From assembly GCA_007123775.1 (NCBI GenBank), contig SLGK01000027.1, positions 1-64,000 of the forward strand: 64,000 bases of DNA, in the 5' to 3' direction. Of the stretch, positions 1 through 64,000 are shown piece by piece. The translations under genes and the position numbers were made by a program. The notes below the pieces were generated by a model. The model was not told the origin of the DNA and did no database searches. It was given only the letters and a program-made list of their open reading frames with translations. The DNA is from Anaerolineae bacterium (lineage in GTDB: Bacteria > Chloroflexota > Anaerolineae > Promineifilales > Promineifilaceae). Every line of letters begins with the position of its first letter. Position 1 is the first letter of the stretch.

Positions 1-77
1 TACGCACTACGCACTACGCACTACGCACTACGCACTACGCACTACGCACTACGCACTACGTACTACGCACTACGCGC
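1..77. repeat. Heptanucleotide tandem repeat (TACGCAC)n, 11 consecutive units, truncated by the window edge
   Basis: 1-56 = 8 x TACGCAC, then TACGTAC, TACGCAC, TACGCGC; exact 7-bp period. Confidence 0.97.
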
Positions 78-114
78 CATTCCCACCGAGCCATAACATT
101 CGAGGTTTATAACT

Positions 115-1773
115 ATGTGGAAGGAACGGCCGTATCTACCCATAATCATCTTGTTTGCCCTGATTGGGCTGGCCTGCAACGCCTTTGCCGGGAATGTAGA
201 GCCTGGCTTTGAGCCGCAGCCCACCGTTGACCCAATAACGGGTGAAGCCATTGACGACCCGGATGATGACCCCGATCCGGCAGCTACGCCAACGCTGCCC
301 GGTGAACCTGACGAAGAAGACGGAGAGAGCCTGGCGCGGGTGACGATGTTGACTCCCCTGAACATCCGCAGCGGGCCGGGCGTGGCTTATGAACGTATCG
401 GCTCTTTTCAGGAGGGCGACCGGGCCAACATTATTGGCCAGAATGAGGAGGAAAGCTGGTGGCGTATTGTCTGCCCGCCAGACGTTGATGCAGCGGAGTG
501 CTGGGTGTCGGGGGGCAGCCAGTTTACCGTAGCCTCTAACGCCGATGACGTGGCCATCGTCGAGGCACCCCCTTTGCCCACGCCCGTCCCGCCGACGCCG
601 GAACAAGGGGTTGCTTTGCTGGTTTATGTGGACAACGGCCGTTTATACCTCAGCCGCCTCAATCTCAACCAGGACCCACCCACGGCCAGCAGCCCTATCC
701 AACTGGTTGATGACACGCAGGTAACTGACATCAGTATCGCCCCTGACGGCCGGCGCATTGCTTATCTAAACGGCCGTGACGGAGCCAACAGCCTGAAAGT
801 GGTCAACATCGACGGTCGTGGCGAGCGCACCCTGCTCGAAGCGGCCGATCTCGAACTGCCTGACGGCTACGATGAAACTGAGTGGGCGCTGCGCCTTCGC
901 CAGATTCAATGGCTGGCCAACAGTCAGACAATCGCCTTCAATACCACCAGGGTTAACCTGATTGGCCTGGGCACCGGCCCCCAGGAAGATTTCTGGACGG
1001 TTGACCTGGAGGGTGAAATGGAACAAATCTTTGCCCCAGGTTTGGGCGGTGGCTATTTTACCATCTCGCCGGGCGGCACCATTTTACTCAGCCGAGATAT
1101 GGAAATTGTACGGGCCAGTTTAGACGGCCGTGTCCAATCCCTCATCAGCTTTGACTTTATCATGACGGCCAGTGAGTTTACCTACTACCCCATGCCCCGC
1201 TGGACCAGCGATGGCAGCGTGGCTTACGTAGGTATCCCCTCAGCCGAACCGTTTGGCCCCAACCCCAGTACCGAACTCTGGCGCATCCCGGCTGCCGGGG
1301 GTGCCACCCGCTTGGGCAGTATTCCTGAGAACCTTCTCTTTAACGACCTCTACTGGAATGACAGCGGCTCCCATCTGGCCTACACCCTGCCGATTGACGA
1401 ACCCGATTTCCCCACGCCGCGCCTCATGGTAGCCAGCGGCAGCGGCCAGCTTGGGCCGGGTGGCCTGCCCTATACCACCGACGGACCGCTAAATCTGCAC
1501 GGCTGGAGTCCTAACAACCAGAACTTCCTCTACTCCGGTCGTGGCTATTTTGCCATTGGCCAGCCAACGGCCGATCCTGTGACCGTGCCCCTGCCAGCCA
1601 ACAGCCGCGTGGGTAGCGGCCACTGGTTGAACGCCAACCATTACGTGGTCAGCTTGCAGCCGGGGGGTTCGGGTAACTGGATACTGGTCAGCGGCAATTT
1701 GTTGGGCAATACGACGCCGCTTGTCAACAATCTATCGAGTCAAGAGCCACCGGTTGCGTTGTGGACACGGTAA
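115..1773 (+). CDS. Lipoprotein with SH3b-like domain and TolB/WD40-like beta-propeller
   Basis: Lipobox-like IGLAC; 'LNIRSGPGVAYERIGSFQEGDRANIIG' SH3b pattern; repeated 'SPDGRRIAYLNGRDG' propeller motifs. Confidence 0.8.
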   Translation: MWKERPYLPIIILFALIGLACNAFAGNVEPGFEPQPTVDPITGEAIDDPDDDPDPAATPTLPGEPDEEDGESLARVTMLTPLNIRSGPGVAYERIGSFQEGDRANIIGQNEEESWWRIVCPPDVDAAECWVSGGSQFTVASNADDVAIVEAPPLPTPVPPTPEQGVALLVYVDNGRLYLSRLNLNQDPPTASSPIQLVDDTQVTDISIAPDGRRIAYLNGRDGANSLKVVNIDGRGERTLLEAADLELPDGYDETEWALRLRQIQWLANSQTIAFNTTRVNLIGLGTGPQEDFWTVDLEGEMEQIFAPGLGGGYFTISPGGTILLSRDMEIVRASLDGRVQSLISFDFIMTASEFTYYPMPRWTSDGSVAYVGIPSAEPFGPNPSTELWRIPAAGGATRLGSIPENLLFNDLYWNDSGSHLAYTLPIDEPDFPTPRLMVASGSGQLGPGGLPYTTDGPLNLHGWSPNNQNFLYSGRGYFAIGQPTADPVTVPLPANSRVGSGHWLNANHYVVSLQPGGSGNWILVSGNLLGNTTPLVNNLSSQEPPVALWTR

Positions 1774-1775
1774 GC

Positions 1776-1810
1776 AAAACGGCCGACTGTCATGACAGTC
1801 GGCCGTTTTT
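1776..1810. terminator. Perfect 34-bp palindrome, intrinsic terminator built from the ACGGCCG motif
   Basis: AAAACGGCCGACTGTCATGACAGTCGGCCGTTTT then T; directly after the stop at 1773. Confidence 0.8.
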
Positions 1811-1883
1811 GCAGAGGGGATACAGGTAGAGTAATCGCTACCCGGTAACCTTTATGTAGGTGTTGGCGGCATCACAAGCAGAT

Positions 1884-3116
1884 TTAGCGCCGCCGCAGAA
1901 AAGCTGGTATTTCTAAATTGCCGGGCGAAAACCTTGACTGGGTGGGAACTGGTTCCGGTTCCCGCTCTTGTTCCCGTTTGGGTGGTTGGTCAGGCATGGC
2001 TAACTCTCTGTCAGGTGGGCTAACATTACTGCGGCTGAGCGGTCCCCGGCTGGGAGCTGACGATGCGTATCCAGGCTGTAGCAGCGTGCGACGACTCAGA
2101 CTGCGCTCAAAACCCGTGGCAATCACCGTTATGCGCAGCGCGTCACCCATCGACTCATCAATTACGGCTCCGAAAATCATATTGGCATCGGGGTGAGCCG
2201 TCTGACGAATAATGGTGGCGGCCTCATTGACATCAAACAGGCTCAGGTTTGAGCCGCCGGTGACGTTGAACAATATGCCCTGCGCCCCATCAATGGTCAC
2301 GTCCAGCAGACGAGAGTTGATGGCTTTCTCGGCGGCGTCACGGGCTTTGTCATCCCCCTCACCATAGCCAACCGCCATCAGCGCCGAACCACCTTCAGAC
2401 ATGATTGTTTTAACGTCGGCAAAGTCAAGGTTGATCAGACCTGGCACGGTGATCAGTTCGCTGATGCCCTGAATACCCTGGCGCAGTACGTCATCGACCA
2501 TCTTAAAAGAGTCGCTAAGGGAGACGCGGCGGTCGGTCAATTCCAACAGCCGGTCATTGGGAATGACAATGAGGGTATCCACATGCTCTTTGATGCGCTC
2601 GATGCCTTGCTCAGCGGCTTTGGCCCGCTGGCTACCTTCGAAGGTAAACGGCCGTGTCACTACCCCTATAGTTAACGCGCCCTCTTCGCGAGCCACTTTG
2701 GCCACGATGGGGGCGGCCCCAGTCCCGGTGCCGCCGCCCATACCGGCTGTTACAAAAACCATGTCAGAGCCTTTCAGCACCTCGTGAAGGTCCTCGATTG
2801 ATTCGGCAGCCGCATTTTCGCCCTGCTCCGGGTGGCCACCAGCCCCCAGACCTCGCGTCAGCTTCTCACCAATTCGGACCCGCGTCGGCGCGTCAGACAG
2901 CAATAATGCCTGGTTGTCGGTGTTAATAGCAATGAAATCAACACCGCTTACGTTGGCTTCAATCATCCGGTTAACGGCATTACTGCCACCGCCACCAACG
3001 CCGACGACTCGAATACGGGCCATGCTTTCCATTTCCGGCGCTCTTTGCATATGGATACCCTCTCTTGTTTGTACCTTACCAAACCTTTTACCGCGAAGGA
3101 GACAACTTTTCGCCAA
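1884..3116 (-). CDS. ftsZ: Cell division protein FtsZ (true start possibly ATG at about 3050)
   Basis: '[19 protein letters not shown]', '[15 protein letters not shown]', C-terminal '[10 protein letters not shown]'. Confidence 0.97.
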
Positions 3117-3247
3117 AACTACATGTTGCTTGCTGTAATAGGTGGCGAAGTTATTGCTATGGCTTGTTCAGGTTGGGAATAGACCGGCAAAACCAGCGCG
3201 ACCTGCACGACCATTCGCGCCGGCTTCTGTCGCCACGCTATCCTTTT

Positions 3248-3460
3248 TTACAGCAATGTTGCTTTGTTACCAGGGCGGGGGTCATAGCGACTGGCGTATT
3301 GCTCTAGGGTTGCTTTGTCCACCAGCCATTTGTTGCCAAATTTGATCGCTGGTAATTTCCCCTGCCGAATAAGGCGGCGGACTGATTCAGGGTGGATATT
3401 CAACCGTTTGCTGACTTCAGCCACGCCTGCGTAGTTCTCCAGTAGGTCTTCTTTGCTCAT
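3248..3460 (-). CDS. Small excisionase/BldC-type helix-turn-helix DNA-binding protein
   Basis: 'GVAEVSKRLNIHPESVRRLIRQGKLPAIKFGNKWLVDKATLEQY' matches the HTH_17/excisionase pattern. Confidence 0.85.
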   Translation of the reverse strand: MSKEDLLENYAGVAEVSKRLNIHPESVRRLIRQGKLPAIKFGNKWLVDKATLEQYASRYDPRPGNKATLL

Positions 3461-3484
3461 CAGATTTTAACACCCAGCCCGGGT

Positions 3485-3526
3485 GCGGGATATTACAACA
3501 ATTTCAATGTTGAAACAATACAACAA
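3485..3526 (-). promoter_or_regulatory. Composite operator, copy A (shared with minC upstream region)
   Basis: + strand GCGGGATATTACAACAATTTCAATGTTGAAACAATACAACAA; two direct TACAACAA at 3494 and 3519, a third at 3562. Confidence 0.65.
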
Positions 3527-3543
3527 AACAAGCAATATGTCAA
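3515..3543 (-). promoter_or_regulatory. Putative sigma70-type promoter for the HTH gene
   Basis: Minus strand TTGACA (3543-3538), 17-nt spacer, TATTGT (3520-3515). Confidence 0.6.
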
Positions 3544-3646
3544 GTGCAATTGTTGATCAATTACAACAAATATAGTGTGTAGAGCGTATTTCGCAGCCTG
3601 AGTGACGACGGTCTACGCACTACGAACGACGCATTAAGAATTCGGG

Positions 3647-4873
3647 TTAATCCAGCAAAAGGCCACAAATGGAGACGAGAGAGTGGCTGTCGGGGTCGGC
3701 CGGGCATTGGTCGTAGGCAAGGGAACGGCCGTTGCTGACCGAATCGAGGTAGCGCAACATCAGGTAGATGGGGGAGAAGCCGCAAATTCGGTTGCGGTCG
3801 TGGACATTGGCAATCTGGCGGTAGAAATCGGCGGCATCGCCCTGCGTAACGGCCGTTATCACCCCTTCATCCGCCTGGTGTAACTGCTGTCTCCGAGTCT
3901 GGTCCATGATGAAGTTATCGCCAAAGGCCGGACCAACGTGAGACAGATCAACCGAAGCTACGGCCAGCACCCGTTTACCGGCGGTCGCCTGCCGCAGCGC
4001 GTCCAGCGCCGTCATAAGCAGTTCGTCCTGTGCCGGATGGCTGCCGTTCCCCATAAAATGATAAAAAGAGCCGCACAAGAGGGGAATCATTGGTTTGGGG
4101 TCCAGGCCGAGCCGCTGGTAGGTATAGTGGAGCCAGACGGCCGAGAGTTCAACTGCATGTTCATGCCGGTGGTGGAGTTCTTCTCTGTACGCTTCTTCCG
4201 GTCCAATGGCCGCAGCGACGGCGTCGATAACGGCCGTATCCGTCGGCAGTACCCCGTAGGGCGTGGCGTAGGGCTGGCGAGTCAGGGTAAACGTGCCCGG
4301 CCCGCCATTGTGGTCGGTGCCAAAAATGAGAACGATGTCAGCCTCGGTAACGGCCGTTGCTGCCTCGCGCCATACCTGGGCATAGACTGGCCCACCCCGG
4401 TCATAGTCAATGTGGGGAGAGACCAGCGCCCGGCCTGACCAATCCAGTTGGGCTGGCTCTGCGCCGCCGAAGCTGTCAAACAGGGCCGTTAACTGGGCGG
4501 GATCGGCCGGGTAGCTCAGGTCGGCCAGGGCTGGCGGACGATAAGCCAGGCTGCGGTAGGCGTGGAGGAGATCAGCTTTGAGTTGGGCAGAACGGCCGTT
4601 TTCCAACAAACCCGCCGCATTCAGGGCAGCGACCGCCTCTGCAACCACCTCAAACGCGACCCGCTCTCCTACCTGTTCACACAGCCGGGCGTGGATGGTG
4701 GCCAGGTCATGCTGGCCGTCCATAAAGGGCAGCATGGTAGCCAGTGCCGGCGGAAAAACAAGCTGCTGCTGCGTCAGTTGCAGCGGATCGCGCAGCAGCC
4801 AGAGGGATTGGCCCTGGTGATAGACGGGTTGAAAGTCGAGGGGGCGCAGGCGGGGATAGGCGGGTGGCTTCAT
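3647..4873 (-). CDS. AmmeMemoRadiSam system protein B / MEMO1-family protein
   Basis: 'ALVSPHIDYDRGGPVYAQVW', 'IFGTDHNGG', 'HHRHEHAVELSAVWLHYTYQ', 'SVDLSHVG'; start taken at ATG 4873 because the longer ORF overlaps the FHA gene. Confidence 0.85.
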   Translation of the reverse strand: MKPPAYPRLRPLDFQPVYHQGQSLWLLRDPLQLTQQQLVFPPALATMLPFMDGQHDLATIHARLCEQVGERVAFEVVAEAVAALNAAGLLENGRSAQLKADLLHAYRSLAYRPPALADLSYPADPAQLTALFDSFGGAEPAQLDWSGRALVSPHIDYDRGGPVYAQVWREAATAVTEADIVLIFGTDHNGGPGTFTLTRQPYATPYGVLPTDTAVIDAVAAAIGPEEAYREELHHRHEHAVELSAVWLHYTYQRLGLDPKPMIPLLCGSFYHFMGNGSHPAQDELLMTALDALRQATAGKRVLAVASVDLSHVGPAFGDNFIMDQTRRQQLHQADEGVITAVTQGDAADFYRQIANVHDRNRICGFSPIYLMLRYLDSVSNGRSLAYDQCPADPDSHSLVSICGLLLD

Positions 4874-4875
4874 GC

Positions 4876-5628
4876 TCAGGATGGCGGGGGGCAGGCGGGG
4901 TTGAAGCCAACGGGCCCAAGCAGGGCGTCGAAAAAGGGATAGAGCGGACCACAGTAGAGCAATCGCCCCTGGTCGTAGGCGTCTAAAAAGAAGAGCAGCC
5001 CTACGCACAGAACACCAAAGAGCAAAAAGCCACAGCCGCAGCCGAGCAAGAGCTGGCGCGTACGACTGGGGCCAGCGTCGGCTTCCCCAAAACTGGCTGC
5101 CGGCGGGGCGCTCTGTTCGACCTGCGCCGGTTGGGGCGGATAAAATTGGGTAGGGGATTCGGCTGTGGGTGGTCGTGGCGCAGAAGCGGCAGCCGGTTCC
5201 CATGAATCTGCCTCAGCCCAGTCATCATCGGTCAACTCATCGTCGGGCGACCAATTGTCGGGCGACCAATTGTCGGGCGACCAATCGTCGGCCCAATCGT
5301 CAGCGTAGCCCGCTGCCGGTGTGTCTTCCTGAAAAATGAGCGTGATCGATTCGCCCAACTGGAGGATGTCGCCATGCTGTAAGATAACAGTTCCCTGCAC
5401 GCGACGGCCGTTGACAAATGAGCCGTTGGTGCTGCCAGTATCCTCTATCTGGTAGAGGCCGCCGCTAAAGCTGATAAGGGCATGTCGCCGCGACACTTCC
5501 GGGTCCTGAATGGCAATGTCGTTGTCGGGCGAGCGGCCCAGGCTCATGGGTGCTTCGCTTAAGGGGTACTCTTGATTGGGATATGGTCCTCTTTGAACCA
5601 CCAGACGGGCGGACATGTTGCGCTCCAT
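4876..5628 (-). CDS. FHA-domain protein with acidic linker and C-terminal transmembrane segment
   Basis: 'MSLGRSPDNDIAIQDPEVSRRHALISF...IEDTGSTNGSFVNGRRV' FHA core; hydrophobic 'LLGCGCGFLLFGVLCVGLLFFL'. Confidence 0.9.
   Translation of the reverse strand: MERNMSARLVVQRGPYPNQEYPLSEAPMSLGRSPDNDIAIQDPEVSRRHALISFSGGLYQIEDTGSTNGSFVNGRRVQGTVILQHGDILQLGESITLIFQEDTPAAGYADDWADDWSPDNWSPDNWSPDDELTDDDWAEADSWEPAAASAPRPPTAESPTQFYPPQPAQVEQSAPPAASFGEADAGPSRTRQLLLGCGCGFLLFGVLCVGLLFFLDAYDQGRLLYCGPLYPFFDALLGPVGFNPACPPPS
5243..5289. repeat. 15-bp in-frame tandem repeat (about 3 copies) inside the FHA gene
   Basis: GTCGGGCGACCAATT x2 then GTCGGGCGACCAATC, encoding SPDNW repeats. Confidence 0.9.
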
Positions 5629-5649
5629 AGTGAAAGGATGAATGACGAA

Positions 5650-5964
5650 TTATGCGTTACGAAGGTGAGTATAGAAAGTCGGGGCGGCTTTGTCAATTGT
5701 CGAAATACGGCCGTTTGCATCAATCACCGCCCCATCACCCACAGAAATAGGCGTGGGGCGGCTCATGATCATCTGGCGCAAAGGTTCCAGGTCAGCGGCC
5801 GTTTGCCCATTGGCTTGGGCCAGCATCTCCAGCGCAATTGTCTGGATATTCCGGTAATTCTCCAGGTCATACGGGTTCTTACAAAAGGTGAGGCCAGCCG
5901 CAGACATATGGCGCAGTTTGTCGGCCCAGAGGGCCAATTGTTGGGCTAAGGGTAATTGGGTCAT
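5650..5964 (-). CDS. Nudix_N-like domain protein lacking a catalytic Nudix box
   Basis: 'LALWADKLRHMSAAGLTFCKNPYDLENYRNIQTIALEML' resembles the N-terminal domain of a Nudix subgroup; ends before any GX5EX7REUXEEXGU. Confidence 0.6.
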   Translation of the reverse strand: MTQLPLAQQLALWADKLRHMSAAGLTFCKNPYDLENYRNIQTIALEMLAQANGQTAADLEPLRQMIMSRPTPISVGDGAVIDANGRISTIDKAAPTFYTHLRNA

Positions 5965-5995
5965 AGACTGCTTCCTTGGTCAAATAGAGTTGGTT

Positions 5996-7198
5996 TCAAA
6001 CAACACCCTCCTCACGTAAAGCAACAATCTGATTTGGACTGTAGCCGAGCATTTCTTGCAGGATGTCGTCGGTGTGCTGGCCCAGGTAGGGGGGCGGCAG
6101 GCGCACGTCGGTGGGCGCGGTAGGGATTTTGAGGGGGGAGGTGAGTAGGGGTATACGGCCGTTTCGTTCATCCTCCACCTCAATCTGCATCTGCCTGGCC
6201 CGGATTTGTGGGTCGGCCAACGTTTGGGCGATATTGTTGATGGGGGCTACCGGCACGCCAATCTCGTCACACAAGGCCATCCAGTGGGCGATGGGCTGGG
6301 TGATAAACATCTCGCGCAGCATCGCCACCACCTGCTCCCGATTTTTCACGCGGGCCGGATTGGTGGCGAATCGTTCGTCTGTGGCCCAGTCTGGTTGGTC
6401 AACGGCCGTGCAAAATTTACGCCATTGGTGATCATTAGCGGCGGCAAAGGCAAAATAGCCATCGGCCGCCCGGAATTCCTGATAAGGCACAATGTTGGGG
6501 TGAGCGTTGCCATACCGCTCCGACAATTCTCCCGAAACCAGATAGTTGCTGGCTACATAAGTCATCAACGCCAGTTGCGAATCGAGCAAGGCCATGTCGA
6601 TGCGCTGCCCCTGGCCGGTGCGCTCCCGTTGAAAGAGAGCGGCCAGAATGGCGCTGCTGGCAAACATGCCGGTGGCAATGTCGGCCATGGCAATGCCGGC
6701 CCGAATCGGCTCCCGGTCCGGCGGGCCGGTGACGCTCATCACGCCCCCCATCGCCTGGATCATAAAATCATAGCCCACCTTGTCCCGGTATGGCCCTTCG
6801 TAGCCAAAGCCGGTAATGGTGGCGTAGATGAGGTCAGGACGCAACTGCTGTAAGGCGGCTTCATCCAGCCCCCAGCCGGCCATTGTACCCGCCCGGAAAT
6901 TCTCAATCAGCACGTCCCCCTGCCGGATCAATTCCTTGAGGATGGCGAGACCCTTTTCGCTTTTCAGGTTTAGCGTCATGCTGCGCTTGTTGCGATTAGT
7001 GGAGAGGAAGTAGGCCGATTGGCCGCTTTTGGTGTAGGGTGGCCCCCAGGTGCGGGTGTCGTCCCCCTGGCCCGGTCGCTCAATTTTGATGACATCTGCG
7101 CCCAAATCGCCTAGCATCATGGTACAATATGGCCCGGCCAATATGCGCGAGAGGTCGATGATGCGGATGCCGTCGAGGAGGCGGTTTTGTTGGTTCAT
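5996..7198 (-). CDS. CaiB/BaiF family CoA-transferase
   Basis: 'GIRIIDLSRILAGPYCTMMLGDLGADVIKIERPGQGDDTR...NRNKRSMTLNLKSEKG'. Confidence 0.95.
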   Translation of the reverse strand: MNQQNRLLDGIRIIDLSRILAGPYCTMMLGDLGADVIKIERPGQGDDTRTWGPPYTKSGQSAYFLSTNRNKRSMTLNLKSEKGLAILKELIRQGDVLIENFRAGTMAGWGLDEAALQQLRPDLIYATITGFGYEGPYRDKVGYDFMIQAMGGVMSVTGPPDREPIRAGIAMADIATGMFASSAILAALFQRERTGQGQRIDMALLDSQLALMTYVASNYLVSGELSERYGNAHPNIVPYQEFRAADGYFAFAAANDHQWRKFCTAVDQPDWATDERFATNPARVKNREQVVAMLREMFITQPIAHWMALCDEIGVPVAPINNIAQTLADPQIRARQMQIEVEDERNGRIPLLTSPLKIPTAPTDVRLPPPYLGQHTDDILQEMLGYSPNQIVALREEGVV

Positions 7199-7210
7199 GG
7201 ATGCTCCTGG

Positions 7211-7271
7211 TAAAACGTAATGCGTAAAACGTAATGGGCTTGACGATAGCTTACGCTTTACGTTTTACGCC
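7211..7271. repeat. Intergenic heptad-repeat hairpin (TAAAACG type)
   Basis: taaaacgtaatgcgtaaaacgtaatgg ... gcttacgctttacgttttacgcc. Confidence 0.85.
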
Positions 7272-7299
7272 CTATTGCTATCTAACAACTTGTTAACCT

Positions 7300-8622
7300 A
7301 TGACTATACTCATCCCTACCACTTTGACCAGTTTAACCCACGCGCTGCGTTCGGGGGAGCTGGATTTGTTGACTTATATTGAAACGTTGGCGGCTCGCTT
7401 TGACGAGATTGAGCCGCAGGTGCAGGCGTTTGTGCCGGAAAACGGCCGTTTCGACCGCCTCTACCAGCAAGCCCGCACCTTGTTGGCAAAATACCCGGAA
7501 CCGACGGAACGGCCGTTGCTGTTCGGCATCCCCATTGGCGTCAAAGATATATTCTACACCGATGGTTTTATCACCCAGGCGGGCAGTCGCCTGTCGGCCG
7601 ACCTGTGGAACAGCGACGGCGAAGCGCCCAGTGTGACCCGCTTGCGCCAGCAGGGTGCGCTCATCATGGGCAAAACCGTCACCACCGAATTTGCCTACTT
7701 CGGTTCCGGCCCCACACGCAACCCCCACAATCCCGACCACACCCCCGGCGGCTCTAGCAGCGGCTCGGCGGCGGCGGTGGCGGCGGGTCTCTGCCCGTTG
7801 GCGTTAGGCACGCAGACGATTGGCTCGATTAACCGGCCGGCCGCCTTCTGCGGCGTGGTGGGCTACAAACCCAGCTACGAGCGCATCCCCAAACAAAATG
7901 TGCTGCCCCTGGCCGCCTCGGCCGACCATGTGGGGCTGTTTACGCCCGGCGTCGATGGGGCGGAACTGATCGCCGGGTTGCTCTGCGGCCAGTGGCAGTT
8001 GGCCGTCATGATCGATCCCGCCTCGCAGCCGGTGCTAGGTGTTCCCGAAGGGCCGTATCTGGAACGGGCCTCGACCGAAGGGCTGGCTCACTTTCGGGCG
8101 GTCTGTGCCCGGCTGCAAGGGGCCGGTTTTATGGTCAAGTCGGTAGCGGCGCTGCCGGATTTTGACGCGATTTATGCCCGGCACAATTTGCTGGTGGCGG
8201 CTGAGGCGGCGCAGGTGCATCGGGCCTGGTATGAGCAGTATGGGGCGTTGTATCATCCGAAAACGGCCGTTCTCATCGAGCGTGGGTTGGGGGTGTCTAA
8301 AGAGGAATTAGCGGCGGCGCGAAACGGCCGTTTACGCCTGCGCCGCCAGTTGATGCAGTTGATGGACCGGCAAGGCATCGATCTCTGGCTCTCACCCCCG
8401 GCTCCCGGTCCGGCCCCGGCCGGGCTAGACAGCACCGGCGATCCCGTCATGAACCTGCCATGGACCCACGCCGGGCTGCCCACGCTGACCCTGCCCGCCG
8501 GTAAAAACGAGGTCGGTCTGCCGCTGGGACTGCAACTCACCGCTCGTTGGTACGAGGATGAAAAGATGCTTGATTGGGCGGCTGATATGGAGCGGGTGGT
8601 GGGTGATTTGCTGGAAAACTAA
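7300..8622 (+). CDS. Amidase (amidase signature family)
   Basis: 'GKTVTTEFAYFGSGPTRNPHNPDHTPGGSSSGSAAAVAAG...GTQTIGSINRPAAFCGVVGYKPSYERIP'. Confidence 0.93.
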   Translation: MTILIPTTLTSLTHALRSGELDLLTYIETLAARFDEIEPQVQAFVPENGRFDRLYQQARTLLAKYPEPTERPLLFGIPIGVKDIFYTDGFITQAGSRLSADLWNSDGEAPSVTRLRQQGALIMGKTVTTEFAYFGSGPTRNPHNPDHTPGGSSSGSAAAVAAGLCPLALGTQTIGSINRPAAFCGVVGYKPSYERIPKQNVLPLAASADHVGLFTPGVDGAELIAGLLCGQWQLAVMIDPASQPVLGVPEGPYLERASTEGLAHFRAVCARLQGAGFMVKSVAALPDFDAIYARHNLLVAAEAAQVHRAWYEQYGALYHPKTAVLIERGLGVSKEELAAARNGRLRLRRQLMQLMDRQGIDLWLSPPAPGPAPAGLDSTGDPVMNLPWTHAGLPTLTLPAGKNEVGLPLGLQLTARWYEDEKMLDWAADMERVVGDLLEN

Positions 8623-9008
8623 GCTGGTAAAGTCTGAAGTGGGTACTCTTGTATGTCTGTGTCTGTCGTGACGAGTATAAGATTGTGTTGAATTGCCTGA
8701 CATATCAACATTCGATCGAAAGGATCGCGGTGAATTTCCGGTAGATTAACAAGGTGGCCAACACTTGCTTCATCCAGGTCCAGATGAGAAATATGATGCC
8801 GCTTGCGCTGCTCCGGAATGAAAATCTCTGGTGATTGGGGCAGTGGCAATCTTCCCAGTTGGTATTTGATAGTAATTTCCCACAGCGAAACGACGCTGAG
8901 GTAAACACGATTATCGATATGCCGAATGGTATCTAGTATTCTGGGTGAAAGACGCTTGTCCTTTGTAATGTACCAGAGAAAGATATGCGTATCGAGTAGA
9001 ATGTTCAT
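8619..9008 (-). CDS. PIN-domain toxin (VapC-like)
   Basis: 'MNILLDTHIFLWYI', 'LSVVSLWEITIKYQLGRL', 'DPFDRMLICQA'; overlaps the upstream antitoxin by 4 bp. Confidence 0.88.
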   Translation of the reverse strand: MNILLDTHIFLWYITKDKRLSPRILDTIRHIDNRVYLSVVSLWEITIKYQLGRLPLPQSPEIFIPEQRKRHHISHLDLDEASVGHLVNLPEIHRDPFDRMLICQAIQHNLILVTTDTDIQEYPLQTLPA

Positions 9009-9226
9009 GTCCCTTCGAATGTTGCCAGAATATCATCGGGTAATGGGTCGTCAAAGTCTTTGGGTACGGTAAATTGGCCGTAAGCGAGACCGTAGGGGCG
9101 AAGCATAACTGCCTCCTCCCCCTCTTCAAAGATAGTTACCAAGACGCGACGCTTGCCCGTGACTTGAATTGGTTCGAGTAAACGAACTTTGCCTTGTTCA
9201 TCAATTGTGGCTTCTATAGTACGCAT
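9005..9226 (-). CDS. Antitoxin (VapB/DUF2281-like)
   Basis: Small ORF preceding the PIN toxin; 'LRPYGLAYGQFTVPKDFDDPLPDDILATFEGT'; start chosen at internal ATG. Confidence 0.75.
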   Translation of the reverse strand: MRTIEATIDEQGKVRLLEPIQVTGKRRVLVTIFEEGEEAVMLRPYGLAYGQFTVPKDFDDPLPDDILATFEGT

Positions 9227-9269
9227 AGTTGCTGTTCTCCTGAGTTCATTAACAGACATTAGTATTTTA

Positions 9270-9284
9270 ACACAATTGTTGTGT
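9270..9284. promoter_or_regulatory. Candidate toxin-antitoxin operator: inverted repeat ACACAA-TTG-TTGTGT
   Basis: Perfect 6-bp arms just upstream of the antitoxin gene. Confidence 0.4.
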
Positions 9285-9339
9285 GGATGGTTGGGGAAAA
9301 AAGAGAGGCGCTTGAGTTGGTTGGGTAATAGGTGAATTT

Positions 9340-9936
9340 ATGCAAGAATTAAGCTATCTGGCATTGGGTGATTCGTACACGATTGGTGAAGGTGTAGCTG
9401 AGGCGGAGCGCTGGCCGGTGCAGTTGGTGACCCGGCTGCGTATTGCCGGTATACAGATAGCCGATCCGCACATTATAGCCCGGACGGGTTGGACGACCGG
9501 TGAGCTGATAGCAGGTATAAAAACGGCCGATCCCCAGGGCCCCTATCATCTGGCTACGCTCTTGATTGGGGTCAATAATCAATACCGGGGACTGGCTATG
9601 ACCGACTATCGTCACGAATTTAGAGACCTGTTGCAGCAGGCGATACAGTTGATCGCGGGTGAGCCGGGCTGCATTGTGGTACTCTCCATACCTGATTGGA
9701 GCGTCACCCCTTTTGCCGAGGGACGTGACCGTGCCCAAATAGCGACCGAAATTGATCTGTTCAATCAAATCAACCGGGAAGAGACGGTGAAACAGGGTGC
9801 CCGCTATGTAGATATTACGCCACTTTCGCGAACGGCCGTTTCAGATCCGCAACTCATCACAAAGGACGGCCTTCATCCTTCCGCCAAAATGTACGCTGCC
9901 TGGGTGACACAGGTGCTCCCGGTGCTGCGGCTTTAG
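9340..9936 (+). CDS. SGNH/GDSL-type hydrolase
   Basis: 'YLALGDSYTIGEGV' block I, 'LLIGVNNQYRG', C-terminal 'KDGLHPSAKMYAAW'. Confidence 0.9.
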   Translation: MQELSYLALGDSYTIGEGVAEAERWPVQLVTRLRIAGIQIADPHIIARTGWTTGELIAGIKTADPQGPYHLATLLIGVNNQYRGLAMTDYRHEFRDLLQQAIQLIAGEPGCIVVLSIPDWSVTPFAEGRDRAQIATEIDLFNQINREETVKQGARYVDITPLSRTAVSDPQLITKDGLHPSAKMYAAWVTQVLPVLRL

Positions 9937-9984
9937 GAGCCAGTTTATGGTTGTGGGTAGCCGCCGAACGTCCGAAAGCGCCGG

Positions 9985-11412
9985 TTACGCGGGGATTCCC
10001 ACCATGGTGTTGGTAGCAAATGTGGGGATTGCAGTCGATCGCTGCCGCGCCCCCGTAGGCATGGGCAGGTCATCGACAAAATAGCTGCTGCACGCCTCGT
10101 CGATCATCTCTACAGTCATGGCCGGTTCTGTGCCCGCGTAGTCAGAAATAGAAATGATGATTTTCAATATATCACGGGGGTGTACGCTCTGCATGGTGCG
10201 CTGCGGTTCACGGTACCACTTCTGCAGCAGGTAGAGAAAAGCATTTTTGTCGAAGGTAATCCGCAGGGAGTGGCACATCCTTCTGAAGACTTCGTAGAAG
10301 AGCTTCTCGGTGGGACCGGCTACTTCAACCTTCATCTGAATACGGCGCAGAAAAGCGCCATCGACCAGGTCGGTTGGGTCCAGGTTGGTAGAAAAAACGA
10401 TCAACTGGCGAAAAGGAACTTCCACCGTTTGACCCGATTGCAAACGCAGAAAGTCGATGCCATTTTCCAAAGGCACAATCCAGCGATTGAGTAATTCTTG
10501 AGGACTGATCTGCTGTCGGCCAAAGTCGTCAATCAGGAACATGCCGCCGTTGGCCTTCATTTGTAGCGGGGCCTCATACACTTTGGCAATCGGCTCATAG
10601 CGCAGGCTGAGCGCATCCATTGCTAGTTCACCACCCACCATAACAGCCGGCCGCTTAAAAGCCCGCCAGCGATTGTCCACGCGCAGCTTGTCAGTTACGC
10701 CATTCCCATTCCCCTTCCCATTTCCGTTTCCGTTCATATGGCTGGTCATGCTAAACTGCATAGATAACTCATCGGGGCTTAACGGTTTGTGAACCAGCGG
10801 GTCAAGTATACGGATAATCTGACCGCCAACCGTAACCGCATCAGGCAGCCAGATAGGCTCATCTTCGGCCAGTAAGTCGGCTAGAGCCTGAGCAACGGCC
10901 GTTTTCCCGTTGCCAGGCGGACCATAGATGAAGAGGGAGGACCCGGAGTTGAGGGGAGGGCCGATGCGGCGGTGAAAATCATCGGGCAGTACCAGATGGG
11001 AGAGGCCAGCCTGAACCTGGTACGGGGAGATTTGCCGCTTTTTATTTGTTTGCAGCAGTATAGCCTGGTTGTATTTTTCTAAAGAAACGGGTAAACGGCC
11101 GACATACTGGCTGCGGTTAAAGGCATCGAGGGCACGCTTTTTGCCGGCATCGGTCAAACTATAGGTAAAGCTGAGGCTGCCCAGAGATCCGGCTTTGCTG
11201 ACCTCAACCAGATGCTCTTGCTTCATGTGAGAAAGCATAGTGTCAACAATGCGCACATGAATGCCCATTATCTCAGCCATGCGCGACACACTGGCTTCTC
11301 CCTCATTAAACAGGATACGAAACACCGTATCGGTGATGATACTCTGTGGAATTTCTAGTGCTTCCGGGTCGGTTACTGGCTTTAGCAGTTTTAGTAGTTC
11401 TGGCCAACTCAT
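9985..11412 (-). CDS. ATPase with Walker A motif and N-terminal winged-helix-like region
   Basis: 'LFIYGPPGNGKTAVAQALADLL', 'GGMFLIDDFGRQQISPQELLNRWIVPLE', 'VFSTNLDPTDLVDGAFLRRIQMKVEV'. Confidence 0.85.
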   Translation of the reverse strand: MSWPELLKLLKPVTDPEALEIPQSIITDTVFRILFNEGEASVSRMAEIMGIHVRIVDTMLSHMKQEHLVEVSKAGSLGSLSFTYSLTDAGKKRALDAFNRSQYVGRLPVSLEKYNQAILLQTNKKRQISPYQVQAGLSHLVLPDDFHRRIGPPLNSGSSLFIYGPPGNGKTAVAQALADLLAEDEPIWLPDAVTVGGQIIRILDPLVHKPLSPDELSMQFSMTSHMNGNGNGKGNGNGVTDKLRVDNRWRAFKRPAVMVGGELAMDALSLRYEPIAKVYEAPLQMKANGGMFLIDDFGRQQISPQELLNRWIVPLENGIDFLRLQSGQTVEVPFRQLIVFSTNLDPTDLVDGAFLRRIQMKVEVAGPTEKLFYEVFRRMCHSLRITFDKNAFLYLLQKWYREPQRTMQSVHPRDILKIIISISDYAGTEPAMTVEMIDEACSSYFVDDLPMPTGARQRSTAIPTFATNTMVGIPA

Positions 11413-11532
11413 GGGTTATTTCGCCTTTTTTAGTGACATTGTTGATGGTTTGAAGACCAAACCAAGTATAGGCGAAATGGGGTTGTTTCTCACTAGGAAA
11501 TAGGGCATAGCGCATTGGGGCTACTGGGGAAT

Positions 11533-11566
11533 AAAAAACCGGGCTTTGTCAAAAAGCCCGGTTTTT
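11533..11566 (-). terminator. Intrinsic terminator downstream of gyrA
   Basis: AAAAACCGGGCTTTGTCAAAAAGCCCGGTTTTT stem-loop. Confidence 0.85.
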
Positions 11567-11594
11567 GTTAATCAATGGCTGTAGGTGGTATGAG

Positions 11595-14153
11595 TCAGGC
11601 AACGGCCGTTTCTACCACCTCACTCTCCGGGCCGTCACCATTGGCCGATGGGGCTTTCTCTTGCCCATTCTCTTCCACCCGCGACAGCCGGCCTTCACGG
11701 ATTACGGCTACCGAAGCCACCGTGTCGCCGTTACGCAAATCCATCACGCGCACCCCCTGGGTAGACCGCCCCTGCTGTGAAATAGAGTCAACGGCCGTTC
11801 GCAAAATAATACCATTAGTCGAAATACAGGTCACCTCATCACCAGGGGCCACCACGCGGGCACTGACAATCTTGCCCGTTCGCTCTGGTGTCAGCACCAT
11901 CGCCCGCACCCCCTGGCCATACCGATTTTGGCAGCGATAATCATCCAGCGGCGTCCGTTTACCATACCCCTTTTCGGTAATGACAAGCACATCCTCACCC
12001 GTATCGACCACGTCTGCCCCGGCCACGTTATCCCACGCATCCAGGCGCATGGCATACACCCCGGCCGCTGTGCGACCCATCGGGCGTACATCTTCCTCGT
12101 TAAAGCGAATGCCGCGCCCCTGCTCACTCACCAGAATCAAATCCTGGCCGCCGGTGGTCATCTTGACCCAGTTGAGGCTGTCCCCTTCGTCCAGCGAAAT
12201 AGCAATAATGCCGCTGGAACGGACGTTGGCAAACGCGCCCAACTCAACCCGCTTGATGCGACCCTTTTGCGTAAACATCACCAGGTATTCGGCATCATCA
12301 AAACTATGCACGGGCAAAGCGGCCGTTACCTTCTCATCCGGCAGCAGGGGCAAAATATTCATCATCGACGACCCCTTCGCCGTTCGGTCCAGTTCCGGAA
12401 TCTGGTATACCTTTTCCACGTACACCTTACCCTGATTGGTAAAAAAGAGCATGCTGTTCAGCGTACCGGCCGCAATCAGATGCTCCAATGCATCCTCCTC
12501 GCGGGTACTCATGCCGATCAGCCCCTTACCGCCCCGCTCCTGCTTGCGGTAAGCTACCACCGGCGTCCGCTTAATGTAGCCGCGCTGCGTGATCGAAATC
12601 AGCACATCCTCATCCTGAATCATATCCTCAATATTCAGGTCAGCGTCCAGATAAGCGGCAATTTCCGAGCGGCGCTCATCGCCATACTTGTCCCGAATTT
12701 CCAGCAAATCTTCCCGAATCAGCGCCAACACTTTCTTATGATCGGCCAGCAGGTCACGCAGATAGGCAATATGCGCCGTCACTTCTTTATGCTCATCCAC
12801 AATCTTCTGCCGCTCCAGCGCGGCCAGGCGACGCAACTGCATGTCCAAAATGGCCGTTGCCTGAATCTCAGTCAGATCAAACTTTTCCACCAGACTGGTA
12901 CGGGCTGTGTCGGCATCAGGCGATTGGCGAATCGTCTCAATTACCTCGTCCAGATTGTCTTGGGCAATTAGCAGCCCTTCCAGAATATGCTGTCGCCGCA
13001 GTGCCTTGTCCAGTTCAAACTGGGTGCGCCGCCGAATGACCTCGACGCGGTGGTCGATGTAGATTTGCAGGGCGCGTTTGAGGGCCAGCAGGCGGGGCTG
13101 CTTATCAACCAGGGCCAGCATTTGGATGCCAAAGGTGGTTTGCAGCGCGGTATGTTTGTACAACTGGTTCAACACCTTGAGCGGCTGCGTCCCCCGCTTT
13201 AGCTCCACAATAATAGAGATACCGCGCCGGTCTGACTCGTCGCGCAGGTCAGAAATGTCAGGGATTTCCCCTTTGTTGACCAGTTCGGCAATGCGCTCTA
13301 TCAGCATCGACTTGTTGACCTGGAAGGGGATTTCGGTGATGTTGATGCGCTGCCGGTTGGGGTTGTTGGGCATCTCTTCCACTTCGGCCACAGCCCGGAT
13401 AATCACCCGGCCACGACCGGTAGCATAAGCGGAACGAATCCCTTCTGTCCCCACAATAATGCCGCCAGTGGGGAAATCTGGCCCTTTGACAAATTGCATC
13501 AAATCATCCAGCGTTACCTCTTCCCATTCATCCTGGCGGTCAATCAGGTGGATGACGGCGTCACACACTTCGGTCAGGTTGTGGGGCGGGATGTTGGTAG
13601 CCATACCAACGGCAATACCGGTGGAACCGTTGAGTAGCAAATTGGGCAGACGGGCCGGCAGCAGCTCTGGCTCGTTTAGGCTGTCATCAAAGTTGGGTTT
13701 AAAATCGACCGTTTCTTTGTCGATGTCTTCCAGTAATTCGGCGGCGATGGGGGCCAGCCGGGCCTCGGTGTAGCGCATGGCGGCCGCGCTGTCGCCGTCT
13801 ATGCTGCCAAAGTTGCCCTGCCCATCAACCAGTGGGTAGCGCATGGAGAAATCTTGGGCCATACGGACCATCGCATCGTAAACGGAACTGTCGCCGTGTG
13901 GGTGGTATTTACCCAGGACCTCGCCGACGATACGGGCGCTTTTGCGGTGGGCGCCGGTGTGGCGTATGCCCATATCGTGCATGGCGTAGAGGATGCGCCG
14001 ATGGACTGGCTTGAGGCCGTCGCGGGCGTCGGGTAAAGCACGGGAGACGATAACGCTCATGGCGTAGTCGAGGAAGGAGTTTCGCATCTCCCGGTTGATG
14101 TCAATGGTGTTTACAGTACCGCCATCAACGATAAGTTCTGGTTCGGTAGCCAA
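11595..14153 (-). CDS. gyrA: DNA gyrase subunit A
   Basis: '[39 protein letters not shown]', '[25 protein letters not shown]', C-terminal beta-pinwheel repeats. Confidence 0.97.
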
Positions 14154-14309
14154 TACAATAACCTCCAGTTTGTCGCTGTTACCTCCGGCTTATTGGATTG
14201 CTAAAAGAAGCGGCGCCGGGACTAAAATTTAGTCGTTTTGCGAGGTGAATCTAACGCCTCAATTATACCTCAAACAGGTTGATTTAACGAGTTTGGTTAC
14301 GCAGTTGTC

Positions 14310-14342
14310 AGACTACAAAAGTCTCGCAGACTTTTGTAGTCT
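14310..14342. repeat. Snap-back hairpin repeat, copy 1
   Basis: AGACTACAAAAGTCTCGCAGACTTTTGTAGTCT; same arms as 18713-18743. Confidence 0.9.
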
Positions 14343-14343
14343 C

Positions 14344-15546
14344 TTATGCCAAACTGCGCTTGCGGTGGGGGTTGAAGAAGGGGGTAGGCACAACGCGCAC
14401 CTGGGCTTGCTGGTGGCTGTATTCAACGGGGAAAACCAGGTTTAGCTGCTGGTGGGGCTGGGCGTAGTCGCTGCGGACAGTAGCCAGGCCGGTATATTTT
14501 TTAAGCAGGGGGGAGAAGGTGTGGCTTGTGGCCTGGCCGACCTGCTGGCCTTCGTGGTAGAGGGGCAATGGGGTGCGGTTGGCGGGCCGCTCGGCAACAT
14601 CGGGGCGTAGGTTAAACGGCCGATACAGCCGCTCTAATTCAAACCAGTCAATCTCAAAGCCAACCAACCGCCAGCGCGGATCACATTCCTGCTCGGCCAG
14701 CAATGCCCGCTTACCGATAAAGTCGTCGCCGTCCAGTTTAACTGCCCAACCCAGCCCGGCCTCGTAGGGGGAGGATTTCTGGGCTTCGGTGCAGGCGTGG
14801 TTGGCCGGTACGTAATCGACGCCGTTGAGAATGAAGCCGGCCTCGATGCGAGCCATGTCCAGGGCCAGCAGACCGGCGGGCAGCAGGTTGTAGCGCTGCC
14901 CGGCGGCCATGAGGGCCTGCCAGACCTGGCCGGCCGACGCCGGCCGCAGCCAGAGTTCATAGCCCAAATCGCCCGTGTAGCCGGTACGCGAGAGGATGAG
15001 ATCGGTGTTGTTCATACGGCCGTTTCCCCACCCAAAATAGCGCAGTTGCCCCATATCCAGCCCGGTGACCACCTCTTGCAAAATCAGGCCGCTTTTGGGG
15101 CCTTGCAGCGCCAGGGCCGCCCACTCGTCAGAGACGTCTGTTACCGCAGCTTGCAGCCCATAGCCCACATCCTGAAACCAGCGCAAGTTGGGTTCGGCGG
15201 CCGTGATGCGGAACTGCTGTTCAGCCAGCCGCATGATGGTGCCATCGTCGAGTAGCTTGCCCTCCTCGTCACACCAGGGGGAGTAGATGACCTGCCCCAC
15301 GCGACAGCGGGTCAGGTCGCGGGTCATAATGCGGTCCACCAGGCGCAGGGCATCGCGGCCGCTGATTTCATATTTGAACAAGGGGGAGACATCAAACAGG
15401 GCCGCGCTGTTGCGGATGGCCCAATATTCCCGCTCGTGGCTGGCGGATTCGTAGCGGCTGGCAGCCAGATAGCCCGACCAGTCGCGCCAGTCGTGGCTCT
15501 GGCAGAGGGGGGCGGTGTGGGGGTGAAAAGGTGTTGGTAGTGGCAT
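14344..15546 (-). CDS. Aminomethyltransferase family protein (GcvT-like)
   Basis: 'EYWAIRNSAALFDVSPLFKYEISGRDALRLVDRIMTRDL', 'LILSRTGYTGDLGYELWL', 'GLGWAVKLDGDDFIGKRAL'. Confidence 0.9.
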   Translation of the reverse strand: MPLPTPFHPHTAPLCQSHDWRDWSGYLAASRYESASHEREYWAIRNSAALFDVSPLFKYEISGRDALRLVDRIMTRDLTRCRVGQVIYSPWCDEEGKLLDDGTIMRLAEQQFRITAAEPNLRWFQDVGYGLQAAVTDVSDEWAALALQGPKSGLILQEVVTGLDMGQLRYFGWGNGRMNNTDLILSRTGYTGDLGYELWLRPASAGQVWQALMAAGQRYNLLPAGLLALDMARIEAGFILNGVDYVPANHACTEAQKSSPYEAGLGWAVKLDGDDFIGKRALLAEQECDPRWRLVGFEIDWFELERLYRPFNLRPDVAERPANRTPLPLYHEGQQVGQATSHTFSPLLKKYTGLATVRSDYAQPHQQLNLVFPVEYSHQQAQVRVVPTPFFNPHRKRSLA

Positions 15547-15587
15547 ATGGCGTTAAGTATAGCGTGTCTTTTGGATTTCGCAGGGTT

Positions 15588-15660
15588 TAACGTAAAACGT
15601 AAAACGTAATGCGTAATGCGTAAGGTCTCTCCGGTTACGTTTTACGTTTTACGCATTACG
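15588..15660. repeat. Intergenic heptad-repeat hairpin
   Basis: taacgtaaaacgtaaaacgtaatgcgtaatgcgtaa ... ttacgttttacgttttacgcattacg. Confidence 0.9.
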
Positions 15661-15674
15661 GCTTGTCAACTTTG

Positions 15675-16790
15675 TCAGGCCAACAGGCGATCCACTCGTG
15701 AGCGGACGGCCATGGTGATCAGATCGCGCACCTTGAGTTTGCCACGGGCACGGCCGAGTTGCAGATGGGTCATGATGGTGGTGGCGGGTACAGACGGCCG
15801 TTCCGCCTCTTCCTTCTGCACCAACGACAACGCCCCACTGGGACAGCCAGAAACACACAGGCCACAGCCAATACAGCGGGCCAGCCGCACCTGCGGCACA
15901 TAGTTGTCCAGGTCCAGCGCGTCTGTCTGGCAGCGGATTTCGCAAATGCCGCACATGGTACACAGTTCGGCATTAACAGTGGCATAAAATGAAGAGCCGA
16001 TCAGCGTGGCCGGGTGAGGATGCTGCTTCAGGTGGCGCAGCACACCGCAGCAGTCGCCACAGCAGCAGCAGATGAAGCTGGCGTGCTGCGAGTTGCTGGG
16101 CTGCAAGACCAGCCCGGCTTCGTCGGCCGTTTGCAGAATGTCCAACGCCTCGGCCTGGCTGATCGGCCGGCCGAGACCGTTGCGCTGGTAAAATTGGGCC
16201 GCCGAGCCAAAGGAGAGGCAGGTTTCAGACGGCTTGCCGCAGCCTTTGCCCACCATCGCCCGCTCCTGGCGGCAGATGCAGGGGGCAACCGTTATCTGCT
16301 CATGGGCACGCACCAATTCTTCGGCCTGCTCATAGACCATGACGTGCATATCGGCCGTAATCGCTTCGCCCACCGGGATGGTACGCAGTTGGGGCGTTTT
16401 TTCCCAAATAGCCAGCAGGTGGGGGGCGTATTCCTCAAAATCATGGATTAGCTCTGGTGTTAACCGGTTGACCTGGAATTCCCAAATGCCAACGACGAAG
16501 GGGGCCGCGCCGTAGCGGGGCTGGCCGTCGGCCGTGTGCTGGCTGTAAATCAGCCCTTTGCGCTCCATGTCGGCTAACTGTTGGGCGGTTTCAGCCACCG
16601 GCCGGCCGGCACGACGGGCTACCACTCGTGCTTCTTCAGGCAGAACGGTGAGCTTGAGGCACAGGGCGGCCTCTTCTGGTGTAAACAGGCGGCGCAAAAT
16701 CCGCAGTTCGACGCCGGACTCGGTGGCCGGGTAGCCGGCCGGTAGCTGGTCTAAATGGTGGGCTAATTGGGTGTAGATGTTGTTGGTCAT
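15675..16790 (-). CDS. 4Fe-4S dicluster ferredoxin-domain protein
   Basis: 'CTMCGICEIRCQTDALDL' and 'RCIGCGLCVSGCPSGAL'; N-terminal helical region. Confidence 0.88.
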   Translation of the reverse strand: MTNNIYTQLAHHLDQLPAGYPATESGVELRILRRLFTPEEAALCLKLTVLPEEARVVARRAGRPVAETAQQLADMERKGLIYSQHTADGQPRYGAAPFVVGIWEFQVNRLTPELIHDFEEYAPHLLAIWEKTPQLRTIPVGEAITADMHVMVYEQAEELVRAHEQITVAPCICRQERAMVGKGCGKPSETCLSFGSAAQFYQRNGLGRPISQAEALDILQTADEAGLVLQPSNSQHASFICCCCGDCCGVLRHLKQHPHPATLIGSSFYATVNAELCTMCGICEIRCQTDALDLDNYVPQVRLARCIGCGLCVSGCPSGALSLVQKEEAERPSVPATTIMTHLQLGRARGKLKVRDLITMAVRSRVDRLLA

Positions 16791-16803
16791 GGTTTTCCTT
16801 GAG

Positions 16804-16915
16804 GCGTGGAGCGTGAAAAGTGAAACGTGAAGCGTGATGCGTAAAACGTAAAGCGTAAAACGTAAAGCGTAAAACGTAAACTACGCAATACGCAATACGC
16901 AATACGCAATACGCA
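16804..16915. repeat. 16 contiguous degenerate heptads (GCGTGAA -> GCGTAAA/ACGTAAA -> ATACGCA)
   Basis: 7-bp register is unbroken for 112 nt while the unit sequence drifts. Confidence 0.95.
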
Positions 16916-17043
16916 ATAATTCATCTTTTCCATTGTAGCCATTCTCCGTGCCAGGTGAAGTGATTATGACCACACAGGGGGCTGACAAACGTCATGAATG
17001 GCATGGGCAAAGGCTGTGTTGTGGGGGGTTGTGGTAAACGCCC

Positions 17044-17072
17044 TTGTCAAACCTACCCTGTTGTTGTATTAT
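17044..17072 (+). promoter_or_regulatory. Putative sigma70-type promoter for minCDE-rodA
   Basis: TTGTCA (17044-17049), 17-nt spacer, TATTAT (17067-17072). Confidence 0.6.
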
Positions 17073-17103
17073 TTCAACAATATTGTTTGTTGTATTATCC
17101 CGC
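17061..17103 (+). promoter_or_regulatory. Composite operator, copy B (shared with the HTH-ftsZ upstream region)
   Basis: TTGTTGTATTATTTCAACAATATTGTTTGTTGTATTATCCCGC; same order and orientation relative to promoter and gene as copy A. Confidence 0.65.
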
Positions 17104-17138
17104 AGTGGGCCTGATGGTTACGCGTATAACCCAATGGT

Positions 17139-17864
17139 ATGGAGACAACCTTGAGCCAGGCAACGATTAGCATAAAGGGCATTCGCGAGGGTTTGCTGTT
17201 TGCCGTGGATGGTTCGGGATCGGTGGCTGACGCGCTGGCTGAACTGGAGCAGGTGGTGGCAGAACGCCATGCTTTCTTGCAGGGCAGCCGCGTGGCGCTG
17301 ACCGTAGGTATGCGGCCGTTTACGGCCGATCAACTGCAAGCGGTGCAAACGCTACTGGCTGACCATGACCTGGAGTTGTGGACGGTGCTGGCAGAGCGAG
17401 CGGAGACACGCCAGGCGGCCCGCAAGCTGGGACTGGCCACGCGCCTGCCGGGTAGTCAAACTGATTTGGACGGGAATGTCCTGGCAGAAACGGCCGTTTC
17501 CAGGCAACCAGGTTCCCTTCACCCGGAACCAACGGCTACCGGCGATCTCTTTTTGCGCGAGACGTTGCGCTCAGGCCGCTCCGTTTATCACGAAGGGTCC
17601 GTTACTATTTTAGGCGACGTCAATCCCGGCGCGGAAATCATTGCTGAGGGCAGCGTGATCGTCTGGGGCCGGCTGCGCGGTCTGGTTCATGCGGGTGTTG
17701 GTGGCGACGAAACGGCCGTTATCTGCGCTCTCGATCTTAGCCCCACCCAGCTACGTATTGCCAATCAGATTGCTATTCCACCGGCCGAATCTCGCCCCAC
17801 TACTCAGCCGGAACAAGCAACTATTCGTCAGGGCCAGATTGTAGCCGCGCCATGGCATAAATAA
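17139..17864 (+). CDS. minC: Septum site-determining protein MinC
   Basis: 'VYHEGSVTILGDVNPGAEIIAEGSVIVWGRLRGLVHAG' and 'AVICALDLSPTQLRIA' MinC C-domain. Confidence 0.93.
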   Translation: METTLSQATISIKGIREGLLFAVDGSGSVADALAELEQVVAERHAFLQGSRVALTVGMRPFTADQLQAVQTLLADHDLELWTVLAERAETRQAARKLGLATRLPGSQTDLDGNVLAETAVSRQPGSLHPEPTATGDLFLRETLRSGRSVYHEGSVTILGDVNPGAEIIAEGSVIVWGRLRGLVHAGVGGDETAVICALDLSPTQLRIANQIAIPPAESRPTTQPEQATIRQGQIVAAPWHK

Positions 17865-17905
17865 GCGAGACGGTCAGAAACGGCCGTTTTCTTGAGGAGA
17901 TTATT

Positions 17906-18709
17906 ATGAGTGCAAAAGTAATCACCGTTACCTCCGGTAAGGGTGGCGTGGGTAAAACAACCGTCACCGCCAATCTGGCCGCGGCGTTGGCCATGATGGG
18001 CAACAAGGTTGTCACCATTGACGCTGATATTGGCCTGCGTAATCTGGACGTCGTCATGGGGCTGGAAAACCGGATCGTCTATGACCTGGTAGACGTGGTC
18101 GAAGGGCGCTGCCGTATCCGCCAGGCGATGATCAAAGACAAACGCCAGCCTGAGCTTTACCTTATCCCCGCGGCTCAAACCCGTGACAAAATGGCCGTAA
18201 GCCCCTCAGACATGGTGCTGGTATGCGACCAGTTGCGGGAGGAGATGGACTATATTTTGCTGGATTCCCCGGCCGGCATTGAGCGGGGTTTTCGTAACGC
18301 GCTGGCTCCGGCCGATCAGGTACTCATTGTCACCAACCCGGAGGTATCGGCCGTGCGTGACGCGGATCGGATTGTGGGGTTGATCGAAGCCGAGGAGAAA
18401 GGACCGGCCAAATTGATTATCAACCGGCTCAAACCGGCCATGGTAGCGCGGGGTGACATGCTCTCTATCGAAGATGTGCTGGACATTTTGATGATAGACC
18501 TGATAGGCGTTGTGCCTGAAGACGAGTCGGTGCTGGTGGCCAGCAATCAGGGTACCCCTATCGCTATGGCCAGCGTCAACGGCTCCAGCGCCGGGCAGTC
18601 GTTCCGCAACATCGCCCGCCGCCTGCAAGGGGAAGAAGTGCCCCTGCTGGATTTGATGGCCAAAAATGGATTTTGGGACCGTGTGCGCAACTGGGTCAAC
18701 GGTGTATAG
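17906..18709 (+). CDS. minD: Septum site-determining ATPase MinD
   Basis: 'ITVTSGKGGVGKTTVTANLAAALAMMGNKVVTIDADIGLRNLDVVMGLENRIVYDLVDV'. Confidence 0.97.
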   Translation: MSAKVITVTSGKGGVGKTTVTANLAAALAMMGNKVVTIDADIGLRNLDVVMGLENRIVYDLVDVVEGRCRIRQAMIKDKRQPELYLIPAAQTRDKMAVSPSDMVLVCDQLREEMDYILLDSPAGIERGFRNALAPADQVLIVTNPEVSAVRDADRIVGLIEAEEKGPAKLIINRLKPAMVARGDMLSIEDVLDILMIDLIGVVPEDESVLVASNQGTPIAMASVNGSSAGQSFRNIARRLQGEEVPLLDLMAKNGFWDRVRNWVNGV

Positions 18710-18712
18710 AGT

Positions 18713-18743
18713 GACTACAAAAGTCTGCCAGACTTTTGTAGTC
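18713..18743. repeat. Snap-back hairpin repeat, copy 2, between minD and minE
   Basis: GACTACAAAAGTCTGCCAGACTTTTGTAGTC. Confidence 0.92.
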
Positions 18744-18767
18744 TGACACAGGCGAGAGGGGTAGACA

Positions 18768-19052
18768 ATGAGTTGGTTAGATAGATTATTTGGCAAAAAA
18801 GAGACGAGTAGTAATGTGGCCAAGCAGCGGCTGCAAATGGTCCTTATCCACGATCGCAGTGACATTTCCCCCGGCATCATTGAACAGATTAAGGATGAGA
18901 TTATCGAGGTAATTGCCCGGCGGCTGTCGGTTGATTCGGATAACGTGGTCATCAATTTGACCCAGACTGCCAAGGAAAGCCGGCTGGTGGCGGAGATTCC
19001 GCTGCAAAGTAGCAGGGTAGCGGAGTGGCGAAGTGGCGGGGTGGCAAAGTAA
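18768..19052 (+). CDS. minE: Cell division topological specificity factor MinE, with repeat-derived C-terminal tail
   Basis: 'SSNVAKQRLQMVLIHDRSDISPGIIEQIKDEIIEVIARRLSVD'; last residues 'RVAEWRSGGVAK' lie in the GTGGCGAA-type repeat. Confidence 0.93.
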   Translation: MSWLDRLFGKKETSSNVAKQRLQMVLIHDRSDISPGIIEQIKDEIIEVIARRLSVDSDNVVINLTQTAKESRLVAEIPLQSSRVAEWRSGGVAK

Positions 19053-19083
19053 CTTCGCCACTGCGCCGCTTTGCCACCCTGCT
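19013..19083. repeat. 7/8-bp-periodic GTGGCGAA-type repeat hairpin overlapping the 3' end of minE
   Basis: gtagcggagtggcgaagtggcggggtggcaaagt / aacttcgccactgcgccgctttgccaccctgc. Confidence 0.9.
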
Positions 19084-19140
19084 TAAGTGTCGCATTGGAA
19101 AAAGTAGACAAACTGAAACGGCCGTTTACAATACAGGGCT

Positions 19141-20244
19141 ATGTTATCAAACACGTCTGTTTGGCGACACTTTGATCTTTGGCTGGCAGCGGCTGTTCTG
19201 GTTTTGACGGCCTACGGCATCCTCATGATCCGCAGTGCTGTCACCGGTGCCCCTGCCCTAGAGCCACTGGCCGGGCAGCAGATTATTTGGGCCGTTATTG
19301 GTTTCGTCTTTATGATTGCCATGGCGGCCGTTGACTACCGCTATTTTGCCTCCTCCCACTGGTATATTTACGCCGTTCTGATTGTAGCCCTACTGATAGT
19401 CATCGTGGCCGGCCAGGTCAACAACGAAGCCCGACGCTGGATTAGCCTCGGTTTTATTGAGATTCAACCGTCAGAATTCGGCCGTGTCTTTATCGCCATC
19501 ACCTTTGGCCAATTCCTGGCCAGTCGGCGGCAGTATATTCACCGCTTCAGCAATACGATCATGTCCCTGGCCTACATTGGCCTGCCCATCGTCCTCATCT
19601 TCCTACAGCCCGACCTGGGGATGACGCTGCTTTACGTCGTTATCTGGTTTATCATGATCTGGCTAGCAGGACTGCCGCTGAGCCACTTTGCTGTGCTGGG
19701 GGCCATTGGTATTTTGGGTATCGGGGCCATCTTCCCCTTTTTAGCCCCCTACCAGCAAGAGCGCATTACCTCCTTTATCAACCCCGAAGCGGATACGGCC
19801 AGCGTATTCAACGTTGATCAGGCGGAGATCAGTATTGGCACCGGTGGTTTGTGGGGTAAAGGCTATATGCAGGGTACACAGAGCCAGCTTGGTTTCTTGC
19901 GCGTACAGCACACCGACTTTATTTTCTCCGTGGTTACGGAAGAAATGGGGCTGTTTTTTGGATCGGCCGTTGTGCTGTTGCTCATGGGGTTTATCTTGCT
20001 CAGGATTATCCAGGCAGCGGCTTTGACTACCGATCCGGCTGGAAAGTTGATGTGTGCCGGCATTGCCGGTATTCTCTTCTTTCAAACGCTGGTTAACGTG
20101 GGCATGAACGTGCGCCTGCTGCCTGTCACCGGTCTGACCCTCCCCTTTGTCAGCTATGGGGGCAGTTCTCTCATCACGCTCTTTTTAGCTATCGGTGTGG
20201 TACAATCAATCCGTATGCGGCATCGTAAACAAGAATTTGGATAA
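19141..20244 (+). CDS. rodA: RodA/FtsW family SEDS peptidoglycan polymerase
   Basis: 'EARRWISLGFIEIQPSEFGRVFIAI', 'KGYMQGTQSQLGFLRVQHTDFIFSVVTEEMG', 'LPFVSYGGSSLI'. Confidence 0.95.
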   Translation: MLSNTSVWRHFDLWLAAAVLVLTAYGILMIRSAVTGAPALEPLAGQQIIWAVIGFVFMIAMAAVDYRYFASSHWYIYAVLIVALLIVIVAGQVNNEARRWISLGFIEIQPSEFGRVFIAITFGQFLASRRQYIHRFSNTIMSLAYIGLPIVLIFLQPDLGMTLLYVVIWFIMIWLAGLPLSHFAVLGAIGILGIGAIFPFLAPYQQERITSFINPEADTASVFNVDQAEISIGTGGLWGKGYMQGTQSQLGFLRVQHTDFIFSVVTEEMGLFFGSAVVLLLMGFILLRIIQAAALTTDPAGKLMCAGIAGILFFQTLVNVGMNVRLLPVTGLTLPFVSYGGSSLITLFLAIGVVQSIRMRHRKQEFG

Positions 20245-20246
20245 GC

Positions 20247-20322
20247 AGAGCGGGGTGGCGCAGTAGCGCAGTGGCGAGGTGACACAGCCAACCCGCAACC
20301 CTGCCACTTCGCCACTCCGCAA
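20247..20322. repeat. GTGGCGAA-type repeat hairpin between rodA and gltX
   Basis: agcggggtggcgcagtagcgcagtggcgaggt ... cctgccacttcgccactccgc. Confidence 0.88.
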
Positions 20323-20331
20323 GGTAACTTC

Positions 20332-21831
20332 ATGACTATTCGTACCCGTTTTGCTCCCAGTCCCACCGGATATTTGCACATTGGCGGCGTGTGGGCTGCC
20401 CTTTTTGCCTGGATGTATGCTCGCCGGCATGGTGGCCAATTCATCCTGCGTATTGAAGACACCGACACCAAGCGTACTGTTCCCGGCGCGTTGGAAAATT
20501 TGATCGCCAGCCTGCGCTGGTTTGGCCTGGATTGGGATGAAGGGCCGGACGTGGGCGGACCCTACGGGCCTTACATCCAGACGCAGCGGGTGGACCTGTA
20601 TGCCCAATACGCCAACCGGCTGGTGGCGCAGGGCCACGCTTACAAATGTTTCGCCACGCCGGAAGAACTGGCCGAGATGCGCCAGGAATTGGAGGCCAAA
20701 GGGGACCGCTCCGGCTATGATCGGCGCTATCGGGATATGCCCCAGGCTGAGGTAGAAAAGCTAGAGCGGGAAGGACGGCCGTATACCATCCGCTTCAAAA
20801 TGCCCCTCGACGGCCAGACGGTTGTGCCCGACCTGCTGCGTGGCGACGTCGTTTTCGACAATGACCAGTTCACCGATTACGTGATCGTCAAGTCCAACGG
20901 CCTGCCCACCTACCACCTGGCCCATGTGGTGGACGACCACCTGATGCAGATCAGCCACATTACACGCGGCATTGAGTGGCTTAACACGGCTCCGATTCAC
21001 GTGCGCTTGTTTGAGGCGTTTGGTTGGGAGATGCCGGTTTTGGTCCACATGCCTGTCATTTTAAGCCCCAGCGGCAAAGGCAAGCTGAGCAAACGCGATC
21101 AGGCATTTGACGACGGCGGCGAGCGCATCCTGGTCCGGGCCGATGAGTTCATGGCAGGCGGCTATCTGCCCGCAGCGGTTCTCAACTTTCTGGCCAACGT
21201 CGGCTGGACCTTTGGCGACGATCAGGAGAAGTTTACCATCGAAGAAGCTATTGCCCGCTTTGATCTGGCCGATGTCAGTGCTGTGCCCACCAAGCTACCT
21301 TATAGCAAACTGGATTGGCTCAACGGCCAGTATATTCAGGAGATGGAGCCGTTGGCGTTGGCGGCGGCCGTCAAGCCCTACCTGGAGCGGGAAGGCTATC
21401 ATATCGACGTGGATCAACTGGCCCTGGTTATGCCCGCCCTGCGCGTCCGTCTCAGGCGGCTCACTGATGCCATCGACTTCCTGCGCTTCGTTTTTGAGGA
21501 TGTGCCCCTGGTGGTTATGGCCGAAGATTTGGCCCATAAGAAGATGCCCCTGCCGGCCGCCCAGGCCGCCTATGCCCAGGTGTTGGATTTTATTGTCAAC
21601 GTCGAACCCTTTGACGTGGAAACGATAGCGGCCGGCCTGCGGGCCATCGGCGAGGGGGCTACCGAGAACAACAGCCCTGGCCCGCTGCTGGGCAGCCTGC
21701 GTCTGGCCATCACCCGTCAAAGAGTATCGCCGCCCCTGTTTGAGTCTATTGTCGTTCTAGGCCGCCAGCGCACGGTGCAGCGGCTGCAAGAGGCGTTGGC
21801 ATTGTTGAATACCGTGACTGCTAACCCGTAA
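20332..21831 (+). CDS. gltX: Glutamyl-tRNA synthetase
   Basis: 'RTRFAPSPTGYLHIGGVWAALFAWMYARRHGGQFILRIEDTD', 'KLSKRDQAF' (KMSKS variant). Confidence 0.96.
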   Translation: MTIRTRFAPSPTGYLHIGGVWAALFAWMYARRHGGQFILRIEDTDTKRTVPGALENLIASLRWFGLDWDEGPDVGGPYGPYIQTQRVDLYAQYANRLVAQGHAYKCFATPEELAEMRQELEAKGDRSGYDRRYRDMPQAEVEKLEREGRPYTIRFKMPLDGQTVVPDLLRGDVVFDNDQFTDYVIVKSNGLPTYHLAHVVDDHLMQISHITRGIEWLNTAPIHVRLFEAFGWEMPVLVHMPVILSPSGKGKLSKRDQAFDDGGERILVRADEFMAGGYLPAAVLNFLANVGWTFGDDQEKFTIEEAIARFDLADVSAVPTKLPYSKLDWLNGQYIQEMEPLALAAAVKPYLEREGYHIDVDQLALVMPALRVRLRRLTDAIDFLRFVFEDVPLVVMAEDLAHKKMPLPAAQAAYAQVLDFIVNVEPFDVETIAAGLRAIGEGATENNSPGPLLGSLRLAITRQRVSPPLFESIVVLGRQRTVQRLQEALALLNTVTANP

Positions 21832-21832
21832 G

Positions 21833-21893
21833 GCGTAAAACGTAAAACGTAAAACGTAACTACAAGGTCCTTACGTTTTACGCTTTACGTTAT
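21833..21893. repeat. Intergenic heptad-repeat hairpin (TAAAACG type)
   Basis: aaggcgtaaaacgtaaaacgtaaaacgtaa ... ttacgttttacgctttacgtta. Confidence 0.9.
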
Positions 21894-21940
21894 TAGCAGG
21901 TTGCACCTGCCACCGTCTTTTGGTAAGATACAGTCCATAC

Positions 21941-22014
21941 TGCGGGATAGTTTAATGGTAGAACAGCGGACTCTGAATTCGTCAGTCCTGGTTCGAGTCC
22001 AGGTCCCGCAGCCA
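21941..22014 (+). tRNA. tRNA-Gln (anticodon CTG), CCA encoded
   Basis: Acceptor TGCGGGA/TCCCGCA, loop CTCTGAA, TpsiC GGTTCGAGTCC, trailing GCCA. Confidence 0.93.
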
Positions 22015-22015
22015 A

Positions 22016-22048
22016 AAAAAGGACTGGCTTAGGCCGGTCCTTTTGCTT
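22016..22048. terminator. Terminator hairpin between tRNA-Gln and convergent elp3
   Basis: AAAAGGACTGGCTTAGGCCGGTCCTTTT with T-rich tail. Confidence 0.75.
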
Positions 22049-22078
22049 TTTTCAGCGTCCCCACGCCTCGACGCGAGA

Positions 22079-23740
22079 TTATTGAGTCAGCGGCGCACTC
22101 ATATACAGGCCATCGGGCGTAAAGTCATGCCGGGCGTAATATTCACGAGTACCCACCGCGCTGATGACGGCAATACGGCCGTATCCTCCCACCTTTGCCA
22201 TCTTCTTCGCCTCAGCAATCAAGGACGCCCCCAGCCCCATATGCTGCGCCTCGCCCTGACTGTCGTGGCCCAGCGGCAGGGCCGGGCCGTAGACGTGGAC
22301 CTCCCGAATCATGGCCTGGCCGCTCAGTTCGGGCAAGGGGTGGGGTGTGTCAGGATGGGGTAACGAGAGGCGTAAAAAACCAGCAATGCGGCCATCATCC
22401 GTTTCATAACTCAGAAAATGTTCAGTCGTGGCATCCGTCTCATACGTGTCCACCCGCAGCGATAACTCTTCGGCCGTGACCGTACCCCGTCGCACCTCGC
22501 GGCAGCGGATACAGTGACAGGCCAGCCCCCGCTTCTTCATTTGCTGCTGGGCAATCTGGCGCAGATTGGCCTTTTTGAACCCCTCGACCACATTGGTAGT
22601 GGGGATGTCGCGCACGATGCGCGTCAGGCGCGTGTAGCGGGGGGTGATTCGTTTACAAGCGATCAGCAGTTCGACCAAATCGGCCTCGGCGTAGGGCTGG
22701 TACTCGCCCCGCTGCCAGTAGTCGTACAGTTCGGCGTTGTCCAGCAGCATACAGGGGTAGATTTTTAGCTCATCGGGGCGCACGGCCGGGTCAGACCAAA
22801 GGCTTTGGTAGTCGGCCAGGTCGCTTTCCAGGGTAGCCCCCAGCAGATTGGGCATCCAATGGCCGTGAATCTTGAAGCCAGCCAACCGCAGCATCCGGAA
22901 AGCGTCGCGGGTGGCCTGGGCATCGTGGCCCCGGTTGTTGAGAGCCAGCACCCGCTCATCCATGCTCTGAATACCTACCTGCACTTTGGTCACGCCCAGG
23001 TAGCGCAGCCAGCGCAGTTCGTCGGGGTTGATGTAATCCTGCCGTGTTTCCACGACCAGACCAACGTTGCGGCGCACGGCCGTTTCGTTGTACGCCTGCG
23101 CCTCGGTCAGGGTGGGCAGTTCGACCCCGTTCATGGCGTCAAAGCAGCGTTTGACAAACCATTCCTGGTAATCGCGCCGGTAGCTGGACCAGGTGCCACC
23201 CAAAATCAGCAGCTCAATTTTTTGTACAGGATGGCCAATCTTTTGCAGGGCTTCGATGCGGGCGGCCGTCTGGTCGTAGGGGTCGAAGGCGTGGCGTTCG
23301 GCTCGCTGCGCCCCTGGTTCGTCGTGGAGGTAGCTCTTGGGCATTCGCACGTCGGTAGGGCAGAAGATGCACTGGCCAGGGCAGGGGTAGGGTTTGGTGA
23401 GGACGGTAACGACGGTGACGCCCGCCTGACTGCGGACCGGCTTCATTTGCAGGTGAAAACGGTCGCTGCGCTTGAATTTTAGATAGCCCCGATTGCACAG
23501 CGTTTGGTAGACGTTGAGTACCTGGTCTTTGGCCAGCCAGGGCAGTCCGGCGCGGGCGTGTTGGCGCATGACGTGGCGATAGGCTTTACCGGTCAACGGC
23601 CGTTGCGCCAACAAAGCCTCAATCAGCCGCACAAAATCCGCCTCCCGCCCACCAATCGCCACCGGCTCATGCTTTTCATACCAGTCGCTGTCGTCGGGTA
23701 GGTCTATTTGGGGGGTGTAGTCGAAGTTGTGTTTTGGCAT
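22079..23740 (-). CDS. elp3: Elp3-like tRNA U34 modification enzyme (radical SAM + GNAT)
   Basis: 'TKPYPCPGQCIFCPTDVRMPKSYLHDEPGAQRA', 'ELLILGGTWSSY', C-terminal GNAT 'QHMGLGASLIAEAKKMAK'. Confidence 0.93.
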   Translation of the reverse strand: MPKHNFDYTPQIDLPDDSDWYEKHEPVAIGGREADFVRLIEALLAQRPLTGKAYRHVMRQHARAGLPWLAKDQVLNVYQTLCNRGYLKFKRSDRFHLQMKPVRSQAGVTVVTVLTKPYPCPGQCIFCPTDVRMPKSYLHDEPGAQRAERHAFDPYDQTAARIEALQKIGHPVQKIELLILGGTWSSYRRDYQEWFVKRCFDAMNGVELPTLTEAQAYNETAVRRNVGLVVETRQDYINPDELRWLRYLGVTKVQVGIQSMDERVLALNNRGHDAQATRDAFRMLRLAGFKIHGHWMPNLLGATLESDLADYQSLWSDPAVRPDELKIYPCMLLDNAELYDYWQRGEYQPYAEADLVELLIACKRITPRYTRLTRIVRDIPTTNVVEGFKKANLRQIAQQQMKKRGLACHCIRCREVRRGTVTAEELSLRVDTYETDATTEHFLSYETDDGRIAGFLRLSLPHPDTPHPLPELSGQAMIREVHVYGPALPLGHDSQGEAQHMGLGASLIAEAKKMAKVGGYGRIAVISAVGTREYYARHDFTPDGLYMSAPLTQ

Positions 23741-23743
23741 GGG

Positions 23744-23806
23744 TACGTAATGCGTAAAACGTAAGATGCACTCATTACGTTTTACTCGTTACGTTTTACT
23801 CCTTAT
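23744..23806. repeat. Intergenic heptad-repeat hairpin
   Basis: tacgtaatgcgtaaaacgtaag ... attacgttttactcgttacgttttactcc. Confidence 0.85.
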
Positions 23807-24840
23807 GTTTCCCCAACCAGTTCCACCATCACCCGCAGCGTCTCCACGTCAAACACCGTCATGTTGAGGGTGGTGATGGGGGCTGCTTGCCAGCGCTGCA
23901 GGCGGTCGCGGACGCGGTCTTTGGGGCCAACGAGGGCCACTTCGTCGATCAGGGCGGGCGGCACTTTCATCATCGCTTCGCCCTGCCGCCCCGCCAGGTA
24001 GAGGTCCTGGATTTCGTGGGCCTCGGCCTCGTAGCCGTAGCGGGCGGCCAGATCGGTGTAGAAATTTTTGCCTTTGGCCCCCATGCCGCCAATGTAGAGG
24101 GCCAGCAGGGGGCGCAGGGCGTTGTAGCAGATGTCCAGATTGTCGTTGATAACAACGGAAACCATCGGGGCGATGTCGAAGTTGTGGTAGCCTTTGCCAT
24201 TGCCCGCTTGGGCAAAGCCGGCTTCGACCTGCTCGCCGTAAATCTCGCCGTACCGTTCAGGGGAGAAGAAGATGGGCAGCCAGCCGTCGGCAATTTCGGC
24301 CGTCAGGGTGACGTTTTGGGGGCCAATGGCGGCCAGGTAGATGGGGATGTCGGGTTGGGCGTTGAGGGTGCTTTTGAGCGGTTTGCCCAGGCCGGTGGCG
24401 TCAGCGGCCGTATAGGGAATTTGGTATAGTTTGCCGTCGTATTGCAGCCGTTCTTCGCGCCGGAAGATGGTGCGGAGTATGTCCACGTATTCGCGGGTGC
24501 GGGTCAACGGCCGTTTGTAACTCACCCCATGCCAACCCTCTACCACCTGTGGCCCGGAGAGACCAAGACCCATGAGGAAACGGCCGTTGGACAACTGGTT
24601 CAGCGTCATGGCCGTCATGGCCGCGTTGGCCGGGGTGCGACCGGGCATCTGCATGATGGCCGTACCCAATTTGATACGCTCCGTCTGTGCCCCCAGCCAG
24701 GCCAGCGGCGAGACGGCATCGGAGCCATACGCCTCGGCTGTCCAGACGGCATAGACCCCCAGCCGGTCGGCTTCCTGGACCAGTTCTAACGGTAACTCAA
24801 TTTTCCCGGCGGCATAGCCGAGCATCAATCCCAGTCTCAT
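23803..24840 (-). CDS. LLM-class (F420-dependent type) oxidoreductase
   Basis: '[75 protein letters not shown]'. Confidence 0.92.
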
Positions 24841-24856
24841 TGTTTTCTCCTTAAAT

Positions 24857-24921
24857 AGACAGAGGACAGAGGACGAAAGACGGAAGAGGTCGCTCCGTCA
24901 TCTGTCGTTGGTCATCCGTCA
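24857..24921. repeat. Heptad-repeat hairpin (ACAGAGG / GACGGAT type)
   Basis: acagagg acagagg acgaaag acggaag ... gctccgtcatctgtcgttggtcatccgtc. Confidence 0.8.
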
Positions 24922-25035
24922 CTTTTCAACAAGCCACGAAATCTTATCTGCCTTGATTGTAGAGCAAAGTAGCGCGAATAAGCAATGCGGGTTTGGACAA
25001 AACAAAAAACGCGCTGTGTTTAGCAGCGCGTCTTG

Positions 25036-25108
25036 TGCCCCCACGGGGATTCGAACCCCGGTTTTAGCCTTGAAAGGGCTACGTCCTGGTCCCCTAGACG
25101 ATGGGGGC
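25036..25108 (-). tRNA. tRNA-Glu (anticodon TTC)
   Basis: Minus strand GCCCCCATCGTCTAGGGG...CTTTCAA...CCGGGGTTCGAATCCCCGTGGGGGC. Confidence 0.95.
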
Positions 25109-25164
25109 AATGCGAAGGGAATTCTATCATTGCCGGGCATAGGGGTCAAGTTTTTTCACAAAGT

Positions 25165-25241
25165 GAGCGGAGTGGCGGTGTGGCGGTGTGGCGGAGTGGC
25201 GGTGTGGCGAAGTTACCTCGCCCCTTCGCCACCTCGCCACT
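25165..25241. repeat. GTGGCGGT-type octad repeat hairpin
   Basis: TGGC at 25173, 25181, 25189, 25197 and 25205 (8-bp period), then complementary cctcgccccttcgccacctcgccac. Confidence 0.93.
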
Positions 25242-25252
25242 ATAATTCGCTT

Positions 25253-26134
25253 ATGGAGATACGGCCGTACCAACCCCACGACGCTCGTGCCCTGGTTCAC
25301 AGTTACAATGCGCTGCATGAACGGCCGTTTACCCTGGCTGAATTTCGGACAAGTATGGCGGCATTGCTGGCGGCAAACGGCCGTATCTGGACCATTCTCA
25401 GCCCGGACAGCCAACCCGTTGGTTATGCCACCGTCGAACCGGTGCCTGGCCTGCCGGGGTTGGCCGACCTGGATGGGTTGATTGATCCCCACTGGCAGCG
25501 GCGCGGGCTGGGCAGCCGGCTGCTGGGCCACTTGTGCCGTAAACTGACGGGTGGCCCCATCCACCAGTTGAGCCACAGCCTGACCGATCTAGACAGTCCG
25601 GCCGCCCACTTTTTGCGCTACCACCGCTTTCAACTGAGCCACCAGGAGAGCCACTTGCTGTTCACCGCCTGGGATGATTTGCCGCTGCCTGTGCCCCCAT
25701 CTCCTACCTGCCGGGTCGCGCCGCTGGCGGAGCGGGCCGAGGCTATGGCCCTGTTCAGCCGGTTGTATGAGGCCAGCTTTGCCCCTCATCCCTGGCACCA
25801 GCCCTACAGCCCGGCGGAACTGGAAGCCACGCTGCAAGCAACGGCCGATATGCGCTTCTTGTGGGTGGATAAACAGCCAGTTGGCGTCGTCTGGCTCCAC
25901 TATCCGGCTCCCGGCGAGGCGGAAATTGAGCCAATGGGGGTGGCGCCGGAGATGCAGGGGTGGGGATACGGCCGTTATCTGCTGCTCGACACGCTCCACT
26001 ACCTGCGCCAGCGCCAGATTGAGCGGCTGCGGTTAGGGGTGTGGGCCACCAACAAGGTTGCCCTGTCTCTGTATGAACAGATCGGTTTCCGCCACAATTA
26101 TGCCCGCAGTTATTTGACCCTTGTGCTACACTAG
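25253..26134 (+). CDS. GNAT-family N-acetyltransferase, two GNAT-like halves
   Basis: 'LIDPHWQRRGLGSRLLGHL' and 'GVAPEMQGWGYGRYLLLDTL'; start at ATG 25253. Confidence 0.87.
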   Translation: MEIRPYQPHDARALVHSYNALHERPFTLAEFRTSMAALLAANGRIWTILSPDSQPVGYATVEPVPGLPGLADLDGLIDPHWQRRGLGSRLLGHLCRKLTGGPIHQLSHSLTDLDSPAAHFLRYHRFQLSHQESHLLFTAWDDLPLPVPPSPTCRVAPLAERAEAMALFSRLYEASFAPHPWHQPYSPAELEATLQATADMRFLWVDKQPVGVVWLHYPAPGEAEIEPMGVAPEMQGWGYGRYLLLDTLHYLRQRQIERLRLGVWATNKVALSLYEQIGFRHNYARSYLTLVLH

Positions 26135-26229
26135 CAAAAGCGTCAGGCCAGATTGGACCAATTTCCTCTGGCGAATGTGGCTGTTCTGTGAAAAATTACG
26201 CTAATCTTTGCCTACAGGAGAAACTTCGC

Positions 26230-28329
26230 ATGAAAAAAGCAAACCTGTTTGTCAGAAGCAATCTTATTTTGAGCCTGATTACAGGGGTTGGTTTGCTGAC
26301 CTTCTTTGTGTTGCAGCAGTTGGTGGGTAGCGCCGTAGCCCAGACCCAACCGGTACCATCAAACAACGGCACTATTATCACCGATACCGTCTGGACGGCC
26401 GCCGGCAGCCCCTATTTGATTACCGAGCCAGTGACGATCATACCTGGTGTCGTCCTGACTATTGAGGCCGGTGTAACTGTTTTGGGGGCGGTCATTGACT
26501 TTCCCCAATTCACGGTGGCAGAAACGGCCCACCTGCGGGTACAAGGTACGGCCGAATCCCCCGTCACTTTCACTTCGCAGGCTAACAGCGGCCCCGGCGA
26601 CTGGTCGGGTGTGGCCGCTTTCGGTTCGGTCTATGTGGAACACGCACTTTTTCAAAACAGCCTTTTCAACGTCGCCATATCAGGCGAAAGTGACGGGCCG
26701 ATTATTCTTGCCAACACCGTTTTCAGCCAGTCGGTTTATGGCCCTAGTGTGGCCATCAATGCCCTGCATCGCCTGCAGATGACAGACGTAGCGTTTGTCG
26801 ATGTGGTCAACAATCGCGTTCAGATTGATATCATAGATTACTACGGCGATTTGATCAGCGACAATGTCACTTTGACGGCCCATCCTGGCCTGGAAGGGTA
26901 CGAGTGGGGGCCGAACAAGGTTTTGGGCATCCCGGCCGGGATTACGCTCACACTAGAGCCGGTCGTCACGCTAATGGGACCAGAACAAGGCATTATCTGG
27001 CTGAACGGAGGCCACTTGCAGGCGGTGGGCACGGCCGAAGCGCCAGTTACTTTTACTTCAGCTTCAGGCAGCATTGGTGGCTGGGATGGCATATCAGTTC
27101 TCAATGGCACGGTGCAGTTAGAGCAGGCTGTGTTGGAAAAAGGCCTATACAATTTGGGCATAGGACCAACCGCTGGTCCGGTGACGCTGCAACAGAGCCA
27201 GTCCGCCCACAGCGCCTTTGCCCCCTTGCTGGTCGATGTGGCAGCCTTACCTGATCTACAAATGGAAGGCGTTCATTTCCACAATAATGCCGTCAACCGC
27301 GTCATGCTCGATACGGATTCAGCCAGCGCACTCACCGACAGCGCTACTTTGACAGCCCAGCCTGGCCTGGAAGGGTATGAGTTATGGCATGGCGGGTTGG
27401 AGCCTTACGACCTGGTCGTGCCGGATGGAATCACGCTAACGGCCGAATCGGGCGTCACCCTTTTCGTGCCCGACGGAAACCAGATACAGGTGCAAGGCCA
27501 CTTACAGGCCAGCGGCACGCTGACCCATCCAGTAACATTTACCGGCGTCTTGACGGACGCGGCCGGCTGGGACGGCATTCACCTGCAGGGCACGGCCGTT
27601 CTGAGCCACACCCTAATTACGCAATCGCAGGCCAGCGGCATATTGGTTGATGGCGGAGATTTAACGGCCGTTTGCAGCACCATTAGCCACAACCAGGCGG
27701 CCGGTATTGGGGTTACGGACCAGGGCTTACCGCAAGTAACCGTCACGGCCAGCAATCTTTACAACAATCAGCAGGCTGGTCTTAACAATGAGAACAGCAG
27801 CCAGGCGGAAGCCCGCTACAACTGGTGGGGTGACGCCAGCGGGCCGGGTGGTGATGGTCCGGGCAGTGGCGCTGCCGTCTGGGGCCAGGTGTTGTACGAA
27901 CCCTGGCTGACAGAAACGGCCGTTTGCCCGCTGCCTGTAGAACCTGCCCAGCCAGAACTGCTTGTTGAGCTAACGGCCGTTCCCCAACTGGCCCAACCGG
28001 GCCAGGCGATTACCTTCGCCCTGGTTTTGACCAATAGTGGGGATGTGGACCTCCACGATTTGAGCAGCACGGTCACGGTCGGCCCCGGCTTTACCCTGCC
28101 CGGCAGCCTGACCCCCGGCGTATCCTGGTCTGGCAGTTATACCTATACCGTGCAGCCTGAAGATTTGCCCGGCCCGCTGGTTAATCAGGTGAGCGTAACG
28201 GCCGTACCCCCAGACCATGAGCCAATTGTGCTAGAAACGGCCGTGACGGTGGCGTTGCAGCAGCCTCAGCCTGGCTTTGTTATCTACCTGCCTTTGGTAC
28301 GCGCCACCGAATGGATTCGGCGTCTGTGA
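26230..28329 (+). CDS. Secreted right-handed beta-helix protein with C-terminal CARDB/DUF11-like domain
   Basis: Signal peptide; repeated 'GTAEAPVTFTSASGSIGGWDGISVLNGTVQLEQAVLE' motifs; ends 'VIYLPLVRATEWIRRL'. Confidence 0.82.
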   Translation: MKKANLFVRSNLILSLITGVGLLTFFVLQQLVGSAVAQTQPVPSNNGTIITDTVWTAAGSPYLITEPVTIIPGVVLTIEAGVTVLGAVIDFPQFTVAETAHLRVQGTAESPVTFTSQANSGPGDWSGVAAFGSVYVEHALFQNSLFNVAISGESDGPIILANTVFSQSVYGPSVAINALHRLQMTDVAFVDVVNNRVQIDIIDYYGDLISDNVTLTAHPGLEGYEWGPNKVLGIPAGITLTLEPVVTLMGPEQGIIWLNGGHLQAVGTAEAPVTFTSASGSIGGWDGISVLNGTVQLEQAVLEKGLYNLGIGPTAGPVTLQQSQSAHSAFAPLLVDVAALPDLQMEGVHFHNNAVNRVMLDTDSASALTDSATLTAQPGLEGYELWHGGLEPYDLVVPDGITLTAESGVTLFVPDGNQIQVQGHLQASGTLTHPVTFTGVLTDAAGWDGIHLQGTAVLSHTLITQSQASGILVDGGDLTAVCSTISHNQAAGIGVTDQGLPQVTVTASNLYNNQQAGLNNENSSQAEARYNWWGDASGPGGDGPGSGAAVWGQVLYEPWLTETAVCPLPVEPAQPELLVELTAVPQLAQPGQAITFALVLTNSGDVDLHDLSSTVTVGPGFTLPGSLTPGVSWSGSYTYTVQPEDLPGPLVNQVSVTAVPPDHEPIVLETAVTVALQQPQPGFVIYLPLVRATEWIRRL

Positions 28330-28334
28330 CGGGG

Positions 28335-28368
28335 AAGCCTGTTTAGCAACACTGTTGCCAACAGGCTT
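28335..28368. terminator. Stem-loop between convergent genes
   Basis: AAGCCTGTTtagcaacactgttgccAACAGGCTT. Confidence 0.65.
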
Positions 28369-28376
28369 TCTGGTTT

Positions 28377-28402
28377 GAGGCCCAAAATTCATTTTGGGTC
28401 TC
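28377..28402. terminator. Second stem-loop at the end of the methyltransferase gene
   Basis: GAGGCCCAAAATTCATTTTGGGTCTC (one wobble pair). Confidence 0.55.
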
Positions 28403-29486
28403 ATTTTGCGACGATAATATAGATCCGCCCCCACTGCCCGCCAGTCGTTACCGAGTAACCGGTCGTCAACTCCAACCGGTCATACGGCCTTAAACTGTCC
28501 CGCAGCAGATCATACGCCTCGCTGTACAGGACGGCCCGGCCCCCCGGCCGCAAGACGCGCTGCAATTCGGCGGCAAAACGGCCGTAAAGCTGGCCCAATG
28601 CCCGCTCAGACCCATCACCCACGCGGGCGGGCAAAACGGTGGCGACTTTATCGACAACGGCCGGGGCCAGCGGCCATTTCTCGATAGCCCATTGTGCCAA
28701 CAAAGGCGGCTGGCCCCGCTTGCGCCGGTAGAGACCCTGCCGGGCCGCCGCCAGTTGTTGGGAATCCGCATCGCCGCCGAGCAAAACGGCCGTGGCCCCC
28801 AGTTGGCCGCGCCGCTCCCGCAGCAGGGTAAAATCGCCACAGAGCGGGTCCACGAACAGTTCGCCTGACGCCGGTTCGGTCAGCAAAATCATGGCGGCTG
28901 CCAGCGAGGGATGCAGGCCACCCGCTACGGCTGGCTGAACCCGTGACCGTTTGCGGTCTCTGTCGCGCAGGCGAATGCCCAGCAAAAGATGGGAGCCGAG
29001 CAGGTTGGCCCAGATTTCTACCTGCGCTGCTTCGGGAACGGCCGTCCAGGTGGGGTAGCGTTTGGCCAGTCCATCTGCCACCGCCTGGGCCAGCTTGCGC
29101 GTGTTGTATTGATGCTTACCGATTTTGCGGCAGATCAGTTGGTAACTGGGTGGCCCGCTAAAGCGACGGTAGCGCAAATAACCATTGACCGCCCGGCCCA
29201 CCGCCTCTCCTTTAGCCACCCACTGCGTAATCTGCCCTAAATCCCGAAAGCTGCGCGACATTTTAGGCACAGACAGCAGTTGGATAAACAGGTCTTCTGT
29301 GGTTCGCAGCCCAAAGAGGGGATTGAACGAGCCGTCGTAGGCAAAAGAGACAATGCCATGCTGGTCTTTGGCAAAGAGCGTTTCCCCAAAGGATGCGGCC
29401 GGCAGTTGTTGGCGTACCTCCAGCCAGGCAATATCTTCAACCCCCGGCAGGGTATGGGCATAAAAATCGAGTCGTTTACGCTTCAT
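28401..29486 (-). CDS. THUMP-like RNA methyltransferase (class I SAM)
   Basis: 'FVDPLCGDFTLLRERRGQLGATAVLLGGDADSQQLAAARQ', 'ELQRVLRPGGRAVLYSEAY'. Confidence 0.7.
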   Translation of the reverse strand: MKRKRLDFYAHTLPGVEDIAWLEVRQQLPAASFGETLFAKDQHGIVSFAYDGSFNPLFGLRTTEDLFIQLLSVPKMSRSFRDLGQITQWVAKGEAVGRAVNGYLRYRRFSGPPSYQLICRKIGKHQYNTRKLAQAVADGLAKRYPTWTAVPEAAQVEIWANLLGSHLLLGIRLRDRDRKRSRVQPAVAGGLHPSLAAAMILLTEPASGELFVDPLCGDFTLLRERRGQLGATAVLLGGDADSQQLAAARQGLYRRKRGQPPLLAQWAIEKWPLAPAVVDKVATVLPARVGDGSERALGQLYGRFAAELQRVLRPGGRAVLYSEAYDLLRDSLRPYDRLELTTGYSVTTGGQWGRIYIIVAK

Positions 29487-30853
29487 AATTTGCTGCTAAA
29501 GCGATCCTCGCTGCGCGGGCGGAAGATCATCCGAATAGGCGTTCCGATAAAGGGGTAGATAGCCCGGATTTGATTCTCCATAAAGCGTTGGTAGGTAAAG
29601 TGAACCCAGTCTGGTTTATTGACAAAAAAGACAAACGTGGGCGGGGCGACCGCTACCTGCGTGGCATAAAAGAATTTAACGCGAATGCCCCCCTTGCTCG
29701 GCGGCGGATGCTTCACCACCATATCTCGAATCATCTTGTTGAGGTCAGCGGTGGTGATGCGCTGGTAGCGGGCTTCGTTGACGGTCAGCACCATTTCCAG
29801 GATTTTATTGACCCGTTGGCCCGTTTCGGCCGAGATAAAAAGGATAGGTACATAGGGCATAAAGTTCAGCTCATGGCGCACAACCTTTTCATATTCGTGC
29901 AGGGTGTAGGTGTCTTTTTCGATCAGGTCCCACTTGTTGACCAGAACCACCGTGCCGCACCGTTCCTCGCTGATCATACCGGCAATATGGGTATCCTGGG
30001 CCGTAATGCCCTGCTCGGCATCGATCAGCATCAGGGCCACGTCGGCCCGCTGCAACGCTTTGATGGCCCGCAGCACGCTGTACTTTTCCGCGCCCGGCTC
30101 AATTTTACCCCGCCGCCGAATACCGGCCGTGTCAATGAGCGTAAACTCATGCCCATCCCGCAGCAGGCGAGTGTCGATGGCGTCGCGGGTTGTGCCCGGA
30201 ATGGGGCTGACGATGGCCCGCTCCTCACCGATCAGCTTGTTGAGCAGGGTTGATTTACCGGCGTTGGGCTTGCCCAGAATGGCAATTTTGATGCTGTCAT
30301 CCTCTTCTTCGTCAAAGTCGCTGGGGGGAATGGCTTCGATGATAGCGTCCAGCAGGTCGCCCGTGCCCGTGCCGTGCAGGGCTGAGATAGGGAATACTTC
30401 GCCCAATGCCAGCTCATAAAATTCAAAGGCATTGTCAGTTAGTTTGGTCGATTCCAGCTTGTTGGCGGCGATGATGACCGGCTTTTGGCTACGGCGCAGA
30501 ATATCGGCGACTTCGTTGTCGGCCGGGGTCAGGCCGCTCTGGCCATCGACAACCTGGACAATAATGTCCGCATCCTGAATGGCGATGCTGGCCTGCCGGC
30601 GAATAGCGGGCAGAAATTGCTCCGACAGTTCGGAAAGGGGGGCCGTGTTGTGGCCTTCGGTGACTTCGATGCCGCCGGTATCCACGAGCATGAAGCTCTG
30701 GCCGCCCCAGTCGGCTTCGGCGTAGAGGCGGTCACGGGTTGTACCCGCTTTTTCAGAAACCACCGCCAGCCGCCGGCCGATAATGCGGTTAAACAAGGTG
30801 GATTTGCCCACGTTCGGCCGGCCGACCAGGGCTACTAAAGGTTTTTGGTTCAT
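29483..30853 (-). CDS. der: Ribosome biogenesis GTPase Der (EngA)
   Basis: Two G domains: 'VALVGRPNVGKSTLFNRIIGRRLAVV' and 'IAILGKPNAGKSTLLNKLIGEERAIVSPIPGTTRDAID'. Confidence 0.97.
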   Translation of the reverse strand: MNQKPLVALVGRPNVGKSTLFNRIIGRRLAVVSEKAGTTRDRLYAEADWGGQSFMLVDTGGIEVTEGHNTAPLSELSEQFLPAIRRQASIAIQDADIIVQVVDGQSGLTPADNEVADILRRSQKPVIIAANKLESTKLTDNAFEFYELALGEVFPISALHGTGTGDLLDAIIEAIPPSDFDEEEDDSIKIAILGKPNAGKSTLLNKLIGEERAIVSPIPGTTRDAIDTRLLRDGHEFTLIDTAGIRRRGKIEPGAEKYSVLRAIKALQRADVALMLIDAEQGITAQDTHIAGMISEERCGTVVLVNKWDLIEKDTYTLHEYEKVVRHELNFMPYVPILFISAETGQRVNKILEMVLTVNEARYQRITTADLNKMIRDMVVKHPPPSKGGIRVKFFYATQVAVAPPTFVFFVNKPDWVHFTYQRFMENQIRAIYPFIGTPIRMIFRPRSEDRFSSKL

Positions 30854-30866
30854 AGTTGTTTACCAT

Positions 30867-30930
30867 AACGCAACATCGTGCGTCAACGCAACATCGTGCG
30901 TCAACGCAGCGTCGTGCATCAATGTAGTGC
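30867..30930. repeat. 18-bp tandem repeat (about 3 units)
   Basis: AACGCAACATCGTGCGTC x2, then AACGCAGCGTCGTGCATC, then AATGTAGTGCG. Confidence 0.9.
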
Positions 30931-32412
30931 GTAGTACGGCGTTACTCCGCAAAATTTGCGCGATATGGGCACACTGTGTGTTAATTTTTGACGCAGAGAA
31001 GCAGAGGAGCAGAGAAACAGAGTTTTTCTCCGCTTTTCTCCGTGAAACTCTGCGGTCCTCTGCGTAACTCCGCGTAACTGCTCTTGGTTGTGGCTACCCT
31101 CTCTAACTACCGTATCGGGTTGTAGCGCAATGCCGGGCAATGGGTAGTGGGGCAGCCGCAGGGATTCGGTACGGGTAATTGTTTCGGTATCTGTGATCAA
31201 CTCCGTAATTTCCACGCTGATTAGACCGGGCTGCACCGAGCGCAGCTCAATGCCCCGGTTGGGAAAATCAACGATGGGGGCTAGATTGTACGTGCCTACC
31301 CCTAATCCTAGCAAATCGAGTTTAACCGTTACCTCATCTTCCAACAGCGTGTCGAGGACGGGCAGCGGGCCAAACAGAACAATCTGTACCGTATCCGGGC
31401 GCATCTCAGCCCGTAGGTCGGGGTCAAGCCGCTGTAGTTCCGGCTCCAGGTTATAAACAGAGGTAGTCAGCAAGGGTTCGATCTCGATGGTGACGTAGAT
31501 TTCTTCGACTTCAATCAGCGAGATACCGTTGGGTAGGTCAAGAACCACCTGCTGCCGGAACGTTTCTTCCAGGCCGGTAACGTCGATTACCTCTGTCTGG
31601 ACGCGGGTAAGGCGGGCCAGTTGGGTGGGCAAGCCTTCGACCAGGACACTGGGGGGATCAACCTCGACGCTGAGCAGCCGGTAGCCGGGGGCCGGTTCGC
31701 CACGCCAGAAGACGGTGATCAATTTTTCGGCCACGCCGGCCGTTTCGTCGATGGGAATTGTTACCTGCACTTGCTCGGTGCTGATGTCCAGGCCGCTGGT
31801 GCTGGCGATACGTCCCTGCCGATTGTAAATGATAATCTGGGGCCGGGCGACGACCGTTTCGCGGTTGTTATTGAGAAAAACGGTGGCCCGGGCAAAATCG
31901 AGCGGCTCTACCTGTAGAGCGTTGCCGGAGATGGTGATTGTATCCGGTTCTACCAGCGGTTCGCCCTGTTCGTGGCCACGGGCCACCGTGCCGCGTACTT
32001 CCAGCTCAACGGGGATGGTGCGGGTGACAAGCTGGTCGATGAACACCTCTACTTGTTCGGGGGATTGGGAGAGGATGCGGATGCCGCTGACGTCGGTGGC
32101 GACTTCAACGGCAACGGCCGTTTCTTCCCCATAAGGCACCTGGCTAAGATCGACTACGGCCCGAAAATCTTCCCCACTCATCTCGCGCAGCGTCGAAGAA
32201 CGTCCTTCAAAAACGACTTGCACATTTTGCTGTGAGGTTCTGAGCAGGCGACTGTTTTCAGTCTGGCCCACGAACTGCACCGGCACCTGGATAAACTGGC
32301 TGCGCACCGGGTCTTCACCCTGGGCGGCATTTACCCAGATGATGATGGCCAGCACTAAAGAAATTGCCAGCAGGGTCAGGTTAGAAACAAGGCTGCGAAG
32401 CAGACGGCTCAT
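30919..32412 (-). CDS. YbbR-domain protein (CdaR-like) with repeat-derived C-terminal extension
   Basis: Adjacent to cdaA; repeated 'IPVELEVRGTVARGHEQGEP', 'TVFLNNNRETVVARPQIIIYNRQG'; C-terminal about 50 aa encoded by repeat. Confidence 0.82.
   Translation of the reverse strand: MSRLLRSLVSNLTLLAISLVLAIIIWVNAAQGEDPVRSQFIQVPVQFVGQTENSRLLRTSQQNVQVVFEGRSSTLREMSGEDFRAVVDLSQVPYGEETAVAVEVATDVSGIRILSQSPEQVEVFIDQLVTRTIPVELEVRGTVARGHEQGEPLVEPDTITISGNALQVEPLDFARATVFLNNNRETVVARPQIIIYNRQGRIASTSGLDISTEQVQVTIPIDETAGVAEKLITVFWRGEPAPGYRLLSVEVDPPSVLVEGLPTQLARLTRVQTEVIDVTGLEETFRQQVVLDLPNGISLIEVEEIYVTIEIEPLLTTSVYNLEPELQRLDPDLRAEMRPDTVQIVLFGPLPVLDTLLEDEVTVKLDLLGLGVGTYNLAPIVDFPNRGIELRSVQPGLISVEITELITDTETITRTESLRLPHYPLPGIALQPDTVVREGSHNQEQLRGVTQRTAEFHGEKRRKTLFLCSSASLRQKLTHSVPISRKFCGVTPYYALH
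30990..31079. repeat. ACGCAGAG-type periodic repeat hairpin inside the 3' end of the YbbR ORF
   Basis: gacgcagagaagcagaggagcagagaaacagag ... ctctgcggtcctctgcgtaactccgcgtaact. Confidence 0.88.
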
Positions 32413-32414
32413 CT

Positions 32415-33197
32415 TTACTGGCCTCCTCCCTGTTTGGCGAAAAGCTCGTTTAGGGTGGTGTCAAGCCTGGCTATATCCTCGCGGCGTCTGATGTGGCTGT
32501 TGTGGGCTATGGACACCTGGCCAGTTTCTTCAGAGATAATCAGGGCGACGGCATCACTGACCTCACTGATGCCCAGACCGGCGCGATGGCGCAGCCCCAT
32601 CTGCCGGTCAGACAGGCTGCTGGTGGAAAGGGGGAGAACACAAGCCGCAGCGGCTACTTTGCTCTCGCGGACAATGACCGCCCCATCGTGCAGTTCGGTA
32701 TGTTTGTTAAAGATAGTCAGCAGTAGTTCAACCGAGATGTCGCCGTTGATAGAGATGCCGGTATCCACGTATTCTTGTAGCCCGGTACCTTGCTCAAAAA
32801 CGATCAGGGCGCCGTGCCGCCGCTGAGCAAGGCGAAAAGCGGTCTCTTTAATGGCGGCCAAAATCGGGTTTTCCTGGTTGCGCCGCAACAAGCGGAGCCA
32901 GCGACCGGTACGGCCGACTCGTTCCAGGGCGCGGCGTAGCTCTGGCTGAAAGATAACGGGAATGGCCAACAAAAGGGCGGGTAAGCTCGTGTTAACCAGC
33001 CAGCTAAAAGCGGGTAGATCGAAGAGGGAGGAAAGTAGGGCGACCAGAATAGCCAGCACAATCAACCCGCGCAATACCTGAACGGCGCGTGTCCCCTGAA
33101 TCAAGAGCAGGATGATGTAGATAACGGCCGTTACCAGGAAAATATCTAACAGGCTGCTCAGGTCAAGCCGGTCGAGTAAAGTCAGATAAGTCTCCAA
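32415..33197 (-). CDS. cdaA: Diadenylate cyclase CdaA
   Basis: 'ELHDGAVIVRESKVAAAACVLPLS...LGLRHRAGLGISEVSDAVALIISEETG'-type DGA and RHR motifs; N-terminal TM helices. Confidence 0.95.
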   Translation of the reverse strand: METYLTLLDRLDLSSLLDIFLVTAVIYIILLLIQGTRAVQVLRGLIVLAILVALLSSLFDLPAFSWLVNTSLPALLLAIPVIFQPELRRALERVGRTGRWLRLLRRNQENPILAAIKETAFRLAQRRHGALIVFEQGTGLQEYVDTGISINGDISVELLLTIFNKHTELHDGAVIVRESKVAAAACVLPLSTSSLSDRQMGLRHRAGLGISEVSDAVALIISEETGQVSIAHNSHIRRREDIARLDTTLNELFAKQGGGQ

Positions 33198-33255
33198 TGT
33201 TCGGTCCTGTTTACTAAGACAGAAACTCGATTTTTCTGGTCTGGCTTACGTCCTG

Positions 33256-35532
33256 TTACTGCTGCGACCGTAATTGAACCAAAAGCTGTTCGTAAGTGGC
33301 CGCATTGGTTGGGTTGAACTGTAAAATCTTGCTGATTGTTTTGACGGCTGCGACCGTATCGCCGGCGTCGAGCTGTGTTTCACCCAGCCTGTCCAGCAGG
33401 AAGACCGCTTCCTCGCTGCGCGACTGCTGCATATAAAGGCGGCACAAACGGTCCACCAGATTGGGATCCGACGGACGCTGCTCCACCATATCTTTCAGGA
33501 TACCTTCAACCTTGTTGCCCCGCTTCGAGCGCACCAGTTGTACCAAATACCGGTCCAGTTCACGGACGGCGTTGTTGGGCTGGCCGACTCTGTAGTAGAG
33601 ATCGATCAGCGTCATGGCCGTCCGCTCATCTTCGGGGTCCAGCTCACGCAACTCTCTGTAGGCCGACAAGGCCCGCCACCAGTCAAAACGCTGCATATCA
33701 ATATCCGCCATCAGGCGCAAGAAACGACGACGCCAATTGTGTTCGGCCGAGCCACGAGGGGCCAATTTGAGCGCGTCCTGGTACACTTCCCGCGCTCGCT
33801 CGATTTGAGCCAGATGGTAGTAGGCTTCGCCCATTTCTGTGTAATGCTCCAGGCAGCGGTCGATTTGACCATGCCGCTTGAGTAAGTCGATCAGCCGCGC
33901 CCGCGTGGAGAGGTCTAACGGCGAAAAATCGACCACTTTTTCAAAAGCAAGAATAGCCCCGCTCATGTCGCCGCGTGCCCGGTAGGTGTTGGCCACGGCG
34001 ATAAACTTCTCAGCAGCCGCGTCCCGTCGCCCTTGTTGGGCCAATATGTCGCCTAGTTGAATGTGCGCTGGTAAATATTCGGGGGAGAGCTGAATAGCCC
34101 GGTAGGTTTCTTCAACGGCCGCACTGTACAGGCCGCGCCGCGCATATTCCTGGCTCAGGTAGAGGGATTCCAGAACGTGTTGGGAGCCGGCCGTCAACAC
34201 GTCGCCCAGAATCATCATACCGGCGCTGGAAATGGCGTCGAGTCGTTGGCGCGCTTCTTTCACTTTGTCCTCCCAGCCTTTGTGGCCCAGGAATTCAACC
34301 AGGGCATTGGCAAAAGCGGTCGCCTGGTCACGCTCACCCTGAGTAATGAGGCCGTCGTACAGGTTTTCGTATAGCTCGATAAGCCGGTCGGCCTGATCGT
34401 GACGCACGGTACGCAGATCGACAATACGCAACACGGCGATAAAGTTTTCAATAGCTTTGTCAATGCGGCCGCGGGCACGGTGAGACTCGCCCAGAGCAAA
34501 GTGGCTGGCCAGGCGGTATTCAGGGTCCTGGACAGCGGTTTCAAACTGGTCAATGGCGGCTTCAAAGCGCAGTTTGTCCTGGTACAGCAGGCCCAGGTTG
34601 AAATGAACGGCCGTACTGCCCAGCCCCATGTTGATAACTTGTTCGTAGGCGTTGATGGCTTCGTTGGTCAGTCCGCGTGTCTGGTAATCGAGGGCCTTGC
34701 TGATGATGCTGCCCTGCCGTTGCTGGCTGGGATCACCTTCTTCGTCCTCGTCAAACACAGTGCCGGCCAACTGCGCCAGCGCCAATCGTTTGGCATCCTG
34801 TACGGGAACGGCCGTTTCAGTTTCTAAACGGCCGTCCTCTTCCCAGCCTTCTGCCAGGCCCTCCATTTCCAAAGCTTTGCGGCGTACCGCTTCCCCTACG
34901 CCCTGGTCGCTGATGCCAACGCCATCGGCCGTTCGTAGCGTTTCACCCTGTTTTACCCGCTCAATAGCTGTCAACACCTCTGCATTGCGCGGGTCCAGTT
35001 CCAGCGCCTTTTGGCAGGCTCGCAGAGCCGCTTGCTGCTCGCCCTGCAACTGCAAAATGCGGGCCACCGCCAGATATTCTCGAATGGCGTTACGCACCGC
35101 CCCTTGCCGTTGGTATACCGAGGCTAACCGCTGATGCGCCCGCAGTAAATTAGGTTCCAGACGAATGGCCCGGTGCCAGTTGTCCATGGCTTCATTCAGG
35201 TTGCGCCGCGACAAAGCCAGCTCACCAATAGCCATGTAGGTTTTGCCCGCTTCCATAAGCTGGCCAATTCGTTCTTGCACATCGGCCACGCGCCGCAGGT
35301 AGACCATATTGTTGCCGGACTGACGGGCGGCGATCTTGTAATTATCCAGAGCTTTGTCCAGCTTGTTTAGCTCCAGATAAGCATCGCCCAGGCCGGCATA
35401 AGGCGCGGGTTCCTTCGGCGCTTGCTGCCGGGCAATCTCAAAAGCTTTGATGGCGTCTTCCCAACGCTGGTCAAAGCTGTAAGAATGACCGCGACTCAAT
35501 GCTTGTTCAAATGTTAGCTGGCTATTGGCCAC
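33256..35532 (-). CDS. TPR-repeat protein
   Basis: Multiple TPRs, e.g. 'PAPYAGLGDAYLELNKLDKALDNYKIAARQ'. Confidence 0.9.
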   Translation of the reverse strand: MANSQLTFEQALSRGHSYSFDQRWEDAIKAFEIARQQAPKEPAPYAGLGDAYLELNKLDKALDNYKIAARQSGNNMVYLRRVADVQERIGQLMEAGKTYMAIGELALSRRNLNEAMDNWHRAIRLEPNLLRAHQRLASVYQRQGAVRNAIREYLAVARILQLQGEQQAALRACQKALELDPRNAEVLTAIERVKQGETLRTADGVGISDQGVGEAVRRKALEMEGLAEGWEEDGRLETETAVPVQDAKRLALAQLAGTVFDEDEEGDPSQQRQGSIISKALDYQTRGLTNEAINAYEQVINMGLGSTAVHFNLGLLYQDKLRFEAAIDQFETAVQDPEYRLASHFALGESHRARGRIDKAIENFIAVLRIVDLRTVRHDQADRLIELYENLYDGLITQGERDQATAFANALVEFLGHKGWEDKVKEARQRLDAISSAGMMILGDVLTAGSQHVLESLYLSQEYARRGLYSAAVEETYRAIQLSPEYLPAHIQLGDILAQQGRRDAAAEKFIAVANTYRARGDMSGAILAFEKVVDFSPLDLSTRARLIDLLKRHGQIDRCLEHYTEMGEAYYHLAQIERAREVYQDALKLAPRGSAEHNWRRRFLRLMADIDMQRFDWWRALSAYRELRELDPEDERTAMTLIDLYYRVGQPNNAVRELDRYLVQLVRSKRGNKVEGILKDMVEQRPSDPNLVDRLCRLYMQQSRSEEAVFLLDRLGETQLDAGDTVAAVKTISKILQFNPTNAATYEQLLVQLRSQQ

Positions 35533-35618
35533 AGCAGGACCTCCGGTACAATGAAACGCAATTGATAAATGGTAAACGGTAAATTGCAGCCCCCAATTTG
35601 ATAACGGCTAAAGTTAAC

Positions 35619-36530
35619 TTACAGTAGCGTTACCAGCAGCGCTTTTTGGGCGTGCAATCGGTTTTCGGCCTGGGTAAACAGGACCGAATTTGGCCCATCG
35701 GCCACCTCGTCCGTAATCTCTTCGCCACGATGGGCGGGCAGACAGTGCATAACCAGGCAGTCGGGATGGGCAAGGCTGACAAGCTGTTGGTTGACCTGGT
35801 AGGGAGGAAAGACTTGCAGACGGCGGGCTGTTTCTTCTTCCTGTCCCATGCTGGTCCACACGTCAGTGTAGATGACGTCGGCGTCGGCAACGGCCGTTTT
35901 AGCGTCGGTTGTGGCTTCAACGTCGGCCCCATCCACGCTGAAGCTGCGCCCCAGGTCCAGGTCAGCCGCCGTCAGCGTAAAGCCGGGCGGAGAGGCGATT
36001 GAGAAGTGCATACCCAGCTTGACGGCGGCAAACATGAGCGAGCGGGCCACATTGTTGCCATCGCCCACGTAAGCCACCTTTAGCCCGGTCGTTTTACCCT
36101 TGGCTTCCAAAATTGTAAAAACGTCGGTCAGCGCCTGGGCCGGGTGGTTGTAGTCAGACAGCCCGTTGATAACCGGCACGCTGCTGTACTCGGCCAGGCT
36201 GGTGATGTGATCGTGGGCAAATACGCGGGCCATAATACCATCCACGTAGCTGGACAGCACGCGTGCCACGTCGGGTATGCTTTCGCGCCCGCCCATCTTG
36301 ACTTCGTTAGGAGACAGGTAGAAAGCGTAGCCACCCAGATGAACCATGCCCATCTCAAACGAGACGCGGGTACGCAGCGATGGTTTCTGAAACAGCAGCG
36401 CCAGGCTTTTGCCTTGCAGCCGGGGCTTGTTGCCACCCGCCTGCCACTCCTGTTTAAGTTGCAGCCCCAGGTCTAGTAAATTATATAATTGATCAGGTGT
36501 CAAATCGGCGATACTTAGAAAGTGTTTCAA
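35619..36530 (-). CDS. argF: Ornithine carbamoyltransferase
   Basis: '[26 protein letters not shown]', '[40 protein letters not shown]'. Confidence 0.95.
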
Positions 36531-36551
36531 CGGTAAATCTCCTTCGAAAAT

Positions 36552-36585
36552 AGGACGCAGATTAACGCGGATAAACGCAGATAAT
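36552..36585. repeat. 10-bp-periodic intergenic repeat
   Basis: gacgcagatt aacgcggata aacgcagata. Confidence 0.7.
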
Positions 36586-36633
36586 TTTCATTTATCGTGG
36601 TGCGCTGCGCCCATGGGGAACTCCTATGCAAAT

Positions 36634-36684
36634 GGAGCGCCAGCATCCTTGCTGGCAACTGGCCGACTAGGAAGTCGGCGCTCC
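36634..36684. repeat. Three-way-junction (double-hairpin) intergenic element
   Basis: GGAGC [GCCAGCatccttGCTGGC] aact [GGCCGACtaggaaGTCGGC] GCTCC. Confidence 0.8.
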
Positions 36685-37034
36685 GTTTTCATCCAGTTGC
36701 TGGCACTTCGCGGCGCATGTTGTTTACTTCAAGGATTCTCATGAACAGCGAACGATTTCAAAAATTGCCAGACGCCAGTGAGTTACTCATAAACTATAGG
36801 CAAAAGTATACCACAGGCGATTTTAGAGTGTAAAGAACTCTGGTCATGGTTTTTGACTATTAGCCTGTGGGGTGCGGCTGGTATAATTGATTGACTGGTG
36901 CATAATTGTGGGCGGTAGCCAGATTATCCGTTACCGCTACCAACAGTTGGCGTAGGGGCCGGCAATTGGCTGGCCTCTACCAGCGATAGGCAGAAAGTTG
37001 CCATCGCCCGGAATCTAATGACGCGGAGATAGTT

Positions 37035-38240
37035 ATGAGAAAGATATTGTTGACCCTGTTTGCCTTAAGCCTGATGGCTCTGTTAATTGCCTGTGGTGAC
37101 CAGATCGAAGAGCCGCCAACGGCCGTTCCCGAAACCGACGTGGTGCCCGCCACCAATACGCCCGAACCGCCGCCAGCGGCCACAGCCACGGCGACGCCTC
37201 TACCGCTGCCCCCTGTAGTGGAGACGACGGCACCGGCCACAGCCACCCCCACCGCCGAACCGGAGCCAGAGGGTGTCAGCCTCTTTACACCGGCAGATTT
37301 TGGTGATGATCGCAGCCCGTTCACCGGCGAGTTGGTTGATGATCCCGATTTGCTAAACCGGCGACCCATTGCCATCAAGCTCTCCAACTCCCCGGCAGTT
37401 CATACCCGGCCTCAATCTGGCCTCAATGACGCCGATTTTGTCTATGAGCATACCACTGAAGGAGGCATTACCCGCTTCACGGCCATATTTTACACCCACA
37501 CCCCGCCTCGTGTTGGCCCTATCCGCAGCGCCCGCCTGATTGACGTGGAGTTGCCGGCCATGTATGACGCAGCGCTGGCCTACTCAGGCGCCAGCGTTGG
37601 CGTTAATCAGCGGCTCAATGCCGCCGATTTTAGCGGACGCATTCTGCGTACCAACGAGCCGGGCTACTATCGCACGGGCGAAGCCAAGCCGTTTGAGCAT
37701 ACCTTTTACGCCCGGCCCGAACAGTTCTGGGAGACAATGGAAGGCAGAGGGCAGAATCGGCGACCGGAAACAGGCACAATGCTCTCTTTCACCAGTGCGC
37801 CACCTGAAGGAGGGCAACCGGGCAGCGTGGGCCGGATTGACTATAACTGGACGCTGGTTGAGTGGCGCTATAACGAGGAAGACGGCCGTTACTACCGCTG
37901 GACGGACGGCGTACCCCATCTCGACGGCAATACGCTAGACCAGGTGAACGCGGCCAACGTCATCCTGATCAGCCCGCTGCATGTGCAAGACCCCTCGATC
38001 TGTGAGGAAAGCCGGGATGGCGTCTGTCTGCACCTGTCGGTACAAATTCAGATTTGGGGTAGCGGTAGCGGCCTGGTGCTGCGCGATGGCCAGGTTTACG
38101 AGGTGCGCTGGCACCGCGAAGCCCGCAATGACACGCTGACGTTTACCGATTCGGCCGGCAACCCGTTTCCTCTGCAAATTGGCAATAGTTGGGTGCAGCT
38201 AATACCCTCCTGGCTCAGAGGTCCGGTGTCGGTTGAGTAA
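37035..38240 (+). CDS. Lipoprotein, DUF3048 (YerB-like) family
   Basis: Lipobox 'LLIAC'; Pro/Thr linker; 'RRPIAIKLSNSPAVHTRPQSGLNDADFVYEHTTEGGITRFTAIFY'. Confidence 0.85.
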   Translation: MRKILLTLFALSLMALLIACGDQIEEPPTAVPETDVVPATNTPEPPPAATATATPLPLPPVVETTAPATATPTAEPEPEGVSLFTPADFGDDRSPFTGELVDDPDLLNRRPIAIKLSNSPAVHTRPQSGLNDADFVYEHTTEGGITRFTAIFYTHTPPRVGPIRSARLIDVELPAMYDAALAYSGASVGVNQRLNAADFSGRILRTNEPGYYRTGEAKPFEHTFYARPEQFWETMEGRGQNRRPETGTMLSFTSAPPEGGQPGSVGRIDYNWTLVEWRYNEEDGRYYRWTDGVPHLDGNTLDQVNAANVILISPLHVQDPSICEESRDGVCLHLSVQIQIWGSGSGLVLRDGQVYEVRWHREARNDTLTFTDSAGNPFPLQIGNSWVQLIPSWLRGPVSVE

Positions 38241-38352
38241 CTTTTCGTAATTCATGTGATCTATTTTGTAACAAAACGGCCGTTTCATCGAATATACCCT
38301 TGAAAGTGACGTTTCTCTACTCTTTGAGACAAGGAGTAAGGGGGTTGTTAAG

Positions 38353-38412
38353 ATGCGAAGCGTGAAGCACATTGTTCTTAGCGTTACAGTCCGCTTCACG
38401 CTTCGCGCTTGA
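38353..38412. repeat. Heptad-type repeat hairpin (GCGAAGC GTGAAGC)
   Basis: atgcgaagcgtgaagc ... gcttcacgcttcgcgctt. Confidence 0.75.
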
Positions 38413-38457
38413 CAGGTAGCTGTTAGCTTCGTCGGTCGTTGATGAAATGAGGATGGC

Positions 38458-38868
38458 ATGAATCAGAACATTGTACCACCTGTAGTCTGGGTCCATAGTG
38501 ATGGCCTCGATAAAACAGACCCGGCTCAAGGCGCCTATCCCCACGCACCGGCGCTCTGGGTATGGGACGAAACATTGCTGCGAAACTGGTTGATTACCAT
38601 TTATCAATCCCGCTTCATTTGTGATTACTTGCTAAAACTGCCCGTTACCGTTAGACGGGGCGATGTCGTCGCTGAGCTGATCAAGTTTGCTCAGGAACAG
38701 GGCACAACCCACATTGCCACCACCAGCACCAGCAATCCCGGCTTTCTCCAAATTTGCCGCCAGCTACAAGAGCAGGGTTTTAGCGTGGAAATCTTTGAAA
38801 AGAGACCGATGCTAACCCCCGAAACGGTGTACGCACCCGACCTGAAATGGGCTTCCCCGGCCTGGTAA
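38458..38868 (+). CDS. Small Rossmann-like protein resembling a stand-alone photolyase N-terminal domain
   Basis: 'VVWVHSDGLDKTDPAQGAYPHAPALWVWDETLLRNW...LPVTVRRGDVVAELIKFAQEQGTTHIATTSTSNP'; no FAD-binding domain follows. Confidence 0.5.
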   Translation: MNQNIVPPVVWVHSDGLDKTDPAQGAYPHAPALWVWDETLLRNWLITIYQSRFICDYLLKLPVTVRRGDVVAELIKFAQEQGTTHIATTSTSNPGFLQICRQLQEQGFSVEIFEKRPMLTPETVYAPDLKWASPAW

Positions 38869-38935
38869 GGTAGCAAACAACCAGCCTTTCAATAGATGAG
38901 ATAACCTGAACGCCATAGGCGGCCAGACAATATAG

Positions 38936-38990
38936 TCTCGGCTGATCCCGGAATCTGTGTATGCCCGGATCAGCCGAGATTTTTTATTTT
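38936..38990 (+). terminator. Strong intrinsic terminator
   Basis: TCTCGGCTGATCCCGG-aatctgtgtatg-CCCGGATCAGCCGAGA followed by TTTTTTATTTT. Confidence 0.85.
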
Positions 38991-39023
38991 GTCGCTTCTT
39001 ATGATCGCAGCTACACTTTGGGC

Positions 39024-40208
39024 GTGAAAAATACCCCTGCCGCCAATCTGTCAGGTCAGATTCTGGTATTAACCATCGGCCGTCTTTTCCTCAATACCGG
39101 GATTCGCATGGTATATCCCTTTATTCCTGCCCTGGCGCGAGGTTTAGGGGTTCCCATCTCTGATCTCTACACGCTGGTGCTGGTGCGGAACTTCGCCGGT
39201 TTTTTTTGCCCGCTGTTTGGCCCCATGACGGATCGCTACGGCCGTAAACCGATGATGGTCGGGGCTATGCTGCTGTTTAGCCTGGGCTGCCTGCTGGTTG
39301 TCGTCGCTCCTGGTTATTGGGTGCTGGGGGCAACGCTGGCCGTGATTGCCCTGGCCAAAGTCATTTACGACCCGGCCATGCAAGCCTACCTGGGGGATGT
39401 GGTGCCCTACCGGGAACGCGGCTGGGCCATTGCCCTGACAGAGTTGGCCTGGGCCGGTGGTCTGCTGGTGGGCGCACCCGCCGCCGGCTTCCTCATCGAG
39501 CAGCAGGGCTGGCAGGCACCCTTTTTGTGGCTCGGTTTACTGGGCGTAGGGGCGGCGTTGCTGCTGTGGCGTTATTTGCCGGGCAGCCCGCGCCGGGTAG
39601 GACCAGCACCGCGCTGGCGCGATCTGGTGACTACGCTGCGCCGCTACCCGGTCATCTGGGCCGCCGCCGCCTACCTGATGCTGGCGATGGGCGCCAACGA
39701 AACGCTTTTCATTATCTATGGCGACTGGATGGAGGATAGCTTTGGCCTGTCGCTAACGAGCCTGGGGCTGGCGGCGGCCGTTATTGGCATTTCAGAGGTG
39801 ACGGGGGAGCTGGGCGTGGGAACGGCCGTTGACCGTTTGGGCAAGCGGCCTGTTGTCATTGTTACCGGCTGTATCAACGTTTTGCTCTATCTGACCATCC
39901 CCAGCCTCAGCCTGACCCTGACCAGCGCCCTGATTTCCCTCTTTCTCCTCTTTCTCAGCTTCGAAATGACCCTGGTCGGTTCGGTCCCGCTGCTGACCGA
40001 GCTGGTGCCCCAGGCGCGGGGCCTGGTTATGTCGATGGCCATCGCCGCCGGCGCGCTGGGGCGCACGATAGGCGCCATCATTGGACCCATCATCTGGGAA
40101 ACGGCCGGTTTTCACCTGACAGGATTGGTGGCGGCTGTTATTATGGGGGTAGCCGTCATCATTTTGGCGGTCTGGGTAAGAGAAGGCGAAAATGAAAATG
40201 ACGGATGA
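39024..40208 (+). CDS. Major facilitator superfamily transporter (GTG start proposed)
   Basis: 'FCPLFGPMTDRYGRKPMMVGAMLLFSLGCLLV'; 12 hydrophobic segments; ORF-track ATG at 38961 lies inside the terminator. Confidence 0.88.
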   Translation: MKNTPAANLSGQILVLTIGRLFLNTGIRMVYPFIPALARGLGVPISDLYTLVLVRNFAGFFCPLFGPMTDRYGRKPMMVGAMLLFSLGCLLVVVAPGYWVLGATLAVIALAKVIYDPAMQAYLGDVVPYRERGWAIALTELAWAGGLLVGAPAAGFLIEQQGWQAPFLWLGLLGVGAALLLWRYLPGSPRRVGPAPRWRDLVTTLRRYPVIWAAAAYLMLAMGANETLFIIYGDWMEDSFGLSLTSLGLAAAVIGISEVTGELGVGTAVDRLGKRPVVIVTGCINVLLYLTIPSLSLTLTSALISLFLLFLSFEMTLVGSVPLLTELVPQARGLVMSMAIAAGALGRTIGAIIGPIIWETAGFHLTGLVAAVIMGVAVIILAVWVREGENENDG

Positions 40209-40267
40209 CCGACGCCAAAGGACGGAGCAAGTTCTTCCATCGTCGGTCCTTCGTCCGCCGTCCTTTT
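40200..40267. repeat. Heptad-repeat hairpin (GACGGAT type)
   Basis: gacggat gaccgac gccaaag gacggag ... tcgtcggtccttcgtccgccgtcc; related to 24857-24921. Confidence 0.8.
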
Positions 40268-40284
40268 CTTGAAGGAGAAGACGC

Positions 40285-41556
40285 ATGGAACAGGTAGACT
40301 TGCTCATACACTCGGCCAGCCAGGTATGCGTGGTGCCGGGGCCTGACGGACCACAGCGCGGTGACAAACTGGGCGAGTTGGGCTTAATTCGGGATGGGGC
40401 GGTGGCGGTGAAAAACGGCCGTATTCACGCTGTTGGTCCCACGGAAATTCTACGGCAGCAGGTAACGGCCGTGACGGAGATTGACGCCAGCGGCCGGGCT
40501 GTGATCCCTGGCTTTGTCGATCCACATACCCACATCCCCTGGTACGGCGACCGCGCTCACGAATTTGAGCAGCGCGTGGCTGGGGCCAGCTACATGGAAA
40601 TCATGGCGGCGGGCGGCGGCATCATGTCTACGGTGCGGGCCACCCGGCAGGCCAGTTTGGATGACCTGGTCGCTGACAATCTGCCCCGGCTACAGCGCAT
40701 GATGAGCTATGGTACCACCAGCGTCGAGTGTAAAACTGGCTACGGCCTGGATACGGCCACCGAGCTAAAGCAGCTTGAAGCTATTACGAGCCTCAACGAA
40801 GCCCATCCCCTTGACCTCACACCTACCTTTCTGCCAGCCCACGCCGTTCCGGCCGGGCAAGAGACGGAGGCGTATGTGGCTCAGGTTATAGAAGAGATTT
40901 TGCCCGCCGGCGCCGCCTGGATGCAGCAGCGGGGTGTTACCCTTTTCTGTGACGTCTTTTGTGAAGAGGGGGTGTTTGACATAGACCAGACGCGCCGCAT
41001 ATTAGAAACTGCGCGTGATCTGGGCTACCGGCTTAAAGTTCATGCCGACGAGTTCGTTGGGCTGGGCGGGACTAAACTGGCGGTGGAGTTGGGTGCGGTT
41101 TCGGCCGACCACCTGGTGCAAACACCTGACGCCGACATCGCCGCCCTGGGTCGTGGCCAGACAATTGCCGTGGCCCTGCCGGGCACGCCTTTTGGCCTGG
41201 GGCATCATGACTATACGCCGGCTGCAAAAATCCTGGCGGCCGGTGGTGCCCTGGCCCTGGCCACTGACTGTAATCCCGGTACCTGTTGGTGTGAGTCGAT
41301 GCAGATGGTGATTGCTCTGGCCTGCCGCTATCTGGGATTGACGCAGGCGCAGGCGTTGGTGGCCAGCACCCTGAACGCCGCCCACGCCATTGGTCGCGGC
41401 CACGATGTGGGCAGCCTGGAGCCAGGTAAACTGGCTGATATATTGCTGTTGCAGGTAGCCGATTACCGGCAGCTTGGTTATCGATTTGGTACCAATTTGG
41501 TGGAGACGGTGATTAAGCGAGGGGAGATTATGGACCGGACGGGGTTCAGCCAGTAG
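40285..41556 (+). CDS. hutI: Imidazolonepropionase
   Basis: 'VIPGFVDPHTHIPWYGDRAHEFEQRVAGASYMEIMAAGGGIMSTVRATRQAS', 'SVECKTGYGLD', 'ALATDCNPGT'. Confidence 0.95.
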   Translation: MEQVDLLIHSASQVCVVPGPDGPQRGDKLGELGLIRDGAVAVKNGRIHAVGPTEILRQQVTAVTEIDASGRAVIPGFVDPHTHIPWYGDRAHEFEQRVAGASYMEIMAAGGGIMSTVRATRQASLDDLVADNLPRLQRMMSYGTTSVECKTGYGLDTATELKQLEAITSLNEAHPLDLTPTFLPAHAVPAGQETEAYVAQVIEEILPAGAAWMQQRGVTLFCDVFCEEGVFDIDQTRRILETARDLGYRLKVHADEFVGLGGTKLAVELGAVSADHLVQTPDADIAALGRGQTIAVALPGTPFGLGHHDYTPAAKILAAGGALALATDCNPGTCWCESMQMVIALACRYLGLTQAQALVASTLNAAHAIGRGHDVGSLEPGKLADILLLQVADYRQLGYRFGTNLVETVIKRGEIMDRTGFSQ

Positions 41557-41566
41557 GGAGGAGGTA

Positions 41567-41758
41567 GTGATGGATGGGCTAACCATAGATATAGACGCCT
41601 TATGGCAGTTGGCAGTGGTGGCGTTAATGCTGGTAGCAGGATGGGTCACGCTGCGCCTTCTCTTTAAGCTAACGGTAACGTTGTTCCGCATCGGTTGCAT
41701 TGTTATTGGTTTGATTGTGGGCATCGCTTTCCTGGCCACGCTCTTTGCTTCGTTGTAG
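41567..41758 (+). CDS. Small predicted two-helix membrane protein
   Basis: 63-aa ORF with two hydrophobic stretches, 10 bp after hutI. Confidence 0.4.
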   Translation: MMDGLTIDIDALWQLAVVALMLVAGWVTLRLLFKLTVTLFRIGCIVIGLIVGIAFLATLFASL

Positions 41759-41810
41759 TCGCTGACTGTTGCCGCTACTAGGCTAACTTTGCCTTGCTCT
41801 GGGGCAAAGG

Positions 41811-41831
41811 TATAATATGACATAATGTCAT
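41811..41831 (+). promoter_or_regulatory. -10 TATAAT overlapping palindrome ATGACAT-A-ATGTCAT
   Basis: TATAAT 41811-41816, perfect inverted repeat 41817-41831. Confidence 0.5.
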
Positions 41832-41853
41832 GTTCAACACGGACCTTGATTCT

Positions 41854-42852
41854 ATGAATGGGATGTTACTGAAACGACTTGCGCTGGCTGTGGTTGTTCT
41901 GTCGCTGATAGCGGGCTGCCGGCAGGATGAGGTCCCGGAAACGGCCGAATTAACTCCACCTACCGAGGCCGTAAGCGAAACGGCCGTCGCTCCGCCAACG
42001 GAACTTCCGGCAGATGTGGCCAGCCCCACGCCTGAACCACCTACGCCTACGCCTGAACCACCACTGGCCGCTCGCGTTAACGGCCAACCTATCCTGCTGG
42101 AAACGTTTGAGCAAGAACTGGCCCGCTATGAACAAGCTTTGGTTGAATTGGGCCTGGAAAAGGAAGAAGCGGTTTACCGCGAGGAAGTATTACAGGCCCT
42201 TATTGAGCGGGCATTGATCGTACAGGAAGCGGAGCGTGAAGGTATTGAGGTGACGCCAGAGATGGTCATGACCAGAATCGAGGAGCTGCGGGTAGCGGCC
42301 GGCGAATCGGGTAATTATGAAGCATGGCTAGAGGCCAATCGTTGGACAGAGGAAACGTTCCGTGAGGCGCTGAGGCATGAAATGATCATTGAAGAAATGG
42401 TAGCGGCCGTTACCGCTGACGTGCCCCAGGCCGTAGAACAGGTGCGCGCCCGGTATATTCAGGTAGATAATGCCGAGCTGGCGCAAAACCTGCTGACTGA
42501 GCTACAAGCAGGCGCCAACTTTGCCACTTTGGCCGCGCGTCACTCTTTAGATCAGCTAACGGCCCAGAATGGGGGCGACCTTGACTTCTTTGCCCGCGGT
42601 TCGCTATTAGTGCCGGAAGTGGAAGAGGCGGCCTTTGCTCTCCAACCGGGTGAGATTAGTGATGTGATTACTGCCACCAACGGCAACGGCGAAACGGTCT
42701 ATTATCTGGTGCAAACAGTGGAACGTGACCCGCAACGGCCGTTGCGCGACAATATGCGCTATAATCTGTTACAGCAGCGTTTTGAAAGTTGGCTAGGCCA
42801 GTTATGGTCTGAGGCCGAAATCGAACGCTTCGTGACAACAAACAGTTCCTAG
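41854..42852 (+). CDS. Peptidylprolyl isomerase lipoprotein (SurA/PrsA, parvulin-type)
   Basis: 'LSLIAGCRQDE' lipobox; 'ARYIQVDNAELAQNLLTELQAGANFATLAARHSLDQLTAQNGGDLDFFARGSLVPEVEEAAFALQPGEISDVI'-like parvulin core. Confidence 0.88.
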   Translation: MNGMLLKRLALAVVVLSLIAGCRQDEVPETAELTPPTEAVSETAVAPPTELPADVASPTPEPPTPTPEPPLAARVNGQPILLETFEQELARYEQALVELGLEKEEAVYREEVLQALIERALIVQEAEREGIEVTPEMVMTRIEELRVAAGESGNYEAWLEANRWTEETFREALRHEMIIEEMVAAVTADVPQAVEQVRARYIQVDNAELAQNLLTELQAGANFATLAARHSLDQLTAQNGGDLDFFARGSLLVPEVEEAAFALQPGEISDVITATNGNGETVYYLVQTVERDPQRPLRDNMRYNLLQQRFESWLGQLWSEAEIERFVTTNSS

Positions 42853-42944
42853 TGGCTAGAAGCAGTAGTCGGAAACAGACGTGCAGCCATAGATAGTCAC
42901 CGCTGCCTTCCGTTTACCGCTTGGGGCCATAAGAGAGGGGTTTT

Positions 42945-43787
42945 ATGAGCGAGACAACTTTTCGACGTCAAAAGAGAAGCGGCTGTGGCGGCCGCCTCGT
43001 GAATCTGCTGGCCGTGGTAATAGCCGCTGTCGCTATATTGCTCCTCTGTGGGGTTGGGCTAATTTTGCTGACCCCCGATGCGTTGGCCAACACTCCTCTG
43101 GCTCCCTTGACCGCGCTGACAGACAGGGATGCCGTTGAAGTTGAACTACCCACGGCTATTCCCGTTGCCGTTGTGCCCACAGAGACGGCTACTTCTGTGT
43201 CTTCCCTGCTGCAGCCCACCTGGACGCCACGCGGGGCCGTCTTGATAGAGACGGCCACCCCCCTGGCTACCAGCACGGTTGGGCCATCACCTACGCCTTC
43301 GGTAACGCCCTTTTTGCCTACGCGCACGCCCACGCCAACCGCTACCAACACCGCCACGCCCACGCCGACCGATACACCTGAGGGGCCAACGCTGACGCCC
43401 AGCCCTACTCGCTCCCAGTTTCCTTTCACCCGTTCGGATGTTAGCCCGCAATATATGGCTAACTATGCCAATCCGGCCGCCTGTCAATGGATGGGGATCG
43501 CCGGTGAGGTGTTTGACATCAATCGCAATCCGGTACCCCAGGGCCAATATCGGGTTCATGTGTGGAGTGAGGGTTTTGACGAACGGGCCGAGGTTGGTGG
43601 CGCACCTGCCTACGGCGGGCCATCAGGTTGGGAGCAGTTTCTACATGACCGGCCCATGGTCCGTACCTACAATGTGCAGCTCGAGACGGTCAACGGCACG
43701 GCCGTTTCCCAGGTTTACTCAGTACTATCCCGCGCCGCCTGTGAGCAGAACCTGATTCGCTTTGACTTCATACAAAACCATCAGTAA
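42945..43787 (+). CDS. Membrane-anchored protein with Pro/Thr-rich linker and C-terminal extracellular domain
   Basis: N-terminal TM; 'TRTPTPTATNTATPTPTDTPEGPTLTPSPT' linker; 'CQWMGIAGEVFDINRNPVPQGQYRVHVW' domain. Confidence 0.6.
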   Translation: MSETTFRRQKRSGCGGRLVNLLAVVIAAVAILLLCGVGLILLTPDALANTPLAPLTALTDRDAVEVELPTAIPVAVVPTETATSVSSLLQPTWTPRGAVLIETATPLATSTVGPSPTPSVTPFLPTRTPTPTATNTATPTPTDTPEGPTLTPSPTRSQFPFTRSDVSPQYMANYANPAACQWMGIAGEVFDINRNPVPQGQYRVHVWSEGFDERAEVGGAPAYGGPSGWEQFLHDRPMVRTYNVQLETVNGTAVSQVYSVLSRAACEQNLIRFDFIQNHQ

Positions 43788-43908
43788 GGGTCGGGTAGGC
43801 ATTCAGCCCCGCTGGGGGCCGGCGCGGTTTTGTACACAATTTACGGTAATGAGATGGCCGTACCACCTGCTGTGGTTGACTGGTAGAATACGGCCGTTTT
43901 CCTCTAGT

Positions 43909-45189
43909 TTATACCCCTGCCACTGACAACGCTTTTTCGTACTGAGCCAACACCTGAGCCGTATGGGTTTGAATGGTTTGTACTGGTTTAATGCCCGCTT
44001 GCAGCCGCTGGCGTGTGGCGGGTGACTGCTGAAGTTCCTGTAAGTAATGGGCCAGCACCAGCGCATTGCCCGGCGGAAAATGGTAGCCATCTACGCCATG
44101 CTCCACCCGCTCTTTGAGGGCACCCAGGTCTGAGGCGATGACCGGCACACCGGCCGCGAATGCCTCTTGTACAATGAGCGATGCGGTCTCGTACCAGAGT
44201 GAGGGCACCACGATCACATCAAGTTTGCTCAGAGCCAGCCATAATTGCTGGTGGGGCAGCCGTCCGGGAAAGTGAATGGCCGGGTGGCGGGCTGATTGTT
44301 GTAATTGGGCAACGTAAGCAGGAAAAGCGGTGGGGTCGCCGTAGATGGTTAATCTAAATTGCTCGGCGGGGAGCTGATTCATGGCCTCTATTAGAACATG
44401 GACGCCTTTTTGCCAGGAGAGTCCGCCTATGTAACCAATGTGCAGCCGGTCGTTACTGGTTGACCGGGTGGTGGTTGGCAAATGAGCCGGAACGGCTATA
44501 CCGTGGGGGATGACGGTGATATTTTCGGGATTGAGACCTAATTGGGCGTGGATATTAGCCGTGAACTGGGTTGGGGCAATCAGGCCACTTGCCCGGCTTA
44601 GCACCTGACGTAATCGTTTTTCACGATAGGCAAACAGGGGGGCTAGGGTGGGTGTCAACGGCCGTAACCGGGGCTGTCCAGCGCGAGCCACAGCGCAATG
44701 GGCGCAGTTGAGCCACCAGTTTGGCCCGCGGCACACCTGATTACCGTAGTTCGTAATCAGTTGGGCGTTGGCACACAGATGCCAATAGTCGTGGAGCGTG
44801 ACAATGTAAGGCAGGTTGGCTTGTTTGAGCATTGAAGCCAGACCAACCGGCATACCCATCAGGTGTTGAATGTGGACCAGGTCCGGTGCGGCAGCGGCCA
44901 GTACGTCAGCCAGCGCCAGCGCCAGCGGTGGTCTGCTCCAAAGTGGGCGAAAGGTAGCAGCAAATACGGCCGTATCCCTTTGTTCTCCCAGCGGCACCCG
45001 GTAGATAATGCCTTCCTCAGCCATTTCTTGCTGATAAAGGCTACCACGAATAGGCGGGCGGAGCGAGGGCGTGAAGATAGCGACATGATGCCCTTGCTGG
45101 CGCTGCTGGCGAGCCAGCGTCTGCGTATATAATTCTGTGCCCCCAATTTTGTCGGGCAGGTATTGGTGGATCAGGTGTAATATTCGCAT
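43909..45189 (-). CDS. Glycosyltransferase family 4
   Basis: 'MRILHLIHQYLPDKIGGTELYTQTLARQQ', 'VPSLWYETASLIVQEAFAAGVPVIASDLGALKE'. Confidence 0.93.
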   Translation of the reverse strand: MRILHLIHQYLPDKIGGTELYTQTLARQQRQQGHHVAIFTPSLRPPIRGSLYQQEMAEEGIIYRVPLGEQRDTAVFAATFRPLWSRPPLALALADVLAAAAPDLVHIQHLMGMPVGLASMLKQANLPYIVTLHDYWHLCANAQLITNYGNQVCRGPNWWLNCAHCAVARAGQPRLRPLTPTLAPLFAYREKRLRQVLSRASGLIAPTQFTANIHAQLGLNPENITVIPHGIAVPAHLPTTTRSTSNDRLHIGYIGGLSWQKGVHVLIEAMNQLPAEQFRLTIYGDPTAFPAYVAQLQQSARHPAIHFPGRLPHQQLWLALSKLDVIVVPSLWYETASLIVQEAFAAGVPVIASDLGALKERVEHGVDGYHFPPGNALVLAHYLQELQQSPATRQRLQAGIKPVQTIQTHTAQVLAQYEKALSVAGV

Positions 45190-46433
45190 TAGCGGCTAGT
45201 CTCTAGTAAATGATGATATTGAGTTAGCACCTGTTGGGCTACCTGGGGCCAGGTGTATTGCCGGGCGACTTTTTGGCGGCCCTGCGTGCCTAATCGTTGG
45301 CTAAGGTCGGGGTCAGTTAGTAACCGCCTGATGGCAGCAGCCAGCGCAGGCACATCCCCATAGGCAACCAGTAGCCCGTTTTGCTCGGCATCAATGACGC
45401 CAGGTATGCCCCCCGCAGCAGCCCCAATAACTGGTTTGCTGTGATACCAGGCTTCCAACAGTACAAGGCCAAAAGAATCGGTGCGAGACGGGAGCAAAAG
45501 CATTTTGCTGTTTTGCAGCAGAGCATGTTTGACTGCCTCTGGCAATATACCTAATGGGCGTATTTGCTGCTGCTGGTCTAAAGGCAGGCGGTGACGGAAG
45601 CGGTCAAATTCGGGTGTACTCTGGCCGATCAGGACCAGCGTGATCTCAACCCCTTGCTGTCTAAGTTGCAGGACTGCCTGGGCTGCGTGAATGGCCCCTT
45701 TTTCGCGGCTGGCCCGGCCGATAAAGAGGAGATAGGGGGCTGGTAGGGGAGGAACGGCCGTGTCAATTGTTTGTGGTGGTTTATCCATACCGCTACCCAC
45801 CACGGCTATTTGCCCTGGTTGGCAGCCCAGGGCCAACAATCCTCGTTGTTCGACATCAGTTAAGGCCAGCACACAGTCAGCATCAAGGAGCAACTGGCGC
45901 TGGTGGTGCATGGTCGCGTTACGAGCTACCCGATCATTCCCTTCGCCGAAGTGCATAAAAGGGGTGGCCACAAAGGGCAGTCCGCGTCGCCGGGCGTACT
46001 GCCAGGCTACCAGCAGCGGATATTCCCAGGAAATGTTGAAAGCATGAACCAGATCAAAAGGGCCAGGTAGAGCTTCCAGGCGGGCAGCCAGGCCGGGTAG
46101 GGGCGGTATAAGGCGGGCCATGTGCTGCAAGCGTGGTGATTGATCACCGGGCAGCATAGAAATTAGCACCATCAGCTTGCGCCAGGCCAGTAGACCGGTC
46201 CGGCCGCCGGGAAAGGGGGTTAGCGGTACGTGTATTAGCTTGAGGTTGGGGGGTAGAGCGGGACATGGGGCTGTGGCCTGTCCCTGCCAGAGATGGTTTT
46301 CACGGGTGGCGGTAGAGGTGACGGCCGTAACCTGGTGTCCGACAGCCGCTAACTGCCGGGCCAAGGTGCCAGCATACCGCTCTCCACCACCCGGAAAGGG
46401 TGGAAAAGCTGGTGTTACGAATAAAATATGCAC
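45189..46433 (-). CDS. Glycosyltransferase family 4
   Basis: 'ILFVTPAFPPFPGGGERYAGTLARQLAAVGHQVTAVTS', 'LPSRTDSFGLVLLEAWYHSKPVIGAAAGGIPGVID'. Confidence 0.93.
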   Translation of the reverse strand: MHILFVTPAFPPFPGGGERYAGTLARQLAAVGHQVTAVTSTATRENHLWQGQATAPCPALPPNLKLIHVPLTPFPGGRTGLLAWRKLMVLISMLPGDQSPRLQHMARLIPPLPGLAARLEALPGPFDLVHAFNISWEYPLLVAWQYARRRGLPFVATPFMHFGEGNDRVARNATMHHQRQLLLDADCVLALTDVEQRGLLALGCQPGQIAVVGSGMDKPPQTIDTAVPPLPAPYLLFIGRASREKGAIHAAQAVLQLRQQGVEITLVLIGQSTPEFDRFRHRLPLDQQQQIRPLGILPEAVKHALLQNSKMLLLPSRTDSFGLVLLEAWYHSKPVIGAAAGGIPGVIDAEQNGLLVAYGDVPALAAAIRRLLTDPDLSQRLGTQGRQKVARQYTWPQVAQQVLTQYHHLLETSR

Positions 46434-46457
46434 TCAATGCCAGTAAACAACAACTCT

Positions 46458-48512
46458 TTAGCGCAAGATCACTGGTAAGTAAACTTCGTGAATCTCTTCA
46501 ACAACGTGTACAACAACAGGTATCGTGAATGGACTGTTGGGTACAGGCTGTTCGTTATCAGTGGCTTCGATGATGATATTGCCCAGATGATGGTAACCTA
46601 AACTCAAACCGGTGGTGTTGATAGTGGCCAAGATAGTTTCTTCATCACTAACACTTCCATAATAGCTGACCAGGGCCACCCGATCCGGCAGCGTCGTAGC
46701 GTTCCAGGTTAGGGTGCCATTGCCAACATTACGGATTCTCACCAGTCTCTGAATGTTACTGGGATCGAGCCATTGGTGCAATGCTGTTAAGTTACCGGGG
46801 GTGACATCTAAAATGGGTTGTCTCTGGTTGCCCGTTCGCTCCGGATTGCCTTTGAACATAGGCCAGTCGGCCTGGCCGCTTGTCGGTGATAATTCCCACA
46901 CGTAGACATGGCTATTGAAAGTGATGAGTTCTAAACGGCCGTTGTTATTCAAATCGGCAACGACCGGCGAGTTTTGCAGCAACCCTTCAGCAAAGTAAAA
47001 AGGGCCGTTGGGTGGGTTGCTGCTGGTGGTAAGCTGTTGGCCCTGCCCGTTCACAATCGTGATCGACCAGCCAGTAGTCAGAAAAATCTCCATTTTGCCG
47101 TCGCCAGTATAGTCTGCCAGGATAGGGGCCGAACCAACATCGTGGCGGTAGCCATTACCTGTTTGATCACGGGGCGTCATGGGGAACCCGGGCACTGTTG
47201 AGCCATTGAGCCGCCAGGCATATAATTTTCTGTCCATGGCAGCCACCACAATTTCGGGCTGACCATCGCCGGTTATGTCGCCAATAGCCGGCGAACCGGG
47301 CACATTGTCTCCCACTGCTTTGCCACCAGCCCAGCCGGGCAAGTCGTTGCCGTTACTATCCAGAGCATAAAAGCGGTGGCCGGCATTTGTGTTGTAAAAT
47401 GTGCCCGTGCCTATGAAAATTTCTGCACGGCCGTTTCGCGTCACATCATAAAGCAGCGGTGTAGACTGGAAAATTTGCCATTTGTAAATGGGGAAATTAG
47501 GCAGAATATTGCCAAAGCGGTCTATAGCATAAAGACTGCCGCCACAATAACCGGGTGCCCAGCCGGGTGGCGTGGCATAGGGGCAGTGCCAACCACCGCT
47601 GTTACCACCCCACCGATCATCAAAATTACCTTCATCTGTGCCAACTATAATTTCCAGATAGCCATCACCCGTGACATCGGCCAGGGCAGGTGATGACCAG
47701 ATAGTATCGGCTAAACGGCCTTGCAAATTAGCCCAACCAAATCGCTGCCAGTGGTTACTGTTGATTGGAAAGCCGGGGAGGAGTGTGCCATCATGACGCC
47801 AGGCATAAATCCGCTTGTCAAAACCGGTAGACACAATTTCTAACTGGCCGTCACCGGTTAGGTCACCGACCGCGGGCGTGGCATAGATGGTATCAGGATA
47901 ACCAATAGGAGGGTTTTCGTCGCCTGCTAGTTTGGGCCAGTTGGCTTTCACTGTGCCGTTAGCATTTAGCACAATTACGCCACCTCTGGTCTGGTCATTC
48001 ACCATGGCGGTAGAGCCAGCCCCAATCACGATTTCAAGGCTGCCGTTGCCGTTCAGATCGGCTATGGTCGGTGATGAGTGAATCCGCTGGCTACCAGCGG
48101 CCATGCCGAAGTAGGGTGCCAAATCGATCTGCCACAGTTGATATAGGCCATTGTGATCGTTGGCGTAAGCCAAAACACGGCCGTTATTGCTGGCGACAAT
48201 GATTTCGAGACGGCCGTTCCCAGTTAAGTCAGCTACGGCAGCCGAACTGGGGTGGCAGTTATTGTGCCCACCACAATCCCGGCTGGGAACGGCAATCTTC
48301 CATTTAGGCGATATAAGCGTGTTTGTACTTAAAGGGGCTTCTGAATAAGATATGGTTTCTAAAGATGTTAGGGAATCGAGTTCAACGGCAGTCACATCCA
48401 ATGCCTTCTTGTCAAAAAAAACAAGCATGAACGCTACCCATACACAAAAAATGACTAGCTTGGCAAAAGAAAGGTGACTAGATATTGTTGGATGTGATCT
48501 TATGTTCTTCAT
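46458..48512 (-). CDS. Secreted FG-GAP/VCBS-repeat beta-propeller protein
   Basis: Repeats 'SSPALADVTGDGYLEIIVGTDEGN', 'GSPAIGDITGDGQPEIVVAAMDRKLYAWRLNGS'; ends 'HEVYLPVILR'. Confidence 0.9.
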   Translation of the reverse strand: MKNIRSHPTISSHLSFAKLVIFCVWVAFMLVFFDKKALDVTAVELDSLTSLETISYSEAPLSTNTLISPKWKIAVPSRDCGGHNNCHPSSAAVADLTGNGRLEIIVASNNGRVLAYANDHNGLYQLWQIDLAPYFGMAAGSQRIHSSPTIADLNGNGSLEIVIGAGSTAMVNDQTRGGVIVLNANGTVKANWPKLAGDENPPIGYPDTIYATPAVGDLTGDGQLEIVSTGFDKRIYAWRHDGTLLPGFPINSNHWQRFGWANLQGRLADTIWSSPALADVTGDGYLEIIVGTDEGNFDDRWGGNSGGWHCPYATPPGWAPGYCGGSLYAIDRFGNILPNFPIYKWQIFQSTPLLYDVTRNGRAEIFIGTGTFYNTNAGHRFYALDSNGNDLPGWAGGKAVGDNVPGSPAIGDITGDGQPEIVVAAMDRKLYAWRLNGSTVPGFPMTPRDQTGNGYRHDVGSAPILADYTGDGKMEIFLTTGWSITIVNGQGQQLTTSSNPPNGPFYFAEGLLQNSPVVADLNNNGRLELITFNSHVYVWELSPTSGQADWPMFKGNPERTGNQRQPILDVTPGNLTALHQWLDPSNIQRLVRIRNVGNGTLTWNATTLPDRVALVSYYGSVSDEETILATINTTGLSLGYHHLGNIIIEATDNEQPVPNSPFTIPVVVHVVEEIHEVYLPVILR

Positions 48513-48893
48513 GTGTACAATCTCATTGACCGATAAAATGCGATATTGTAAAATCCAACAGATTGCATTTGAGTAGTTTTGTAGTTAAGCAAAGCTGAAG
48601 CTATTTTTACGTTGCAACTCCACTAGTTGCCATCATATCATGTTAACCAACTGTTATCTATCAAGTTGAGACAGATTTCCTAGCGGGTTGGCAAAAACTG
48701 GCACCATATAAACTTTCAAGGTAGTTATTAAGTCCCTTTGGAGATTTGCCAGGTTTTTGTGCGTACTCTGTGACAATTTATTCTGGTATAAACCTTAAAG
48801 GCCTCAACGGGTACTTTCCGTTGCATAAGCGATACCCTCCGCTCTTCAATAACAGCGATTGTTTTTGCTGTTAAGCCAGAAATCCTCCAATCT

Positions 48894-51335
48894 ATGGCAA
48901 TAGAGAATCCCACTTTTTTTTACACCTATCTAAGTAACCTGCAATTGAAACGTTACCTCTCAACAGGGGTAGTGCTAACCTGGCTATTGATCCTGGCCTA
49001 TATGCTGTTGTTTGTTCTCATCAGTGTAGGCCAGCATCGTGCTTTGGAAAGCCACACTTACGATTTGGTTAATATGGACCAGGCTGTGTGGAATACCTTA
49101 CAAGGTCGCCCCTTGGCCTTCTCCATTGTGCCTGGGGTTGAGAGCCGACTGGCGTTTCATTTTGAACCGATTTTGTTACCTATCAGCCTGTTGTATCTTA
49201 TATACGAAAATGCCGAAACGTTGCTCCTGTTACAAACAATCATTGTTGCCCTGGGAGCCTGGCCAGTTTATTGGATAGCTCGTGACAAGTTAAATAACCA
49301 ACTGGCTGGGGTCATCTTTGCCTGGCTATACCTTATGTACCCGCCTTTACAAGCAGCTAATGTTTTCGATTTTCATGCCGTGACCCTGGCCGCTACTTTC
49401 TTGCTCTTCGCCATTCACGCCATTGTCAACGGCCATCGGGGACGGGCCATATTCTTCTGTATACTGGCTATGGGGTGTAAGGAAGATATACCCTTACTGG
49501 TGGCTATGTTAGGTTTGTGGGTTTTGCTCTTTAATCGGGATAAACGGTTGGGGTTTGCACTGGCCGGATTAGGCATGGTTTGGTTTGTGATTGCTTTTCG
49601 GATTGTTATACCGCAATTTGCTCCTGAAGGTATTAATCCTTACATGGGTCGGTATGCAGAGTGGGGCAGTTCCCAACGGGAAATTCTGCTCAACTTAGTC
49701 ACAGATCCGGCAGGCCTGGTCGCCTATCTTGTGCGCCCCATACACTTGACCTATTATCAGGATTTGCTCTTTCCGCTGAATTTTCTGTCTTTATTGGCCC
49801 CTCACTGGTTGTTGTTAAGCGGGCCATCGTTGGCCATCAATCTTCTCAGCAACCAATTGGCACAAAAGGTGGCCAATCAATTCCACTACGCCGCGCCTAT
49901 CGTGCCCTTCGTTATAACGTCCGCTATTTTTGGAACAAGCCGGCTTATATCGCTCATCCCCAAAGATCGCCGAAGGCTTAGATTGGGTATTCTGAGTCTT
50001 GTTTTAGCAAGCATGATGGGCACCACGGTGTATCAGCAATACTATCATGGATACACACCATTGGCTTATACTTTTTCCTGGCCGCAAATAACAGAACACG
50101 CTCGACTGGGGCATACGCTTTTGGCCCAAATACCGGCCGACGCCGTTGTTTCAGCCCAATCGGATTTAGGTCCACAGATAGCCCATCGGGAACGAATCTA
50201 TCTGTTCCCCCACGTCGATGACGCCGATTATGTTGTATTGGATGTAACCTCAACCATTTTCCCGGTGGTCAATTACGAGCAGTATTGGCAGGAAGTCATG
50301 GGCGTTCTGGCTCAGGATTTTGGCGTGGTACACAGTCAGAATGGCTATCTTATCCTCAGACGTGGGGAAGAAAACAAGGTTATCAGCCCGGACTTTTATA
50401 CATTTGCCTTGTTGGAAGGGTCAGTAGAGCCTGAACACGAGGTCCTGGCCGACTTTGAGCCGGGCCTTCATCTACTAGGCTTTGATACACACCAGATACG
50501 CGATAGGCGGATACATTTGGTTTCCTATTGGTTATTGACCGAGCCGGTAACACAGGACCTAAATATTGAACTCGTTGTTCGAGATAGCAACAGTAACATC
50601 GTGGCTGCCCAATTGCCCCATACAACCCGTTGGCTGTCGATTTCGGACTGGCCTGTTGGTCAGGTAGTTGCTGTTGATTTTGGTCATGTAGACCTGTCGC
50701 CCTGGCCTGAAACACACCTCTCCTTTGCTGTATTTCTGAGCCTGGATAACGGTGACACGTATTATCTACCGCCCGAATCGGGTAATTCACGCTTGTTGCC
50801 CATGTTAGCTGGCGACGGGTACGGTGTGCGGTTGATATCTTATTGCCAACACCATACGATTTTGTTCGAGTGTCACAATACGCTACTAGACTCGTTACCT
50901 GCTGAGGTACAACCGGTCTATTATGAACTTGGCGAAGGACAAATTGCCTTGTTGGCATATCAGATCGATGAAGAACAGTTCACTGCTGGCGACGTAATAA
51001 CGCTAACATTGTATTGGCAGGGGCAATCATCAATTAAGCAGGACTTCGCCTTTTTTACACATGTAACCGGAGAGGAGCCATGGCAGATTTGGGGACAGCA
51101 TGACAAGCACTCTCTATTCCAATCTTACCCAACCAGTTGGTGGGTTCCCGGTCTGATTGTACCGGATCAATACCATATTCCACTGGCTGAAGAGATGGTT
51201 TCTGGAAAATATCGGTTACGGGTTGGTATCCTTAAACCAGCGACTGGCGAACGTTTGCCTGTGTGGTCTAGTGACCGTCAAGAATGGGTGGGAGATCATA
51301 TTGATCTGGTAGAAATCCGTGTCCAATCCAGGTGA
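48894..51335 (+). CDS. DUF2079-family polytopic membrane protein with large C-terminal domain
   Basis: 'ESHTYDLVNMDQAVWNTLQGRPLAFSIVPGVESRLAFHFEPILLPISLLYLIY', 'FDFHAVTLAATFLLFAIHA'. Confidence 0.85.
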   Translation: MAIENPTFFYTYLSNLQLKRYLSTGVVLTWLLILAYMLLFVLISVGQHRALESHTYDLVNMDQAVWNTLQGRPLAFSIVPGVESRLAFHFEPILLPISLLYLIYENAETLLLLQTIIVALGAWPVYWIARDKLNNQLAGVIFAWLYLMYPPLQAANVFDFHAVTLAATFLLFAIHAIVNGHRGRAIFFCILAMGCKEDIPLLVAMLGLWVLLFNRDKRLGFALAGLGMVWFVIAFRIVIPQFAPEGINPYMGRYAEWGSSQREILLNLVTDPAGLVAYLVRPIHLTYYQDLLFPLNFLSLLAPHWLLLSGPSLAINLLSNQLAQKVANQFHYAAPIVPFVITSAIFGTSRLISLIPKDRRRLRLGILSLVLASMMGTTVYQQYYHGYTPLAYTFSWPQITEHARLGHTLLAQIPADAVVSAQSDLGPQIAHRERIYLFPHVDDADYVVLDVTSTIFPVVNYEQYWQEVMGVLAQDFGVVHSQNGYLILRRGEENKVISPDFYTFALLEGSVEPEHEVLADFEPGLHLLGFDTHQIRDRRIHLVSYWLLTEPVTQDLNIELVVRDSNSNIVAAQLPHTTRWLSISDWPVGQVVAVDFGHVDLSPWPETHLSFAVFLSLDNGDTYYLPPESGNSRLLPMLAGDGYGVRLISYCQHHTILFECHNTLLDSLPAEVQPVYYELGEGQIALLAYQIDEEQFTAGDVITLTLYWQGQSSIKQDFAFFTHVTGEEPWQIWGQHDKHSLFQSYPTSWWVPGLIVPDQYHIPLAEEMVSGKYRLRVGILKPATGERLPVWSSDRQEWVGDHIDLVEIRVQSR

Positions 51336-51424
51336 TAGTAGTATGGCTGTTTGCTATACCTGACAAGGTGACAGGGTGACATTGTGAAAAATGTCGGTTG
51401 ATGCCCTTTGCCAAACGACGGTGA

Positions 51425-52624
51425 TTATTTGAACTGGTTGGGTGTGGCGGCTGTAAATGAATGCAGCAAGCGTTGGTATTGGTCTGCGATATGGTCGGGG
51501 GCGTAATGGTGTTGCACAAAACGACGGCCGTTTTCGCCCAACTGCCGGCGCAAAGGTTCATCCGTTAGCAACCGGTCCAGCACGGCGGCAAACTCATCGT
51601 AACTCGTGTAGTACAAACCACCCTGGCTGCGCTGACACTGGCGGCGCGTAACTTTACAGTGACCGTTGACCATAACGGCCGTTTCTACCAACCACGCTTG
51701 CAAGATAATAATTGACAGGCTCTCAAAGAGCGACGGCAGCACAAAAACAGTGGCGGCGCTGAGGGCATCGAACATATCTTGCGTGGACACAAAACCGAGA
51801 GGGATAATGTCAGCGTCGTCGGGCAGCGTCAGGTACGACTTGCCCGTCAGCACCAGTTTCAGCGGGTGAGAATGCTCGCGCCGGTAGCGCTGAAAAAAGG
51901 CACATAATTCTGGCACGTTTTTGGCTTCACTGATGCGGCCGCTGTAAAGTAAAAAGTCACCTTCGATGCCATATTTTTGGTAGAAACGGTCTGGCGAGAT
52001 ATTGTCAGGCGGGGTAACGCCGATGGCCATAACGTGGTGGGGAATACGGCCGTTGCCCGCCACCCGCATCGTTAAATCCCGTTCCGCTTCGGTCAGATAG
52101 ACAATGTGGCGCGGCATGTTGAGCAAAGCGCGGTAGGCGTCCATATAGATAAACGGCTCGTCGTGAGCCGCGGGAATCAAGATCGCTTTATCAGCCACCA
52201 AAGGCAAGCCAAAGAAGGTAGTGGCGTATAAATAGGTGACAAAAATGAAGGCGTCGTACGTCCCGGCCTGCTGCTTGATAAACTGGAGCAGCGGCGTGGA
52301 AAACGGTCCCTGCTCCCTGATCCAGGCCATCTCCTCATCTAAAGAGCGCTTAGAAAGCAGCAGGCGCCCCGTTTTCAGTTGGGATTGCTGCCAGTTGCGC
52401 GGCGAATCGACGGGAAAGCGATGGATAGTGACGTTGTTGTGCTGGCTTTGGCCAGGCGGATAATGGTCGGCCCAGGTGGTGTAGTCCAGGGCACAGGTGG
52501 TGAGAACGTCAATGTGGGCTATGGTCGTTAAGGCTTCCGCCAGCCAGCGGGCCGCATCTTCAGCACCCCCATTTACTTCTGGTCCATATCGCTGCACTAC
52601 CATAGCCACACGCGGTTTGCTCAC
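51425..52624 (-). CDS. Glycosyltransferase family 4 (GTG start, 4-bp overlap with upstream ORF)
   Basis: 'RVAMVVQRYGPEVNGGAEDAARWLAEALTT', 'VLPSLFESLSIIILQAWLVETAVMVNGHCKVTRRQCQRSQGGLYYTSYDEF'. Confidence 0.88.
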   Translation of the reverse strand: MSKPRVAMVVQRYGPEVNGGAEDAARWLAEALTTIAHIDVLTTCALDYTTWADHYPPGQSQHNNVTIHRFPVDSPRNWQQSQLKTGRLLLSKRSLDEEMAWIREQGPFSTPLLQFIKQQAGTYDAFIFVTYLYATTFFGLPLVADKAILIPAAHDEPFIYMDAYRALLNMPRHIVYLTEAERDLTMRVAGNGRIPHHVMAIGVTPPDNISPDRFYQKYGIEGDFLLYSGRISEAKNVPELCAFFQRYRREHSHPLKLVLTGKSYLTLPDDADIIPLGFVSTQDMFDALSAATVFVLPSLFESLSIIILQAWLVETAVMVNGHCKVTRRQCQRSQGGLYYTSYDEFAAVLDRLLTDEPLRRQLGENGRRFVQHHYAPDHIADQYQRLLHSFTAATPNQFK

Positions 52625-52947
52625 TCGACACGCTCCCAGCCCATCTCTTGGCCCAGACAAGCACGTGCTGAAAAACGGCATATCATTTGCCATGGCCGTA
52701 GGAGCAAAGTAAAGTAGCGGCTGGGGCTGGGCAAATGCTCGTGCAGGCCGAAGTCCGTGTGGTCGGTTATGAGACGGTGACGCTGTTTTTCGGCTGTACT
52801 CATCTGACAATAGGCGGTCAGTGACTTTTGCACAATTTTGCCCAGGGCATAAATTTGTGCCGGCACATATTGGCGTTCAATGATGCTGTTCAAAGTCGTG
52901 GCGGCGGTATTGGGGATGTGTAGAAAAAGAAGGGTCGGTGAAACCAC
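52621..52947 (-). pseudogene. Degenerate, internally deleted sulfotransferase family 2-like remnant
   Basis: 'LLFLHIPNTAATTLNSIIERQY...DHTDFGLHEHLPSPSRYFTLLLRPW' resembles 'FLHIPKTAGTTL...H..FGLHEHLP.P.RYFTLLRDP' but is about 108 aa with P-loop Lys->Asn. Confidence 0.6.
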
Positions 52948-54027
52948 TTATCTCTCCTTTAGTGTGGCCAACTGCTCTTGAAAAATCCGCGCCGCTGTTT
53001 GGGGTAGAAATTGTTGCAGTCGTTGTTGTTGTTTGACAATAAGTCGTTGACGTAAAGCGCTGTCTGAGACCAAAATATCAACCAGTTCGGCCAGCCGCTC
53101 AAAATCTTTCTGCTGAAACTGTACCCCGGCCTCGGCCAATGTGTCGGGTACGCTGGCCGCACTGTAGGCCAGGATGGGCAGATCATGGTACATGCTTTCA
53201 ATGAATGGCTTGCCGAACCCTTCATGCTCACTCATGGAAACGTACAGGTCAGCCTCCCGGTAACAAGTGACAAGATCAGTCTGCGAGACTTTGCCCAACA
53301 GCGTAACGCCGTCTGCCAGTCCCCAATCGGCTACCAGTGATTCGAGCCATTTGTCATAACCCACCACCCAGCGGTCGCCCAGCAGCAGCAGGTGGGCTTG
53401 GGGCCGGATGCGCCGATAGTAGTAGAGCAGCTTGATCAAGTCTTCCTGCCGCTTGTTGGGGGCAATGCGGCCGACGAAGAGCAACAACGGCCGTTTCTGT
53501 GCCAAGCTTGCTACCAGTTCGGGGTTAGAAGGTAAATCGTAGGCTTTGGTATTGAGGGTGATGGGCAAAACGGCCGTTTCTTCATACCCAACTTTTTCCA
53601 GTTCCCGCGCATTGTAGGCCGAATCAGCCAGAGCGAGGGCGGTATGGGCACGCAGGGTGGCCGTTTGCGCCTGTCCCCGGGCCGCCCGCGCTGCCCAGGC
53701 CGGGTCAATGTGGTCAAAAAACTCAGGCGGCGTTACGTTATGGTAGATCAGGATAATTTGTTGAGGCCGGGTCAGCAGCGCATCAGCTAAATCGGAGCCG
53801 ATGCTGTGGTGGTAGATGACCCAGGGCTGATTGGTGGGACGGTATTGGATAAACGGCCGTATCTCCCCATCCAGTTGGGGGTGAATATGCTCGGCAAAGA
53901 TGTCGGACTGTACGCCCCACTCCCGCAGCCATTGGCGCAGTAGCAGCGCCTGATCGGTAATGGCGTCGCCTGGCGTGGCCCCTACCAGCAGTTGGTGCAG
54001 GGTTGTGGGAAGCTGGCTGTGGCTCAT
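52948..54027 (-). CDS. Glycosyltransferase family 4
   Basis: 'PLLLFVGRIAPNKRQEDLIKLLYYYRRIRPQAHLLLLGD', 'YVSMSEHEGFGKPFIESMYHDLPILAYSAASVPDTL'. Confidence 0.92.
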   Translation of the reverse strand: MSHSQLPTTLHQLLVGATPGDAITDQALLLRQWLREWGVQSDIFAEHIHPQLDGEIRPFIQYRPTNQPWVIYHHSIGSDLADALLTRPQQIILIYHNVTPPEFFDHIDPAWAARAARGQAQTATLRAHTALALADSAYNARELEKVGYEETAVLPITLNTKAYDLPSNPELVASLAQKRPLLLFVGRIAPNKRQEDLIKLLYYYRRIRPQAHLLLLGDRWVVGYDKWLESLVADWGLADGVTLLGKVSQTDLVTCYREADLYVSMSEHEGFGKPFIESMYHDLPILAYSAASVPDTLAEAGVQFQQKDFERLAELVDILVSDSALRQRLIVKQQQRLQQFLPQTAARIFQEQLATLKER

Positions 54028-54512
54028 GGGCCGCTGTCCTCCGGGGCTGTTTCCAGCTCGGCCAGCCGCTGTCGCAGTGCCTCAATTTCCACTTGCTGTA
54101 ATTGCAGCAGGCGGGTTTGCTCATTGAGCAGGCTAACCAGATGGTTTTCCAGCCGGGCTTGCCTGGCCCCGGAGCGATTGACGTAAAATAAGACGAGTTC
54201 GTGTACCTGCTGCCGTATTAAACCCCACAATCGACCTAACAGAGGCAGGCGGGTAGCGGGGGAAGGGGCCAGGACGAGTGTGGTTACGGCCGTTTCCATC
54301 TCGTTCACCTGGCGCAGGTGGTAGTAGAGCGTCGCGTTTGCGCCAGGATAGGGTGGCCGGGGCATCTCAGCCACAAAGCCGAAGCTAGGGAAATCAGGGT
54401 TAACGCGACCCAACTGCTGGCGACGCATTTGCACCCGCTCTTCAATTTGGGCTTCTAACGCAGCGGCAGAAACGGCCGTGTCTTCAATAACAATCCAGGG
54501 TTTATTATCCAT
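54024..54512 (-). CDS. Coiled-coil protein of glycan cluster with 'LPLLG...HELVLFYVN' module
   Basis: 4-bp overlap with downstream GT4; C-terminal heptad coiled coil; module shared with 55747-56148 and 59544-60899. Confidence 0.65.
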   Translation of the reverse strand: MDNKPWIVIEDTAVSAAALEAQIEERVQMRRQQLGRVNPDFPSFGFVAEMPRPPYPGANATLYYHLRQVNEMETAVTTLVLAPSPATRLPLLGRLWGLIRQQVHELVLFYVNRSGARQARLENHLVSLLNEQTRLLQLQQVEIEALRQRLAELETAPEDSGP

Positions 54513-54533
54513 TTGATACTTCTGTTTAGATAG

Positions 54534-54566
54534 AGTGCGTAAGTTATCTACGCATTACGCACTACG
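54534..54566. repeat. Degenerate TACGCAC-type heptad repeat
   Basis: gtgcgtaagttatctacgcattacgcactacgt. Confidence 0.7.
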
Positions 54567-54568
54567 TA

Positions 54569-55750
54569 CTATGCCGCCATATTAGCCAACAACTGCCGGT
54601 ATTGGGCCAAAATCTGGGGCCATTGATAATTGGCCAGCACGTAAGAACGGCCGTTGCGCCCCATTTGTTGTGCAGTTTGGGGTTGGTCATGCAGATAATC
54701 AATGACCGCCCCAAACTCATCAGCATTGGTAAAATAAAGCCCGCCCTGACTGCGGACACAATGCTCGCGGGTAACAACACAATGGCCATGTACCAACACA
54801 GGCGTTTCCGTCAGCCAGCTTTCCATAATCACCAGCGAAAAGCTCTCGTTCACCGACGGCAGACAGAATAGATCGGCGGCGGCGTAAGCATCATACTTAT
54901 CCTGGCGGGGCACAAAGCCCAAATTCACTACCTGGCCGGCCACCGCTTCCGGAATAGGCATCTGTCCCGGCCCAATGAGTACCAGTTTCATCTCGGTTTG
55001 CGTGGTGGCTGCGTAACGTGCCCAATAGTCGAGCAGCAGAGGTACATTCTTACCCGCTTCCTGGCGACCAACGTAGAGTAAAAACGGCTCTGCCAGCCCA
55101 TACTTCTGGCGAAAACGGTCGCCATCGGCTACGAACTCGGTCTCCACACCAACGCCAATAACGGCTCGTACCTGACTGTCAGAACGGCCATATAATCGTT
55201 CCACCAACTCCAGTTCAGCTTCAACGTTAAAAATCAGCGTGTGAACCTGGGGCAGCAGTTGCCGAAACAGGTCCATGTAGGCATAGCCTTCATCGTGCAA
55301 GCAAGGAATGATAGCCGAACGCGCCGGACAGATCTGTGCCCCAAAATAGGTAGTGGCAAACAAATAAGGGATGAAAACAAACAGGTATTCATGGCTACGG
55401 TCGGCTATATGCTCATACAGACCGGGGCAGTTAATCATTTCGTTGATATAAACCTGCTCATCAGCGGGCGACAGGCGCAGCCCCTGCATCAACTGCCAGT
55501 TTACCCGGTCAAACGCGGCCCGATCTCGGCCCGTCACGGCAAAGCGATGGACCGGTATACCGTCTTCAACCGTCTGGCCAGGGCGATAGTAGTTAGTGGC
55601 CCAATCGGCGTGGAAGTCGCGGATGCAGGTGGCCCACACCTCTAGCGACAGCCCGGCCCGGTGTAGATGGGTTACCAGATGGCGGGTCAGCGTCTCCATG
55701 CCACCGGCTAGATTAGGCCCATACCAGGGGGTGACAAAAGCCACTTTCAT
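54569..55750 (-). CDS. Glycosyltransferase family 4 (close paralogue of 51425-52624)
   Basis: 'MKVAFVTPWYGPNLAGGMETLTRHLVTHLHRAG', 'LVHGHCVVTREHCVRSQGGLYFTNADEFGAVIDYL'. Confidence 0.93.
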   Translation of the reverse strand: MKVAFVTPWYGPNLAGGMETLTRHLVTHLHRAGLSLEVWATCIRDFHADWATNYYRPGQTVEDGIPVHRFAVTGRDRAAFDRVNWQLMQGLRLSPADEQVYINEMINCPGLYEHIADRSHEYLFVFIPYLFATTYFGAQICPARSAIIPCLHDEGYAYMDLFRQLLPQVHTLIFNVEAELELVERLYGRSDSQVRAVIGVGVETEFVADGDRFRQKYGLAEPFLLYVGRQEAGKNVPLLLDYWARYAATTQTEMKLVLIGPGQMPIPEAVAGQVVNLGFVPRQDKYDAYAAADLFCLPSVNESFSLVIMESWLTETPVLVHGHCVVTREHCVRSQGGLYFTNADEFGAVIDYLHDQPQTAQQMGRNGRSYVLANYQWPQILAQYRQLLANMAA

Positions 55751-56148
55751 GTGAGCTGATCCTCATCGGCCGTTTTTTCCAACTCCTGGCTGAGCAGACT
55801 GACGGCGTGCAGCAGGTGGGTGTTAACGCGCATTTGCTGCGCCGCCACTTGGTTGACATAAAACAAAACAAGCTCGTGCAGTTTGCCACGCAGCCAGGTG
55901 ATGACCGGCCCGAATATTGGGATATTGACCGGCGTTACGTTCATCTTAACGCCCACTTCGTTGTGAGTCAGCGCGGCCTGGTAGAGATGGTCATAGAATT
56001 CGGGTGGTAAACGGTGGCCACCGGTCGGCACAATCGGCTCACCGCCCGGCGTTAACATTCCTTTCTTAGCCCGGATTTCAGCCCGGATTTCGCGCATAAT
56101 CGCTTCGACATCGACTGGTTCTGGGGTTGTTTCAGGGTTTGTGTTCAT
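55747..56148 (-). CDS. Small coiled-coil protein with 'IPIFG...HELVLFYVN' module
   Basis: 'VDVEAIMREIRAEIRAKKG...NIPIFGPVITWLRGKLHELVLFYVNQVAAQQMRVNTHLLHAV'. Confidence 0.65.
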   Translation of the reverse strand: MNTNPETTPEPVDVEAIMREIRAEIRAKKGMLTPGGEPIVPTGGHRLPPEFYDHLYQAALTHNEVGVKMNVTPVNIPIFGPVITWLRGKLHELVLFYVNQVAAQQMRVNTHLLHAVSLLSQELEKTADEDQLT

Positions 56149-56170
56149 AATCTTTTGGGAATAGACGCTG

Positions 56171-58318
56171 CTAACTCTCTGGCACAGCCTGTTCAATTTT
56201 GTGAATGTCTAACTGCCAGACAGCAGGCAAAACGGCCGTGGGCTTGTGAAAGTAACTACCTTCAAGTGCCCGGCTTTCAATGGTAAACGCCTGGCTCCGG
56301 AGGGAGTGGTTTTGAGCAATCAGCCAGGCCGGATCGCCAATCCAATAGACGGTCAGGCCGTTATTTTGCCAGTTTGTTATTGTTTCGTCCAGTTGGGCAG
56401 GATCGGCAGCCTCGGGGAAGCGCAGGCTGAGACTGTGGTGGCCGAAGATAAACTGGAGCGGGGTTCCCAGAAAATCCCCCTGGCCGACGGCCGCCTGATC
56501 GTTAAAAATCAGCACTGAGCCGGGGTCTAGCTGCCGGTCCAGGGCAGCCAGTTGGGGCAGCAGCCCTTTGTGGTCTACCTGACTGATAAAACCCTGAGCT
56601 GACCAGAGTAGCCCTCCCAGCCAGAGCAGGGCCAGCAGCGGTCCCAGCCAGCGTGCCGGTGAGTTAAGGCGAGTGATATGGTTGAACAACACGGCCGTTC
56701 CCACCACAATCAACGGTATAGCCGCCGGCACAAAGCGGCGCATCACATAAATCTGGTGGGGATTGGCCCGCACATTCCATAAGTAAAAGAGGATGAAAAA
56801 AAGGCCAATGGCGACGGCCAATGCGGTGCGCCGTTCCAGCCGCCACAGCAGCAGCCCAATCCCGGCCAGCCCCAGCCACACGCCCAGGGGCGATAGATAC
56901 CAGCCCAGCCGCAGCAAATTTTCCTGGTTGGGCTGCGGGATGAGATTGGTGCTGTAGGGATCGGCCCACACGGGAATCTCGCCCACATACGGCCGTATAA
57001 ACCAGCCATGCAGCGCCAGTAAAACCAGAATCACAATCAAGCCGCCCAGCAACGGCCGTTGCCAGCGCACCAGATAGCCAACCTGTCCCCGATAGCGATG
57101 CAGCAGCAGCAAAAAAAGCAGACCGGCCAGGCCAGCCCCCAGCGGCAACCACCAGTAAACAGTAAACAATCGCAGTGCAAAACCAAACAGATCAAAAAAG
57201 TACGGCTGGCTTAACGAGAGACCGTGCAGCAGCGAATGGGCAACCATCCCGGTGAGTGGCAGGAAAAAATAGAAATAGTCAGCGGTGTCGGTGTGCCCCT
57301 CGGCCCATAGCCACAACCCCAGCAAAAAAGGAAAGGGCAAAATAAAAAGCATGTCGATCCGGACCAGAAAGATTTGTCCCAGAGCCAGCCCAGCCAGTAA
57401 GGCCCAGAAGCGGCGCGACGGCTGGTTGCCCAGCCAACTGGCCACCGCCCACAGCCCGGCCCACAGCAAAAATTGGGTCAGTGTTTCGGTAGTGGGATAG
57501 CGGGCAAACCAGATTTGCAGGGCGTTAAAAGAGAGGCCATAGAGGGCAAGAACGGCCGTTTCCCAGCCAAACATCTGCCGCACCAGCAAATAAACCGCCA
57601 GCCCGGCCAGCAAAGCCCACAACCCGCTGAGCAGCAGCGCCGCCTGCGCCCCGGCTACCGCGCTGCTGCTCAAGCTATAGGCCAGCGCCAGCCAGACGGC
57701 ATGAAGGGGATAAAATTGGGGAATTACCTCACCCGGCACATCCCCCACCACATAAAAGGCCGGCATCAAATAATGGTCGGCTACCGGATTTTGCAACGGG
57801 CGTAAAAAAGCCTCTTGCAGGGTGGGATAGAGACTGGCCAGAACCGGGTCCTGAATGATCAGCCCGCCGTCGCGGGCAATTTGCGCCCCAATGCTCATGT
57901 AAACGCCGGCATCAGCCCCGCCCAGAACATATTCATGAGGTCGAAAAAAGAGCCAGAGAACGACCAGCAGCCAGAGTCCCAGGGCCACATACTGCCACCA
58001 GGCGGGCAAAAAGGTGAACCAGGGGGATGGTTGAGGTTTAGCAGGCAGTACCGTATGTGAGCGCGGTCGTAGCCAGGCCGCCCCGCCCGCGCCCAGGCAC
58101 AGCAGCAACCAGCTCAGGCCGACCGTCAGCAGCGAAAAACGGCCGATCTGCACCCACAGCAGCGCCAGCCAACCGACAGCCAGAACGCCAAGCGTCAAAG
58201 CGGCAAAATGGCGGCTCAGCCAGCCGGTCCGGCGTAGGCCAGGCCAGTTTTGCAGCAGCAGCCAGCCCGGTAGCCAGGCAGTAAACAGGAGAAGGGGGAG
58301 TATAGACCAGACGGGCAT
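56171..58318 (-). CDS. Polytopic membrane glycosyltransferase (GT39/ArnT-like)
   Basis: About 12 hydrophobic helices; 'GGADAGVYMSIGAQIARDGGLIIQDP', 'IWFARYPTTETLTQFLLWAGL'. Confidence 0.75.
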   Translation of the reverse strand: MPVWSILPLLLFTAWLPGWLLLQNWPGLRRTGWLSRHFAALTLGVLAVGWLALLWVQIGRFSLLTVGLSWLLLCLGAGGAAWLRPRSHTVLPAKPQPSPWFTFLPAWWQYVALGLWLLVVLWLFFRPHEYVLGGADAGVYMSIGAQIARDGGLIIQDPVLASLYPTLQEAFLRPLQNPVADHYLMPAFYVVGDVPGEVIPQFYPLHAVWLALAYSLSSSAVAGAQAALLLSGLWALLAGLAVYLLVRQMFGWETAVLALYGLSFNALQIWFARYPTTETLTQFLLWAGLWAVASWLGNQPSRRFWALLAGLALGQIFLVRIDMLFILPFPFLLGLWLWAEGHTDTADYFYFFLPLTGMVAHSLLHGLSLSQPYFFDLFGFALRLFTVYWWLPLGAGLAGLLFLLLLHRYRGQVGYLVRWQRPLLGGLIVILVLLALHGWFIRPYVGEIPVWADPYSTNLIPQPNQENLLRLGWYLSPLGVWLGLAGIGLLLWRLERRTALAVAIGLFFILFYLWNVRANPHQIYVMRRFVPAAIPLIVVGTAVLFNHITRLNSPARWLGPLLALLWLGGLLWSAQGFISQVDHKGLLPQLAALDRQLDPGSVLIFNDQAAVGQGDFLGTPLQFIFGHHSLSLRFPEAADPAQLDETITNWQNNGLTVYWIGDPAWLIAQNHSLRSQAFTIESRALEGSYFHKPTAVLPAVWQLDIHKIEQAVPES

Positions 58319-58323
58319 CAGAA

Positions 58324-59547
58324 TTACAAATTGCGAGTTACGAAAGCTGTGACCTGGTTTAGCAAGTCGAGGTAACGTTGGGCCACCGCTTGGGGATGGC
58401 AATGGGTGTTGATGTAGGCAACGGCCGTTGTGCCCAGGCGTTGGCGTTCTGCCGCATCAGCAATCAACTGTGTCAGCCCGTTATACAAGGTGGCCTGGTC
58501 CAGTGGTGCTACCTTGCAGCAGGCGTCGTCCGGCAGCTCAGCATACCAGCCGTGATCATAAACAACCACCGGTTTGCCCGCCGCCATTGCCCGCAGGGCC
58601 ACAGCCGATGTTTCCCCGGCAGTGGGATGGCGCAAGTTGACCACAATGTCGGCCGCGGCCAGCCAATGGTTAAAATCGGCCAGGTCAGGCAGGTAGCCGG
58701 TACAGTGAACCCGCTGCGTCAGCCCCAGATTGGCCACCAGGTTGGTTACATCCACTTCTGTCCCCGTGTCGCCAATGATCAGATAATAGACGGGCCAGTC
58801 AGCGCACAACTGTTTGAAAACAGCCAACACTTTGTCCAGACGGCGGGCCGGCGTAACCTGTCCGCCGCTGGCCAGGATGATCGCGTCTGCGGGCCAATGG
58901 GCTGGCCAGCCGGACAATCTCTGGCGTGGAGGCGCGGAGCTGGTGGCCGGCTGCATTATTTGGGGAATAACGGCCAGGGGACGCAGTCCAATGTGGGGGC
59001 GGATACGCTCGGCCACGTATTGACTGTGGACAATGAAGCCCAGATTGGTATGCAGCAGCCGTTCGTTAAGGGGCAGGTCAAACAATGGCGTTGGCTGCTG
59101 CCCGGCTTGAATACGGTAGGCCAGGCGCAAACCATCCTTGCCGTAGCTGTAGCCCATTTCGCGCACGTAGGCTGCCGGTCGTCCCTGCCCGGCCGTGCGG
59201 TGAGCCTGGGCATGGTGCAGGATATAGTCATGCAGCACCACCACGCCGGGATAGAGCAGGCAGTGGTCATAAATGGCGTCATGGTGCTGACTGTTGCCCA
59301 TCTGATAGAGGGCAAGATCGTAATGCCAGCGATGGGGCGCGTACTGAGGCAACGCCCGTAACGTTAAAGAAGGTAGATAAGCGTTGGCGGGCAGCATGAC
59401 ATTTTCTGTTGTGAAAACGGTCACATCTGCCAGTTGGGCCAGGTGGGGCAGCAGCTCGACACTGTAGTCGGCAATGCCGCTACGAGCGGGGGGGAGGGGG
59501 CTGAAATAAGCCAGCCGCAAGCGCGAGTCGTAGCTCATTCCGCTCAT
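58324..59547 (-). CDS. Glycosyltransferase family 4
   Basis: 'RLAYFSPLPPARSGIADYSVELLPHLAQLADVTVFT', 'LAAADIVVNLRHPTAGETSAVALRAMAAGKPVVVYDHGW'. Confidence 0.93.
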   Translation of the reverse strand: MSGMSYDSRLRLAYFSPLPPARSGIADYSVELLPHLAQLADVTVFTTENVMLPANAYLPSLTLRALPQYAPHRWHYDLALYQMGNSQHHDAIYDHCLLYPGVVVLHDYILHHAQAHRTAGQGRPAAYVREMGYSYGKDGLRLAYRIQAGQQPTPLFDLPLNERLLHTNLGFIVHSQYVAERIRPHIGLRPLAVIPQIMQPATSSAPPRQRLSGWPAHWPADAIILASGGQVTPARRLDKVLAVFKQLCADWPVYYLIIGDTGTEVDVTNLVANLGLTQRVHCTGYLPDLADFNHWLAAADIVVNLRHPTAGETSAVALRAMAAGKPVVVYDHGWYAELPDDACCKVAPLDQATLYNGLTQLIADAAERQRLGTTAVAYINTHCHPQAVAQRYLDLLNQVTAFVTRNL

Positions 59548-60899
59548 TCTTCTTCCAGTCGGGCCAACCGTTCATCTATTGATTGCAGCAGCCGGTTCAT
59601 TTGTGCCAGTTGGGCCGTTAGTTCCGCCACATGATAGACCAGTTGGCTGTGGTCCTGGTCCTGGTCTACCAGTCGCTCATCTATAAGCTGCAGCCGGTCT
59701 ACAACAAGCTGCAGCCGGTCTACGACGTGCCGGTTGATGGTGTTCTGCTGCTGCAGTAGGCCCCGCACATACCATTTGGTGGAAACATTATTCCAGGTGG
59801 TACGGAAGCGGGCAATCAGGGGGCCAATGATAGGGATAGCGGAAGTAAACGGCCGTTCCACTACCTCCCATGGCAGCGGATCTTCACTGGCCAGCGGGTC
59901 AGCAGCCGTGGCTTGCAAATCAAGCAACCCGGCTGCAACCTCCGCCTGCATCGTTTCTCTTGCTGACTGTTCCATAGGTTGTTCCCTTTCCGCACGATTT
60001 GTTGAATAGTGATGACTGTCTACTGCATACTGGTAACGGAGAGACGGCCACTGCCGCAGCGCCTGGCGGTAAGCTTGCCTGACATAACGACGGGCTGCCG
60101 GTGGCAGTTGGTTCAGCCATGCTTTTTCGGCAGGTATTGTCTCAGCCAGCAGCCGATGGGTCGGGTAATGTTTGAGCAAAAACCGCCAACGCCCCGTATG
60201 AAAGCGGCGCAGGTAGGCAGGGCTGTTCTTGACAGTGGTAGCCGATTCAACATGAACGGCCGTTGCCGCCGGTTCGTACAAGACCCTATAACCAGATGCC
60301 CATGCCCGGTAGCATAAGTCTACATCCTCATAGTAGAGAAAGAAATTGTCATCAAGCAGACCAATATCGTCAAGCATTTGACGGCGCAGGGCCAGGGCCG
60401 CCCCGATGACGTAATCAACCTCTTTTTGTTCATCACATTGCCCCACATCCCGTTCGCCGATGCCAAAATGACCGGGTAGGGCACGCGGCGGCGTCAGGTA
60501 GCCGCCACCATGTTGCAGCGTCTGGCCATCGGGGTAATAGAGCTTACAGCCAACAATGCCGGTGCGGGGATCTGCATGAAACGGCCGTATAATACGCGCC
60601 AGCCAGTCGGGTCGCACGTAAACATCCGGGTTGAGTAGGACGGCAAACGGTGCTTCGGTTGCCCGTAGACCGACATTGTTGCCCCCGGCATAGCCCAGGT
60701 TGGCACCCGTCTCAATGACGTTAACCCGGGGAAAATGGCGGCGTACATAAGCGACCGAATCATCGTCAGACTGGTTGTCAACCAATGTGATGGAAAAGTT
60801 GGCATCGTCCAAAGCGTACAAAGCCGTCAGGCATTCGGGCAGGTAGGGACGTGCGTTCCAGTTAAGGATGATGATGTCAACTGCGTGTGATTGCGCCAT
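59544..60899 (-). CDS. Glycosyltransferase family 2 (rhamnosyltransferase-like) with C-terminal coiled coil
   Basis: 'VDIIILNWNARPYLPECLTALYALDDANFSITLVDNQSDDDSVAYVRRHFPRVNVIETGANLGYAGGNNVGLR'; C-terminal 'IPIIGPLIARFRTTWNNVSTKWYVRGLLQQQNTINRHV'. Confidence 0.92.
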   Translation of the reverse strand: MAQSHAVDIIILNWNARPYLPECLTALYALDDANFSITLVDNQSDDDSVAYVRRHFPRVNVIETGANLGYAGGNNVGLRATEAPFAVLLNPDVYVRPDWLARIIRPFHADPRTGIVGCKLYYPDGQTLQHGGGYLTPPRALPGHFGIGERDVGQCDEQKEVDYVIGAALALRRQMLDDIGLLDDNFFLYYEDVDLCYRAWASGYRVLYEPAATAVHVESATTVKNSPAYLRRFHTGRWRFLLKHYPTHRLLAETIPAEKAWLNQLPPAARRYVRQAYRQALRQWPSLRYQYAVDSHHYSTNRAEREQPMEQSARETMQAEVAAGLLDLQATAADPLASEDPLPWEVVERPFTSAIPIIGPLIARFRTTWNNVSTKWYVRGLLQQQNTINRHVVDRLQLVVDRLQLIDERLVDQDQDHSQLVYHVAELTAQLAQMNRLLQSIDERLARLEEE

Positions 60900-60900
60900 C

Positions 60901-61869
60901 CTAAAACAAACGCCGCTCATCAAGCCGCCACAGCCCGGCGGCCGCCGCCGCTTGCAGCGCGGCGCGATGCTCATCCCGGCGCAGGTGGCGATTGAGTTCA
61001 CTGTATTTAACGGCCGTTACCTTCCCCGCCGGATAATATTGGGCCATCACGTTGACATACGTATCCCGCGAAACTTCATCGGCCAAAAAGCGCATGATAG
61101 CCTTCGTCTCTTCCGGCAGGCCGGGCATCACCAGATGGCGCACCAGCAGCCCGCGCTTAGCCAGACCGCGCTCATCCACCTTTAGGTCCCCCACCTGACG
61201 GTGCATCTCCTTGAGCGCGGCGCGGGCCACAGCCGGGTAATCCTTCGCTTTCAGGTATTTTAGCGACAGCCGTTCATCCCACAGCTTAAAGTCGGGCATG
61301 TATATGTCGATAATGCCGTCGAGCAGGTGCAGACTGTGCAGCGCGTCGTAGGCAGAAGTGTTGTAGACCAGCGGCAGGCGCAGACCGGCCTCGACGGCCA
61401 GGGGCAGCGCCTCTAGCAGTTGGGGCACGACGTGTTCGGGGGTGACGAAGTTGATGTTGTGGCAGCCCACGGCTTGCAGTTCCAGCATCATGGCCGCCAA
61501 CTCTGCCGGGCCAACCTCATCGCCGCTCAAAACCTGGCTAATCTCATAGTTCTGGCAAAAGACGCAGCGCAGGTTACAGGAGGTGAAGAAAATAGTGCCG
61601 CTGCCGCGGCGGCCGCGCAGGCAATCCTCCTCGCCAAAGTGGGGGAAGTAGCTGCTGACCCGCGCATAACGGCCGATATGACAAACGGCCGTTTCATTCG
61701 CCAACCGATCCACGCCACAGTCTCGGGGGCAGACGCGGCAGGAAGCCATCTCGGCCAGGGCTTGCTCGGCCCGTTTGACCAGCTCGCCGCGCCGGTGCAG
61801 CGCCAGATAGGCCGGTTCAAAATCACGGCTAGAAATGACAAAGGGTTGATCGGTATGCTGGTAAGACAT
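60901..61869 (-). CDS. Radical SAM protein, PflX-like
   Basis: 'CRVCPRDCGVDRLANETAVCHIG', 'TIFFTSCNLRCVFCQNYEIS' CxxxCxxC; start at ATG 61869. Confidence 0.85.
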   Translation of the reverse strand: MSYQHTDQPFVISSRDFEPAYLALHRRGELVKRAEQALAEMASCRVCPRDCGVDRLANETAVCHIGRYARVSSYFPHFGEEDCLRGRRGSGTIFFTSCNLRCVFCQNYEISQVLSGDEVGPAELAAMMLELQAVGCHNINFVTPEHVVPQLLEALPLAVEAGLRLPLVYNTSAYDALHSLHLLDGIIDIYMPDFKLWDERLSLKYLKAKDYPAVARAALKEMHRQVGDLKVDERGLAKRGLLVRHLVMPGLPEETKAIMRFLADEVSRDTYVNVMAQYYPAGKVTAVKYSELNRHLRRDEHRAALQAAAAAGLWRLDERRLF

Positions 61870-61880
61870 CTCAAATGGGG

Positions 61881-62510
61881 TTAACCGCTGATGGCCGGTG
61901 CCTGACCAACAAACAGCGACTGTTCCAGAACGGCTAAGATAAAATGGGCCACGTCGGCGCGGGCAATGCGGCCGGCGCGAATACTTTTTTCCGTACCTGC
62001 CTGATATTGGCCGGTCAGCGGGCCATCGGTCAGCCCGCCCGGCCGGATGATTGTCCAATCCAGACCGCTATGACGAACGGCCGTTTCCTGTGTCTCTTTA
62101 TCGGCTATAACCTTGCGCAAAGCGGTCTTCATGATCAGCTTAAAGGCCAGCGGCACCTGGTCCGCACTGTCGCCCACGCCCAATGAGGTGACAACCAACA
62201 GCCGCCTAACACCTGCCTGCTTCATAGCCGCGATGATTTGCTGCGTTCCGGCCGTGACCACGCCTTCGGGGTTATTGGCCGTGTTGCCCAACGAACACAC
62301 AACGGCATCAGCACCGCGCACGGTTGCCAACACCGCCTCCGGATCGAGGACGTTGCCCGCAATAACGTGCAGCTTCTCATGGGCCAGCGTCAGCCGGGCC
62401 GGATCGCGCACCAGGGCTGTGATCTGATGACCCGCCGCCAGCGCTTGTTGACCAAATTGCAAACCGGTCCCGCCGGTTATGCCAAATAGGGCTATTTTCA
62501 TTCCGTTCAT
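61881..62510 (-). CDS. NAD(P)-binding SDR-like oxidoreductase
   Basis: 'KIALFGITGGTGLQFGQQALAAGHQITALVRDPARL'. Confidence 0.9.
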   Translation of the reverse strand: MNGMKIALFGITGGTGLQFGQQALAAGHQITALVRDPARLTLAHEKLHVIAGNVLDPEAVLATVRGADAVVCSLGNTANNPEGVVTAGTQQIIAAMKQAGVRRLLVVTSLGVGDSADQVPLAFKLIMKTALRKVIADKETQETAVRHSGLDWTIIRPGGLTDGPLTGQYQAGTEKSIRAGRIARADVAHFILAVLEQSLFVGQAPAISG

Positions 62511-62591
62511 ACCATCAGTTTAATATGACTGCCTGAAATAGACAACTGGATTTAGCATTGCCCAAATACCAACTTGAGGTAAGATGAACTC

Positions 62592-63173
62592 ATGAATGAT
62601 GGCTCAATACAGGCATGGGAAAAAGTAGCAAGTCAGGCGGCCGCAGATTATTATATCTTTCGGGCGCGTCGGGATAAAAGCCGTTCACCTCGAACGGGAA
62701 GGGTGCATGATGTCGTTGTTTTGGAATCGCCCGACTGGGTAAACATCGTCGCCGTTACGCCGGATGAACGGGTTTTGCTGGTGCGGCAGTACCGCCACGG
62801 CACGGAAGAAATCACGCTAGAAATTCCGGGTGGCATGGTTGATGCGGGGGAGCCTCCGGAAACGGCCGCTAAACGGGAACTAAAAGAGGAGACGGGTTAC
62901 GAGGCCGAACGCTGGCACTACCTGGGCCAGGTGAAGCCCAATCCTGCTTTCATGGACAACAGGTGCCACACCTTCCTCGCGCTAGACGCGGTGCAAACCG
63001 GGCCACCCAGCTTTGACGGGTCGGAGGATATTGAGGTGCTAACGGCCGATCTCAATCAGGTGAGCGATATGGTACAAGACGGCCGTATCGCTAATTCCCT
63101 GGTTGTGGCCGCCTTTTACCATCTGGACCACTACAACAACGTTAGCATAACGGCTACCGGGTCATCAATCTGA
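62592..63173 (+). CDS. Nudix hydrolase (ADP-ribose pyrophosphatase-like)
   Basis: 'EIPGGMVDAGEPPETAAKRELKEETGYEAE' Nudix box. Confidence 0.95.
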   Translation: MNDGSIQAWEKVASQAAADYYIFRARRDKSRSPRTGRVHDVVVLESPDWVNIVAVTPDERVLLVRQYRHGTEEITLEIPGGMVDAGEPPETAAKRELKEETGYEAERWHYLGQVKPNPAFMDNRCHTFLALDAVQTGPPSFDGSEDIEVLTADLNQVSDMVQDGRIANSLVVAAFYHLDHYNNVSITATGSSI

Positions 63174-63272
63174 GGCGCGGTCAGGTCTTGGGCATAGTTT
63201 TTGTACATCACCCCGGCCGGAAAGCCTTCAACCACTTTATATTTAGGCTATGTCCTGCTACTATTGTGAGGT

Positions 63273-64000
63273 ATGGACAAAAAAGCAGTTGACCAGCTAT
63301 CAGTTGATGAGTTACAGCAGGCACTCTACCGCAAGAAGCGAGATGTCCGCCGTACCCGCCTGCAACGGCTGCGGCAGCAAGGGCGTGTGCTGGATGTGGC
63401 CGGGCTGACACCACAGGAACCACCCCCGCTGCCCCAGGCGCGCCCGCAGGCGAAACCGTCAGGGGCAATGCGCTACTATACGCTGGTCGATGGGGCAGAA
63501 GCCGAAGCAGAGACAAAGGCAGATGGGGAAACAGTAGACGAGACAACAGCGAGCGAGAATGGCACAGCCGCTCAAACCCAACCGGCCCGCTGGCGCTGGG
63601 CGCTTAACAAACTACTGCTGGTGGTCGAAGTAACGGCCGTTATTGCTCTGCTCGTCGTGGTGTATACGCTGTGGCAAACCACCCAGGAGCTAAACCAGGA
63701 ATTGGCCGCTGCCCAGCGGGTCGAAAGCCAGAGCGTGGCCCTGCCCACGCCTACCGCCACGCCCGTCATTGGCGTCGTCGTTTTGCCGTCGGGCCACAAA
63801 CCGCCGGTAGACGGCCGTTCCCCCGAACCGGGCGAAGCGGGCGACATCCCGGCCCACCTGCTGCCGGCCATCAATGCCTATCAGCCGCCCCCCATCCCCA
63901 CGCCCGGCCCCGAACAGGCCCGCCGCATCCAGATACCGGCCATTGACGTAGACAGCGTCATTGTCCAGGGAGATGATTGGGAGCAGCTCAAGAAAGGGGT
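63273..64000 (+). CDS. Sortase family protein, N-terminal part (runs off window)
   Basis: Open frame from ATG 63273 to the window edge: cytoplasmic basic region, TM 'LLLVVEVTAVIALLVVVYTLW', then 'RRIQIPAIDVDSVIVQGDDWEQLKKG' sortase start. Confidence 0.8.
   Translation, partial: MDKKAVDQLSVDELQQALYRKKRDVRRTRLQRLRQQGRVLDVAGLTPQEPPPLPQARPQAKPSGAMRYYTLVDGAEAEAETKADGETVDETTASENGTAAQTQPARWRWALNKLLLVVEVTAVIALLVVVYTLWQTTQELNQELAAAQRVESQSVALPTPTATPVIGVVVLPSGHKPPVDGRSPEPGEAGDIPAHLLPAINAYQPPPIPTPGPEQARRIQIPAIDVDSVIVQGDDWEQLKKG

Follow-up and report, generated by a model that had tools for sequence, protein, structure and literature searches.

The stretch of DNA analyzed here (the window, 64,000 nucleotides from an Anaerolineae bacterium) carries ftsZ behind a gene for a small winged helix-turn-helix (HTH) protein, and the promoter of this pair shares sequence elements with that of minCDE-rodA. 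The locus raises the question of what the shared element is, what binds it, and which genes it governs. No binding or expression data are available, but the element is likely the operator through which a 70-amino-acid winged-HTH autorepressor sets the expression of ftsZ, minCDE-rodA, dnaN, and dnaE, in a small regulon shared across the family.

The HTH-ftsZ promoter lies on the minus strand (positions 3515 to 3543) and consists of TTGACA (3543 to 3538), a 17-nt spacer, and TATTGT (3520 to 3515). Three elements accompany it: O1 (3550 to 3569), an inverted repeat TTGTTG-N8-CAACAA immediately upstream of the −35; O2 (3508 to 3526; TTGTTGTATTGTTTCAACA on the minus strand), which overlaps the −10; and O3 (3484 to 3501; TTGTTGTAATATCCCGCA on the minus strand), which lies 13 nt past the −10 and was matched by the site model with an E value of 1.7e-4. 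On the plus strand, the minC promoter (17044 to 17072) consists of TTGTCA (17044 to 17049), 17 nt, and TATTAT (17067 to 17072) and is accompanied by its own O2 (17061 to 17080; TTGTTGTATTATTTCAACAA) and O3 (17087 to 17104; TTGTTGTATTATCCCGCA; model E value, 4.0e-4). The sequence-only reading had called both promoters and proposed that they share an element; the promoters are present as called and the shared element held, with the correction that the spacing between its parts is not identical, being 8 nt in one copy and 9 nt in the other.

That reading would have been refuted by a dispersed repeat occurring at unrelated loci, which did not occur in the genome. GCGGGATAWTACAACAA at no more than two mismatches has two matches in the window against 0.01 expected, the pair TACAACAA..TACAACAA is found at only two places in the 5.59-Mb genome, the HTH(-ftsZ) and minCDE-rodA promoters, and the 19-mer TTGTTGTATTNTTTCAACA without mismatches is likewise present genome-wide at the HTH and minC promoters only. 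Identity as a dispersed repeat is thus ruled out by the confinement of the paired element and the 19-mer to two promoters, with which the model search agrees. The region upstream of gyrA (11598 to 14153, also in the window) was read and has none of the sites; it holds only AATACAATAA, located at the start codon. Separately, short degenerate CTACGCA / GCGTAAAAC repeats are present in several intergenic regions of the window (1 to 75, 3610 to 3640, and 16820 to 16920), and TTGTTGTATACTTTAAGCA is found repeatedly in the same genome close to contig ends, on four contigs (L007, L009, L010, and L013), where it is probably a dispersed repeat that breaks the assembly.

The gene assignments at the two loci rest on profile matches. 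The candidate regulator, the first gene of HTH-ftsZ, is encoded on the minus strand at 3248 to 3460 (HTH_17, 1.1e-13; TIGR01764 "excise"), followed on the same strand by ftsZ at 1884 to 3050 (TIGR00065, 433.7 bits, above the cutoff). On the plus strand, minC (17139 to 17864; TIGR01222), minD (17906 to 18709; TIGR01968), and minE (18768 to 19052; TIGR01215) all score above their cutoffs and are followed by a rodA/ftsW-type SEDS gene (19141 to 20244; PF01098, 1.1e-85), whose best NCBIfam model, rodA, scores 334 bits, just under its cutoff of 336.7. The gap between the HTH gene and ftsZ is about 200 nt here and mostly shorter in relatives, and no terminator-like site was seen between them at this locus; cotranscription is plausible as a possibility but is inferred. 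The pairing itself is conserved, with ftsZ directly following the HTH gene at 29 of 30 loci in family f1; the remaining locus lies at the edge of a contig. In some relatives, another ftsZ lies behind an ftsA-like gene (L330, L331, L332, and L336). Since these ftsA-linked copies form a clade apart from the HTH-linked f1 copies, the HTH-linked FtsZ is, as shown for those relatives, a distinct paralogue. Several copies of ftsZ are present in one genome, G033, two of them in tandem on the same contig.

If the element is an operator, it should be retained in relatives, and a lack of conservation upstream of these genes had been named beforehand as a result that would refute the proposal. A protein search of 59 relatives recovered a clear HTH orthologue in most f1 genomes and in three genomes of family f2. 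Their upstream regions show conserved −35 and −10 hexamers, a recurring TTGACA...TTGTTGTATTGTTACAACA...AATTGTTGTAATATCCCGCAT arrangement, and, in many relatives, an O1-like element. A site with no more than two mismatches was present in the HTH promoter at 26 of 29 f1 loci; the sites of G017, G030, and G031 are degenerate. The minC promoter, usually TTGCAA-N17-TATTAT in relatives, carries at least one element at all 24 f1 loci, although O3 is missing at L075, L089, and L096. No minC was found in G019, where rodA itself has a double element. The element is therefore conserved at both the HTH and minC promoters.

The search was extended to whole genomes with the core TTGTTGTANTATCCCGCA in the same 59 relatives, comprising 35 f1 genomes and 24 from outside f1. 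At no more than two mismatches, the f1 genomes contained 127 sites versus 18 for the reversed control pattern, whereas the 24 others contained 7 versus 6 for the control. Individual f1 genomes have only about three to five sites. These fall almost always at one of four targets, where their distance from the −10 is fixed; the model search agrees, with significant sites few in each f1 genome and nearly absent from the rest of the class. In the genome containing the window, all genes were scanned by the model search only. The full site TGCGGGATANTACAACAA has two further strong matches there, both immediately behind a promoter, one belonging to dnaN, encoding the sliding clamp (C123:2440; E value, 1.0e-5), and the other to dnaE, encoding the replicative polymerase (C296:5390; E value, 5.0e-4). 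Across the relatives, the targets confirmed by profiles besides the HTH gene and minC are dnaN, dnaE, rodA, and mraZ, the last with an upstream site in a single genome (G003).

At the two replication genes, the sites keep a consistent geometry. A dnaN site at no more than two mismatches was present at 20 of 20 f1 loci and at none of 10 loci from other families, and all 33 dnaN sites located relative to a promoter lie 10 to 17 nt past the −10 hexamer (median, 15). For dnaE, 25 of 28 loci have a site at no more than four mismatches (24 by script, plus L217 seen at three mismatches), close behind TATACT/TATAAT; it is absent from G013, G016, and G023. In the HTH, minC, and rodA promoters, O3 starts 13 to 15 nt past the −10 (35 cases). 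With respect to transcription, the site faces one way at dnaN and dnaE and the other way at the HTH gene and minC, and the site logo holds about 31 bits over 27 columns. These comparisons show the sites, their targets and geometry, their conservation, and their restriction to the clade. They support the regulon of HTH-ftsZ and minCDE-rodA proposed by the sequence-only reading and enlarge it by dnaN and dnaE, with binding and repression still inferred.

A number of other matches, weak ones in the model search, were kept out of the core regulon. These are a fifth site in the same genome as the window (C66:290, locus L106; E value, 0.0096), to which no target could be assigned, a match in G011 (contig C238), a variant site, TGCGGGATTATACAACAA, after the promoter of a caspase-like (EACC1-associated) gene in genus g4 (L132 and L135), and, in G008 and G024 (L121 and L126), a site just upstream of a TTGACA at a gene whose product begins like an AAA ATPase (GRRRxGKTRLL). 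In G005 and G025 (L144 and L145), the dnaN operator lies directly upstream of the −35; after the −10, G025 has a second full copy and G005 only a degenerate one. The dnaE open reading frames vary widely, from 1138 to 1677 amino acids (L213 of G006 and others), and inteins or inserts are possible.

More-distant orthologues bear on which protein reads the site. Within a class-wide sample of 299 genomes, HTH orthologues were confined to eight families (f1, f2, f17, f26, f45, f46, f50, and f58), and a scan with the HTH alignment, taking one genome per species, yielded 62 loci, which come from Ardenticatenaceae, Promineifilum, and other Anaerolineae metagenome-assembled genomes. In f2, the HTH promoter carries TGCTGGACAGTACAACAA or a similar sequence in three of three genomes, while minC and dnaE have no site and that of dnaN amounts to a weak half at best; retention at the HTH gene alone among these four counts in favor of the HTH protein as the binder. 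In the other HTH-bearing families, the sites found are also at the HTH gene itself, with the CCCGCA half often absent and the TTGTTGTA half kept. Distant HTH loci carry, right after the −10, either TGTTGYA-N-TRCAACA-like repeats (for example, ATAATAATGTTGTATCATACAACAA at L289) or TATAATTGTTGTAGTAGTAAGCA-like sites, but no clear site was seen at L295, L303, and L304. The strict palindrome, searched in 15 distant genomes, was found in four, once in each and always upstream of the HTH gene. If autoregulation is taken to require an operator in the gene's own promoter, the requirement is met at 26 of 29 loci in f1, in three of three f2 genomes, and in most distant orthologues. Because almost every orthologue has this own-promoter site, also in families whose other targets lack one, the HTH protein is the best candidate regulator, an inference that rests on comparative evidence.

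The same loci suggest an order of events. The HTH gene is followed directly by minC at seven distant loci (L292, L293, L295, L296, L298, L299, and L300), in most cases with minD behind; rodA is also seen in this neighborhood at L300, and the gene order in G311 is HTH-minC-minD-minE. Most of these seven loci carry a TGTTGYA-N-TRCAACA-like repeat directly past the −10. Because distant HTH promoters carry sites and the HTH gene there heads the min operon, we infer that autoregulation and the min link are ancestral, that linkage to ftsZ is specific to f1 and f2, and that the capture of dnaN and dnaE is specific to f1. In f17 (L321), an FtsK-like reading frame, recognized by eye only, follows the HTH orthologue.

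In the likely reading, the HTH protein binds TGCGGGATANTACAACAA-type sites that lie in the promoters it controls from the −10 to roughly +25, with a second bound site over the −10 in the HTH, minC, and rodA promoters and a third upstream of the −35 in the HTH promoter. Repression is inferred from where the sites lie, namely at the −10 and from about +1 to +25; occlusion of RNA polymerase would then repress the HTH gene with downstream ftsZ, minCDE-rodA, dnaN, and dnaE. Such a circuit would act as one negative-feedback dial common to genes of division (FtsZ, Min, and SEDS) and replication (the clamp and the replicative polymerase). The several sites in the HTH promoter would give tight autorepression and, since the protein lacks an effector domain, the cue may simply be how concentrated it is. 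Oldest in this circuit would be self-regulation and the connection with min, as the HTH gene heads the min operon in distant lineages, and dnaN and dnaE would have been added in f1. Against this reading stand the five incomplete f1 genomes with sites but no detected HTH gene, the dnaE and HTH promoters whose site is absent or degenerate, and the half-site TGCGGG, which differs from TGTTGTA, so that a second protein could bind it.

The alternative that survives best keeps the HTH protein as the binder but has it activate, or work as a roadblock or as a nucleoid-associated oligomer, instead of being a classical repressor. This remains possible, as BldC-type proteins can oligomerize on DNA (PMC5859096) and an additional element precedes the −35 of the HTH promoter. 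Against it, sites at +1 to +25 and overlapping the −10 occur in nearly all targets and are typical repressor positions, whereas activators usually bind upstream.

It is less probable, and in our judgment unlikely, that the element is the operator of another regulator, such as DnaA, MraZ, NrdR, or an unidentified factor, with the HTH gene merely one target. In its favor, dnaN has a classic link to DnaA, the half TTATCCCGCA bears a loose resemblance to the DnaA box TTATCCACA, and sites persist in five incomplete genomes in which no HTH gene was detected. However, DnaA, MraZ, and NrdR are widespread, whereas the site is restricted to the clade and occurs three to five times per genome; in other HTH-bearing families, moreover, the sites found lie at the HTH gene itself, often without the CCCGCA half but with the TTGTTGTA half retained. 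A DnaA box specifically is ruled out by the poor match and the clade restriction. The five genomes (G004, G006, G026, G029, and G033, all f1 and 73 to 85% complete) have sites but no HTH orthologue that we could find. The ftsZ genes recovered in G004, G006, and G026 and one of those in G033 are ftsA-linked. The HTH-ftsZ pair is thus missing there as a unit, owing to either a gap or a real loss; the latter is possible in G006 and G026, because both belong to one genus.

An untranslated-RNA element or promoter convergence without a dedicated regulator is very unlikely: the site does lie within the predicted 5' leader of all targets, but its orientation at dnaN and dnaE, reversed with respect to transcription from that at the HTH gene and minC, rules out an RNA leader element and favors a DNA site, G025 and G005 have a copy also upstream of the −35, and about 31 bits is far beyond what promoter hexamers need.

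If the repressor reading is correct, DNA copying and division would be tied together across a Chloroflexota family by a regulon so small, and so nearly confined to replication and division machinery, that the matching of replisome and divisome supply is directly testable. It would also give a function to "excisionase-like" small HTH proteins, which are usually dismissed as mobile-element debris, and the series from HTH-minCDE to HTH-ftsZ to the capture of dnaN and dnaE would document regulon growth from one self-controlling operon. A bolder version, for which the present evidence tips neither way, makes this BldC-like 70-residue protein the master coordinator of replisome and divisome in the clade, through a loop that grew from a self-regulating HTH-minCDE operon and later captured ftsZ, dnaN, and dnaE. 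We found no paper on this regulon, or on a transcriptional cell cycle regulator for Chloroflexota, in the literature searched, where Anaerolineae and ftsZ together returned one unrelated review only; this is no proof of absence.

The protein itself resembles several known systems, each in part. Its HTH_17 match spans residues 13 to 58, with a winged HTH predicted, and it scores 47.7 bits against the TIGR01764 excise model (cutoff, 28.8). It thus shares the winged-HTH superfamily with excisionase/RDF proteins (TIGR01764; RdfS, Tn916 Xis). Unlike theirs, its gene is vertically conserved beside ftsZ or minC; with ftsZ as its neighbor at 29 of 30 f1 loci and minC at seven distant ones, the criterion of association with mobile elements is not met, and no integrase or mobile element was seen among the neighboring genes, although no integrase profile search was made. 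The criteria for the MerR family proper are not met either (PF00376, 21.4 bits, below the cutoff of 28.2; only 70 amino acids). A phmmer search against PDB sequences gave nothing meaningful. The top Foldseek match of the structural model (pLDDT, 79) is BldC (6AMA), with a modest E value of 3.1e-3 and a TM score of 0.81 on the target, followed by RacA and then phage Xis. BldC of Streptomyces is a MerR-like protein of 68 amino acids with a single winged HTH that binds 9-bp direct repeats, AATTXXXX(C), head to tail (PMC5859096). The size and architecture agree (about 70 amino acids, one winged HTH, no effector or coiled-coil domain). The DNA pattern does not; the direct-repeat analogy drawn at the outset failed, as BldC-style direct repeats were not seen as the organizing pattern in the operators, which are inverted (TGTTGYA-N-TRCAACA) or asymmetric (TGCGGGATANTACAACAA) repeats containing TACAACAA, with dnaN, dnaE, ftsZ, and minCDE as targets.

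In function, transcription factors that govern both replication and division genes are known in alphaproteobacteria as CtrA and GcrA. These are unrelated proteins, linked to two-component signaling or methylation, with large regulons. McdR (Rv1830) of mycobacteria is a MerR-related protein that has an inverted-repeat motif near the whiB2 transcription start site and for which repression has been shown (PMC9040748). Although McdR is a full MerR-family protein that acts via whiB2 and imuAB/dnaE2 through the motif AATnACAnnnnTGTnATT (PMC9040748), and has neither an ftsZ-linked regulator gene nor a Min operon, it is the nearest functional analogue that we found, in that a MerR-related regulator joins division to genes of DNA synthesis and repair (PMC9040748).

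Follow-up and report, generated by a model that had tools for sequence, protein, structure and literature searches.

A shared operator at the minC and ftsZ promoters of a Promineifilaceae bacterium and a proposed BldC-like regulator of division and replication genes

The minC gene of an Anaerolineae bacterium of the family Promineifilaceae is preceded by a short AT-rich block that recurs at the head of a second division locus, raising the question of whether this block is a shared operator and, if so, which genes it serves and which protein binds it. The analysis was centered on a 64,000-nucleotide stretch of DNA, here termed the window. A sigma-70-type minC promoter, TTGTCA-N17-TATTAT, was recognized on the forward strand, with a −35 element at 17044 to 17049, identified from the sequence and from the minC promoters of the family, and a −10 element at 17067 to 17072. 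The −10 element lies within box 1, a dyad operator with the sequence TTGTTGTATTATTTCAACAA (17061 to 17080, + strand) that was defined by its sequence, genome count and family conservation. Box 2, TTGTTGTATTATCCCGCA (17087 to 17104, + strand), covers approximately +8 to +25 when counted from the inferred start site; this 18-bp box, TTGTTGTAWTATCCCGCA, starts 26 bp downstream of the start of the dyad. The initial annotation had described the operator as two direct repeats of TTGTTGTA. Both repeats were present on the + strand (17061 to 17068 and 17087 to 17094; 26 bp from start to start), the first overlapping a −10 element that is exactly 17 bp from the −35 element, and the match between the two copies of the block extended to TATCCCGC, as had been claimed. 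The description as a pair of direct repeats, however, was only partly upheld, as the first TTGTTGTA forms one arm of the inverted repeat TTGTTG-N8-CAACAA and the longer 18-bp box includes the second. The reported AT richness was reproduced, with a GC content of 22.5% for positions 17061 to 17100 versus 56.4% for the window; only 8 of the ∼64,000 40-mers in the window, this one included, were as AT-rich. There were 10 occurrences of TTGTTGTA in the window versus 1.4 expected, and across the 5.59-Mb assembly the exact dyad TTGTTGTANNNNNTCAACA was detected only three times, once before minC and twice before the second locus. Arrays of 7-bp units (CGTAAAG and TACGCAA) occupy positions 16800 to 16918, between the gene for a 4Fe-4S protein and the minC promoter, and similar sequence is also found near 15590 to 15660.

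The second locus, copy A, is on the reverse strand and comprises a TTGACA-N17-TATTGT promoter with the same two boxes and an extra upstream dyad. The −35 element (TTGACA) is at 3538 to 3543, box 1 is the dyad TTGTTGTATTGTTTCAACA (3508 to 3526), which holds the −10 element TATTGT (3515 to 3520), and box 2 is TTGTTGTAATATCCCGCA (3484 to 3501). The previously noted TTGTTGTA copies at 3526 and 3501 were confirmed to be 25 bp apart on this strand, and a third copy, at 3569, had been missed. The upstream dyad, TTGTTGTAATTGATCAACAA (3550 to 3569, − strand), was present in 11 of 22 equivalent promoters of the family, usually 5 to 7 bp before the −35 element in relatives. Directly behind copy A is a 70-codon gene (3248 to 3460, − strand) for a winged helix-turn-helix (HTH) protein with an HTH_17 domain (PF12728) and a BldC-like fold, followed by ftsZ (open frame at 1884 to 3116, − strand, the likelier start being the ATG at 3050). 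This HTH gene, the candidate for the regulator, had been overlooked in the initial annotation.

The genes behind the minC promoter, all on the + strand, are minC (17139 to 17864; profile matches to MinC_C, PF03775, and MinC_N), minD (17906 to 18709; ParA/MinD family), minE (18768 to 19052; PF03776) and a rodA/ftsW-family gene (19141 to 20244; PF01098). The last of these is the presumed final gene of the min operon; in one relative, G019, in which minC was not detected, the operator directly precedes rodA. Inverted repeats were seen by eye between minD and minE (ACTACAAAAGTCTG and CAGACTTTTGTAGT; 18713 to 18742) and at the end of minE (18990 to 19085), and these could form hairpins within the operon that set relative expression. 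A palindrome, AACGGCCGTT, was present in 46 copies in the window versus 0.07 expected (for example, at 634, 17489, 17711, 17879 and 19117). This abundance recalls the HIP1 repeats of cyanobacteria, and many copies are intragenic.

The proposal that a common operator places the Min system and rodA in one regulon was staked on conservation of the boxes before minC among close relatives. A search of the first 24 family genomes, our own among them, recovered minC in 17, and an additional copy came from G022, a second species of genus g2. Boxes were present before minC in all 17 of these genomes, representing 16 genera, and the proposal was thereby supported; both boxes were detected in 13 promoters and one box in the other four (L033, L038, L042 and L048). 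The block was retained in these upstream regions even though the flanking sequence exhibited no visible alignment. When the alignment was anchored on box 2, information content was near maximal over the boxes, high at the −35 element and low elsewhere. A −35 element of the TTG type (TTGCAA, TTGCCA, TTGTCA, TTGCTA or TTGCCT) was located exactly 17 bp before the −10 element in 16 of the 17 minC promoters, and this spacing was observed almost throughout the family promoters. The distance from box 1 to box 2 was 25 to 28 bp, except in Promineifilum HTH promoters, where it was 18 bp. The 18-bp box, with up to one mismatch, was detected in 51 of 52 family genomes at 1 to 5 copies each, compared to a total of two matches for a reversed control. 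The HTH promoter of the sister family in the same order carries a related but altered box; a diverged box also precedes dnaN in one genome of that family. As all or nearly all of the genomes are metagenome-assembled genomes (MAGs) or drafts, absences constitute weak evidence.

The existence of the operator, the constancy of its geometry, the identity of its target genes and its conservation were established by computation. In 23 genomes for which gene positions were available, 60 of the 68 boxes were located no more than 300 bp before the HTH gene (19 boxes), minC (13), dnaN (21) or dnaE (7), and two further boxes belonged to an HTH promoter located at the end of a contig and to the rodA promoter of G019. 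Box orientation depended on the target, being the same as that of the gene in 32 of 32 cases at the HTH gene and minC and opposite in 28 of 28 cases at dnaN and dnaE. The dnaN box was present in all 21 family genomes in which the upstream region was scanned. No dnaN gene was found in our own MAG, which carries a third exact box ∼90 bp before dnaE on another contig. Where a −10 element could be called for dnaN or dnaE, it was mostly TATACT, and the reversed box started 10 to 16 bp (dnaN) or 1 to 10 bp (dnaE) after this element. The dnaE boxes were more degenerate than the others, and a recognizable box was absent from 3 of 18 dnaE promoters of the family. The mraZ gene was also preceded by a box in five Promineifilum-group genomes (genus g4), with a tandem pair in one. 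The initial annotation had drawn the regulon too narrowly, missing dnaN, dnaE and, in some genomes, mraZ. Genome-wide scoring consisted of a pattern search only; in our own genome, allowing up to three mismatches yielded 29 matches versus 33 for the control, and this lack of excess gives no basis for claiming additional weak sites. Outside the family, dnaN and dnaE were mostly without a box and the one-mismatch dyad pattern was near the control count in several genomes; regulon members were called there only for the promoter of the HTH gene itself.

Three further arrangements were observed. At locus L287 (G064), a dnaN gene with two boxes is divergent from the adjacent HTH-ftsZ locus, such that one intergenic region carries both operators. 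Upstream of dnaN at L215 (G326, from another family) is TACAACAACTGTTGTATACT, an inverted pair of half-sites overlapping the −10 element that is possibly a variant operator. In four Promineifilum-group genomes (L113, L116, L273 and L274), TTGTTGTATAATCCCGCA is found just before the start of a caspase-domain gene (Peptidase_C14); with TATAAT located within this box, the gene may be a regulon member or the box may be a mere promoter look-alike.

The HTH gene was present in all 17 high-quality genomes of the family. The protein is unusually conserved, with identities of 75 to 96% within the family, versus 52 to 65% for MinC, and 55 to 75% in other families of the class. It was followed directly by ftsZ at 43 loci and directly by minC at 9 loci from other Anaerolineae families, with minD behind where the contig was long enough. 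The operator was kept in 10 of 13 distant HTH promoters, as a TTGTTG-N7/8-CAACAA dyad (a box in one case) near the −10 element, and these operators scored above nearly all shuffles. As the HTH promoter keeps the operator beside either ftsZ or minC, the operator follows the HTH gene between neighborhoods; it is also retained at min operons that no longer adjoin the HTH gene. This joint pattern is the strongest evidence for the HTH protein as the regulator, and we strongly infer from gene linkage that this protein is the binder. The same operator was found at the promoter of the HTH gene and at the other targets across genera, the pattern of an autoregulated regulon. The HTH gene was not found in G048 (94% complete, 9% contamination) despite the presence of boxes, nor in box-bearing incomplete MAGs such as G004 and G046, where its absence probably reflects assembly gaps, and in G045 the HTH gene was preceded only by a weak box with three mismatches, a cutoff at which other matches were barely separable from the control.

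The HTH protein matched the HTH_17 (PF12728) and TIGR01764 profiles, scoring 51.7 bits (cutoff, 27) and 47.7 (cutoff, 28.8), respectively. Its AlphaFold model (mean pLDDT, 83) has the winged-HTH elements, and the protein is a stand-alone MerR-like winged HTH of 70 amino acids with no effector or coiled-coil domain, which is the BldC type of organization. The best solved matches by Foldseek were BldC-DNA complexes (6ama/6amk), with a TM score of ∼0.8 on the target but E values of only ∼5e−3; identity to BldC was 23% over ∼50 residues, and a phmmer search against solved structures detected neither BldC nor anything else useful. The TIGR01764 excisionase family and HTH_17 are the sequence families of this protein, but the linked gene was ftsZ or minC, in contrast to the integrase or recombinase linkage of mobile-element excisionases. 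A match to mad1 in PADLOC (30 bits) was attributed to generic winged-HTH resemblance and was not taken as an indication of a defense function.

BldC is a DNA-binding transcription regulator of Streptomyces that assembles into head-to-tail multimers on AATT-N4-C direct repeats (PMC5859096). Both are small proteins consisting only of a MerR-like winged HTH (68 amino acids for BldC), but the identity is ∼23%, the sites here are TTGTTG-N8-CAACAA dyads or the 18-bp box rather than AATT-N4-C repeats, and the BldC regulon is developmental rather than composed of division and replication genes. The sites studied here combine direct repeats 25 to 26 bp apart with a clear dyad, and no AATT-N4-C consensus was visible by eye; the dyad suggests a binding arrangement different from, or additional to, the head-to-tail mode. 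The 18-bp box, unlike the TTGTTG-N8-CAACAA form, is not a clean dyad. Joint control of division and replication genes by one regulator is known for CtrA and GcrA, cell-cycle regulators of Alphaproteobacteria, one of which, CtrA, is a response regulator that is phosphorylated and has a large regulon. The proteins and sites are unrelated, however, and the system described here involves four to five promoters and a protein with no sensor domain. MraZ is likewise a small regulator heading division genes, in its case the dcw cluster, and is autorepressed through repeats in its promoter, but its fold and repeats are different, and mraZ of Promineifilum itself carries the new box.

These observations make it likely that the minC block is the operator-promoter of a minCDE-rodA operon belonging to a small cell-cycle regulon, whose autoregulated repressor would be the BldC-like HTH protein. 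Its binding sites would be dyads of the form TTGTTG-N8-CAACAA and, related to these, the 18-bp box TTGTTGTANTNTCCCGCA, with the dyad over the −10 element and the box at approximately +8 at the HTH-ftsZ and minC promoters and a single reversed box just after the −10 element at dnaN and dnaE. The bound protein would block the binding or escape of RNA polymerase. Expression of the HTH gene together with ftsZ, of the Min system together with rodA, and of the sliding-clamp and replicative-polymerase genes would thus be repressed and then released in concert. Repression by the HTH protein is suggested by the position of the sites, and any cell-cycle timing or signal would be a further supposition; as the protein has no sensor domain, the signal that relieves repression may lie in its own level or in a partner.

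Activation of these promoters by the HTH protein, for example by MerR-like distortion of the spacer, is unlikely. The fold is that of the MerR/BldC superfamily, in which many MerR proteins are activators, the box 1 dyad extends into the spacer, and the weak minC −35 element could need help. Classical MerR activation, however, involves over-long spacers of 19 to 20 bp rather than the 17 bp found here, and the boxes of dnaN and dnaE, 1 to 16 bp downstream of the −10 element, are in what is usually a transcription-blocking position. As the sites are in blocking positions and the spacer is already at the optimal 17 bp, the most likely mode is repression combined with negative feedback. A genuine operator and regulon bound by a different transcription factor, with the HTH gene merely a further target, is also rather improbable. 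Most MerR-like and excisionase-like proteins serve other roles and a few genomes, including G048, have boxes but no detected HTH gene, but no other regulator gene was found next to a recurrent site, the dyad persists in the HTH promoter even in families in which min, not ftsZ, is the linked locus, and the HTH protein is more conserved than MinC.

An alternative sigma-factor element or a structured RNA element in the 5′ untranslated region, which might be suggested by a box that overlaps or follows the −10 element and would fall in this region, was rejected as very improbable: ordinary −35 and −10 elements are present, and the box is reversed at every dnaN and dnaE site, which neither type of element allows. 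A search of the window with Rfam detected only two tRNAs. Chance similarity among AT-rich promoter sequences has a negligible probability despite the AT richness of the boxes and their overlap with a −10 element. The initial annotation had judged chance unlikely, and conservation of the block across genera excludes it; the occurrence in 51 of 52 genomes versus two control matches, the nonrandom target genes and the restriction of the exact dyad to two loci led to the same rejection.

No description of division or cell-cycle control in Chloroflexota, of an ftsZ/dnaN/minC regulon or of BldC-type regulators of ftsZ was found in open-licence papers, which is not proof of novelty. Some members of Promineifilum grow as filaments in activated sludge. 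In this family, a little-studied group of Chloroflexota, cell division and DNA replication are probably under the joint control of a single small DNA-binding protein. The prospects are about evenly balanced that this one-domain protein is the dedicated cell-cycle transcription regulator of a Chloroflexota lineage, in a feedback loop with ftsZ or minCDE, that sets the Z ring, the Min system, the clamp and the polymerase jointly. The gene of the putative regulator moved between neighborhoods (from min to ftsZ or in the opposite direction), and the operator was retained at both. The regulon (ftsZ, minCDE-rodA, dnaN and dnaE) is compact and predictable, such that coupling of division to replication could be tested with one protein and synthetic promoters, without culture. 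If the proposal is correct, division and replication capacity would be tied together at the level of transcription by a protein of 70 amino acids.
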